A stretch of 41,502 nt of DNA, taken from NCBI GenBank assembly GCA_019359315.1, contig JAHHHO010000048.1, forward strand, positions 1 through 41,502. The letters are read 5' to 3'. The notes beneath the pieces were generated by a model, which was not told the DNA's origin, searched no databases, and worked only from the letters and a program-made list of their open reading frames with translations. Position 1 is the first letter of the stretch; each line of letters begins with the position of its first letter. This stretch comes from Myxacorys californica WJT36-NPBG1. GTDB taxonomy: Bacteria > Cyanobacteriota > Cyanobacteriia > Leptolyngbyales > Leptolyngbyaceae. Below are positions 1 through 41,502 of this stretch, in pieces. The position numbers and the translations under genes were made by a program.

Positions 1-55
1 GCTTCAGACCAGCGTTATACTCAGACCAGTTGCGGACGCGGTATTGAGGTCTCAT
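1..55 (-). CDS. IS5-family transposase, N-terminal fragment (runs off the window)
   Basis: ATG at 55-53 opens a minus-strand frame reading MRPQYRVRNWSEYNAGLK before the window ends. The pattern of basic residues, then V-x-N-W-x-x-Y-N-x-x-L, is typical of the N-terminus of IS5-family DDE transposases in cyanobacteria. Only 18 residues are visible, so neither the DDE triad nor the integrity of the gene can be judged. Confidence 0.5.
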   Translation of the reverse strand, partial: MRPQYRVRNWSEYNAGLK

Positions 56-127
56 GGCAGTTTTTGTGTGGTAACTGAAACTTACCATGCCCCACCCTTC
101 CGCAACTCCTCTTCATGCAACAACGCC
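1..127 (-). mobile_element. End of an IS5-type insertion sequence, cut by the window edge
   Basis: The minus strand reads GGCGTTGTTGCATGAAG from 127 to 111. This resembles the GGCTTTGTTG-type terminal inverted repeats of IS5/IS903-group elements. It lies about 55 bases upstream of a transposase-like start codon at 55. The rest of the element and its other end lie outside the window, so the target duplication cannot be checked. The assignment rests on this end plus the 18 visible transposase residues. Confidence 0.5.
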
Positions 128-186
128 ATCATGGATTGAAAATTGAGGTAGTAGTGTGGTTCTTCTAGAAATGACCCCGCTTTGAA

Positions 187-214
187 AATGGCTTCCAAAA
201 TTTTGGAAGCCATT
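187..214 (-). terminator. Perfect 28-nt palindrome, likely thrS terminator
   Basis: Bases 187-214 are a perfect palindrome (AATGGCTTCC, AAAATTTT, GGAAGCCATT) starting 21 bases after the thrS stop. On the minus strand it is followed by a short T run. This fits a factor-independent terminator of thrS. It lies between thrS and the IS end and could also shield thrS from IS transcription. Confidence 0.6.
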
Positions 215-235
215 GGATATCTGAAGATAACCCTT

Positions 236-2068
236 CTAGAAATTACCGTGGGTTTCGTTCGCCTGCTTTAGTCGCTCCAACACTTCAGCTACAGAGAGCG
301 ATCCTACATCCTGCGACTGAATGTTACCCGCTTCATTACGTATCCGAGCTCGAATGCTTAGTGAATTTGATTCCACTTCCTTCGCACCAACAACACCCAT
401 GACTGGGATTTTGTCTTTCTCAGCGTTGCGAATCAGTTTGCCTAAGCGATCACCACTCAAATCGACCTCAGCCCGAATGCCGATCGCCTGCATTTGCTCT
501 ACAACTTGTTTTGCAAAAGGCAGAAACTCATCACCCACCGCCAAAAGACGCACTTGCAGGGGTGCTAACCACACCGGAAAATCCCCTGCATATTCTTCGA
601 TCAAAATTCCAATGAGCCGTTCTAGAGATCCAAACGGCGCACGATGAATCATCACCGGACGTTTGCGGGTGCCATCATCTGCAACATATTCCAGGTCAAA
701 GCGTTCGGGAAGGTTGTAATCAACTTGCACTGTGCCAAGCTGCCACTCGCGATCGAGAGCATCTTGAAAGATGAAATCTAGTTTCGGACCGTAGAACGCC
801 GCTTCTCCAATGCCTTCAAAGTAGTTCATACCTAGCGTTTCGACCGCACGGCGAATCGCACCCTGCGCTTTCTCCCAGGCGTCATCCGAGCCGATGTATT
901 TGTCAGAGTCGGGATCACGGAAACTCAATCGAGCTTTAAAGTTTTTCAGTCGCAAGCTCTCGAATACCGACAGAATCAAGTCCACAACTTTGAGGAATTC
1001 ATCGTCAAGCTGTTCGGGTGTGACAAATAGGTGAGAATCATCTACGGTAAAGCCTCGAACGCGAGTTAGACCGCCCAACTCGCCCGATTGCTCATACCGA
1101 TAAACTGTGCCAAATTCGGCTAAGCGCATCGGCAGTTCTCGATACGATCGCAGTTCGCTCTTATAAATCTGAATGTGGAATGGGCAGTTCATCGGCTTCA
1201 TCACAAAGCCCTGCTCATGCTCCTTAGCGTCTTGGCTCTCTGCCATCATCGGGAACATGTCTTCGTGATATTTCTGCCAATGCCCAGACATTTTAAATAG
1301 ATCAACTCTGGCAATGTGAGGCGTCACCACAGGGAGATAGCCGCGCTTAAGCTGCTCTTTTTGCAGAAAGCTCTCTAGCGTTGATCGCAGCACCGTTCCT
1401 TTGGGTGTCCACAAGGGCAAACCGGGACCCACCAAATCGGAGAAGATAAACAAGCCCAATTCTTTACCAATTTTGCGGTGATCGCGTCTCAAGGCTTCTT
1501 CTTTGCGACGCTGATACTCGACTAACTGTTCGGGCGATTCCCAAGCTGTGCCATAGATGCGCTGGAGTTGCGCCTTGGTTTCGTCACCCCGCCAGTAGGC
1601 ACCCGCCACCGATTCGAGCGCGATTGCATCGGGGTTCAACTGAGAGGTACTCTCAAGGTGCGGACCCGCGCACAAATCCCACCACTGATCGCCCAAGTGG
1701 TAAATCGTAATTGGCTCTTCTTTAATGTCGTTTAAAATTTCTAGCTTGTACGGCTCTGCGATCGCTTTAATCCGCTGTTCTGCCTCTTCGCGGCTGACTT
1801 GTTCGCGAATGACCGGCAATTGGCGACGAATAATCTTCGCCATCTCTTTTTTAATTGCCTTGAGGTCTTTTTCGGTGAACGGCTCAGGGCTATCAAAATC
1901 GTAGTAGAAGCCATTTTCGATCCACGGCCCGATCGTCACCTGCGCTTTGGGAAATAGCTTTTGCACTGCCATAGCCATCACATGCGACGCCGTGTGACGA
2001 ATTTTTTGCAGTGATTCCGATTCGCTGGTCTTGGGCAGATGGATTTTTTTGGGGGATTGGGCAACCAT
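236..2068 (-). CDS. thrS: Threonyl-tRNA synthetase
   Basis: Charges tRNA(Thr) with threonine in the cytoplasm. The 610-residue protein lacks the N-terminal TGS domain of the roughly 640-residue E. coli enzyme and starts almost directly in the editing domain. That domain shows H25-T-A-S-H29 and, near residue 132, CAGPH. The class II catalytic core follows, with MNCPFHIQ containing the zinc-binding Cys, RVRGFTVDDSH (motif 2 region) and PVMIHRAPFGSLERLIG (motif 3 region). The C-terminal anticodon-binding domain begins near WLAPLQV. Lack of TGS is, as I recall, usual for cyanobacterial ThrRS. The ATG at 2068 has no strong ribosome-binding site. The gene is transcribed alone and ends at the palindrome at 187-214. 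Confidence 0.97.
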   Translation of the reverse strand: MVAQSPKKIHLPKTSESESLQKIRHTASHVMAMAVQKLFPKAQVTIGPWIENGFYYDFDSPEPFTEKDLKAIKKEMAKIIRRQLPVIREQVSREEAEQRIKAIAEPYKLEILNDIKEEPITIYHLGDQWWDLCAGPHLESTSQLNPDAIALESVAGAYWRGDETKAQLQRIYGTAWESPEQLVEYQRRKEEALRRDHRKIGKELGLFIFSDLVGPGLPLWTPKGTVLRSTLESFLQKEQLKRGYLPVVTPHIARVDLFKMSGHWQKYHEDMFPMMAESQDAKEHEQGFVMKPMNCPFHIQIYKSELRSYRELPMRLAEFGTVYRYEQSGELGGLTRVRGFTVDDSHLFVTPEQLDDEFLKVVDLILSVFESLRLKNFKARLSFRDPDSDKYIGSDDAWEKAQGAIRRAVETLGMNYFEGIGEAAFYGPKLDFIFQDALDREWQLGTVQVDYNLPERFDLEYVADDGTRKRPVMIHRAPFGSLERLIGILIEEYAGDFPVWLAPLQVRLLAVGDEFLPFAKQVVEQMQAIGIRAEVDLSGDRLGKLIRNAEKDKIPVMGVVGAKEVESNSLSIRARIRNEAGNIQSQDVGSLSVAEVLERLKQANETHGNF

Positions 2069-2286
2069 GAACTCAATCGCTAAAACATAAAGGGCAGGAC
2101 AGGATAAACATCAATGACGATAGAGACAAAAATCATCTCTACGCCTGATGAACTTCACCGTTCATCCATCTTACCGAGCTAAGAGATTTCCTGCTTATTT
2201 CTGGCAATTTCAGATAGAATGAGAAGAGATTACGAAATGTAAAGACTATTAAGGTTTTCTGACAACATAAAATTCAACATTTTTAG

Positions 2287-2604
2287 ATGTTTAACTCCAA
2301 CTTCTCCGATTCCAATCTGCTCAAGACTGTTCTGGAACCCCTTTTGGAAGATTTTCAGTACTGGTTCACGAGATCGCGCACCTTGCTTGAATCTCAAGCG
2401 ATCGCCTTTCTAACTGAAGAACAGCAAGCGGATCTCTTGCAGAGAGTCAACTACGCTTATCAAGAAGTCCTCACTGCGCAGGCTCTCCTCAAAGCGACAA
2501 GCGGACAAGCCGGAGTTGACACGCCAATTTTGATGACCTGGCATCAACTCGTTTCTGAGTGCTGGCAAGTTAGTATGCGCCTGCGGTCTGAGAAATCCCG
2601 ATAG
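2287..2604 (+). CDS. DUF2605 family protein
   Basis: A 105-residue soluble, mostly alpha-helical protein of the cyanobacterial DUF2605 family. Visible hallmarks are the N-terminal LLKTVLEPLLEDFQYWFTRS segment and a later LLQRVNYAYQEVLTAQALLKAT helix. No catalytic motif or signal peptide is seen. It lies about 200 bases upstream of a DUF2973 protein and then a GTPase on the same strand, an order found repeatedly in cyanobacteria as I recall. The function is unknown. Confidence 0.8.
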   Translation: MFNSNFSDSNLLKTVLEPLLEDFQYWFTRSRTLLESQAIAFLTEEQQADLLQRVNYAYQEVLTAQALLKATSGQAGVDTPILMTWHQLVSECWQVSMRLRSEKSR

Positions 2605-2802
2605 AGATCGAGAATCATCTTAATAGCGTAGTCACAAACTCTCTCTGAGAATGGATGGAAGAATCAGGAAAAATCTGAGAAACTGTTAGACAACAGGGAA
2701 AATTTTTCTCATAATTACAAGACTGGATTTAGCAAAAATTTTGTTAGGTTCACTACATTTTTAAGTCCCCCATTTGATCAATGTCGTTTGGCGAGAGGCG
2801 CT

Positions 2803-3108
2803 ATGTTACTCCACCTGCTTTACATTCTGGCTTTTACAACTCTTGCCTTCTTGGCGATGAGTAACTTGATCCGCAATTTGATAACGTTAGGCAGTGAATC
2901 TCGGCAGCACCCTTCCGGTGGCGGAGCATACCGTCGGGCGTCAATGGCGCGTTCTGTCCCTCATCCTGAGTTGCTGGACTCTGAGGGCAGAGTGGTGAAC
3001 GAACCGCTTTTGGTGATGAAGTCGATGACGGTAGAAGATGCGCGTGAGCAATTGGATGCGCTGTACAACTCTTCTCCGGGTGGAGACACCTCTCGGGAAG
3101 ACGCATAG
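2803..3108 (+). CDS. DUF2973 family small membrane protein
   Basis: A 101-residue protein starting MLLHLLYILAFTTLAFLAMS, giving one N-terminal membrane helix followed by a polar tail. The head matches the cyanobacterial DUF2973 family. The tail is charged (LDSEGRVVNEPLLVMKSMTV) and probably cytoplasmic. The ATG at 2803 is preferred over a TTG at 2788 because it puts the hydrophobic helix at the very N-terminus. The gene lies between the DUF2605 gene and the GTPase on the same strand. Function unknown. Confidence 0.75.
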   Translation: MLLHLLYILAFTTLAFLAMSNLIRNLITLGSESRQHPSGGGAYRRASMARSVPHPELLDSEGRVVNEPLLVMKSMTVEDAREQLDALYNSSPGGDTSREDA

Positions 3109-3195
3109 CCTTGAATCGCGATACATTGGAAGAGGAAAGACCGCGCCTTGGTTTTTCCTATTTCGCGCTGTCTGAGATTGAACGGGGATTAAACT

Positions 3196-4527
3196 ATGGC
3201 TCATCCTCCTGAAAAGCCTTCTAACAAGGAATCGCAGAATTGGTTGAGTAAAGCTCAGGCAGCGATTGGTGGCGGATTGTCTAGCGGATGGTCGAATGCC
3301 ACTAAGTCTTTACCAAATAAGTTTTTACCCACTGAGCTTTTACCTATTGAGCAGGCGGCTCAATGGGTGACAGGTTGGTTCAAGGTTGATGAGGCGGAAG
3401 TTGCCGAAATTCTAGAGAAAGTTCGAGCGGAATTGCCAACGACAGAAGCGCTTTTGATCGGAAAACCGCAGGCAGGCAAAAGCTCGATCGTAAGAGGGCT
3501 AACTGGAGTGTCATCAGGTATCGTCGGTCAAGGCTTTCGTCCTCACACCCAACACACTCAGCAATACAGCTATCCGACAGCCGAGTTGCCACTGATCATC
3601 TTTACAGATACGGTCGGATTGGGCGACGGAAGGCAAGAAACTTCGGATGTGATTAGAGAATTGACGGGAGAGCTTGAGGAAGAGAAGGCCGAAAAACGGG
3701 CGAATGTCTTGATTTTGACGGTCAAAATTAATGACTTTGCGACAGACACTTTGCAACAGATTGCCCGCCAAATTCGACAGCAACATCCTAAAGTGCCTTG
3801 CCTCTTAGCGGCCACGTGTTTGCATGAACTCTACCCGTCCAGCGTTACCGATCATCCTCCCTATCCACCCAGTTTCGAGGATGTTGATCGTGCCTTTGCT
3901 GAGATTCAACGCAGCTTTAAGAATTTGTTCGATCACGCTGTTCTGATCGATTTTACCCTCGAAGAAGACGAATTTAATCCCACCTTTTATGGTTTGGAAG
4001 CGTTAGTTGATGCGTTGTCAGACCTGCTTCCTGAAGCCGAAGCGCGAACGATCGCGGAACTTCTAGAAGAGCGAGAAGCCGGACAAGAGATCGGCAATCT
4101 TTACCGAGAAGCCGGGCGGCGCTACATTTTGCCATTTTCGGTAATGGCAGGGGCACTAGCAGCAATTCCACTTCCGCTTGCAACGATGCCTGTGTTGACG
4201 GCTCTGCAAGTATCAATGGTAGGGGCACTGGGACAGTTGTATGGGCAAACACTTAACCCTTCGCAGGCGGGTGGGGTGGTGAGCGCGATCGCAGGCGGAT
4301 TTTTGGCACAAACGATCGGGCGAGAGTTGGTCAAGTTTATTCCCGGTTTTGGCAGCGTGATTGCGGCATCGTGGGCGAGTGCCTACACGTGGGCGCTAGG
4401 TGAAGGGGCTTGTGTTTACTTTGGCGACTTGATGGGCGGAAAGAAGCCCGACCCAAAACGAATTCAGGAAGCGATGCGAGAATCCTTTGCGATCGCGAAA
4501 GAGCGCTTTAAAAATACTAAGCACTAA
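3196..4527 (+). CDS. GTPase with C-terminal DUF697-type membrane region
   Basis: A 443-residue protein. The G domain (about residues 70-270) has Walker A GKPQAGKSSIV, switch/G3 DTVGLGD, and strand segments typical of Era/MMR_HSR1-like GTPases. The C-terminal part (about 300-430) has hydrophobic Ala/Gly-rich helices (PFSVMAGALAAIPLPLATMP; GGVVSAIAGGFLAQTIGREL; FGSVIAASWASAYTWALGE). This is the DUF697 (YcjF-like) pattern, so it is probably membrane-associated. It follows the DUF2973 gene by 87 bases and may be co-transcribed with it. A role in envelope or membrane homeostasis is plausible but not shown. Confidence 0.85.
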   Translation: MAHPPEKPSNKESQNWLSKAQAAIGGGLSSGWSNATKSLPNKFLPTELLPIEQAAQWVTGWFKVDEAEVAEILEKVRAELPTTEALLIGKPQAGKSSIVRGLTGVSSGIVGQGFRPHTQHTQQYSYPTAELPLIIFTDTVGLGDGRQETSDVIRELTGELEEEKAEKRANVLILTVKINDFATDTLQQIARQIRQQHPKVPCLLAATCLHELYPSSVTDHPPYPPSFEDVDRAFAEIQRSFKNLFDHAVLIDFTLEEDEFNPTFYGLEALVDALSDLLPEAEARTIAELLEEREAGQEIGNLYREAGRRYILPFSVMAGALAAIPLPLATMPVLTALQVSMVGALGQLYGQTLNPSQAGGVVSAIAGGFLAQTIGRELVKFIPGFGSVIAASWASAYTWALGEGACVYFGDLMGGKKPDPKRIQEAMRESFAIAKERFKNTKH

Positions 4528-4706
4528 CAAGCAAGCAACAAAAAATTGTGCCCACATTAGCGAGATTTAATCTTTCGCTGTTCAGATATGTAATTCTGTC
4601 ATTTTTTTGTGAATAGTCAGTAGTGCTGTCTCCACAGAAATCAATGCTAGAGCACATAGTTTTTTGAACGTCTATGTCAATTTCATTGTTGATGTGAGAA
4701 GTTCAA

Positions 4707-4895
4707 TCATGAAATGCTAGACGAAGCACTAGATGATGAACTGCTAGAGCTTCCGTCCTGATGAACTTTAGCTATAGTCGATTGGTAAGTTATATTTTCT
4801 TTTCCGTTCACAGTCACAGAACTCTTCGCTTCTGCAACCGTTTTACCATCAGTAGAAACAACGTATTGAATCAAAATTTTAGAATGGTTCATCAT
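4707..4895 (-). CDS. Small Ser-rich protein behind the SurA-like foldase
   Basis: A 62-residue protein. It has no double-glycine leader. The middle has alternating polar/hydrophobic segments (KSSVTVNGKENITYQSTIAK) that suggest beta strands, and the tail is almost pure serine (eight in a row, then ASSSIS). A good ribosome-binding site, AAGGAG, precedes the ATG at 4895. The gene begins 23 bases after the stop of the SurA-like gene, so the two are very likely co-transcribed. Its beta-prone, Ser-rich composition resembles the cargo parts of the precursor proteins at 5969-7083. It may be another product or an accessory of that system. No family recognised. Confidence 0.6.
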   Translation of the reverse strand: MMNHSKILIQYVVSTDGKTVAEAKSSVTVNGKENITYQSTIAKVHQDGSSSSSSSSASSSIS

Positions 4896-4918
4896 TACAC
4901 TCCTTAATGTCTAGGGTC

Positions 4919-5701
4919 TTATTGGTGAAGTAAATAATTCAATTCGCCCAACAACCATTCCTGAAACAAGCGGTTTAAGATATGCTGTCTGACTTCTGGC
5001 GTTAATTGAGCCGGAATAAACTCTTCTGCCAACAGTAGATGAAAGCCACCCTCCGTCTGAACAGGCGGAATTGCTACTCCCGCAGTTGCACCAAAGATGA
5101 CGGCTGCTAAAGTTGGCTTCAACCCCGAACGATACACTACTCCTTCATAACCACATTGATGTCGGCGTTGTTCATCAATATCATAAACATGAGCCGCTTC
5201 GTAGAAACTAATTTCTCGCTCCTCAATTTGGTAAAAGATCTCGCGAGCCGTCTTCTCGTAAGGAACAATAATTTGATAGAGCAACACCTGCTCAAAATCC
5301 AGACGGCTTTGGGCGAAAAAACTTTCGACTTGATGGCCAAAAAGCTCTTGTTTGAGCTTTTCGGAGAGCAGACGATCGCGGATTCCAGCTTCCCAATCCT
5401 CTACCGTTATCTGCTGTTCTGTAAGCCATGCTAAGGTCTCTGCTGCCCGCTCTAGGCGAAACTCGAGACGCAGACGATCAGCCTCAGCTTGGATCTCTTC
5501 GGGAGCGATCGTAATCTCGCGCGATCGCGCCGCCTGGTCAATAATTCTCTGACATAAAATTCTCTGCCGAATATCCTTAAGCAGTAAGTTTTTTTTCAGA
5601 AAACCAACAATCTCGTCTGGTTGAATAGATGAACTTAAGGCTGGCTGAATCGGCGAATTTGATGAGGGAGCCATGTCGTTGTCAAGCTGAGTAAATATCA
5701 T
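4919..5701 (-). CDS. SurA-like/parvulin-type peptidylprolyl isomerase
   Basis: A 260-residue protein with an N-terminal SurA-like helical region (about 25-135, including IRQRILCQRIIDQAARSREI and ERAAETLAWLTEQQI). A parvulin-like region follows (about 140-240), with HVYDIDEQRRHQCGYEG and VQTEGGFHLLLAEEFIPAQL at the positions of the usual isomerase core. No signal peptide is visible, so it should act in the cytoplasm, unlike periplasmic SurA. Proteins of this kind often accompany HlyD/C39-ABC exporters in cyanobacteria, as I recall, which fits a chaperone for secreted precursors. The start may be the ATG at 5701 or the one at 5674; neither has a clear ribosome-binding site. Confidence 0.8.
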   Translation of the reverse strand: MIFTQLDNDMAPSSNSPIQPALSSSIQPDEIVGFLKKNLLLKDIRQRILCQRIIDQAARSREITIAPEEIQAEADRLRLEFRLERAAETLAWLTEQQITVEDWEAGIRDRLLSEKLKQELFGHQVESFFAQSRLDFEQVLLYQIIVPYEKTAREIFYQIEEREISFYEAAHVYDIDEQRRHQCGYEGVVYRSGLKPTLAAVIFGATAGVAIPPVQTEGGFHLLLAEEFIPAQLTPEVRQHILNRLFQEWLLGELNYLLHQ

Positions 5702-5968
5702 TAGCTATATGGTTGGGAAGTAATTGACCATTGTTGTCGTATAGTCACCCATTCTCGCGTAATGCTACTCACCGCGTTTTAGAACCAATCGACAACTACA
5801 AGTAGATGCATAATTGAGCCTTCTAAATTTCTGTAATTTGAGCTTCGGCCTCAGTTGATAGATTGAGGTAATTACGTAAACGGTGGTAATTAAGCAATAA
5901 CTCCAGAGCCTACTTAGGTAGAGTTCAAATGCCAACCACTTGACAGAAAGTAGAATTATGAAAAAGTC

Positions 5969-6286
5969 TTAATTGGAATAATCAATGTATGTTGAAGAAG
6001 AACTTATTTTGACGCTTGTTCTAGAATATTGCGTTCCACTTTGTGCAACTGCTGTGCCGTTTGCCTGAACAGAGCTATTGCTTGAGAAAGAGGTGTTGGT
6101 AATTTTTGTTGAAACGCCAGCAAAAGTCAAGGTTTGTTGCCCAAAAGCGTAGCTAGACACATTTCCAGAAGCAAAGTTATATCCGGTAAATACACTAGCA
6201 TTTACTTCAGTGTTAACGCCTCCTAAAAGAGCAGTAGATGTAGATGCCTGGGGGTTGATAAAGTCTAGATCTTCGATAGGTACCAT
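5969..6286 (-). CDS. Candidate double-glycine-leader precursor 1
   Basis: A 105-residue protein. The N-terminus MVPIEDLDFINPQAS, followed by ALLGG at 19-23, resembles the leaders of cyanobacterial double-glycine precursors cut by C39 peptidases. Cleavage after Gly23 would release about 82 residues rich in Ser, Thr, Asn and Val with alternating polar/hydrophobic pattern (LTFAGVSTKITNTSF) and no Cys. GGAG lies ten bases before the ATG at 6286; the ATG seven bases further upstream is in another frame. The gene sits in the same cluster and orientation as a C39-ABC exporter. It shares GYNF and the spacing AVA...SSTY with precursor 2. Function unknown; a secreted structural or signalling polypeptide is inferred. 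Confidence 0.7.
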   Translation of the reverse strand: MVPIEDLDFINPQASTSTALLGGVNTEVNASVFTGYNFASGNVSSYAFGQQTLTFAGVSTKITNTSFSSNSSVQANGTAVAQSGTQYSRTSVKISSSSTYIDYSN

Positions 6287-6780
6287 TGCATTGTTACTCC
6301 AAGACTCTCACACATTTCTAAGATAAAACCTGCACTTTCTTCCTGAAAGAATTTTTGAGAAGCCTATAATTCTTTTACTTCAGAGCTGCCCTATCTTAAG
6401 TTGAAGACTATTACGCATAACCTTTAACCACGAGTTGAGCGTGAAAAACTCGTTACCTGGGTTAGGCAACTGTATCAGCTAAGGAATCTTCAATCTAATT
6501 CAGCTCAAGGCAAATTGAAGCAGTGAAAACAGCTTTTCAAAAATTTGCTCAAGAAAAGACCCCGCACTTCAATATAGGACAAACCGAAAATAAAAGATTC
6601 AATGCAACTCTGAATCTTATTTTATCGATGTTCTATAGTTTATTTGTATTCGGGAAGTTTTGATGATTTTTCTGCGGAAAGAAAGCCGGTGAGCATCGCA
6701 AAGATTGCAGATGCTCGCCAACTTCTTTTGTCAACTCAGAAAATTGCTTCTATCAGCCAATCTGGTTAATGAAAGCAAAA
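6287..6780. other. 494-base AT-rich spacer between precursors 1 and 2
   Basis: It should hold the promoter of precursor 1 at its left end and the terminator of precursor 2 (6688-6719) at its right. I see no convincing gene. A 47-codon plus-strand frame starting with GTG near 6522 lacks a ribosome-binding site. Confidence 0.5.
6688..6719 (-). terminator. Hairpin after precursor 2
   Basis: GGTGAGCATC (6688-6697) pairs with GATGCTCGCC (6710-6719) with one wobble, 62 bases downstream of the precursor 2 stop. On the minus strand it is followed by a T-rich stretch. It probably ends the precursor 2 transcript. Confidence 0.6.
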
Positions 6781-7083
6781 TTAGTGATGGTGGTGGAAGT
6801 AAGAGCCAGCTGAAGCAGAAACAGAGGTTGCGTTAGACGCAGAAGCTACTCCTTGCTTGGTATAAGTGGAAGAAATTGCTTGAGTGGATGTATTGTAACC
6901 CTCTGCTACAGCATCAGCTTCAGCGCCAGCAAAGTTGCCATACACATCAACTTTCGACTTAAGATACTTGTTGATGTATAGGTTTTCATAGATATTGGAA
7001 GAGTGGTTGCCACCAAAATTGTATCCACCTAAAACATCAGTCTCTTCAGCAGGTTGTAGATAGTTTAGATCAGAGATAATCAT
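6781..7083 (-). CDS. Candidate double-glycine-leader precursor 2 (His-tail)
   Basis: A 100-residue protein. The leader MIISDLNYLQPAEETDVLGG ends in Gly19-Gly20 and is a clear match to the cyanobacterial M-I-I-S-D-L-N-Y-L...GG leader type. The predicted cargo is 80 residues: YNFGGNHSSN, then a charged stretch, then an Ala/Ser/Thr-rich region, ending in SYFHHHH. Four terminal histidines suggest metal or surface binding but prove nothing. AGGAG lies seven bases before the ATG at 7083. Its upstream region shares a 16-base element with that of precursor 3 (7167-7182), and it has its own hairpin terminator. Likely exported and trimmed by the nearby C39-ABC protein; this is inference from leader and context. 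Confidence 0.8.
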   Translation of the reverse strand: MIISDLNYLQPAEETDVLGGYNFGGNHSSNIYENLYINKYLKSKVDVYGNFAGAEADAVAEGYNTSTQAISSTYTKQGVASASNATSVSASAGSYFHHHH

Positions 7084-7166
7084 CAGATTGCTCCTAGAAA
7101 ATTGTTTTTTTCTGTTTCAACTCTGCTTGAGTTGATATTTATAAGATATGTTTTTTGTTGTTGTGC

Positions 7167-7182
7167 GTGGGGTCATTTTGGC
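7167..7182 (-). promoter_or_regulatory. Shared 16-base element upstream of precursor 2
   Basis: GTGGGGTCATTTTGGC on the plus strand, ending 84 bases before the start codon at 7083. The identical 16 bases occur at 7868-7883 upstream of precursor 3 in the same orientation. It is a candidate operator or promoter element for co-regulation. The GGGGTC core recalls half of the HetR palindrome, but the full palindrome is absent. Confidence 0.45.
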
Positions 7183-7266
7183 TCATTCTCGAATTTGTTT
7201 TGAGAATTTAATTCCAGTAATCCTCAAATTCTAGCAGTCTAGAAGTTTCCCTTTATTTCAGCAAAA

Positions 7267-7299
7267 CAAGTGCCAAACTCTTATATTCTCTGGCACTTG
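7267..7299 (-). terminator. Hairpin after precursor 3
   Basis: CAAGTGCCA (7267-7275) and TGGCACTTG (7291-7299) form a perfect 9-bp stem. On the minus strand it is followed by TTTTG, 90 bases downstream of the precursor 3 stop. It separates the transcripts of precursors 3 and 2. Confidence 0.65.
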
Positions 7300-7389
7300 A
7301 GAAGTTGTTTTATTTTGATTGCTTTAAAGCAGATTTGAAAGCTTGTAAAGGCTCAAAATTTAGTAGGCAACATCAGCTTTATGGGCAAG

Positions 7390-7725
7390 TTATCTAAAAG
7401 AATTGAAAAGCAAGCCCCAGAATGAGATAGGTGTTAAACCGCTGCTTTGAGTGGCTACTCCAACGACAGTTGATGAGGCTGTAAAACCGCCATTCTCGTT
7501 GTTGCTGTTAATTGAAACCGCAAAACCTGGCGCTTGCTCATAAGATAGCTGAATACCAGAAGGAGATTGAGGAAGGGTTGTTTGGAAGAGCTCTGTGTCG
7601 CCTTGTCTCAAGATAAGCTGTTGGTTATTAAGATTCAAAACAAGAGAGTTTGAAGCTAAGCTACTGCCTACAATACTCTTGTTGTCAGGAGAATAAACTA
7701 AATGGTCTAAATCAGTGATGAACAT
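7390..7725 (-). CDS. Candidate double-glycine-leader precursor 3 (GS variant)
   Basis: A 111-residue protein starting MFITDLDHLVYSPDNKSIVG, with Gly20-Ser21 where precursors 1 and 2 have Gly-Gly. The M-x-I-x-D-L-[DN]-x-L core is shared. GS is tolerated at some C39 cleavage sites in the wider family, so export is still plausible. The remainder is beta-prone (LVLNLNNQQLILRQGD) and ends in a hydrophobic segment ISFWGLLFNSFR, which differs from the other cargos. GAGGA lies eight bases before the ATG at 7725. The 16-base element at 7868-7883 lies upstream. Function unknown. Confidence 0.7.
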   Translation of the reverse strand: MFITDLDHLVYSPDNKSIVGSSLASNSLVLNLNNQQLILRQGDTELFQTTLPQSPSGIQLSYEQAPGFAVSINSNNENGGFTASSTVVGVATQSSGLTPISFWGLLFNSFR

Positions 7726-7867
7726 GAAATCAGTCCTCTAAATTGGTGATGCTTTGTATCAATTTAGTCGAGTCCTGCGAATAAAGCAGTTAGAAAATAA
7801 AGGCTCTATTCCTGTCACCTCAAGTAACTATCCTATATCCCTACATATAACGAGAACAGCCGAGAGT

Positions 7868-7883
7868 GTGGGGTCATTTTGGC
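7868..7883 (-). promoter_or_regulatory. Shared 16-base element upstream of precursor 3
   Basis: Second exact copy of GTGGGGTCATTTTGGC, about 143 bases upstream of the start at 7725 and just after the terminator of the HetP-like gene. Two exact 16-base copies 700 bases apart, each upstream of a leader-peptide gene, suggest a regulatory role. Confidence 0.45.
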
Positions 7884-7906
7884 CCGGTTTTAAGAAAAAT
7901 TTCCAC

Positions 7907-7932
7907 AAAAAAAGGCGCAATTATTTGCGCCT
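7907..7932 (-). terminator. Terminator after the hlyD/hetP-like operon
   Basis: AGGCGCAA (7913-7920) pairs perfectly with TTGCGCCT (7925-7932). The preceding A run (7907-7912) becomes a T run on the minus strand. It is a classic factor-independent terminator about 105 bases after the HetP-like stop. Confidence 0.8.
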
Positions 7933-8036
7933 CAGTGAAATTTATAGCAAATTAAAAAGTGCTCCTTGCGGATTTGACAGAGCCAGTTCTTTAAAGCCTT
8001 GTGCTAGCCGCACTCAGTTGACCATCTAATTTTTTC

Positions 8037-8525
8037 TTAGCTCAACCTCATCTTGGCTATTTCTAGCGGTTCATAAATCCCTTGTGAATTAATAGGCGAT
8101 CGCGCTCCGTAATCGCCAAACCGTTCGAGTGCCTGAGCGCAATTCAGAACGGAGCCATACTTCGGAGCATCGGTATTTGTCCACCATTCAAAGTGACCAC
8201 CCCGAATTTCCGTCTTTTGTTTATCTAACACTTCTAAATAAGCTAAATCAGGCGTTTTGTTAAGATGCGATCGCAGAGAATTCGCAGCACCCGTTTGATG
8301 TTGGTCTTTAGCCCGAATTTCCTGAAGATTTTCTTTGACTAACCGATTGTAGGTTCGGCGAGGAATGTAGTGACAAGGATTGTAACCTGCGAACCGCAAA
8401 ATCAGGATACATGCCCAGGAATACTTCCCCTCAAGAATGGCATCAACAACCTGAGTAAATTGCTCAGGAGTCATTGCTTTATCGGTTTTGCTATCGGATT
8501 GAGCGTAATAATTTGAGGGATTCAT
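8037..8525 (-). CDS. HetP-family protein
   Basis: A 162-residue protein of the HetP family, whose founder promotes commitment to heterocyst development in Anabaena. The conserved core is visible at about residues 17-68: KAMTPEQFTQVVDAILEGKY, then SWACILILRFAGYNP, then IPRRTYNRLVKEN. A second conserved patch, DLAYLEVLDKQKTEIRGG, follows at about 93-110. The C-terminus after about 115 is not recognised. AAGGAG precedes the ATG at 8525. It lies 39 bases after hlyD on the same strand, so the two are probably one operon, and a HetC-like exporter lies upstream. HetP relatives also occur in cyanobacteria without heterocysts, so its presence does not prove heterocysts here. A regulatory role is inferred from the family. 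Confidence 0.88.
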   Translation of the reverse strand: MNPSNYYAQSDSKTDKAMTPEQFTQVVDAILEGKYSWACILILRFAGYNPCHYIPRRTYNRLVKENLQEIRAKDQHQTGAANSLRSHLNKTPDLAYLEVLDKQKTEIRGGHFEWWTNTDAPKYGSVLNCAQALERFGDYGARSPINSQGIYEPLEIAKMRLS

Positions 8526-8564
8526 CCCTTTCTCCTTTTTATTAAAGAGAGCTACACAAAAAAA

Positions 8565-9923
8565 TTACAAGTTGACATCGCCTTGTAGTTTCTTAAATGG
8601 CTCCGTCAGAAGATCTAAAATCCGACGGCGACGCGTGACGATTTCAGTGGTTGCTGTTTGTCCTGACTTAAACAAAACTTTTTGATGCTCTTTTGTAACG
8701 TAAGTCCGGTCTAACTCCACCTCAACTCGGTAGACTTGCCCAAGCTGCTCGTTGGCTTGGGCATCCGGAGAGACCGTCATTACCTTACCCGCAATCACGC
8801 CGTAATCTTGGTATGGGTAAGCGTCAAGCTTCACTTGCACTGGCATTCCAGCCTTGACAAAGCCTGCTTCCCGATTGGGCAGCATGGCCGATACGACCAG
8901 CGGTTTGCCGCTAGGGGCAATTTCAGCGATCGGTTGTCCTATCTGTACGACTTCTCCCGGATTATGAACATTGAGGGTGGAAATCATCCCATCTGCAGGG
9001 GCATACAGAAATTGTTGTTTTAATTTGGTATTTGCCGCTTTGATTGAGGTTTCTAGCTGGCTAATCTTCGCTTGCAGTTGAGCAATTTTGATGTCTTGCT
9101 GCTGCGATCGCTGTTTTGCCTCCTGCTGAAATTCCTTCTCTTCCGTTTGCTTTTGTTTCAGCCCGACTTGCGATCGCTGGGCTTCCGCAATCAGCCGCTG
9201 GAGGGTTCCTTCGTGTTCGGTAATCGTGCGCTGATGAGTCCGCAACTGTTGCTCTATCTGAAAGATTTGCTCTTGTGAGATAGCTCCCGCCACCACTAAC
9301 GGTTGTAATCGGCTCAAACGCTCTTCTTGGGCAGAGGCATCTACCTGTAACTGTTCGAGCAACTGTCGCGTTGTGCTGATATCGCCCTGTGCTTGGGCAA
9401 CTTCTACCTCCTGCGCTTGCGTGGCTGCCTGAATGACAGCTACATGCGTGCGATCCTGTTGTTGGCTCTGCGTCAGCAAATTATGCATTTGGCTCAATTC
9501 AGTTTGAGCCGCCGCCAAATCTTTTTCTAAACGCTCTACTTCACGGGTTGCCAGTTCTGTATCGAATTCGACCAAGACCTGTCCTGCTTTGACCACATCT
9601 CCTTCTTTGACCAAAACACGAGCCACTTTGCCCGTCTCTACGGGATTCACTTTGTAAACATTGCCTTTGGGAATCAGTTTCCCTTGACCGTAAGCGACTT
9701 CATTAAGTTGCCCAAACCAAGCCCAAGTCGCAAAGCAAACTAAAAAGGCAACTCCGCCTACTGCTAGCCGAAAAGGAAGCACCGAAGGAGGCTGGTCAAG
9801 CAGGGTGCGTACAGGAATAGACCAATTTGATGAAGCAGTATTGTCTATTGAATTAGTTGGGGATGTCTGTAGCTGACGATCGGGGGGCTGGGAACGTCGG
9901 CTTTGAGGGGCAGTATTGAACAT
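8565..9923 (-). CDS. HlyD-family membrane fusion (adaptor) protein
   Basis: A 452-residue periplasmic adaptor for an ABC exporter. It has a short cytoplasmic N-terminus, one membrane helix at about 52-72 (LAVGGVAFLVCFATWAWFG), then a lipoyl-like half (VNPVETGKVARVLVKEGDVV, about 90-110). A long coiled coil rich in Gln/Glu spans about 130-300. The second lipoyl half follows (LYAPADGMISTLNVHNPGEVV) and then a beta-barrel region to the end. GAGG lies five bases before the ATG at 9923. Its partner is the C39-ABC protein encoded upstream at 10574-13801. Together with an outer-membrane TolC-like channel, not present here, they would form a type I secretion complex. The HetP-like gene follows in the same operon. 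Confidence 0.92.
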   Translation of the reverse strand: MFNTAPQSRRSQPPDRQLQTSPTNSIDNTASSNWSIPVRTLLDQPPSVLPFRLAVGGVAFLVCFATWAWFGQLNEVAYGQGKLIPKGNVYKVNPVETGKVARVLVKEGDVVKAGQVLVEFDTELATREVERLEKDLAAAQTELSQMHNLLTQSQQQDRTHVAVIQAATQAQEVEVAQAQGDISTTRQLLEQLQVDASAQEERLSRLQPLVVAGAISQEQIFQIEQQLRTHQRTITEHEGTLQRLIAEAQRSQVGLKQKQTEEKEFQQEAKQRSQQQDIKIAQLQAKISQLETSIKAANTKLKQQFLYAPADGMISTLNVHNPGEVVQIGQPIAEIAPSGKPLVVSAMLPNREAGFVKAGMPVQVKLDAYPYQDYGVIAGKVMTVSPDAQANEQLGQVYRVEVELDRTYVTKEHQKVLFKSGQTATTEIVTRRRRILDLLTEPFKKLQGDVNL

Positions 9924-10100
9924 AGATGCCTCAAGCGTTCAGAATTTACAGACTTGATATCAGAGGAAACAAGTTGACTTTGGAGGGAACTTTATGGCGT
10001 TAACCATAGCATTAGAGAGCTCATAGCAACGTGTTAGAGCTAACAGCTATTTAATTTTTAAAAACTTGTATTGCGTTCATTATAACGACATTGCTAATAA

Positions 10101-10195
10101 TGTCATTCCATGTGTTGCATTTGTTAGAATTTTTAATCTCTAAGCTAGCCTTACATCAGATTATTGATTTAATTTGCTTGTCATTCCATGTTGCA
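10101..10195. repeat. Direct repeat in the hlyD upstream region
   Basis: TGTCATTCCATGTGTTGCA at 10101-10119 and TGTCATTCCATGTTGCA at 10179-10195 differ by a 2-base insertion. They lie about 180-270 bases upstream of hlyD. Possible regulator-binding sites; no known match. Confidence 0.4.
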
Positions 10196-10364
10196 ATTGC
10201 CGTTTCTATAAACATAGAGTCAGCAATTAAAAAATCTTGTATTTGGCTATAGATTTCACTGAATGTTTTTTGTATTCATAGTACTTTCCTAGCACTGTTC
10301 AAAGGATTAGAGGTATAAGTCAAACAGAACTGACGGAATGGCGCAGATGCCTTCAACTGAACCA

Positions 10365-10396
10365 CCCTCACCCTAGCCCTCTCCCGCAGGAGAGGG
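10365..10396. repeat. REP-like CCCTCACCCTA element
   Basis: CCCTCACCCTAGCCCTCTCC leads into a short hairpin (CCCTCTCC/GGAGAGGG, 10377-10396). Similar CCCTCACCCTAAC-rich intergenic repeats are widespread in cyanobacteria; a relative is at 28653-28700. It may also act as a terminator in either direction. Confidence 0.55.
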
Positions 10397-10573
10397 AACA
10401 AGAATCTGGCTCCGAAGGGTGGGAGGTCTTTGGTTCACTTGCGAGGAGGGCAACAGCACTGTGAATGATTGCCGAGTTAATAACTGAGCAAGTTGAATGA
10501 GGAAGTACTTTGTTCTAGAGGTTCTCAACGATTTACCCTGAATCTTGCTGCCGTTCAGACACGGGAACTAGTA

Positions 10574-13500
10574 CTAAAGATCAAGTTGCTGTTGAGCAAG
10601 GTGATAGTAAAGTCCTTGGAGTGCAATTAGCTCATCGTGAGTTCCTTGTTCAACAAGAACCCCGCGATCGAGAACCAAGATCCGATCGGCGTTTCTCACC
10701 GTCGATAAACGGTGAGCAATGATAAAAATGGTGCGTCCGCGACTAAACCGCGCCAAATTTTGTTGAAATCGACGTTCTGACTCTGTATCTAGAGAGCTTG
10801 TAGCTTCGTCGAGAATGAGTAAGGCTGGACTGCCTAGTAGGGCACGCGCGATCGCAATTCGTTGCCGTTGCCCACCCGATAAATTCGCGCCACGTTCGCC
10901 TACTTTGGTGTTGTATCCCAATGGCAAGTCCTGAATAAAGGTGTGAGCTTCTGCAAGTTTGGCAACGTCCACGACTTCATTTAGCGTGAACTCTGGACGG
11001 TAAAGCTGAATGTTTTCCAAAATAGTGCCAGAGAACAAGAAGCACTCCTGCGGCACAATGCCCATCTGCGATCGCAAAGATTGTGGAGACACATGTTTAA
11101 TGTCGTGTCCATCCAGCAAAATTCGACCACTGGTAGGGTGATATAGCCCTTGCAACAGCTTCACAAGCGTACTTTTTCCAGAGCCACTCCGCCCAACGAT
11201 CGCGATCGTTTGCCCCGCTTGGACAGTAAAGGAGATATTTTGCAGAGTATTGTGTTCTTCTGCCGTGTCGTAGCTAAAGGTCACATTACTAAACTGCATC
11301 TCTCCCTGGATAGAGGGCAACACAAACATCGGTTGTCCGGGAGTTTCTTCCGGTTCTGTTGCAAACACATCATTTAGGCGTTCCACTGAGATTAAGACCT
11401 CCTGGAACTCGTCCCACAAGCCAACTAGGGACAGAACTGGGCTAAGGACATTGCCGACTAGCATATTGAACGCTACAAATTGCCCAATTGTGAGTTCGCC
11501 CTGAATCACTAATGTTGCTCCGTACCATAGGAGCGCCGTGCTACCCAAGGAATTGATTGTCCCTCCCACAACTTGTAGATTGTTGGCAAACTTTTGTCCC
11601 TTAAATTGAACATTAAGTGTCGTTGTCAGGCTGTCTTCCCAGCGCCAACGGACTTCGCGTTCAGCCGCAACCGATTTCACTGTAGCAACGCCTGTCAGCA
11701 TTTCAACCATCAAAGAGTTCTGTTCGGCCGTTGCATTAAAGACTTCTCGTGAGATTTGTCTCAGAAATGGGGTTGCCCCAAGCGTGAGGAGTGCGATCGG
11801 TGGAATTAAAGCGAGTACTAGCAGAGTGAGCCGCCAGTTGTAGTAAAACATCAATCCGAGGTAGACGATCGCCATTGACGCATCTAACCAAGTAGAAATC
11901 GCTTGACGCATGAGAAACATCTGAATTTTGCGATTCTCTTGCACGCGCGTAATGATGTCACCCACTTGACGAGCTTCAAAAAATTTCAATGGCAACGCCA
12001 ACGTGTGACTGATAAAAGCGCTAATTAACGTGAGATCGATTCGGTTGGAAAAGTAATCCAATAGATACTGACGAACGGCAACCAATCCAACGCGCCAAAT
12101 ACCAAACAGAATCAACCCTATCGAGAACACATGAAGAGTCGCCAAACTTTTTTGGGTGACGACTCGATCTAGAATCACTTGTGTAAATAGAGGAGTGATA
12201 AGACCAAATACCTGCACTAACAAAGACAAAAAGATAATTTGCCAAAGTACAGAGCGGTAAGACCACAACACTCCCCAAAAGCGTCCAAGATCCGGCTTTT
12301 CTGTTTTTGCGTTCCTGAGTTGAGAGGTAGGATCTAGAAGCAAGGCGTACCCTGTCCAGCTATTCAAAAACTCTTGGCGCGTCAAGTTGCGTTTTCCGCA
12401 GGCGGGATCAGCAACGAGCACTCGATCGCCCTTGATCCGATAGACAACTACGTAGTGATCGCCCTGCCAATGAGCAATCCAGGGGTTTCCCTGTTCCTCC
12501 AAGCGACTGAGACTCGCCCGCACAGGTCGTGCCTGAAAGCCCACGCTCTCTGCGGCTACTGCCAGGTTCTTGAGGGAAGCTCCCGATCGCCCTACCTTGG
12601 CTAGATCTCGCAGAAGGTTGATCCCAAATCGCTTTCCCCAAAACTGACCAATCATGCTTAAACAAGCAACGCCGCAATCTGACGAACTTTGTTGCTGAAT
12701 GAACGGATAGCCATACAAGAGCCTTGGTTGCCAGCGACGCCGTTTTGTCGGTTTGGGAAACGGCACGATCGTGCCTTCGCTGCGCGAAGATCTGTCTTGC
12801 TTGGGGGAACGGACTGGCTCACTCGATGGCTTGGCTCCTACAGGTGGAACTAACCGGGGCTTAGAGCGGTCTGCCTTGGGTGAAGTCTCTGCGGCCTTGG
12901 GCTGCAAAGATCTACTTGTTGGGGGGCTTGCTGACGTTGTGCGAGTACTTTCTGAGCCGTTGGTCGCTGCTGCTAAAACAGGCGCGATCGCAGTTTTCCA
13001 GTGCTCGATCGAAACTTTGTAAATCAGCAGATCTGTCTTTGCTCTCCAATCGGTTGATGTATCTTGGAGACGGCTCCAACTTGCACCCACGCCCATTGGC
13101 TCAGATGAGCTGTTAACATCCTCTACCTCGCCCTGGCGCAACCAAAAATAACCAGATTGACAGGCGTCTACCTCAGATAATGCCGTGCCAGCAGAAACCT
13201 GGATTTCTTCTAAATAAGGCAACCACTGCTGAATTTGATAACTCGTTAGCAATTCTGTTGCTACACCGTCAACACTTCTAGCAAGATAGGCTCTCAGAAA
13301 AACCAGGCGTTCTCGCTGAATGGCCTGCTGTTTAATCACTTCTCGCAGTGGCGGAAATCGCTCAAACCAAGGCTCTAACTGAGACAGAGAGAGGTGGGCA
13401 ACTTGACCCCCACTCGCACCGATAGCTTCATAGCTTAATGGCGCGTTGCAAAACTGAGAATCGCCTCCAAATGTCTCTCCTTCCTCTAGCACCAGTGCTG

Positions 13501-13801
13501 AGACTTGACGCTGTCGGATCGGATCGTTACAAAGAATACGCACCCGACCCTGACAAACTACATAGAGAGACTCAATTTGTTTATTCTGAACAGAAGTATC
13601 TGAAGCATCTGATAATCTATAATTAAGCAGAGAGTCTCCTAGCTCAAACTGGGTCATATTCAATAGCTGACTGAGCGCTAGTACTGACGTTTCAGATATT
13701 TCTGTTACCGATAAGAGTTTGAGGATAGCGAGGTCTTTCGTAGAGATAGACAGAGGAGCCTCAGAAGATCGCTCCACTTTAGATCCAGAATTCTTGCTCA
13801 T
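10574..13801 (-). CDS. HetC-like ABC exporter with cyclic-nucleotide-binding-like and C39 peptidase domains
   Basis: A 1075-residue peptidase-containing ABC transporter. It has a cNMP-binding-like fold at about 50-165, a degenerate second one near 195-275, and a basic Pro/Ser-rich linker at about 285-355. The C39 peptidase covers about 360-495 with catalytic Cys376 (QSSSDCGVACL), His449 (GDHYVVVYRI) and Asp465 (VADPACG) all present. A six-helix membrane domain follows, then the ATPase with Walker A VGRSGSGKST, signature LSGGQRQRIA, Walker B LLILDEATSSLD and the H-loop HRLS. This order matches Anabaena HetC. The ATG at 13801 has AAGG five bases upstream; a GTG at 13804 is possible. It should cut double-glycine leaders while exporting the cargo through HlyD. 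The leader peptides at 5969-7725 are candidate substrates. Confidence 0.92.
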   Translation of the reverse strand: MSKNSGSKVERSSEAPLSISTKDLAILKLLSVTEISETSVLALSQLLNMTQFELGDSLLNYRLSDASDTSVQNKQIESLYVVCQGRVRILCNDPIRQRQVSALVLEEGETFGGDSQFCNAPLSYEAIGASGGQVAHLSLSQLEPWFERFPPLREVIKQQAIQRERLVFLRAYLARSVDGVATELLTSYQIQQWLPYLEEIQVSAGTALSEVDACQSGYFWLRQGEVEDVNSSSEPMGVGASWSRLQDTSTDWRAKTDLLIYKVSIEHWKTAIAPVLAAATNGSESTRTTSASPPTSRSLQPKAAETSPKADRSKPRLVPPVGAKPSSEPVRSPKQDRSSRSEGTIVPFPKPTKRRRWQPRLLYGYPFIQQQSSSDCGVACLSMIGQFWGKRFGINLLRDLAKVGRSGASLKNLAVAAESVGFQARPVRASLSRLEEQGNPWIAHWQGDHYVVVYRIKGDRVLVADPACGKRNLTRQEFLNSWTGYALLLDPTSQLRNAKTEKPDLGRFWGVLWSYRSVLWQIIFLSLLVQVFGLITPLFTQVILDRVVTQKSLATLHVFSIGLILFGIWRVGLVAVRQYLLDYFSNRIDLTLISAFISHTLALPLKFFEARQVGDIITRVQENRKIQMFLMRQAISTWLDASMAIVYLGLMFYYNWRLTLLVLALIPPIALLTLGATPFLRQISREVFNATAEQNSLMVEMLTGVATVKSVAAEREVRWRWEDSLTTTLNVQFKGQKFANNLQVVGGTINSLGSTALLWYGATLVIQGELTIGQFVAFNMLVGNVLSPVLSLVGLWDEFQEVLISVERLNDVFATEPEETPGQPMFVLPSIQGEMQFSNVTFSYDTAEEHNTLQNISFTVQAGQTIAIVGRSGSGKSTLVKLLQGLYHPTSGRILLDGHDIKHVSPQSLRSQMGIVPQECFLFSGTILENIQLYRPEFTLNEVVDVAKLAEAHTFIQDLPLGYNTKVGERGANLSGGQRQRIAIARALLGSPALLILDEATSSLDTESERRFQQNLARFSRGRTIFIIAHRLSTVRNADRILVLDRGVLVEQGTHDELIALQGLYYHLAQQQLDL

Positions 13802-14624
13802 CACATCCTTCCAGAAGGTTAAATTCAGATTAGTAGGGAGTCTGAAGAAGGAGTAGCCTTAACGCTGATTAGCACAGAGCTGCGTTCTGTAAGAACCGCA
13901 GGCATCCTCAGCCTCTTTATAGGCAATCCCACCGGAGTAGACTCATAAATTTGTTTTATTCGACCGCGAAAATCTGCTAAATTGCCGAAGTGATAGTTCA
14001 GCAATCATTGATAGACATGCTGCTGAGATAGACATGCTGCTGATGCAGATGAAGTTTCGCTCTTTCAATTGAATTCAGTTACCCACGCGTGACTTTGAAT
14101 GAACGCCTTGCTCAACATCGCCGTTAAAATTTTTGGCTGCATTCATTTTTTGTAGTGCGAGTAATTAACTTGCCTCCTATGGAGTAGTCTTTAATCGATG
14201 CTACTGAGTATCTGTAAGCAATCCAAAAATGCTGATTACATCAAAACTTGTCGTTTCACGATTCATCAGACTTGCCATCGTGATAACGCTTATGAATTTG
14301 GATAAGGTTGCTTTGACAAAGTCAGGATTTAGCAAGATCTAGCGTGAAAATTTAGCTCATCAAACTAACCGGAGCGTTGACTAACTGGAGCGTTGCTCGT
14401 AACTCGAAACGGGTAAAGACAATAATTTTCACGGTCTTTCTATATCCACTGCAAGGTTAATCGCTCGAGTTTAAGACTGTCAAGGCAATCTCAATACATC
14501 TTTAGATCTATTTGGAAAATCAATAATTTACCAAAATCCCTATAGCTTCCAAGAAATACACTGTACGGTAAGTCCTAACGAATTACTTTATGATGATTTG
14601 TACTTGTTTTGTGAGTTGACCATC
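13802..14624. other. 820-base spacer between the exporter gene and ycf23
   Basis: An AT-rich divergent promoter region. It contains a 17-bp tandem repeat at 14011-14044. I see no convincing gene; a 23-codon minus-strand frame near 14149-14078 has no good ribosome-binding site. It marks the edge between the accessory cluster and core genes. Confidence 0.5.
14011..14044. repeat. 17-bp tandem repeat, two copies
   Basis: ATAGACATGCTGCTGAG followed directly by ATAGACATGCTGCTGAT (one difference). It lies about 210 bases upstream of the exporter start, possibly in its regulatory region. Confidence 0.6.
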
Positions 14625-15374
14625 ATGACAATTCTCCCTACGCTACAGAGTGCTTTAGAACAGGGACGTGCCCTCAAGATTATTAGCGGCTTAAATAATT
14701 TCGATCACGATCGCGTGGCTGCCGTTGTTAAATCTGCTGATGCCGGCGGTGCAACCTTTGTCGATATTGCTGCAAGTCCCGATTTGGTAAGGATGGCCAA
14801 AAAACTCACCGCATTGCCGATCTGTGTTTCGGCAGTTGAGCCTGAATTATTTGTGACAGCCGTCGATGCGGGCGCAGATCTCATTGAGATTGGCAACTTC
14901 GATAGCTTTTATGCGCAGGGCATCCGGTTTGAAGCCGCAGAAGTGTTAGCCCTGACTCGTGCCACTCGTGATCGACTGCCCCACATCATGCTATCTGTGA
15001 CGGTTCCTCACATTCTGCCGCTCGATCAGCAAGTTCGCTTGGCAGAAGAATTAGTGAATGCAGGCGCCGACATCATTCAAACTGAAGGCGGTACGTCCTC
15101 GAATCCGGCTCATTCGGGTTCGCTTGGTTTAATCGAGAAAGCAGCTCCGACCTTAGCGGCAGCCTATGAGATTTCTCGTGCCGTGAGTGTGCCCGTGTTG
15201 TGTGCGTCGGGACTGTCAAGCGTGACGGCTCCCTTTGCGATCGCAGCAGGCGCATCGGGTATCGGGGTTGGAACCGCTATCAATAAGCTCGATAGTGAAA
15301 TAGCAATGATTGCGGCAGTTCGAGCGTTAGTCGAATCGCTGTCAACGGTTAGCCGCACTCAATCGCTGGTTTAA
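14625..15374 (+). CDS. ycf23: Ycf23 / DUF561 TIM-barrel protein
   Basis: A 249-residue protein of the Ycf23 (DUF561) family, found in cyanobacteria and red-lineage plastids. It has the look of a (beta/alpha)8 barrel: ALKIISGLNNFDHDRVAAVV, then GGATFVDIAASPDLV, VDAGADLIEIGNFDSFYAQG, and near the end VPVLCASGLSSVTAPFAIAA. The last segment, with GASGIGVGTAINKL, resembles a phosphate-binding loop. No reaction has been assigned as far as I know. The ATG at 14625 is chosen over an upstream TTG at 14598 because the family sequence begins there. It stands alone and ends at a strong bidirectional terminator. Confidence 0.88.
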   Translation: MTILPTLQSALEQGRALKIISGLNNFDHDRVAAVVKSADAGGATFVDIAASPDLVRMAKKLTALPICVSAVEPELFVTAVDAGADLIEIGNFDSFYAQGIRFEAAEVLALTRATRDRLPHIMLSVTVPHILPLDQQVRLAEELVNAGADIIQTEGGTSSNPAHSGSLGLIEKAAPTLAAAYEISRAVSVPVLCASGLSSVTAPFAIAAGASGIGVGTAINKLDSEIAMIAAVRALVESLSTVSRTQSLV

Positions 15375-15392
15375 TCAAAGAACGGTTTAACT

Positions 15393-15431
15393 AAAAAAAC
15401 CGTAACACTTTTGAATGCGTTACGGTTTTTT
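15393..15431. terminator. Bidirectional terminator between ycf23 and the DUF4870 gene
   Basis: AAAAAAACCGTAAC (15393-15406) pairs with GTTACGGTTTTTT (15419-15431). The stem is flanked by A and T runs, so it can stop transcription from both convergent genes. Confidence 0.85.
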
Positions 15432-15487
15432 GGTTAAACTTCAGAACAGATCAAACTTACGGCGTGACAGAGAATCTATCTCTTTCT

Positions 15488-15862
15488 CTAAAACAATCGG
15501 AAGATGAATGGATAACGGTATGGTTCATCCGGTTTTGAAAGACAGTGCAGCAACGCTACGACTGTTAAACCCCAATGAATCAAAAATCCTAGAGCGATCA
15601 CTGGAAAGAATAGAACGCCGCCCAATCCAAATGTAATAAATGACAGAACTGCGATCGGTACTCCAATCACGGTTCCCCAGAACCAAACGTTTAGATGGAA
15701 ATTAATTGACTCTTTCGCGTTCTGCTTCACCACAGGATCATCTGACAAGAAGTAAACTGCGATCGGTGCTCCAATCGAGAGAAATGTTGTGCTGAAGAAG
15801 ATAGCGGCATGACTAAGACACGATAGCAGTTTGCGTTTGCCAGAATCGAAAGTGCTTTGCAT
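15488..15862 (-). CDS. DUF4870 domain membrane protein
   Basis: A 124-residue protein with about three membrane helices: LLSCLSHAAIFFSTTFLSIG, then FWGTVIGVPIAVLSFITFGL, then VIALGFLIHWGLTVVALLH. The intervening KQNAKESINFHLNVWFW is the hallmark of DUF4870 (Tic20-like) proteins. It ends in the short tail YRYPFIFRLF. Located in a membrane, probably the inner or thylakoid membrane; function unknown. Monocistronic and convergent with ycf23. Confidence 0.85.
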   Translation of the reverse strand: MQSTFDSGKRKLLSCLSHAAIFFSTTFLSIGAPIAVYFLSDDPVVKQNAKESINFHLNVWFWGTVIGVPIAVLSFITFGLGGVLFFPVIALGFLIHWGLTVVALLHCLSKPDEPYRYPFIFRLF

Positions 15863-16075
15863 CCTGGGTTGCTCCTAAAACTCTTTTTCCTTACTAGATT
15901 TATGGTAACGGGCGCACTATTGCCTGTGGTAGTGAAGTTTACCGTACTCGCCCCGTTTGAGAGCATTTACTTTAGATAGATAATTTCGCGGCTGATCCAC
16001 TGAATGAATGGGGAATGAACGGGGTGTGAGACAATGCAACTCTAGAAACGCAACTCTTAGGTGATTCGCTGACTC

Positions 16076-17476
16076 ATGGTTCTTGTAATTGCGGGCGATC
16101 GCAGTGGGGTTGGAAAAACAACCGTGACGCTGGCGTTGTTAGCGGCGCTGAAGCGGTGGGGGTTGTCGGTTCAATCGTTTAAGGTTGGACCTGACTATAT
16201 CGATCCGATGTTTCATCGCGACGTGACGGGACGATCGTGCCGCAATCTCGATCCGGTGCTGACCTCCGAAGCTTATGTGCAGCAGTGCTTTTTGGCTCAC
16301 ACTCAGTCGGTTGACTATGCCCTCATTGAAGGTGTCATGGGGCTGTTTGATGGAGCGGCTGGAACACCCGATTTTGCCAGTACCGCTCACATTGCTCGCT
16401 TGCTGAACGCGCCAATTCTACTGGTGGTGGATTGCAGTCGGTTGTCGCACTCGATCGCGGCGATTTTACACGGCTACCGCTCGTTTGATCCGCGCTTAGA
16501 ATTTGCGGGTGTTGTGCTGAATCGAGTCGGCAGCGATCGCCATCTAGAATTACTGAAAGATGCGATCGCACCGCTCAATATTCCCATTCTTGGAGTCTTA
16601 CATCGAGACGATCAGATTCAGATCCCTGATCGTCATTTAGGTCTGATCCCAATCGACGAACTCAAGGATCTAAATTCGCTTATCGATCGCTTGGCTCAGT
16701 TAGGACAAACCTGCTTCGACTGGTCGCAGCTAAAAGCCTTATTAATTTCACGTTCAATTCATCCCTCGTCGCACGGATCGAACACACGGGTCGAAGCCTC
16801 TCCTTACGCGGCTGGAAGACCTCCTTCGGTTCGCCTTGCGATCGCGCAAGATGCCGCCTTCAATTTCTACTATCCCGACAACTTGGATTTGCTCCAGCAT
16901 CTCGGTGCAGAACTCGTCCCGTGGAGTCCCCTGCACGATACAACGTTGCCTGCTGATATCGATGGGCTCTATTTTGGTGGTGGCTTTCCTGAAGTCTTTG
17001 CTCAAACGCTGTCAGACAACCAGACGATGCGTAGCTCTGTTAAGGCGGCGATTGAATCGGGAATGCCGACGGTTGCAGAGTGTGGCGGACTGATGTATTT
17101 GTGCGATCGCTTAACCGATTTCTCGAATCATTCCTTCCCAATGGTCGGCATCCTGCCGACGGCTGCTGTGATGGGTAAACGGCTCACGCTCGGCTACCGT
17201 AAAGCTCAAGCCCTGCACAATACTCCTCTGATGCTTCAGGGCGAGATTGTTCAGGGTCACGAATTCCATCGATCTCACCTGACGCCTAGTTCCGAAACTC
17301 CCCTGTTTGATCTTTCCTCTCCGTACTCCACAACGCCGCAGCCTTTTTCGGAAGGGTGGCATCTTCCTCACCTCCACGCCTCCTATCTTCATCTCCATTG
17401 GGGCGCAACTCCCGATTTACCCGCTCGATTTCTTCAGCAGTGTCATTTGTATACCTCTAGAGAACGTCGGGTCTAG
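16076..17476 (+). CDS. cbiA: Cobyrinate a,c-diamide synthase
   Basis: Amidates the a and c side chains of the cobyrinic acid ring in cobalamin synthesis, using ATP and glutamine. The 466-residue protein starts MVLVIAGDRSGVGKTTVT, with the P-loop GVGKTT. DPMFHRDVTGRSCRNLDPVL follows near residue 43, and GVMGLFDG lies near 87. The C-terminal class I glutamine amidotransferase domain shows the nucleophile in AECGGLMYL near 338 and a His-rich end (LHASYLHLHWG near 443). Length and domain order are normal for CbiA/CobB. There are no close operon partners. A second cobalamin-related gene, the riboswitch-controlled chelatase at 27627, is in the same window. Confidence 0.94.
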   Translation: MVLVIAGDRSGVGKTTVTLALLAALKRWGLSVQSFKVGPDYIDPMFHRDVTGRSCRNLDPVLTSEAYVQQCFLAHTQSVDYALIEGVMGLFDGAAGTPDFASTAHIARLLNAPILLVVDCSRLSHSIAAILHGYRSFDPRLEFAGVVLNRVGSDRHLELLKDAIAPLNIPILGVLHRDDQIQIPDRHLGLIPIDELKDLNSLIDRLAQLGQTCFDWSQLKALLISRSIHPSSHGSNTRVEASPYAAGRPPSVRLAIAQDAAFNFYYPDNLDLLQHLGAELVPWSPLHDTTLPADIDGLYFGGGFPEVFAQTLSDNQTMRSSVKAAIESGMPTVAECGGLMYLCDRLTDFSNHSFPMVGILPTAAVMGKRLTLGYRKAQALHNTPLMLQGEIVQGHEFHRSHLTPSSETPLFDLSSPYSTTPQPFSEGWHLPHLHASYLHLHWGATPDLPARFLQQCHLYTSRERRV

Positions 17477-18065
17477 AAGAGTCGAGACTGAACGTTGTTC
17501 GATAAGTGATATGCAGAAAATTTCGATTTCTCGAAGAAATTGGAAATTTGGATGCGCAGTTTTCCGTGTTTATGTACTGATCGAATCCGCTGCCAACTCT
17601 TTTATGGCAACTGGTGCGAGAGCTAAACTAACCCTTTAAGCTCAGAACTCCGAAGTTGGAGTAAAAAGCCCGACGTTTCGAGATCTAAACTTCATCTTCC
17701 GAGTAAAAAGCTTGATGCTTCGAGATCGGAAGGCGAAGTTTCAGGATTAGAAGGCGGAGTTCCGAGATCCGAAGGCGGAGTTCCGAGATCCGAAGGCGAA
17801 GTTTCAGGATTAGAAGGCGGAGTTCCGAGATCCGAAGGCGAAGTTTCGAGATCCGAAGGCGAAGTTTCAGAATTTGAGGGCAAACCTTTTAGGTCGGAAC
17901 TTTGCCTATTGAGTTAAAACGATCAACGTTGCCATTTAGAACTTAATTCATGCCTTTGGTTACTGAATCACTGCCCAAAACAAGGTTGCTCAATTCTACA
18001 AACATTGCACCAAAGAACATGAGCAGAAAAGCGATCGCACTAGGCAATCGCTCTTCCCACCTTTT
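17477..18065. other. 589-base spacer between cbiA and ilvD
   Basis: Convergent intergenic region holding the 21-bp tandem array at 17721-17888 and more degenerate relatives just before it. An imperfect dyad near 17517-17550 might end the cbiA transcript. The open frames across the array (minus strand 17692-17883) look like a product of the period being a multiple of three and are not called. Confidence 0.6.
17721..17888. repeat. 21-bp tandem array, seven good copies plus one degenerate
   Basis: Units start CGAGATCCGAAGGCG or CAGGATTAGAAGGCGG and are exactly 21 bases long. Their order shows a higher-level 63-base period (units 1-3 resemble 4-6). The minus-strand reading is a repeated ETSPSDL-type heptad. 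The spacing equals two DNA turns. It is probably a minisatellite; whether it binds a protein is unknown. Confidence 0.85.
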
Positions 18066-19751
18066 CTACCCCAAACCCAAATCCGTTACCGCACCCAGAC
18101 TGCTCGACGACACTAGCTTGGCATACTTCGCCAACACGCCTCTGGTATAACGCGGCGCGGGAGGAGTCCAAGCCGCACGCCGACGGGCTAACTCGTCTTC
18201 CGAGACATGAAGTTCCAGCGATCGCGCCCTAGCATCGATGGTGATCGAATCGCCTTCTTGCACCAGCGCGATCGTCCCGCCGACAAATGCCTCCGGTGCA
18301 ACATGCCCGACCACCATTCCGTAGGTTCCCCCCGAAAAGCGACCATCGGTAATCAGCCCAACCGAATCGCCCAGCCCCGCACCGATAATCGCCGAGGTCG
18401 GAGCCAGCATCTCGCGCATTCCAGGCCCCCCTTTCGGGCCTTCATAGCGAATCACCACCACATCGCCCGCACCAATCCTGCCTGCCAGAATTGCATCCAG
18501 ACAATCTTCTTCAGACTCAAAAACTCGTGCAGGGCCAGTAATCTGCGGTTTCTTAACACCTGTAATTTTTGCCACTGCGCCCTCAGTTGCCAAGTTGCCC
18601 TTCAGAATCGCCAAGTGTCCTTGAGGGTACATCGGGTTATTCCAGGGACGAATCACGTCTTGGTCGGGGCGCGGTTCTTCAGGGATGTCTTTCAGCAATT
18701 CTTCAATCGTCTGTCCGTTAATGGTGATGCAATCTCGATGCAATAAGTTATGCGCCAGCAGCATTTTCATCACCTGAGGAATGCCGCCTGCTTTGTGCAG
18801 ATCAGTTGCGACATAGCGCCCCGACGGTTTGAGATCACATAAAACGGGAACCCGAGCGCGAATCGGTTCAATATCGTCGAGCGTGAAATCAATATTGGCG
18901 GCATGAGCGATCGCTAAGAAGTGCAACACTGCATTCGTCGAGCCACCAACTGCCATGATCACCGCGATCGCATTTTCAATCGACTGGCGGGTAATGATGT
19001 GACGCGGCAACCGCTGATTCCGAATCGCATCGACCAGTGCAGAGGCTGACTTTTCTGCGCTGTCCTGTTTTTCGGCATCTTCCGCCGCCATTGTAGAGGA
19101 ATACATCAAGCTCATCCCCATCGCTTCAAAAGCGGAGGACATTGTATTCGCGGTGTACATACCCCCACAAGAGCCAGCACCGGGACAAGCATGACGCTCG
19201 ACCTCTAGCATCGTGTCTTGAGAAATCTTGCCCGCGCTATATTCTCCAACTGCTTCAAACGAGCTAACGACCGTGAGATCTTTGCCATTTAAATGTCCGG
19301 GTTTGATCGTGCCACCATAGACAAAAATGGCAGGAATATTCATGCGTGCCATCGCGATCATCGCACCGGGCATATTTTTATCACAGCCCCCGATCGCCAA
19401 AACACCGTCCATGCTTTGACCCATGCAAGCAGTTTCGATCGAATCTGCAATCACATCCCGCGACACGAGAGAATATTTCATTCCCTCCGTTCCCATCGAA
19501 ATCCCATCACTGATCGTAATCGTACCGAACATCTGAGGCATTCCACCCGCCACTCGAACCCCAGCTTCGGCGCGGTTTGCGAGGGGTTGAATTCCCATGT
19601 TGCAGGGGGTAATCGTGCTATGACCGTTAGCGATCCCCACAATGGGCTTGGTGAAGTCTTCGTCGTTAAAGCCAACGGCGCGTAGCATAGCGCGATTTGG
19701 GGAGCGCTGCACGCCCTGAGTAATCGCTTGACTCTTAAGATTGTCCGGCAT
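18066..19751 (-). CDS. ilvD: Dihydroxy-acid dehydratase
   Basis: Third enzyme of valine and isoleucine synthesis: it dehydrates 2,3-dihydroxy-3-methylvalerate and the isovalerate analogue to 2-keto acids. The 561-residue protein has the three conserved cluster-binding cysteines in [20 protein letters not shown] and [17 protein letters not shown]. It also has the C-terminal [15 protein letters not shown] and DGRFSGG motifs. Length and motifs are normal for bacterial IlvD. The ATG at 19751 gives the usual N-terminus ([20 protein letters not shown]). It is a single gene. Confidence 0.96.
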
Positions 19752-19896
19752 CGTAGTAAGGTGTAGTTCGTAGTGCGGAATGAAATGGCGCAGATGGCGA
19801 TCGCATTCAATAACAGACCGCCATTCTAGAACGTTTAAGGATGCCGCTCTTAGCGTTTCGTAGTTTTCTTAAGAGAGCAAGCTTACGAGAACAAAC

Positions 19897-20664
19897 TTAC
19901 GAGAACAAATTAAATCGTTGCAATTGCGCCTCGACGGTTTTTGCTAACAGTTTCCGCAGTTGCGTCTTATCTTTAAAGACCAACCGATTTTGGCTGGGTA
20001 AATCAAACGGAAAATGCCCCGGTAGGTCTGAGCGCTCCATCTGAGTCAGCAAAATCTGCTCCGTGCGCTTCGCTTGTAGCGCATATCCCATTTCAACACA
20101 GACTTTGGGGCTAGGGATCAGCAATGAAGGCGATCCAACGATTTCAGCGATCGCCGTTCCATCGGCAACAAATAATAGGCACTGGCGAATCGATCGCATC
20201 AAACTGCTGTTGATCCGAATCGGGCCGTCTGAGAGACGATGCGATTCTCTCAAGGTTAGAGGGAGGCGCGATCGCCGATTGAGGCTTTCGATGATGCTGC
20301 CTAGCTCATCGCGCAAAAGCTCACTCGATTCTGAAAACTCAGTCTGGTAGCACAAGAAAATCTCTGGCTCTAGAGAGGCCATCACTTCTTGCTTTGAAAA
20401 ATAGATTTCGTGGCTAGAGAGATCGATGTTAGAGATCGCGTATCCACCGCTTCCTTCAACATAAAACTCGACGCTTTCGCCCTCGAGATAGCGCCCAAAC
20501 CAAGCCGACTTTTCAACCTCTGAACTGTCTTCCAGGAAGTCCGCCCGAAGCCCCGATTTCAACAGACTATTTTTACTCAATCTCAAGTCGTGGGGCCGCT
20601 TTTTCAAGTCCCGGATGGGTTCATACTGTTCTAAATACCATGCTTTGAGAGCAATAATCGCCAT
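19897..20664 (-). CDS. Unknown protein with C-terminal TIR-like/nucleotide-binding domain
   Basis: A 255-residue soluble protein. The N-terminal ~95 residues are not recognised (many charged residues; SGGYAISNIDLSSHEIYFSK). From about 98 the pattern changes to PEIFLCYQTEFSESSELLRD, then a loop, then CLLFVADGTAIAEI (162-175), and PSPKVCVEMGYALQAKRTEQ (185-204) with Glu191. Strand-loop-helix order and an E-x-GYAL motif recall TIR-like and CAP12-type nucleotide-binding domains, and also nucleoside deoxyribosyltransferases. Such domains often cleave NAD or nucleotides in defence. AGGA lies seven bases before the ATG at 20664. No partner gene is adjacent, so a defence role is only a suggestion. 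Confidence 0.6.
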   Translation of the reverse strand: MAIIALKAWYLEQYEPIRDLKKRPHDLRLSKNSLLKSGLRADFLEDSSEVEKSAWFGRYLEGESVEFYVEGSGGYAISNIDLSSHEIYFSKQEVMASLEPEIFLCYQTEFSESSELLRDELGSIIESLNRRSRLPLTLRESHRLSDGPIRINSSLMRSIRQCLLFVADGTAIAEIVGSPSLLIPSPKVCVEMGYALQAKRTEQILLTQMERSDLPGHFPFDLPSQNRLVFKDKTQLRKLLAKTVEAQLQRFNLFS

Positions 20665-21026
20665 GCCGTTTCCTGCCTCTTTCTCAGTTTAAGCCTACAG
20701 CACCCAGCGTTTATTCTCTGAGTGGTCTTCTTTTATTGGTTATTGTATATAGAGTTGAACTGATCAAACTCGCAAAATAGGATCAGAGCGCCCATCGTTA
20801 TCTAGTTTAGTACAAAAGAACTATAAAGCTATTTTGCAAAGATAAAAATTTGTAGACTTTGAAATTAGAACTCACAAAGAACACGATGCCTAACGGTGAT
20901 GCGGCATCTTGTATAGATCGTAGAAATATGGGTCGTAAAAAATCGCTACCTGTAGTTCATTTATGGACGAACTCAGATAGCGATTTTTCAATCCCTCGAA
21001 ATACGGACTATCAAGATGGAAGGTTC
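20665..21026. other. 362-base spacer with a long hairpin
   Basis: Holds the promoter of the TIR-like gene at its left end and the long hairpin at 20937-20988. No other gene is seen. Confidence 0.5.
20937..20988 (-). terminator. Long hairpin terminator after the Mo-nitro_C-type gene
   Basis: AAAAAATCGCTACCTG (20937-20952) pairs with CAGATAGCGATTTTT (20974-20988) with one wobble. The inner AGTTC/GAACT extends the stem to about 20 bp with a bulge. It starts 38 bases after the stop at 21027 and has A/T runs on both sides. Confidence 0.75.
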
Positions 21027-21422
21027 TTAGCAATAGCAGCTAATGTCTTCTCCACATTCATCGGCTAGATAGCACAATGCTCGAAACCGCAAGCCTACAA
21101 CTTCTTCGTAAAAAGGATTTAGCTTGCAGAGGGGCGGAATGTGAAACAGAGTCTTCCCAAGAAGCTTAATGTCGCGCTCAAAAGGGCATTGAGCAGGAAC
21201 TAGCTTACAAACAGAATGAGCAAATCGGTTACTGCGAACTTCGATGTGGTCAATCTTCTGTCGAAAAGACTGTAACAAATTGAATTTGAACGTTTGGGTA
21301 GGTTGAACAGGATGCTCGCCTTCTGCAGAGTTGGGAAGCAAAATCCATGCGGCAAGGGTAACGTTATGCTGTCTTGGATCTTGGTTAGGGGAGTCGAGGC
21401 GATCAAGTTGCTGGAAACTCAT
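21027..21422 (-). CDS. Mo-dependent nitrogenase C-terminal-domain family protein
   Basis: A 131-residue protein matching the cyanobacterial 'Mo-dependent nitrogenase C-terminal' family (PF06967 by recollection). The diagnostic region is at the C-terminus: LVPAQCPFERDIKLLGKTLF, HIPPLCKLNPFYEEVVGLRF, then RALCYLADECGEDISCYC. The regularly spaced cysteines suggest metal or disulfide chemistry, but no reaction is known. The name reflects similarity to the tail of a nitrogenase-associated protein, not a nitrogenase subunit. The ATG at 21422 is preferred over the TTG at 21449. The gene is single, with its own terminator. Occurrence is broad in cyanobacteria, including strains that do not fix nitrogen. 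Confidence 0.8.
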   Translation of the reverse strand: MSFQQLDRLDSPNQDPRQHNVTLAAWILLPNSAEGEHPVQPTQTFKFNLLQSFRQKIDHIEVRSNRFAHSVCKLVPAQCPFERDIKLLGKTLFHIPPLCKLNPFYEEVVGLRFRALCYLADECGEDISCYC

Positions 21423-21879
21423 TTGATTGACGATCCTCAAACGGGACAAAAGTGTAGAGGGTTAGCGAATGTCCAACGGTTGCTGTAGAAAGAATGAAGC
21501 GACTTTGGACAACTAGTCTTATCGGAAACGACACCTAAATTAAGTTGAGTAGAGCTTTTATGTGTCGGTACCTTCATATATCTTAACAGACGTCACTAGT
21601 TTGCCTAATGTTTCTTTAAATGAAATGAGTAAACTTACTGAACTTTCTAAATCTTTATCTCTTTGGGCAGTAAGTACAGTCTAGTTTCGTTACATAAAGT
21701 TGAACAAGCTTATTGTAGACACTCTGACGAGAGATACAAGATACATAGATTACAAATTGAGGAAAGATATTTGATCCCTGCATTTAGTTCATGCCGATCT
21801 AGCATTTTTTCCACAAAAAAAGCCGAGGGATTGCACCTCGACTTTCTAGAAGTTGCAAACAAACTAACAATCTGCTGAT
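21423..21879. other. 457-base spacer
   Basis: Upstream region of the Mo-nitro_C-type gene plus the terminator of the next minus-strand gene (21815-21842). No other gene or known RNA is recognised. Confidence 0.45.
21815..21842 (-). terminator. Terminator after the coiled-coil protein gene
   Basis: GCCGAGG (21823-21829) pairs with CCTCGAC (21836-21842) with one wobble. The A run before it (21815-21821) is a T run on the minus strand. Confidence 0.7.
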
Positions 21880-22278
21880 TTACCGATTCTCAACAGGAGT
21901 TGATTCAGGCTCCCATACGACAATCTTCTGATTGGGATCGGCTAGATTAGTTTGCTCTTGAATAATGGTCTTCGTTTGACGCGGATCAAAGTAGTGGTTG
22001 AATTCTACCTTCACTTTTCCGACCCGTTCGTTCGTGGTTTTGACTTCAGCCTGAATTTCTTTGAGTTTAGTTTGCTGGGCAGCGCTGTAGGGAAGAAGCT
22101 GTATCAAGGCAGCGATCGCGGCTCCAGAGATCACTAAGTTCACACTAATTTTCACAGTCGCTTCAAACGCAAGCGCTCGATGGTGACGCTGTTGGCGCTG
22201 TTGGTAGGCTTGGGGATTAGAACGAGGAGTTCTAGTCGGTTGTCGGGCAGGGGGCTTGGGTAAAGGCAGTGCGCTCAT
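21880..22278 (-). CDS. Conserved one-pass membrane coiled-coil protein
   Basis: A 132-residue protein. The Pro/Arg-rich N-terminus (KPPARQPTRTPRSNPQAYQQ) is probably cytoplasmic. One membrane helix follows at about 42-64 (VKISVNLVISGAAIAALIQL). After it come a coiled coil (QQTKLKEIQAEVKTTNERVG) and a conserved end with FNHYFDPRQTKTIIQEQTN. The layout resembles small division-type proteins such as FtsL/FtsB, but there is no direct evidence for that role. I believe homologues are common in cyanobacteria, but the family has no name I can give. Its start lacks a strong ribosome-binding site. Confidence 0.7.
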   Translation of the reverse strand: MSALPLPKPPARQPTRTPRSNPQAYQQRQQRHHRALAFEATVKISVNLVISGAAIAALIQLLPYSAAQQTKLKEIQAEVKTTNERVGKVKVEFNHYFDPRQTKTIIQEQTNLADPNQKIVVWEPESTPVENR

Positions 22279-22687
22279 GGGTTCAACAACGTGTCAACAA
22301 ACAGAAAAAGTAACGAGAAAGCATTGCCAAATAGAAACAAAATTGTGATAGGCGATTTTAGGATTCAATTCATCGTTTCGCGTCTTGCGCGCAAAATCGA
22401 CTCGGCGCTCTTGAGCAAACTACTGAGTCAGTCACGACGAGCAAATTTACTCTATATACACAGAGCTAATCCAAAATCGCAAATCTATGACTCAAAATCA
22501 AGAAGTACGGGTGAACTAAGCAGCTTTCTAACGTTCCTGTCTGAGCACGAAACCTTGAGTCTGACAGGAAACGAGTCTTGCTAGTTTACTCGGACTTGTT
22601 AAAATGATCGCAAAGTTTTTTGGATCGCTTCTTCAAGGTTGAGAATACATGCAAGTCAAGCTTCCTGTCATGCGCTAGTTGAGGAAC
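22279..22687. other. 409-base spacer upstream of the coiled-coil gene
   Basis: Between two minus-strand genes. It includes an inverted repeat (CGTTCCTGTC near 22532 and GACAGGAAACG near 22563) that could be a psaM terminator. Otherwise nothing is recognised. Confidence 0.4.
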
Positions 22688-22783
22688 CTACTTATACAGT
22701 TCGGTTGCTAACCGGAAGGCGAGTACCCCTGGAATGAGGGCAACGACCAAAGCAACTAGAATCTGGGTGTCCGATAAAGACAT
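22688..22783 (-). CDS. psaM: Photosystem I subunit XII (PsaM)
   Basis: A 31-residue thylakoid membrane peptide starting MSLSDTQILVALVVALIPGV and ending LAFRLATELYK. It matches PsaM almost along its whole length (Synechocystis PsaM begins MALSDTQIL and ends LSTELYK). The single helix packs at the monomer interface of trimeric photosystem I. TAAGGAG lies ten bases before the ATG at 22783, a good ribosome-binding site. The gene is easily missed because of its size. It is transcribed alone, away from terC. Confidence 0.95.
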   Translation of the reverse strand: MSLSDTQILVALVVALIPGVLAFRLATELYK

Positions 22784-23064
22784 AGTTTGGAAACTCCTTA
22801 TCTCAGCGTTATAGTTCCTCAATTTCAACTAAAATGCTCATTTCGGAAAGCCTTTGTAACAAGATGCAACAGAGGGACTCCTGCAGCAACGCTTCGAGAG
22901 GACACGAAGTCGCCCTCGGGTGGTCAATGCACCTCTAGAGGGTTTATTTTGGTTACGAGCAGAATCTAGCATGAAAAAGCTAGGCTGGTGAATGGGTATA
23001 TAGTGGCATGGTTGAGTGTCTCTTGCCTTTGTAGTTATTGCGTTGTGATTTTGTTGAGCTTTAA

Positions 23065-23850
23065 ATGCTAGATCAGTTGTTCAATTCTCCCCATCCCATT
23101 AGTGCTCACACCCTACTGCTGTTGCCTGTTTTAGTGGCGCTAGAAGCAGTGTTGTCCGCCGATAATGCGATCGCGCTGGCCGCTTTAGTTCAAGGACTGC
23201 AAAATCTCGAACTTGAAAAGCGAGCGCTGAACATTGGCTTAGTATTTGCCTACGTCCTTCGGATGACGCTAATCGTATTCGCTTCACGGGTAATTGGGTT
23301 CTGGCAATTTGAGTTGGCAGGAGCGCTGTACTTGTTATGGCTCGTATTCCAGTACTTCAAATCTAAACCTGAAGAGAGCGAGGACGAAGAGCATCGTGAA
23401 CCTCGATTTGCGTCGCTCTGGCAAGCGATCCCGGTAATTGCCATTACAGATCTGGCGTTTTCGTTGGATAGCGTCACGACTGCGATCGCGGTTTCCGATG
23501 AAATTTGGCTCGTTCTAATCGGAGGCACAATCGGCATTGTTACCCTACGGTTTATGGCAGGCTTATTTATTCGCTGGTTAGGGGAATATTCTCACCTTGA
23601 AGATGCAGGATATTTAACCGTTGCCTTGGTCGGACTCCGCCTCTTACTGCGGGTGGTAAATGACAGTCTTGTACCACCAGAATGGCTGATGATTTCGATG
23701 ATTGGGCTGCTGTTTGCTTGGGGCTTTTCAGAGCGTAAAGCTCCAGAAAATGAGTTGGTAGCTGCCGAGGGAGATGCCATTGAGTTTGAAAAGAGTCCGA
23801 CAGTTGAGTTGGAAGAGAGCTCGGCAGTTGAAGTCGGGGAAGAACGCTAA
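23065..23850 (+). CDS. TerC-family integral membrane protein
   Basis: A 261-residue protein with about seven membrane helices. The conserved TerC core is clear: LEAVLSADNAIALAALVQGL near residue 27, and TDLAFSLDSVTTAIAVSDEI near 130. The Asp residues in SADN and SLDS are the expected metal-site residues. Family members act in metal (often manganese) handling; in plants and cyanobacteria TerC-like proteins affect thylakoid biogenesis. The C-terminus is an acidic Glu-rich tail (VELEESSAVEVGEER) not needed for the fold. The gene starts 281 bases beyond psaM, divergent from it, and ends at a palindrome shared with ndk. Confidence 0.88.
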   Translation: MLDQLFNSPHPISAHTLLLLPVLVALEAVLSADNAIALAALVQGLQNLELEKRALNIGLVFAYVLRMTLIVFASRVIGFWQFELAGALYLLWLVFQYFKSKPEESEDEEHREPRFASLWQAIPVIAITDLAFSLDSVTTAIAVSDEIWLVLIGGTIGIVTLRFMAGLFIRWLGEYSHLEDAGYLTVALVGLRLLLRVVNDSLVPPEWLMISMIGLLFAWGFSERKAPENELVAAEGDAIEFEKSPTVELEESSAVEVGEER

Positions 23851-23855
23851 ATAGA

Positions 23856-23881
23856 AAGGGCGACTGAATTCAGTCGCCCTT
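23856..23881. terminator. Perfect 26-nt palindrome between terC and ndk
   Basis: AAGGGCGACTGAA followed by TTCAGTCGCCCTT forms a 13-bp stem between two convergent genes. It lacks long T runs, so the strength of termination is unsure. Confidence 0.6.
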
Positions 23882-23901
23882 CGCTAATAAAGCAGCTTGA
23901 G

Positions 23902-24351
23902 TTATTCGTAAGTCCAGGTGGTGAGTGTGGGTTGCCAATTCACTAACTCTTCGTCTTTGAACCACAAGGCAATTTCACGCTGAGCCGTCTCGATCGCGTC
24001 GGAACCATGAATTAGGTTGCGTCCGATACTGACTCCATAATCGCCCCGAATCGTTCCCGGTTCGGCCGTTAGCGGATTGGTTGCACCAATGACTTTTCGA
24101 GCGGCAGCAACGACGCCATCCCCTTCCCAGACCATTGCAATAATTGGACCGGACGTGATGAACTCGACTAATCCACTAAAGAAGGGGCGCTCTTTGTGTA
24201 CGTCGTAATGTTGCTCTGCTAATTCGCGACTCACGCTCATGAATTTAAGACCAACGAGCGTAAATCCTTTCGTTTCAAACCGTTTGATGATGTCACCAAT
24301 TAGTTTGCGCTGAACTCCATCGGGTTTAATGGCTAAAAAGGTGCGTTCCAA
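23902..24351 (-). CDS. ndk: Nucleoside diphosphate kinase
   Basis: Transfers the gamma-phosphate of ATP to other nucleoside diphosphates through a phospho-histidine. [20 protein letters not shown] opens the fold, and the active-site His lies in [14 protein letters not shown]. The end ([14 protein letters not shown]) is typical. I chose the TTG at 24351 because it gives exactly the usual 149 residues, begins at the family N-terminus (LERTFLAIK, Met by initiation) and has GGGAG seven bases upstream. The longer frame from ATG 24378 adds nine residues (MSNFFGSPS) without a ribosome-binding site and is the alternative. Single gene. Confidence 0.93.
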
Positions 24352-24597
24352 GCTGGGACTCCCAAAAAAATTACTCATTTTTACAAAGACCAGATTAGCC
24401 TAGAACGGGTGAGAGGGCACAGGTAATGAAGAGGGCAGTCTTTAATGTTTTTGTTTGAAATCAGCTATTGAGACGCCTAATCTGTGATCCCCTCTACATA
24501 ACGTCTTGTGACTGACTTCGATTTTTGCAACGGTGCGATAAACTGGCATTCGATTGAGACTATCACTACTGAAGACTACCACCGAGGGAGCCGCATA

Positions 24598-26595
24598 ATG
24601 GGAGAACGTTCTACGATCGCTAAAAAAGACGCAAATAATCTGAGCCGTGAACCAAACTTAGAGGTGAACGGACGGAAAGCCGTTAGCGTTTCTCCCGATG
24701 CAAAGAAGGCTTGGACAATCGAGGATAGCGAGGATTTGTACCGGATTGAGGGGTGGGGTGATCCTTACTTTTCGATTAATGCAGCGGGGCATGTAACGGT
24801 TTCTCCTAGAGGCGATCGCGGCGGGTCGCTCGATTTGTTTGAATTGGTGAATGCGCTCAAACAACGCAATTTAGGTCTACCGCTATTAATTCGGTTTTCA
24901 GATATTTTGGAGGATCGGATTGAGCGGATTAATGCGGCATTTGCAAGAGCGATCGCACGCTACAGCTATGGCGGCATTTACAAAGGGGTCTTTCCGGTTA
25001 AATGCAATCAGCAGCGTCACTTGGTTGAAGATTTGGTGCGCTTTGGTAAGCCTCACCAGTTTGGCTTAGAGGCAGGGTCTAAACCAGAATTGATGATCGC
25101 GTTAGCGACGCTAAAGACGCCAGGAGCATTAGTTATCTGTAATGGCTATAAAGACAGAGAATACGTAGAGACCGCAATGCTGGCGCGGGGATTAGGAAAA
25201 ACTCCGATCATCGTCTTAGAGCAAATTGAAGAAGTGGACTTGGTAATCGAAGCGAGCCGTAAGCTGGGGATCAAGCCAATTTTGGGTGTGCGGGCGAAAC
25301 TGAGCGCGAAAGGCATCGGACGGTGGGGAACCTCGGCAGGCGACCGCGCCAAATTTGGGTTAACGGTTCCTGAAGTGATTAACACAGTGAACCAATTGAA
25401 AGCCGCAAACATGCTGGATTGTTTGCAGTTGTTGCATTTCCACATTGGGTCTCAGATTTCGGCGATTAGTGTACTGAAAGAGGCGCTGCGGGAAGCGGGA
25501 CAGATTTATGTGGAGCTATCGAGACTGGGTGCAAACATGCAGTATCTCGATGTGGGCGGCGGTTTGGGTGTCGATTATGACGGGTCTCGCACGAATTTTC
25601 ACGCTTCTAAAAATTACAGCACTCAGAACTATGCCAATGATGTTGTGGCGGCGATTAAAGATGCTTGCACGCTCGCAAAGATTTCAGTGCCAACGCTGGT
25701 GAGTGAAAGTGGTCGAGCGATCGCATCGCATCAATCGGTTCTGGTGTTTGATGTGTTGGGAACGAGTGACGTGTCTTCTGAAGAACCCGAACCTCTTCAA
25801 GATGACGAGCCGCTCACCGTTCGCAATCTCTATGAAACCTATAGCTCGATTAATCTCGAGAACTTTCAGGAGATGTATCACGATGCGACGGAGTTCAAAG
25901 AAGAGGCGGTCAGTCGGTTTGGATTTGGGCAATTGAGTTTGACGGAGCGGGCGCGAGCAGAGCGGCTGTATTGGGCGTGCTGTCAGAAGATTCTAGCGAT
26001 CGCACGTCAGCTAGAATACGTTCCTGATGATCTTGAAGACTTAGAGAAAATCATGGCGTCGATCTATTACATGAATCTCTCGGTGTTTCAGTCTGCACCA
26101 GATAGTTGGGCGATCGATCAACTCTTCCCGATCATGCCGATTCATCGCCTCAATGAGGAGCCGACAAAGCGGGCAACATTGGCGGATCTCACCTGTGATA
26201 GTGATGGCAAGATTGATCAGTTTATTGATTTGCGTGACGTAAAATCAGTGCTTGAATTACACGCCTTGAAGCCGGGTGAGCCGTATTACTTGGGGATGTT
26301 TCTCAATGGGGCATACCAAGAAATTATGGGCAACTTGCATAATTTGTTTGGGGATACGAACACTGTTCACATTCATCTGACTCCGAAGAATTATCAGATT
26401 GAGCATGTCGTGAAGGGCGACACGATGAAGGAAGTTCTGGGCTATGTTCAGTACGATGTGGATGATTTGATTGAGAGTATTCGGCGTCAGACAGAACAAG
26501 CCCTGGAGGACGGGCGCATTACATTGCAGGAGTCGCAGCTGCTATTGCAAAACTACGAGCGGAGTTTGAGCGGGTATACTTATCTATCCTCATAA
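24598..26595 (+). CDS. speA: Biosynthetic arginine decarboxylase
   Basis: PLP enzyme that decarboxylates arginine to agmatine, the first step to putrescine and spermidine; in cyanobacteria it also drains arginine nitrogen. The 665-residue protein carries the PLP lysine in YKGVFPVKCNQQRHL. Barrel motifs LLHFHIGSQIS and YLDVGGGLGVDYDGS are present, and the C-terminal PIMPIHRLNEEP region is also as expected. The ATG at 24598 with GGGAG seven bases upstream is preferred over the GTG at 24508. The longer N-terminus from 24508 is possible but has no clear ribosome-binding site. A TPR membrane protein follows 22 bases later on the same strand. Confidence 0.94.
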   Translation: MGERSTIAKKDANNLSREPNLEVNGRKAVSVSPDAKKAWTIEDSEDLYRIEGWGDPYFSINAAGHVTVSPRGDRGGSLDLFELVNALKQRNLGLPLLIRFSDILEDRIERINAAFARAIARYSYGGIYKGVFPVKCNQQRHLVEDLVRFGKPHQFGLEAGSKPELMIALATLKTPGALVICNGYKDREYVETAMLARGLGKTPIIVLEQIEEVDLVIEASRKLGIKPILGVRAKLSAKGIGRWGTSAGDRAKFGLTVPEVINTVNQLKAANMLDCLQLLHFHIGSQISAISVLKEALREAGQIYVELSRLGANMQYLDVGGGLGVDYDGSRTNFHASKNYSTQNYANDVVAAIKDACTLAKISVPTLVSESGRAIASHQSVLVFDVLGTSDVSSEEPEPLQDDEPLTVRNLYETYSSINLENFQEMYHDATEFKEEAVSRFGFGQLSLTERARAERLYWACCQKILAIARQLEYVPDDLEDLEKIMASIYYMNLSVFQSAPDSWAIDQLFPIMPIHRLNEEPTKRATLADLTCDSDGKIDQFIDLRDVKSVLELHALKPGEPYYLGMFLNGAYQEIMGNLHNLFGDTNTVHIHLTPKNYQIEHVVKGDTMKEVLGYVQYDVDDLIESIRRQTEQALEDGRITLQESQLLLQNYERSLSGYTYLSS

Positions 26596-26617
26596 TTCTC
26601 ACATTTGCAGTAGTCAA

Positions 26618-27394
26618 ATGAGTCAGATTGCACGTCTTGTTCTGGGAGCCGTATTAGGACTAGCAATAGGAATCTTCTCCGTTCACAATCCGCGCTTTGG
26701 AATTATTTTATTCTTTCTGTGGATTGTCAGAGTTGCCCTATTGCTGGTGTTTCAGCGCTCTTATGTCGAGGCAGTTCAATTGTTAAATGAAGGCAAATTT
26801 GAGCTTGCTTTAGCTAAATATGAAGGGCTACTAGCGCGGGGAAAACTTTTCTTTTGGTTGAAGCTTCTTGATGAAAGGCTGCTCATTTACAACATTGCTG
26901 TTATCTATCATCAATGGGGTCGATTTGAGGAATCTATTGCATGGCTGGATAAACTAGACCCTAAAAAGGTGCCTAAAGCAGTCACTCAGCCGTATCACGC
27001 TACGTATGCTGTTAATCTACTTTATTTGAAAGGAGATTTAGACCTAGCTAAAGAGCATCTTGATCAGGCTGCTATAACTGGAACAATGCCATTTTTTCTG
27101 TTGATCTATTCTTATTTTTATCAGTTGCAACATGATTTTGAACATGCAAAGAGCTACGTCGATCAATATCTAGAGCATCCTAATCGATATCGAGAAACAT
27201 ATCGGCAGGGAAACGTCAGACTTAAGTGGGATAAAGTCTACGTCACTACGGCAGAAAACTTCTATTTAGGGCTGTATTATCAAGCCGTTGGTGATGTCGA
27301 AAAAGCAAAAGAGTATTTGTTTGTTTCGGCAATGTCGCCCTACGATAATTTTCTGAAGAGAGAAGCCTACCGAATTTATAATTCTCTCGCTTGA
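26618..27394 (+). CDS. Membrane-anchored TPR-like protein
   Basis: A 258-residue protein. Two hydrophobic helices at the N-terminus (about 5-22 and 28-46) anchor it. The rest is a helical repeat domain of TPR type: SYVEAVQLLNEGKFELALAK, IYNIAVIYHQWGRFEESIAW, LYLKGDLDLAKEHLDQAAI, and FYLGLYYQAVGDVEKAKEYL. No enzyme motif is visible. It begins 22 bases after speA and is probably co-transcribed with it, but a link to polyamines is only positional. Function unknown; a protein-interaction scaffold is likely. Confidence 0.7.
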   Translation: MSQIARLVLGAVLGLAIGIFSVHNPRFGIILFFLWIVRVALLLVFQRSYVEAVQLLNEGKFELALAKYEGLLARGKLFFWLKLLDERLLIYNIAVIYHQWGRFEESIAWLDKLDPKKVPKAVTQPYHATYAVNLLYLKGDLDLAKEHLDQAAITGTMPFFLLIYSYFYQLQHDFEHAKSYVDQYLEHPNRYRETYRQGNVRLKWDKVYVTTAENFYLGLYYQAVGDVEKAKEYLFVSAMSPYDNFLKREAYRIYNSLA

Positions 27395-27463
27395 TTCATA
27401 GCATTTCACCGGATATCCCCTCTCCCAGGATTTGCAGAAATGATGGTCAAGGTAAGATAACAA

Positions 27464-27575
27464 AGCACAGGTGAACCGTATCGGTGTAGGGGAAGTCCGG
27501 TGAGAGTCCGGCGCTGTGCCGCAACTGTAAAGAATGGAGGAGGTTTCATCTCTGTTCTCAGCCAGAATACCTGCA
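27464..27575 (+). promoter_or_regulatory. Cobalamin (AdoCbl) riboswitch
   Basis: The conserved core is readable: GCACAGGTGAACCG at 27465, then GGGGAAGTCCGGTGAGAGTC, then CGCTGTGCCGCAACTGTAA at 27512, and the closing AGCCAGAATACCTGC. This is the B12-box arrangement with the outer stem ACAGGTG/ACCTGC. It lies just upstream of the cobaltochelatase gene, so B12 would turn that gene down. Confidence 0.9.
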
Positions 27576-27594
27576 TTGCTGCTTATTCACTCTA

Positions 27595-27616
27595 TTTCCT
27601 GCGTTGCACAGGGAAA
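27595..27616 (+). promoter_or_regulatory. Hairpin covering the cbiX ribosome-binding site
   Basis: TTTCCTG (27595-27601) can pair with CAGGGAAA (27609-27616), which is part of the ribosome-binding site before ATG 27627. This is the likely output structure of the riboswitch, acting on translation. Confidence 0.55.
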
Positions 27617-27626
27617 GGGATTTGGA

Positions 27627-28637
27627 ATGTTGACTTTAACGCTTGATGATTTTGCTTGGGAACAAGAGGCGATCGCATCCCTCTCTCTCCCTCCGCTGCC
27701 AATCCAACGTCCGTTACTTTTAATCGGACATGGAACTCGGGATGCGGATGGACGACAGAGCTTGATGGATTTTGCGGAGGCGTATCAGGCGCTCGATCGC
27801 AGTCGTCCGGTGTTGCCGTGTTTTCTGGAGCTAACTGAACCGACCATTCAGGAAGGTGTGGATCGATGTGTGGAGCAAGGATTTACAGAGTTCTCGGTTT
27901 TGCCGATTCTGTTGTTTGCGGCGAGACATAACAAGTTTGATGTGACGAATGAACTCGATCGCGCTAGAGCACGACACCCACACGTGAAGTTTCAATATGG
28001 GCGGCATTTTGGAATTACGCCTGGAATTTTGGAGTTGTGGCGATCGCGCCTTGCAGAACTCGACAATTCAACCATTCGGCGGGAAGATACGGTGCTGTTG
28101 TTTGTGGGACGGGGGGCGAGTGACCCGGATGCCAATGGAGACGTGTATAAGTTAGCGCGGATTGTCTGGGAAGGAAGCGGGTATCAGACGGTTGAGGTGT
28201 GTTTTATTGGGATCACTCATCCTCGCTTGGAGGAAGGGTTTCGACGGGCGCAGCTTTATCAGCCGAAGCGGGTGATCGTTTTACCGCATTTCTTGTTTAC
28301 TGGAACGCTGGTGAAGAAGATTTATGATGTGACGGCTCAGATGCGGGAGCGGTATCCAGAAACGGAGATTGTGAATTTGCCTGAAATGGGAATTCATCCT
28401 CAGTTGTTCTCGATTTTGCGCGATCGCGAGATTGAGACGCAGTTGGGACAGGTGGCGATGAATTGTGAGATGTGTAAGTTCCGGTTGGCCGCAGTGTCGA
28501 AGGGAGATGGTCACGCGCACGATCATGGGCATGATCATCATCACCATTCTGGGCATGGACATGGGCATGGGCATGAGAGTGTAGACCCTTATGCGAAGCT
28601 GTCTGACTATCATGAACGGATTTGGCAGGCTCCATAA
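27627..28637 (+). CDS. cbiX: Sirohydrochlorin cobaltochelatase, CbiX-long type
   Basis: Inserts cobalt into sirohydrochlorin early in anaerobic-type cobalamin synthesis. The 336-residue protein has two chelatase halves: [20 protein letters not shown] with active-site His and [15 protein letters not shown], then [20 protein letters not shown] in the second half. MNCEMC near 275 is the M-x-C-x-x-C motif reported to bind an iron-sulfur cluster in long CbiX proteins. A His-rich tail follows, with [19 protein letters not shown], probably for cobalt storage. The ATG at 27627 has AAGGGA seven bases upstream; the frame runs on upstream to 27534 but that part is riboswitch RNA. Expression should fall when B12 is plentiful. 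Confidence 0.93.
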
Positions 28638-28652
28638 GTGCCACAACTCCTT

Positions 28653-28700
28653 CGCCCTCACCCTAACTCTCTTCTGTGGGGAAGGCTTAGGGCGAGGGCG
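28653..28700. repeat. REP-like inverted repeat after cbiX
   Basis: CGCCCTCACCCTAA (28653-28666) pairs with TTAGGGCGAGGGCG (28687-28700) with one mismatch. It shares its CCCTCACCCTA core with 10365-10396 and may double as the cbiX terminator. Confidence 0.6.
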
Positions 28701-28838
28701 GTTCGGATGATCACAGTTGGTAATCGGTCAATGGTATTCGTTGATGAATTTATAGATTCCATTAACTGAAGTGTCGCTTGTTTGCCCTGCTCAGACATAC
28801 AACGCCTGTATGTAGTGATGTTTCTGGATGCGTTGAAC

Positions 28839-29033
28839 ATGCGATCAAGAGAGCAATTGACTCAAGCAATTGAAGGGATGCCAGATGATTTGCTGGATGA
28901 GGTGTTCGATTTTCTAAAGGTTCTGCAAACGAAGCATTCTCAGGAGAAACTTGAGGTGAGTCTGCTGAGTGAGTCTGCATTAGCCAGAGATTGGCTCAGA
29001 CCAGAGGAAGATGAAGCGTGGCAAGATTTGTAA
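28839..29033 (+). CDS. Antitoxin-like protein (partner toxin lost)
   Basis: A 64-residue protein starting MRSREQLTQAIEGMPDDLLD, with the end ALARDWLRPEEDEAWQDL. Cyanobacterial antitoxins of this small DUF2281-like type have a similar head and an almost identical DWL-x-PEEDEAW tail, and are followed by an overlapping MazF/PemK-type toxin. Here the toxin start overlaps as expected (29018) but the frame ends after 11 codons. The ATG at 28839 fits the family; a longer frame from 28782 exists. The gene is convergent with an intact toxin/antitoxin pair. It could be a solitary antitoxin that still binds other toxins. Confidence 0.65.
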   Translation: MRSREQLTQAIEGMPDDLLDEVFDFLKVLQTKHSQEKLEVSLLSESALARDWLRPEEDEAWQDL

Positions 29034-29053
29034 AAGGTGATGTTTGTTCATAG
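29018..29053 (+). pseudogene. Stub of a MazF/PemK-type toxin
   Basis: In the +1 frame relative to the antitoxin, GTG at 29018 reads MARFVKGDVCS and stops at 29053. The segment FVKGDV is how many cyanobacterial PemK/MazF-type toxins start (usually followed by V-V-x-P-F-P-F-S-D). The overlap with the antitoxin end is also typical. The rest of the toxin has been deleted; the next base features belong to the convergent toxin gene. Confidence 0.55.
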
Positions 29054-29060
29054 ATTTTTC

Positions 29061-29414
29061 TCACAACTCATAGCCTAACGTGAGCAAGACGACTTCTTCT
29101 AGCTGAGTGAGTGTCTCTGCCCTCAACTGACCTAACTTTTTGCTCAAACGGGTTTTATCAAGGACGCGGAGTTGGAAACAGAGTGCAACTGAATCTTGGT
29201 TTAGTCCGCCATCGCCTTGTTGAATCAGTAAGCAGATGGGTAAAGCAGCACGACGTAGATTTGTGGTGAGGGGAATGGTGATGGTTGTAGTGGAAAATTG
29301 GGAAACTAAGTCGTTCTGAAAGATGATTACAGGGCGTGTGCCTGCTTGTTCCGAGCCTTGGGTTGGGTTGAGGTTTGCTAACCACACTTCGCCGCGTTTA
29401 AGTTGCGGCGTCAT
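29061..29414 (-). CDS. MazF/PemK-type mRNA-cleaving toxin
   Basis: A 117-residue endoribonuclease toxin. The family start is clear: LKRGEVWLANLNPTQGSEQA, then GTRPVIIFQNDLVSQF, and later ITIPLTTNLRR and LCFQLRVLDKTRLSKKLG. These are the beta-barrel strands of MazF with the conserved R-P-V-I-I segment. Its ATG overlaps the antitoxin stop by four bases (ATGA, 29411-29414), so the two are translated together. It should cut mRNA when freed from the antitoxin. Length is normal for the family. Confidence 0.9.
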   Translation of the reverse strand: MTPQLKRGEVWLANLNPTQGSEQAGTRPVIIFQNDLVSQFSTTTITIPLTTNLRRAALPICLLIQQGDGGLNQDSVALCFQLRVLDKTRLSKKLGQLRAETLTQLEEVVLLTLGYEL

Positions 29415-29647
29415 GACTCATCTTCGCGATCGAGAAGGGCAGCATAGTCATCGATTCCGGCTTCTGCGAGGGTACGATCGGCGTTGGCGAATTCGGTTGA
29501 GAGAAGCGCGAGTTGTGCGGGGTCGAGGATACGTTTGGATCGGTGGGCACGGAATTTTAAGAAGGCAATGAAGTCTGCAACTTGCTGAAGTTGCTCGTCA
29601 TTGAGTTGATCGAGGTCTTGTTTGATGGCTTCGCTGCTGGGCAACAT
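29411..29647 (-). CDS. Antitoxin of the MazF-type pair
   Basis: A 78-residue protein immediately upstream of the toxin and overlapping it by four bases. The helix QLNDEQLQQVADFIAFLKFR is the DUF2281-like antitoxin signature (x-L-x-D-E-x-x-x-x-V-x-D-F-I-x-F-L). The acidic C-terminus (ADRTLAEAGIDDYAALLDRE) would wrap the toxin. No AbrB-type DNA-binding domain is evident, so operator binding is uncertain. Confidence 0.78.
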   Translation of the reverse strand: MLPSSEAIKQDLDQLNDEQLQQVADFIAFLKFRAHRSKRILDPAQLALLSTEFANADRTLAEAGIDDYAALLDREDES

Positions 29648-29748
29648 TTCAAAGATTCAAAAATGATCAGGGGTGATAGGTTTTATTGTAGAGACGTTCT
29701 CTTCATTCCTCATGCTTCGTTACTCATTTCTAGAATAGGTGGTGCTGC

Positions 29749-31887
29749 CTAGCGGAAGCGACGCATTAGCCGTCGGATGAATCGTTTAATTTGCTGCAAG
29801 AGTCGATGAAAAAGGGACGGACGCCGAATCAGACGCGGATTGGATGGGGTCGATGGTTCAATCCTCTGCATTTGCTGACGAACGATCGCCAGGTTTTCTC
29901 GCACCGTTTGCGTATTGGGATGATTGGTTCCTAACGTTCTCTCCAACATCGCCAACGCTTGCTCGTACAATGGTTCTGCCTCGCTGTAGCGTCCTTGGGA
30001 ATCGTAGAGAAGTGCTAAGTTGTTCAGGCTCGTTGCCACATGCGGATGGTCGCCTTCAAACAGCCGTTGCGTCATTGCCAACGCTTGCTCGTGCAACGGT
30101 TCTGCCTCGCTGTAGCGTCCTTGGGAACGGTAGAGAAGTGCTAAGTTGTTCAGGCTCGTTGCCACATGTGGATGGTCGCCTTCAAACAGCCGTTGATGCA
30201 TCGCCAACGCTTGCTCGTACAACGGTTCTGCCTCGCTGTAGCGTCCTTGGGAATCGTAGAGACCTGCTAAGTTGTTCAAGCTCCCTGCTACACCCGGGTG
30301 GTCGCCTTCAAACAGCCGTTGCTTCATCGCTAACGCTTGCTCGTACAATGGTTCTGCCTCGCTGTAGCGTCCTTGGGAATCGTAGAGACCTGCTAAGTTG
30401 TTCAAGCTTGTTGCCACATGCGGATGGTCGCCTTCAAACAGCTCTTGCTGCATCGCCAACGCTTGCTCGTACAATGGTTCTGCCTCGCTGTAGCGTCCTT
30501 GGGAACGGTAGAGAAGTGCTAAGTTGTTCAGGCTCCTTACCACAGCCGGGTGGTCGCCTTCAAACAGCCGTTGCGTCATTGCCAACGCTTGCTCGTACAA
30601 CGGTTCTGCCTCGCTGTAGCGTCCTTGGGAACAGTAGAGACCTGCTAAGTTATTCAGGCTTGTTGCCACAGCCGGGTGGTCGCCTTCAAACAGCCGTTGC
30701 GTCATCTCCCAGCATTCTGAATACCAAAATTCTGCTTGAGCGAAAAGTGCCTGTCCTGCATAAAATCGCGCTAGTCCAACAAACGACCACACCAGAGCAT
30801 CTCCTTCCAATCCTTCTGTGTGGCGCTCTGCTACTTCTTGAACATGCGATCGCACTTCCGAAAACCAGTCAATATCCTTCGTCGGTGGGTTATATGGCAG
30901 TTGACTCGCGATCACTATCATGTCCGAAACAAACGCCGATCGTAACGGTGCTTCGCCTGCGGTTTTAGCCGCCTCTGCTTCCTGTTCTTGCAAAAACTGC
31001 CGAATCAAAGGATGCAATCGACACACCGAAGGAGCATCCTTTTCAATTTGCACCAACGATGCATTCTCTATTCGCGCCTTTAGTTCTCCCAGCGCATACG
31101 CCCCTCCCTTTACACGCTGCATCGTCCGTTCCGCTAAGTCCCACCGAATCCAATCGAGAGCGAAATAACTCAACAAGCGGGCAACCTCTTGTGCGTCAGC
31201 CTCCATCGTTTTCCACGTCAGGTTAAACGCTGCTTTCACACCCAACTCGGCGGTAATTTCATCCTCCTGCGATCGCTCTAATGCTGGATCCCGCATTCCA
31301 TTTTCTTGCAACCGTCCCCAAACCTGCGAGAGCGTAATGTGTCGATCTCTGGCGAGATAGCAACCTACCAGTTCGATCCCCAACGGCAAATAGCCCAATC
31401 CCTCGCAAAGTTGGTCTGCCAGTTCTGGCTGCTGATCAACTCGCCCATAACCCTCCAACCTTGCCAGCAGAGATCGCGCCTCTAGCGGCTGCAACATCTC
31501 CAGATCGATCCGAGGAAAGTTGGGCAATAAATCTTTTCGGCGCGTCGTCACCAGCACCCGAAACCGAGCCTCTTTTGGATAATACGATCGACACTTCGCC
31601 CACTCGCCTATGTCATCCAACACCACTAGCGTCGTTTCATGGGGCGTCCAATGCCTCCAGCACCACTGCACCAAGTCACCGAGATTCGTGCATCGCTCTT
31701 TCGCTGCCGCCAATCCCTGCAATTGCAGATCAAATTCCGCTTTCAGAAGAATCTGAGTCGCTAGATCACCCGTCCGCCCGTTTAACCAATAGATGCCGCC
31801 CGGATAATCTGCCTTGTGTCGAGTCGCATACTGCACCGCTAACTGAGTCTTGCCTACACCTCCCATTCCGGCTACCGCAGAAATCAC
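29749..31887 (-). CDS. NB-ARC ATPase with C-terminal TPR repeats (upstream part beyond a TGA)
   Basis: A STAND-type protein, 712 residues from the first usable start. NB-ARC has Walker A GMGGVGKTQLA, Walker B TLVVLDD, and RNBS-like VLVTTRRKDLL. A helical linker follows, then seven kinesin-light-chain-type TPRs of 42 residues (SEAEPLYEQALAM..RLFEGDHP..SLNNLA.LY.SQGRY), the first six almost identical. The end is basic (RLLQQIKRFIRRLMRRFR). The reading frame stays open upstream to 32022 without ATG, GTG or TTG. It encodes YTASPNFVGRIDELDRLHEI, the usual segment before an NB-ARC P-loop. Only a TGA (32023-32025) separates it from the small protein upstream. So the true gene is probably 29749-32403, now interrupted. 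Such proteins sense invaders or signals; the ligand is unknown. Confidence 0.85.
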   Translation of the reverse strand: MISAVAGMGGVGKTQLAVQYATRHKADYPGGIYWLNGRTGDLATQILLKAEFDLQLQGLAAAKERCTNLGDLVQWCWRHWTPHETTLVVLDDIGEWAKCRSYYPKEARFRVLVTTRRKDLLPNFPRIDLEMLQPLEARSLLARLEGYGRVDQQPELADQLCEGLGYLPLGIELVGCYLARDRHITLSQVWGRLQENGMRDPALERSQEDEITAELGVKAAFNLTWKTMEADAQEVARLLSYFALDWIRWDLAERTMQRVKGGAYALGELKARIENASLVQIEKDAPSVCRLHPLIRQFLQEQEAEAAKTAGEAPLRSAFVSDMIVIASQLPYNPPTKDIDWFSEVRSHVQEVAERHTEGLEGDALVWSFVGLARFYAGQALFAQAEFWYSECWEMTQRLFEGDHPAVATSLNNLAGLYCSQGRYSEAEPLYEQALAMTQRLFEGDHPAVVRSLNNLALLYRSQGRYSEAEPLYEQALAMQQELFEGDHPHVATSLNNLAGLYDSQGRYSEAEPLYEQALAMKQRLFEGDHPGVAGSLNNLAGLYDSQGRYSEAEPLYEQALAMHQRLFEGDHPHVATSLNNLALLYRSQGRYSEAEPLHEQALAMTQRLFEGDHPHVATSLNNLALLYDSQGRYSEAEPLYEQALAMLERTLGTNHPNTQTVRENLAIVRQQMQRIEPSTPSNPRLIRRPSLFHRLLQQIKRFIRRLMRRFR
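29925..30715 (-). repeat. 126-bp tandem repeats encoding TPR units
   Basis: Six nearly identical copies plus one diverged copy of a 126-base unit (42 codons). The high DNA identity between copies, including third positions, points to recent unequal exchange or gene conversion. It also produces a long meaningless plus-strand open frame at 29844-30968. Confidence 0.9.
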
Positions 31888-32022
31888 CGCGCCCTCAGAC
31901 GAGCTCAGAATTTCATGCAGTCGATCAAGTTCGTCTATGCGTCCTACAAAATTGGGAGACGCGGTATAAGGAATTTCATAGAACGGCGTTACTTTGTCGG
32001 AGCCGGATGCCGACGGCTGTAG

Positions 32023-32403
32023 TCAAAGCGTAATATTTTGATTCTCAATTGTGACTTGCGCATTGTATACATTCGCCGCTTTATTCACGAATGAGTTAAC
32101 GATCTGCTGACCTTGCGGTTGAGCCTGCATCCCTCGCATCACCGCCTGAATTGCTGCCGCAATATCTGAGTCAGTTTTTGCTAACGTCTCAACCTCTACG
32201 ATCGCATCTTTATACTCTGCCGTTTCTTCACCCGCTTCAAGTGCTTTTGCTGCGCCGGGTCGCTTCTCCCACAACAGTTTTGCCAATTTTCCACCCGCGT
32301 CTAGCGTTCCTTTCCCCAACGTTTTACCAACTTCTTTAAAGCCTTCACTCAAAACTAGGGCAGCGATCGCAGCAGCCGTAAATGAAACTGGTTCCATTGC
32401 CAC
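32023..32403 (-). CDS. N-terminal module of the NB-ARC/TPR gene, ended by TGA
   Basis: A 126-residue protein starting MAMEPVSFTAAAIAALVLSE, with Lys/Gly-rich KEVGKTLGKGTLDAGGKLAK, an acidic helix, and the end NAQVTIENQNITL. Cyanobacterial proteins with this head and an N-I-T-x tail are often the N-terminal module of, or the gene before, NB-ARC/TPR proteins. The stop is TGA in the same frame as the downstream NB-ARC part. Reading through it gives LQPSASGSDKVTPFYEIPYT and then the NB-ARC entry motif. It could still be expressed alone as a truncated regulator. The module's function is unknown. Confidence 0.65.
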   Translation of the reverse strand: MAMEPVSFTAAAIAALVLSEGFKEVGKTLGKGTLDAGGKLAKLLWEKRPGAAKALEAGEETAEYKDAIVEVETLAKTDSDIAAAIQAVMRGMQAQPQGQQIVNSFVNKAANVYNAQVTIENQNITL

Positions 32404-32933
32404 AACTCCGAGAAGGGGTTAGATCTTTTCTACCTCAAGAATCAATAATTCTCCGCAAATCCTCAAAACTTTTACAGAGAATAGCAATGTTGAGGAAAAA
32501 AGTGCGATCGTTCTATGTTGGTTAGCGATCGCTTGATCTTGATTAGCGATCGCTTTGCTTCACGAAGTGTTCGTTCCTATTTGAAACAGGATAATTCCTA
32601 TTTGAAACAGGAACGTTTCGATCTCAAACAGGAACATTCCTATTTGAAACAGGATGATTCCTATTTGAAACAGGAACGTTTCGATCTCAAACAGGAACGT
32701 TTCTGTTTCAAACAGAAATTGTCCTATTCAAAACAGAAACATTCCGATCTCAAATAGGAACTGTCCTGTTCAAAACAGAAACATTCCGATCTGAAACAGG
32801 ATTGATCCAGATCTATCACTCCTTAGCCGAGCTAGCGATCGCTGCAACCCCAGAATTTCCGCCTAAATGTGCTGTAGATCTGCCATCAGACCTGCTCTAC
32901 TAAGAAGAGTACCCCTCTATTTCATCTCTGCCG
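32404..32933. other. 530-base spacer
   Basis: Upstream region of the NB-ARC gene and of sipA. It contains several GCGATCGC sites at 32523-32551 and the 21-bp array at 32576-32806. An 80-codon plus-strand frame over the array is considered a by-product. Confidence 0.5.
32576..32806. repeat. 21-bp tandem array, eleven copies
   Basis: Units look like CCTATTTGAAACAGGAACG plus two bases and drift toward the right end. Units 1-3 resemble units 4-6, giving a 63-base higher period. Each unit contains a near-palindrome CCTRTTTSAAACAGG. Read on the plus strand it gives a SYLKQER-type heptad. It lies between the divergent NB-ARC and sipA genes and is 21 bases per unit, like the unrelated array at 17721-17888. 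Confidence 0.88.
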
Positions 32934-33152
32934 ATGTCAAAAGAATTTCAGGTCGGCTCCAAAGTTCGTCTGATCGCACTTCCGCCCTACGTCAAGACCG
33001 CCGATCCCATGCCGATGCTCCGTCCAGCATCACTCGTTCAACTTGGAGAGGAAGGCATCGTCCTCGATCGTCGTCCCGGCGGATATTGGAGCATCCGGTT
33101 TAGCAGAGGTTCCTTTCTGCTCGACGATCAATATCTAGAAGCCATTGATTAA
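32934..33152 (+). CDS. sipA: SipA / DUF3148 regulatory protein
   Basis: A 72-residue SH3-like small protein. KVRLIALPPYVKTADPMPML and VQLGEEGIVLDRRPGGYWSI are the diagnostic blocks of SipA (DUF3148). SipA binds the sensor histidine kinase NblS (Hik33) and stimulates its activity in high-light and nutrient stress control. Length and sequence are normal. The ATG at 32934 begins the family sequence. It is transcribed alone and ends at a strong terminator. Confidence 0.9.
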   Translation: MSKEFQVGSKVRLIALPPYVKTADPMPMLRPASLVQLGEEGIVLDRRPGGYWSIRFSRGSFLLDDQYLEAID

Positions 33153-33173
33153 ACCAACCTACTCAAACAAAAA

Positions 33174-33205
33174 AAGGAGCGCTTCGGACTCGCCGAGCGC
33201 TCCTT
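33174..33205. terminator. Terminator between sipA and the channel-like gene
   Basis: AAGGAGCGCTTCGG (33174-33187) pairs with CCGAGCGCTCCTT (33193-33205) with a one-base bulge, after an A run. It lies between two convergent genes. On the minus strand it has a following T run and so best serves the channel-like gene. Confidence 0.75.
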
Positions 33206-33226
33206 GGACTATAAGGAGAGCCAACT

Positions 33227-34912
33227 CTAACGCTTAAAGTCTTTCAGCAATTCGCGCAACTGCTCAGCAGCAACATCGCGACCACCCAGACCAAACGCGA
33301 TCGCAATCGCCACCGCGATCGCGCCCAGCAACAAACCAAACGCCAAATTGACAATGTTCGTTGCAATTCCCATCTGCTGGAGTGCCATCGCGGACACCAA
33401 TGCAATAATGGCAACGCGAGCCGTCTGACCCAAAATTCTCGACTGCCGCGAACCCGAACTCGTAATTAGGCTGTACGCCAGATTTGCCAGATACAAACCA
33501 ACCGCAAACACGACCAAGCCGACTAAAATTCGTCCAAAGATCAGCAGCAAACCACTCACGATCGCCGTTAACGCTGGAATGTTGAGAATATTGGTCGCGG
33601 CAACCGTGGCAAACAGCATGATGCCTACCAAAACAATCACGCCTACAATCTCAGACGGCGATCGCACCGTCGGCGTAGATTGTGCATCAGTGTCTTGAAT
33701 AATCGTTTCTCCCGTCGGAAACTCAGTATCGTACTGCGTCGGCGGAACTCTCGGCGTGTAGGGAGCCGATTGCAGACCCAGCCAATAGAATACGTTATCG
33801 AATCCAACGCTAGATAGAATGCTGGAGACCAAATCTGCCACAAATTTACCAATGACAAACGCGACCGCCAGAATCGCCGCTGCCGTAAAGATCAGGGGCA
33901 ACGAATTGAGAATCTGATTCAGCATCGAAGTCGCTGGCCCCGAAATCGCTGGAATTTGTAGAGCATCCAGCGCTGCCGTAGCTGTCGGAATTAAAACCAG
34001 CACATACGCAAGCGTGCCAATCAGCCAAGAGAGCGTCCGTCCTCCAGTCGCCTGACCAATGCCAAACTGCGATCCCAAGCGATCCGTTCCCGTCGCCGAT
34101 AGCAAGTTCGTGACTACGCCTCGAACCACGCGAGCAATCAACCAACCGATTGCCCCAATTGCGATCGCCTTAATGATGTTGGGCAACGCTCCCAAAATTT
34201 CGTTCAGCAAGTTTTGAACCGGCTGAAGCGGTCCTTGAAGATCCAAAACGCCCAAAATCAGGGGCAAGAAAAATAGGAAGACAAACCAATACAGCGCATT
34301 TCCAAGCGTCTCGCTCAAGGCAAACTGATTTGTTGCCAACGGGTCATCATTCTGAGCCCCTACGCGCTCGTCAAGCCCAAACGATTGAGATGTGCGAATC
34401 ACAACGGTTTTAGCCAGCGTTGCCACCAACCAAGCCACACCCACCAAAATAGCGGCAGAGCCTAATCGGGGCAGAAACGCAAAAATCTGATTCAGGAAAT
34501 TGTTTAAAGGCTGCGAAACGGTCGTCAGATTGAGAACGTTGAGGAAGGCAACCAGCGCCAAGATCATAATGATCCAGAACACCACTGAGGAGATGAGTCC
34601 CTCGACGTTAAAGTTTGCCCTTCTACCAGAGTGACCCGTTGCCCAGTCCGCAATCCGATTGTCAACGCTCGTTTTCTTGAGCAGACTGTTGACAACTCTG
34701 GAAACAATACTGGCGATCAGCCAACCGAGCAGGAGAACCGCGATCGCGCCGACTAGCTTGATGACAACATCACCAATATTCGCGCCAATTCCTGGAAAAT
34801 AGTTTGAGAAGGGGGGCAGGGGAGCGTCTGTCCTCGCCTGCATCAAGACCGGATCAAGCCCCGGTAACAAATGCAGCCCTGTGGCAGATCCAATTTGCCA
34901 AAGTTCGTTCAT
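33227..34912 (-). CDS. Conserved-TM-helix (CmpX/mechanosensitive-channel-like) protein
   Basis: A 561-residue integral membrane protein built from repeated units of the conserved TM-helix type (PF05552 by recollection). Each has G-x-x-I/V-x-K/R and a Leu/Ile-rich helix, for example IGDVVIKLVGAIAVLLLGWL, LPNIIKAIAIGAIGWLIARV and SLPLIFTAAAILAVAFVIGK. About ten or more membrane helices are likely. The C-terminus (FGLGGRDVAAEQLRELLKDF) matches the MscS-like end of the family. It lacks an obvious full MscS beta domain, so channel activity is uncertain. The likely role is osmotic or envelope homeostasis. Single gene. Confidence 0.82.
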   Translation of the reverse strand: MNELWQIGSATGLHLLPGLDPVLMQARTDAPLPPFSNYFPGIGANIGDVVIKLVGAIAVLLLGWLIASIVSRVVNSLLKKTSVDNRIADWATGHSGRRANFNVEGLISSVVFWIIMILALVAFLNVLNLTTVSQPLNNFLNQIFAFLPRLGSAAILVGVAWLVATLAKTVVIRTSQSFGLDERVGAQNDDPLATNQFALSETLGNALYWFVFLFFLPLILGVLDLQGPLQPVQNLLNEILGALPNIIKAIAIGAIGWLIARVVRGVVTNLLSATGTDRLGSQFGIGQATGGRTLSWLIGTLAYVLVLIPTATAALDALQIPAISGPATSMLNQILNSLPLIFTAAAILAVAFVIGKFVADLVSSILSSVGFDNVFYWLGLQSAPYTPRVPPTQYDTEFPTGETIIQDTDAQSTPTVRSPSEIVGVIVLVGIMLFATVAATNILNIPALTAIVSGLLLIFGRILVGLVVFAVGLYLANLAYSLITSSGSRQSRILGQTARVAIIALVSAMALQQMGIATNIVNLAFGLLLGAIAVAIAIAFGLGGRDVAAEQLRELLKDFKR

Positions 34913-35400
34913 GGTGATCTAATTAGCCTCTATCTATTAAGTTAAACGAGCCGCGCGATCGCTACTCAGGGAAAGTAGCCGTCCAGAATTAGGTAATCAG
35001 CTTGTATACGTAGTTAATGTACAAGTGCCGTCCCCTAGGATGCGCGCAATCAAGTCAAAAACAGCCCAGCAGAGTAGTAGGTTGCATCCTCAGAGTACGA
35101 CTATCTCTAGAAAGAGAAAAGCCTCTGAAAATACTTTTTTAGCGTCCAATGGGTTTTCGCAACCGACTTAAAGTAGCTCTTTTTTTCCTCAGTATCAACT
35201 CAGTTGTCAAAGTCACACTGCACGATGAGAATGCCATGATTATTAATTGGGTTTCCTCATGCTTGAGATGTATTTCTTGAGCAAAGAGAAGGCTATCTTG
35301 TAGGATTGTCTTTCTAGCTTAGATCTCTAAATTAGAGAGGGAGATTTCGTTTCAATCTCAACTCAATCTTTGACCGATCGTGTGGAGATGATACCTTAAA
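34913..35400. other. 488-base divergent spacer
   Basis: Carries the promoters of the channel-like gene (-) and the SRPBCC gene (+). No gene, tRNA or riboswitch is recognised. Confidence 0.5.
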
Positions 35401-35856
35401 ATGTCAAATTTAGAAGTATTTGAACAGTCCATCTTAGTCAACGCAACTGCCACGATCGTAGAGCAATGTTTTACAGATTTGATACTAATGCACTGCTGGT
35501 TAAATCCAGCACTTCGGTGCGAACCGATCGGAGACTGGTCTACCCAAGTGGGCGCTCAAAGTCGATTTGTGATTCAAGTTCCAGTGCTACAGCCGACCTT
35601 AAGCAACGTTGTTGTGGAACGAGAACCTGGACTGATTGTGTGGCAATTTGAAGGATTTTTTCAGGGGCGCGATCGCTGGGAATGTCAGCCTCAATCCCAA
35701 GGCACGCGCTTAATCAATCGCTTTGAATTCGAGATCCCCAATCCACTAATCAAATTTGGCTTCAACACATTTGCAGCAAAATGGACTGAAGCAGACATGC
35801 AAACTCAATTACAACGGCTCAAGCAAGTTGCAGAAAAACTTCAGTCAGGACTATGA
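35401..35856 (+). CDS. SRPBCC-family (polyketide cyclase/START-like) protein
   Basis: A 151-residue protein of the ligand-binding SRPBCC fold. Features are VFEQSILVNATATIVEQCFT at the start, then LMHCWLNPALRCEPIGDWST, VPVLQPTLSNVVVEREPGLI, WQFEGFFQGRDRWECQPQSQ and the closing helix. The fold binds hydrophobic ligands or sits on partner proteins; the ligand here is unknown. The stop overlaps the stop of the convergent SirB1-like gene by six bases (35851-35856). Confidence 0.8.
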   Translation: MSNLEVFEQSILVNATATIVEQCFTDLILMHCWLNPALRCEPIGDWSTQVGAQSRFVIQVPVLQPTLSNVVVEREPGLIVWQFEGFFQGRDRWECQPQSQGTRLINRFEFEIPNPLIKFGFNTFAAKWTEADMQTQLQRLKQVAEKLQSGL

Positions 35857-36675
35857 AGAATTCTCAATTTGGATTAATAAGGTTTGAATAATCTCTCGAT
35901 CTTCAGCTAATGGCATTAGGGTTAAATAGCGTTCTAAGTCTTGGCGAGCTTCAATCCAGCGATCGGTACGAAAATAAATCACACCGCGATCGCGCAATTC
36001 CAACGGCGCGTCGGGAAAAAGAATCAGAATTCGTTCGATTGCCGACAAGCAAGCGCTAATCTCACCTCGACTGAGATAAATATGTTTTAGGTTCGTCAGC
36101 ATTCGGGCCAGAAATTGTCGATTTGTGACGGATTCAAAGAACTGCGGCTGCATCTCTACAGGTTGACCATACATCTGATTCAACCGATTTTGGCAGTCTT
36201 GCAGAAATAAAATTTCGCCTCCATGAAAGGCATCTACAAACAGTTCCATTTCTTCAACATCAGGACGAATCAGAAAATGTCCTGGCATGCCGATCCCCAC
36301 CATTGGGAAGGCTAGACGTTTTGCGATCGCGAGATACAGCAATGACAGCGTAATTGGAATTCCAGTACGTCGATCAATAACGTCATTTAAAAAACTGTTG
36401 CGGGGATCATAATAATCGGTTTCATTCCCAACAAATCCTAAATCCTCATACAAATGATGATTAATCAGTTGAACGACCCGTAGCGGGTAGGATTCTTGAG
36501 GCAGGTGCGGTTGGATAGCCTTTGCGATCGCGTCGAGTTTAGTTAAATAGGCATCTACATCTAGATCAGGTCTTGTCTCCTGAGCAATGTAGAGCGCCGC
36601 TTTTTCAAGATTGATTTGCTCATCCGGCTGACGCACTTCTTGAAAAAATTGCTGCCGTGCGATCGAAAATTCCAT
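35851..36675 (-). CDS. SirB1-like transglutaminase/TPR protein
   Basis: A 274-residue cytoplasmic protein of the SirB1/transglutaminase-like family. The conserved region is VIDRRTGIPITLSLLYLAIA, then VGIGMPGHFLIRPD, with a TPR-like helical C-terminus (IYLSRGEISACLSAIERILI; DRWIEARQDLERYLTLMPLA). The catalytic Cys of true transglutaminases is not evident, so it is probably not an active one. It begins 12 bases after cruP on the same strand and is likely in one operon with it. Confidence 0.85.
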   Translation of the reverse strand: MEFSIARQQFFQEVRQPDEQINLEKAALYIAQETRPDLDVDAYLTKLDAIAKAIQPHLPQESYPLRVVQLINHHLYEDLGFVGNETDYYDPRNSFLNDVIDRRTGIPITLSLLYLAIAKRLAFPMVGIGMPGHFLIRPDVEEMELFVDAFHGGEILFLQDCQNRLNQMYGQPVEMQPQFFESVTNRQFLARMLTNLKHIYLSRGEISACLSAIERILILFPDAPLELRDRGVIYFRTDRWIEARQDLERYLTLMPLAEDREIIQTLLIQIENSS

Positions 36676-36687
36676 GTCCTCTAGCCT

Positions 36688-38274
36688 CTAGCCCTCTAAA
36701 TAGTCACCACCCGAACCGTACTTCCAAGCTTGAAGCCTGCCATTCCAGAAGTACTGCTGAGTTGGAGATAAAGTTTTAATCCACGGGCGCAGCGATTCGG
36801 TAGCGGGATACAAAACAGAATAGAGCGCTAGAGTACTGAAATGCATCATCCAATTGAGCAGATTCAAGAGGCCAACGTGAAGAAGAATATTTAGCACCAG
36901 TTTTGGATGCGACACTCCCGTTTTCAACAATGTTTGCGCGAGTGGTACAAATTGCACAACGTCTTGCAAAAATGGCTTGAGAACCTGCTCTCCAGATTGT
37001 GCCATTTCCTCAAACACAGTTGTCAACAACTGGTTGATCTGATTCGGTGACACAGTTTGATTCATGCCGACACTCATGGCTCGTTGAAATAACCAGGTGA
37101 CTGAAAGATTGGGTTGATAGGGTTGTAATAATGACAACGCTTGACGGTTTAGCAAATCCGCCTCTAGAGCCTCATGAACTCCTTCAGTTAATCGTTTGAG
37201 ATGACGCACCATTGCTCCAAAGCCGCCAAAACTGAGAGGGGATTGACTACCACTACTATCACCAACCGGTAGAATTCGATTCCAGGACAGGGTTAATGGA
37301 CTGTCACGATAACAAGGAAAAAATCCAAATAATGCCCGCTTCCAGTTCAGTTGAGTTAAGTCAACGTGCTGATATTGGGGAAGGAGGCGCAGATACTCTT
37401 CAAAAAATTCTTCTAGTGACAGACGACCTTGATCTGCATCCACATAGGTAAACATGTACGTCGTTCTGCCATCTCGCGCCGGAAACGCTTCCCAAAAATA
37501 TTGACACTGATTTTGAATGGGTGTGAACGAGGCAATGAGATCGCCGGTGTCATTTTTAGAAAACCCCTCCGCACAGGTTCCCACGACAAGACACACCGCA
37601 TCCGGTTTTTGTCCTTGCCTTGCTTGTCTAACAATTGGAGAAAAATGTCCCATCGCATCGAGCAGAAGCCATCCACGCAGTTGTTCTCCTGCTGTCACAC
37701 AGATTCCGTTTGGATGAACACTCACCTGCTCAAACGCAGTCTTTTCGATTAGCTTTCCACCCGCTTGAAGAAATCGTGACTTCAGCGTTTCAAGTAAATA
37801 AACTGGATCAACACCAACGTTTAGAACATCTTTGACCCAAATTTCTGAGTCTTGAGAAAAACTGATTCGGACAGGATTAAATTCGGTGGCGACAGCGATC
37901 GCTAATTCCTGCTCGGTCAGCAATCCCAATTGGACAAATACCGCTAATTCTTTGCGAGAAATATTCCACTCTTGATCCCGTCCCCGCAGAACTCCTCGCT
38001 CAATCAACGCGACTCGCCACCCTTTTTTTGCCAGCGCTGCCCCAATTAGAATTCCGAGAGTACCACCCGAAATGATTACATCCCACTCAATGCGCTCTAG
38101 ATCTTGATCGCTTTCTTGAACGACCGTAGGAATCGGTAATGTCCCTTCCCGCAAGGACTTCCATGAGCCATCAGCGCGGCGTAAACTTGCGATCGTTTCG
38201 AGCTTGGCAGAGCCAATCGCATCTCCCGGAATCTGAGCCAAAACTTCTTCAGTCAGCGACATAGCGCAAGTCAT
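36688..38274 (-). CDS. cruP: CruP-type FAD-dependent lycopene-cyclase-like protein
   Basis: A 528-residue flavoprotein. After an N-terminal stretch comes the dinucleotide-binding GGTLGILIGAALAKKGWRVA with acidic end LIERG, then RGRDQEWNISRKEL, a hallmark of CruP. NVGVDPVYLLETLK and the GDSSGSQSPLSFGGFGAMVR FAD loop near 340 follow. CruP is the paralogue of lycopene cyclase CruA; in plants it is linked to limiting carotenoid and oxidative damage, and its reaction in cyanobacteria is not settled. The C-terminal half has hydrophobic helices suited to a membrane surface. The start may be 38274 or 38262 (MSLTEE). It lies 66 bases after the KAS gene. Confidence 0.9.
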   Translation of the reverse strand: MTCAMSLTEEVLAQIPGDAIGSAKLETIASLRRADGSWKSLREGTLPIPTVVQESDQDLERIEWDVIISGGTLGILIGAALAKKGWRVALIERGVLRGRDQEWNISRKELAVFVQLGLLTEQELAIAVATEFNPVRISFSQDSEIWVKDVLNVGVDPVYLLETLKSRFLQAGGKLIEKTAFEQVSVHPNGICVTAGEQLRGWLLLDAMGHFSPIVRQARQGQKPDAVCLVVGTCAEGFSKNDTGDLIASFTPIQNQCQYFWEAFPARDGRTTYMFTYVDADQGRLSLEEFFEEYLRLLPQYQHVDLTQLNWKRALFGFFPCYRDSPLTLSWNRILPVGDSSGSQSPLSFGGFGAMVRHLKRLTEGVHEALEADLLNRQALSLLQPYQPNLSVTWLFQRAMSVGMNQTVSPNQINQLLTTVFEEMAQSGEQVLKPFLQDVVQFVPLAQTLLKTGVSHPKLVLNILLHVGLLNLLNWMMHFSTLALYSVLYPATESLRPWIKTLSPTQQYFWNGRLQAWKYGSGGDYLEG

Positions 38275-38306
38275 AATGTGTTCTTCATGCTTACGGTAGC
38301 GCGATT

Positions 38307-38356
38307 GAACGCGAATTAAACGTCTCCAAATGAACGCGAATTAAACGTCTCCAAAT
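38307..38356. repeat. Perfect 25-bp tandem duplication over the KAS stop codon
   Basis: 38307-38331 and 38332-38356 are identical (start GAACGCGAATTAAACGTCTC). The second copy contains the last codons and TAA of the beta-ketoacyl synthase gene; the first copy lies just after the stop. A recent slip duplication. Confidence 0.9.
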
Positions 38357-39456
38357 GCGATCGCGGCATTCTGTCCGCCAAAGCCAAAGCTGAAGCAAAG
38401 AACATTCCGAACTCGAGCCGCTTGAGCGGTTCTCACAAATGCCAAATTAAATTCAGGTTGCGTTAACCCAACATTTGGCGGTAAAACTTGGTGCTTTAAC
38501 GCCATTAGACAAAACGCTGTGCCCAATGCGCCTGAGGCTCCTAGCGTATGTCCTGTCGATCCTTTCGTCGAACTAACAGAGATTTGCGGCGAGAACAATG
38601 TTTGAATTAAATGAGCTTCATTTTGGTCATTTAATTGAGTTGCTGTTCCGTGGGCGTGAATGTAGTCGATGTCTTGAGGCGCTAACACGCTTCGCGTTAA
38701 GCACTGCTGCACGGCTGCGATCGCGCTGCCGCCTCCCGGTTCCGGCGTGCTGACATGATAGCCATCTGCCGTTAGCCCAAATCCTAACACTTGCCCGTAA
38801 ACCATTGCTCCTCGGCGTTTCGCGACTTCCGCTGATTCTAAAACGAAGATCGCGCCGCCTTCGCCTAACACGAGTCCTTCACGAGCGTCATCAAACGGAT
38901 ACGCCCCCGTTTTGGCTAACGCGCCCATTCGCCCAAATCCAATCAACGTTAACGGCGTAATCGGCGCTTCAATGGCTCCCGCAATCACCCGTTCTACTTC
39001 CCCCGCCCGAATTAACTCTGCGGCGCGGGCGATCGCCCACACTCCCGTTGCACAGGCGGCCATCGGTGCAAGCACGATCGATTGGGTTTGGATTTGTTGA
39101 GCTACTGAGATCGCGCCCGCATTCGGCAACGTGTTGAGCCAACCGCTCAAATCCTCTCGATTCGCGGTCAGTCTTTCCCACTGTGCCTGATTGCCGCGAC
39201 TCGACCCGATCACAATCCCACAATCAAGTAATGGAGGTTCCAGTTTCGCATCGCGGAGCGCATCGTGCAGGACTCGCTCAGTCAAGCTCAGGAGATCGGT
39301 CGGAAAAGATTCGATCAGTGCTAAAGGATGCGGCTTTAAATCGGAGAAGGGTTGGCAGAGATGAACGCCTGAGCGACCTTCTACCAACCCTGTCCAGGTT
39401 TGCTCTAAATGACCCAACGCCGAAACCAGTCCAATTCCAGTGATAACAACATCCAT
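38341..39456 (-). CDS. Beta-ketoacyl-ACP synthase (KAS I/II type)
   Basis: Condenses acyl groups with malonyl-ACP. Of 371 residues, it is shorter than the roughly 410 of FabF, with trimmed loops. The catalytic Cys-His-His set is present: APMAACATGVWAIARA, YIHAHGTATQLNDQNEAH and SVSSTKGSTGHTLGASGALG. The end is CFSFGFGGQNAAIAFGDV. Cyanobacteria normally also have a full-length FabF, so this is probably a second KAS with its own substrate, perhaps in lipid or secondary metabolism. Its ATG directly follows the stop of the cyclophilin gene (TAAATG), so both are translated from one mRNA. Confidence 0.87.
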   Translation of the reverse strand: MDVVITGIGLVSALGHLEQTWTGLVEGRSGVHLCQPFSDLKPHPLALIESFPTDLLSLTERVLHDALRDAKLEPPLLDCGIVIGSSRGNQAQWERLTANREDLSGWLNTLPNAGAISVAQQIQTQSIVLAPMAACATGVWAIARAAELIRAGEVERVIAGAIEAPITPLTLIGFGRMGALAKTGAYPFDDAREGLVLGEGGAIFVLESAEVAKRRGAMVYGQVLGFGLTADGYHVSTPEPGGGSAIAAVQQCLTRSVLAPQDIDYIHAHGTATQLNDQNEAHLIQTLFSPQISVSSTKGSTGHTLGASGALGTAFCLMALKHQVLPPNVGLTQPEFNLAFVRTAQAARVRNVLCFSFGFGGQNAAIAFGDV

Positions 39457-40248
39457 TTACGGGGTCGTTGTTGGACTTGCACTCGCAGAAGGACTGGCCG
39501 AAGGAGTCGCAGCACCCGTTTTGAGGTTTTCGAGTCCTTGCGTCACCTTGGCAGACTCAATGCGATCGCCCTGCTGAATCTTATCGACCACTTCCATGCC
39601 TTGCGTCACTTTGCCAAACACGGCGTAGTTTCCATCTAGAAAGGTTAGATCGGCCAAGGCAATGTAGAACTGAGACGAGGCAGAATCTGGATCTGACGAT
39701 CGCGCCATTGCTAACGCTCCGCGAGTATGTTTCAGCTTCGGCTTAACGCCCTCAAGGGTTTTGCCATAGACGGGTTCCGCTGCATTCTCTGGCTTAATTT
39801 CAAGCGGGAGATTCCGAGGTTGAGAGGTGGCCGGATCGACATATCCTCCAGTTCCCAACTGCTCCAATGGGAAGTTTGGATTCTTTCCTTGAGGATCACC
39901 GCCTTGAACGACAAACGGCTGTGGCTCCCGCACAACCCGGTGAAACACAAGCCCGTCATAGACTTTCTTCTCGACCAAATCGACAAAATTACCTGCCGTA
40001 ATTGGGGCGTTCGTTCCGTCAACCTCAAGCGTGATGGGTGAGCCTTTCACCGTCATCACAACGGTTGCTTTCCCCTCTAAACGCGGCAAGGCAGATTGAG
40101 CAGCGCTCGCTGTAGCGCTGGGGGTCGGCGTGGCGGAAGAAGTACCAGTCGGAGTGGCTGATGTTCCACCTTGGGTATTACAGCCCGCAATTGCAAAGAG
40201 CGTCACTGCAAGCGTAGATAGAAGCCAATTACGGAGGTCTGTCTGCAT
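39457..40248 (-). CDS. Cyclophilin-type peptidylprolyl isomerase lipoprotein
   Basis: Speeds proline isomerisation in exported proteins. The N-terminus MQTDLRNWLLSTLAVTLFAI runs into the lipobox AIAGC, so it is exported and lipid-anchored. A Thr/Pro/Ser-rich linker follows, then the cyclophilin domain from about 60: PITAGNFVDLVEKKVYDGLV, FHRVVREPQPFVVQGGDPQG, and RGALAMARSSDPDSASSQFY. The end is another Ser/Pro/Thr-rich tail. AAGGA lies eight bases before the ATG at 40248; an ATG at 40254 is the other possible start. The gene abuts the KAS gene with no gap. Confidence 0.9.
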   Translation of the reverse strand: MQTDLRNWLLSTLAVTLFAIAGCNTQGGTSATPTGTSSATPTPSATASAAQSALPRLEGKATVVMTVKGSPITLEVDGTNAPITAGNFVDLVEKKVYDGLVFHRVVREPQPFVVQGGDPQGKNPNFPLEQLGTGGYVDPATSQPRNLPLEIKPENAAEPVYGKTLEGVKPKLKHTRGALAMARSSDPDSASSQFYIALADLTFLDGNYAVFGKVTQGMEVVDKIQQGDRIESAKVTQGLENLKTGAATPSASPSASASPTTTP

Positions 40249-40421
40249 TTTCATATCCTTTGAACAAATCACCTCAACATCTTACGCACAATCTGTTCAG
40301 ATGAACGTGCCCGTAAAGACGGCGAGAGAACAGCAGAGTAATACTGGACAAGGATCACAGAGATTAAGTCTGGTTAGCCCGTTCAACTCAAATTCCCGCT
40401 CAATTCAGATCAATGTAAACT

Positions 40422-40985
40422 CTAGAATCCTTCAAGCGGTACACCCAAGAACCGTGCAAGCTCAGCTGCCTGATTTTCTAACGCAGATAGCGCTATTGGT
40501 TGCCCCACACGAGTGAGCGGAATATCACGCATTCCCTTGATCTTGAGATAGAGCGATCGCCGCGGATTGATTCCTTCTCGCAAAGTTACTTTAACGGCTT
40601 GAACATCAGCAATTTTAGACTTCAGCTCAATCTTGCGATTTTTGCCCGGAAACCCCCAGCGAAAAATAGTAATTTCGCCTGTTTCCTTATTAAATTCGTT
40701 GTAGCCTCCTCCCAAATCCCACGCGATCGTCAGCCACAGATAAAGAGCCAGCAGAATCCCTGCAGCTCCGTAAAATCCCATCGCGACGCCTTGGGGAATA
40801 AAGACCAGTTGAGTGGGGTTGGCAAACGGCAACAGGTTAACCTTTGTGTAGCTAGAAAGGGCAGCTAAAAAGAATCCCGTTGCCCCAATGGAGACAATGC
40901 TCGCCCACCAATAGTTGCTGAGCCGCCTAGATCCCAACACCTGCGATCGTAGAACGGGGGTATCGGTCGTGGTCTGTGCCGTCAT
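40422..40985 (-). CDS. ycf4: Photosystem I assembly protein Ycf4
   Basis: A 187-residue thylakoid membrane protein that helps assemble photosystem I. Two membrane helices are seen ([20 protein letters not shown] near 27 and [20 protein letters not shown] near 67). The conserved [20 protein letters not shown] follows, and the C-terminal domain ends [13 protein letters not shown]. Length matches Ycf4. It is divergent from psbD across a 393-base spacer, so a photosystem I assembly factor and a photosystem II core gene share this regulatory region. Confidence 0.95.
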
Positions 40986-41378
40986 AAACTTACGATTGCC
41001 TTAAGAAATTCTAAAGTTAGCCGCAAAACGGAAGAGTCGGTCTTGCCATGGAACTTAAACTCGAGATAAAGAAATTCCGACACAACCAACAATCCTGCAA
41101 GCAACCACAATTAGTATAGTACTTACAACATTTCGTAAGCGCTTGTGAAGCTGAGCAGAATTACTTATCAAGCTTAGCTTTCTCTCAGGAACTGAAGAAA
41201 TTCTCTAAATGCTGCAACGCCTTACTGAACAGGAAGTTAGCGTTACATTTGATGAAAAATTTGCTGAGACATTACGTTTCGCTTTGTAAAAAATCTGATT
41301 TCTCCTATTATATTTAGACATATAAACTCGTTCACTCTAGACATTCTGCACTTTTAAGTATCGCTAGAGGATTTGATC
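40986..41378. other. 393-base divergent spacer and psbD leader
   Basis: Should hold promoters for ycf4 and psbD. A TTGTAA (41284) and a TATTAT-like box about 17 bases on could be a sigma-70-type psbD promoter. A 26-codon plus-strand frame (41209-41289, MLQRLTEQEVSVTFDEKFAE) precedes it; no ribosome-binding site supports it. Confidence 0.45.
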
Positions 41379-41502
41379 ATGACCATAGCAGTAGGGCGTG
41401 CGCCAGCGAGTCGGGGATGGTTCGACGTCCTCGACGACTGGCTCAAGCGTGACCGATTCGTCTTCGTCGGCTGGTCCGGCATCTTACTCTTTCCCTGTGC
41501 CT
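41379..41502 (+). CDS. psbD: Photosystem II D2 protein, N-terminal part (runs off the window)
   Basis: The first 41 residues, starting [20 protein letters not shown] and then [20 protein letters not shown], match D2 closely. D2 is a reaction-centre core subunit of photosystem II. Most of the gene, including all pigment ligands, is outside the window. GAGG lies about ten bases before the ATG. In cyanobacteria psbC usually follows and overlaps psbD, which cannot be checked here. Confidence 0.96.

Follow-up and report, generated by a model that had tools for sequence, protein, structure and literature searches.

The closest described relatives of the locus analyzed here come from three lines of work. 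Wang, Fewer, and Sivonen (2011) described group I and group II clusters that combine a long exporter with a CAP_ED domain, HlyD, a SurA-type rotamase, and a HetP-like protein with several double-glycine (GG) precursors of diverse cores, and they reported the motif KIXDLXYLEX10GG in the HetP-like proteins of group II, tentatively attributed it to an M16 peptidase, and read it as a bacteriocin feature (PMC3140520). In Synechococcus elongatus PCC 7942, secretion of the small proteins EbfG1-4 is reported to depend on PteB, an exporter described as HetC-like in domain organization whose C39 cysteine is required for efficient secretion (PMC4997328), and EbfG1-3 form amyloid (PMC4997328, PMC9981879). 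HetC itself is described as essential for functional heterocysts, and its N-terminal part as an active cysteine protease with catalytic residues that heterocysts need (PMC10986499), and HetC lacking the peptidase region was compensated by extra hetP expression (PMC4133259). By the account of Rachedi 2024, no leader-bearing gene was found near hetC; the same authors propose a HetC substrate whose N-terminal part stays and whose exported part signals, and they name HetP as a possible source of peptides (PMC10986499). A membrane-fusion gene is likewise absent from the neighborhood of hetC as described in PMC10986499 and PMC4133259.

We examined a window of 41,502 nucleotides, the whole stretch of DNA that was analyzed, from Myxacorys californica WJT36-NPBG1, whose genome comprises 6.0 Mb in 128 contigs. 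The cluster of interest lies entirely on the minus strand, in the order exporter, HlyD, HetP-family protein, three precursors (P3, P2, and P1), rotamase, and a Ser-rich open reading frame (ORF):

10574..13804, minus strand: exporter with a cNMP-binding domain (residues ~73-147), a C39 peptidase (residues 366-494), and ABC membrane and ATPase domains
8565..9923, minus strand: HlyD-type periplasmic adaptor (TIGR01843, 237 bits, above cut-off)
8037..8525, minus strand: HetP-family protein, HetP domain at residues 8-66 (NF037966, 113 bits against a cut-off of 45)
7390..7725, minus strand: precursor P3, 111 aa, 90-aa cargo with a hydrophobic C-terminus
6781..7083, minus strand: precursor P2, 100 aa, 80-aa cargo with a tetra-His end
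5969..6286, minus strand: precursor P1, 105 aa, 82-aa Ser/Thr-rich cargo
4919..5701, minus strand: PpiC/SurA-like peptidyl-prolyl isomerase, the rotamase (PF00639, 32 bits, above cut-off)
4707..4895, minus strand: Ser-rich ORF, 62 aa, without leader; 10 of the 48 cyanobacterial exporter loci hold homologues

The exporter matches PF03412, PF00664, and PF00005, and PF00027 slightly under its cut-off, and its sequence holds QQQSSSDCG, HYVVVY, ADPA, Walker A and B motifs, and LSGGQ, which we take to carry the usual catalytic meaning. The first-pass annotation had proposed one leader type with GG/GS sites adjoining a C39 exporter, and the C39 and ABC motifs found in this neighbor provide the linkage by which double-glycine precursors are recognized. 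Membership of the third protein in the HetP family follows from its domain score above the curated cut-off, and the rotamase also matches TIGR04500 with an E value of 1.7e-16, yet under that model's cut-off. Among the eight cluster proteins scanned with Pfam and NCBIfam, no M16 peptidase was recognized. Across the 48 cyanobacterial exporter loci, a HlyD match accompanies the exporter in 38, HetP in 40, and the rotamase in 28, with several loci cut by contig ends; the nearest exporters that were found belong to assemblies named Leptolyngbyaceae, the best segments being 79% identical (L078, on a short contig) and 75% identical (L071). Elsewhere in the window, at 29749-31887, a large ORF carries near-identical tetratricopeptide-like repeats of ~42 residues behind an ATPase-like start, as read from its translation.

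With its long exporter, HlyD, rotamase, HetP-like protein, and several precursors, the window has the gene set of the group I/II clusters, and the P1-P3 cluster by itself is a further example of a kind already described; both this kind of cluster and the HetP motif have been on record since 2011 (PMC3140520). Our reading departs from that work in treating the N-terminal leaders and the HetP motif as one pattern that follows the C39 exporter, rather than as an M16-related or bacteriocin feature. The likeness to PteB-EbfG lies in a C39 exporter accompanied by several small GG-motif proteins, the EbfG cargo being described as extracellular and, for EbfG1-3, amyloid; it is a likeness of exporter and gene set. 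HetC-HetP of Anabaena and Nostoc shares with the window a cNMP-C39-ABC exporter with hetP downstream, and two Anabaena exporter-hetP loci (L072 and L080) have the same internal HetP motif and no HlyD match. The window differs in having HlyD, a rotamase, and three extra precursors, and since HlyD adjoins the exporter, which does lie upstream of hetP, we call that exporter HetC-like and do not file it as HetC.

The leaders of the three precursors are as follows:

7663..7725, minus strand: P3 leader MFITDLDHLVYSPDNKSIVGS, GS at residues 20-21
7024..7083, minus strand: P2 leader MIISDLNYLQPAEETDVLGG, GG at residues 19-20
6218..6286, minus strand: P1 leader MVPIEDLDFINPQASTSTALLGG, GG at residues 22-23

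All three are short N-terminal leaders that end in GG or GS, as in double-glycine precursors (the class allows GG, GA, and GS), and share the type I-x-D-L-x-[YFH]-[LI]...GG/GS, of which P1 is an atypical example; purine stretches resembling ribosome-binding sites precede all three starts. The single leader type of the first-pass annotation thus stands, with two corrections of detail: the proposed M-x-I-x-D-L start reads M-x-x-I-x-D-L, one residue longer, in P1, and the cleavage-site range of residues 20-23 suits P3 and P1 but not P2. A regular expression for the leader with ATG starts matched exactly P1, P2, and P3 in the window and nothing in 20 Markov shuffles of it. Across the cyanobacterial exporter loci, 48 in all, the expression matched 61 non-HetP leaders with ATG starts; these lie in 28 loci, 54 of the 61 are on the strand of the exporter, and three shuffles of all 48 loci gave no match. 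With ATG, GTG, and TTG starts and HetP frames included, there were 71 matches in 849 kb of these loci, whereas 20 non-cyanobacterial loci, 351 kb in total, gave 2. No ATG-started leader occurs in 20 of the 48 loci; of the 26 loci that span 19 kb or more, 9 lack one.

At the whole-genome level, a leader profile of 21 positions and 21 rows, the window leaders themselves being among those rows, ranked P2 first (E 6.3e-8) and P3 second (1.9e-7), with P1 (0.0016) fourth behind an ORF on a different contig (0.0012), and the fifth match fell to E 1.1. The ORF on the other contig (L267, 488-820), which lies near the contig end, begins with MLINDLSYLESISEPNTVSGG followed by an 89-aa remainder. Since a close relative is found within a HetP-P3-P2 type cluster of another genome (G014, L238), this ORF resembles a cluster precursor located apart from the cluster in the present genome. 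P1-P3 were not matched by the NHLP or Nif11 (N11P) family models; a search of NCBIfam and Pfam that admitted E values as high as 1 returned only weak matches to ribosomal L31 and CBM39, both far under cut-off. The CTB-family bacteriocin model NF038167 had no match in the genome of the window, but none in any of 14 control genomes either, which makes its silence uninformative.

The cargos are of about 80 to 90 residues, as had been stated, and the tetra-His end of P2 and the hydrophobic C-terminus of P3 are both real in the sequence. The tetra-His itself is variable: 22 aligned P2 relatives end in FRHW, YYRW, YYYW, FFFFH, or similar letters, or have no tail, so that the family end, where present, is a short aromatic/His tail. 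The absence of Cys holds for P1, P2, and P3 and does not extend to some P2 relatives (L038, L069, and G051). The notion of three different cargos applies to P3, which stands apart, but less well to P1 and P2, whose iterated profiles find each other's families (the P2 profile matched L038 17737-18057 with an E value of 2.4e-10, to which composition bias may contribute). Their sequences suggest that the P1 and P2 cargos, both of alternating small and polar residues, are distant relatives, with P3 separate.

Leader-bearing homologues comprise 21 further aligned proteins for P2, 5 for P1, and those in L008, L013, L016, L019, L023, and L071 for P3. Cargo-only searches of 58 genomes gave four P3 and three P2 matches outside the genome of the window, and all seven matched frames have the leader; leaderless cargo homologues, which the first-pass annotation had named as evidence against its reading, were thus absent for P2 and P3 in these genomes. 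Within exporter loci, matches of the P1 profile without a clean leader occur in L050 and L062 and as a fragment in L044 (10502-10729). An AlphaFold2 model of P2 has a mean pLDDT of 50 and shows no fold, and is therefore uninformative. By analogy with EbfG1-4, a matrix, sheath, or adhesion role of the cargos is plausible.

Candidate regulatory elements lie upstream of P3 and P2:

7912..7933, minus strand: terminator-like hairpin between HetP and P3, 9 pairs of which 5 are G-C, then a T run
7868..7883, minus strand: 16-nt element GCCAAAATGACCCCAC upstream of P3, identical to 7167-7182
7167..7182, minus strand: 16-nt element GCCAAAATGACCCCAC upstream of P2, identical to 7868-7883

The 16-nt element has exactly two exact copies in the whole genome, those upstream of P2 and P3, and at two mismatches it gains 2 more sites versus 5 for a backwards control, which is background. 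In another genus of the family (L019), the stretch upstream of a precursor has GCCAAAATGACCCC as at P2 and also repeats the -10-like TATCTTATAAA box and the 5' CAACTCAAGCAGAGTTG hairpin found at P2. Terminator-like sites in the region number 6 against 2.8 expected. The hairpin after HetP and the elements upstream of P2, P3, and the L019 precursor therefore indicate that the precursors probably have their own promoters. HetR sites are palindromes. The genome encodes a HetR-like protein, and HetR binding was considered for the 16-nt element and dropped, as the element is without the second half of a palindrome.

While the earlier description of leaders and cargos largely holds, it missed that the same motif, reported for HetP-like proteins in 2011, lies inside the neighboring HetP:

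8196..8255, minus strand: internal leader-like motif of HetP, TPDLAYLEVLDKQKTEIRGG, residues 91-110
8040..8195, minus strand: 52-aa C-terminal tail of HetP after the GG, which would be the exported part if HetP were cleaved

The window's copy is atypical in reading TPDL instead of IxDL. An AlphaFold2 model of HetP shows helices, with pLDDT 93-97 over residues 21-70 and low confidence over the motif, a stretch that on this prediction is probably disordered; the best Foldseek match of the model in the PDB had an E value of 4.6. A position-specific scoring matrix trained only on the 61 N-terminal leaders (48 unique block pairs), with HetP excluded, gave the window HetP motif a score of 17.9, compared with at most 15.1 for 6800 shuffled tails and a 99th percentile of 4.5. 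That percentile was exceeded by 55 of 68 distinct HetP tails of at least 14 aa, a set that leaves out duplicate tails and shorter ones, including those of L026 and L077, HetPs that lie in clusters and have no motif. Thirteen tails fell short of it: those of ten HetPs encoded outside exporter loci in heterocystous genomes (L109-L118), of L024, of the fragment L027, and of L054, whose motif is diverged but can still be made out by eye. The spacing from HetP domain to motif is 10-99 residues (median, 29; n = 55), and 6-64 residues follow the GG (median, 26). Positions L94, G109, and G110 do not vary across an alignment of 29 HetPs, made up of the window's and 28 chosen from 43 ORFs at exporter loci; the GG invariance is overstated because L077 and L081, a cluster HetP with a weak motif, were among the 15 not aligned.

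To relate motif to exporter, we turned to the family that includes the Anabaena azotica genome G058, here called Nostocaceae, with a sample of 40 genomes of which 36 were counted, the HetPs of G058, G062, G063, and G065 being left out. Every HetP match of the 36 genomes was taken with ~4.5 kb on each side where the contig allowed, which gave 89 stretches with 90 HetP domains, and a HetP was called exporter-linked if an exporter match lay no more than 4 kb upstream on its own strand. The motif, scored above the weak cut, occurs in 25 of the 26 HetPs that have an exporter upstream and in 11 of the 64 that have none (Fisher p 1.1e-12, without correction for kinship); L189 is the one with exporter and no motif. 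As for the 11, L147 keeps GG, L162 and L148 have GS, and L178 keeps GG with the front of the motif broken; L165 lies near a contig start, with hetC at the end of another contig, and the remaining six have lost GG at that site. The N-terminal leaders and the HetP motif are thus one pattern that tracks the C39 exporter.

Twenty hetC-linked hetP orthologues have GG in 18 cases and GA and GR in one each, and most of them have a tail of ~36 residues that contains W-L close to its beginning and ends in CEFN-like letters. Among the surveyed HetPs, GG is replaced by GRG in L171 and by GA in L164. In 14 genomes, the sole hetP orthologue with a recognizable remnant has no exporter upstream, and the best whole-genome HetC match, from 21 candidates scored per genome, is 40-50% identical; intact hetP-linked exporters are 46-73% identical to HetC, and because these ranges overlap, synteny was used as the criterion. 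A fifteenth case is L182, in genome G096, where the best HetC match (52%) is the exporter of a neighboring HlyD-type cluster. In L152 (5950-6570) and L156 (2643-3407), truncated or rearranged hetC remnants lie upstream of a hetP that still bears the motif, which fits recent loss of hetC and also weakens the link between motif and exporter.

In a tree computed from 36 hetP orthologues with the motif excluded, loss of hetC takes nine changes, at least four of them forced by strongly supported branches, and loss of the motif also takes nine. Four independent pairs on supported branches changed the motif in the same direction 3.3 times on average and in the opposite direction 0.0 times, and one of 200 pairings holds a single opposite pair; with only four independent pairs, a sign test cannot be significant. 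For this tree, some states were set by hand: the motif was scored as present in L162 (GS) and L164 (GA) and as decayed in L148 (GS, I replacing L), L171, and L178, and hetC was scored as linked in L165 across the contig break and in L152 and L156 despite the remnants. The hetP tag usually decays where hetC is gone. Five motif-less HetPs of the Nostocaceae (L191, L209, L223, L227, and L231) have a similar 36-aa tail near exporter, HlyD, and rotamase matches, with no exporter upstream on the HetP's own strand.

Our results lead us to propose, with good though not full confidence, that P1-P3 are precursors of secreted proteins addressed to the adjacent exporter, and that HetP bears this address too and should dock on, and perhaps be cut by, the C39 domain of that exporter. 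The ~20-residue leader of P1-P3 would be the address for the cNMP-C39-ABC exporter, whose C39 domain would bind it and cut after GG or GS, and the cargo would then exit through the exporter, HlyD, and an outer-membrane channel, perhaps assisted by the rotamase, to act most likely outside the cell in matrix, sheath, or adhesion. HetP should dock on the same domain because the same address lies inside it, and since its tag sits behind the regulatory domain, cutting would keep the HetP domain in the cytoplasm and send the C-terminal tail out. The wider claim, that HetP-family regulators are clients of HetC-type exporters, with C39 cutting after GG, the HetP domain freed inside, and the tail exported, is one we advance tentatively, at somewhat less than an even chance. 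If true, many hetC-linked hetP genes would supply an exported part of ~36 aa, frequently with the CEFN-like end. The rescue of peptidase-less HetC by extra hetP expression fits a HetP limited by processing, and other readings of it exist.

Instead of being cut, HetP might simply be held at the exporter, the motif serving only for docking or tethering and the tail not being exported. The published localization is compatible with this, as HetC-GFP and HetP-GFP are both described as concentrating near the heterocyst poles and HetP with a C-terminal GFP as functional and seen in the cytoplasm (PMC4133259), and degenerate C39-like domains are reported to bind substrate without cutting (PMC10986499). 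The retention of GG in 18 of the 20 hetC-linked hetP orthologues, against one GA and one GR, is a constraint to be expected from cutting more than from docking alone, and we regard docking without cutting as rather unlikely. Less probable still, and in our view improbable, is that P1-P3 are ordinary bacteriocin precursors of the group I/II kind and HetP merely a further one. The gene set is the same, and Wang et al. list ten HetP-like precursors in group II, with their KIXDLXYLEX10GG motif (PMC3140520); yet no modification enzyme beyond the rotamase and no immunity gene were recognized among the eight cluster proteins scanned, the two systems of this kind considered here whose functions have been tested act, as described, in biofilm (EbfG) and differentiation (HetC), and HetP is predicted to have a conserved folded domain ahead of the motif, unlike a leader peptide. 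That the motif is a relic of an old precursor-HetP fusion without present function, as might be thought from its ability to vanish while HetP remains, is most unlikely given the invariance of L94, G109, and G110 in the chosen set of 29 HetPs and the loss of the motif following loss of the exporter.

A published link between HetP and the leader of a HetC substrate was not found in a literature that was mostly open access, the nearest being Wang 2011 and Rachedi 2024. The precursors of the window reveal the leader pattern of HetC-type exporters, by which the neighboring HetP can be recognized as a candidate substrate, and HetP is thereby a testable candidate for the missing HetC cargo. With the leader pattern lying inside HetP and following the exporter, the question of the HetC substrate becomes directly testable. 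If HetP is indeed a client of these exporters, it would be the missing HetC substrate, and the same arrangement would also export matrix-like cargos in clusters of the type seen in the window. Secretion and the control of cell fate would then be coupled.
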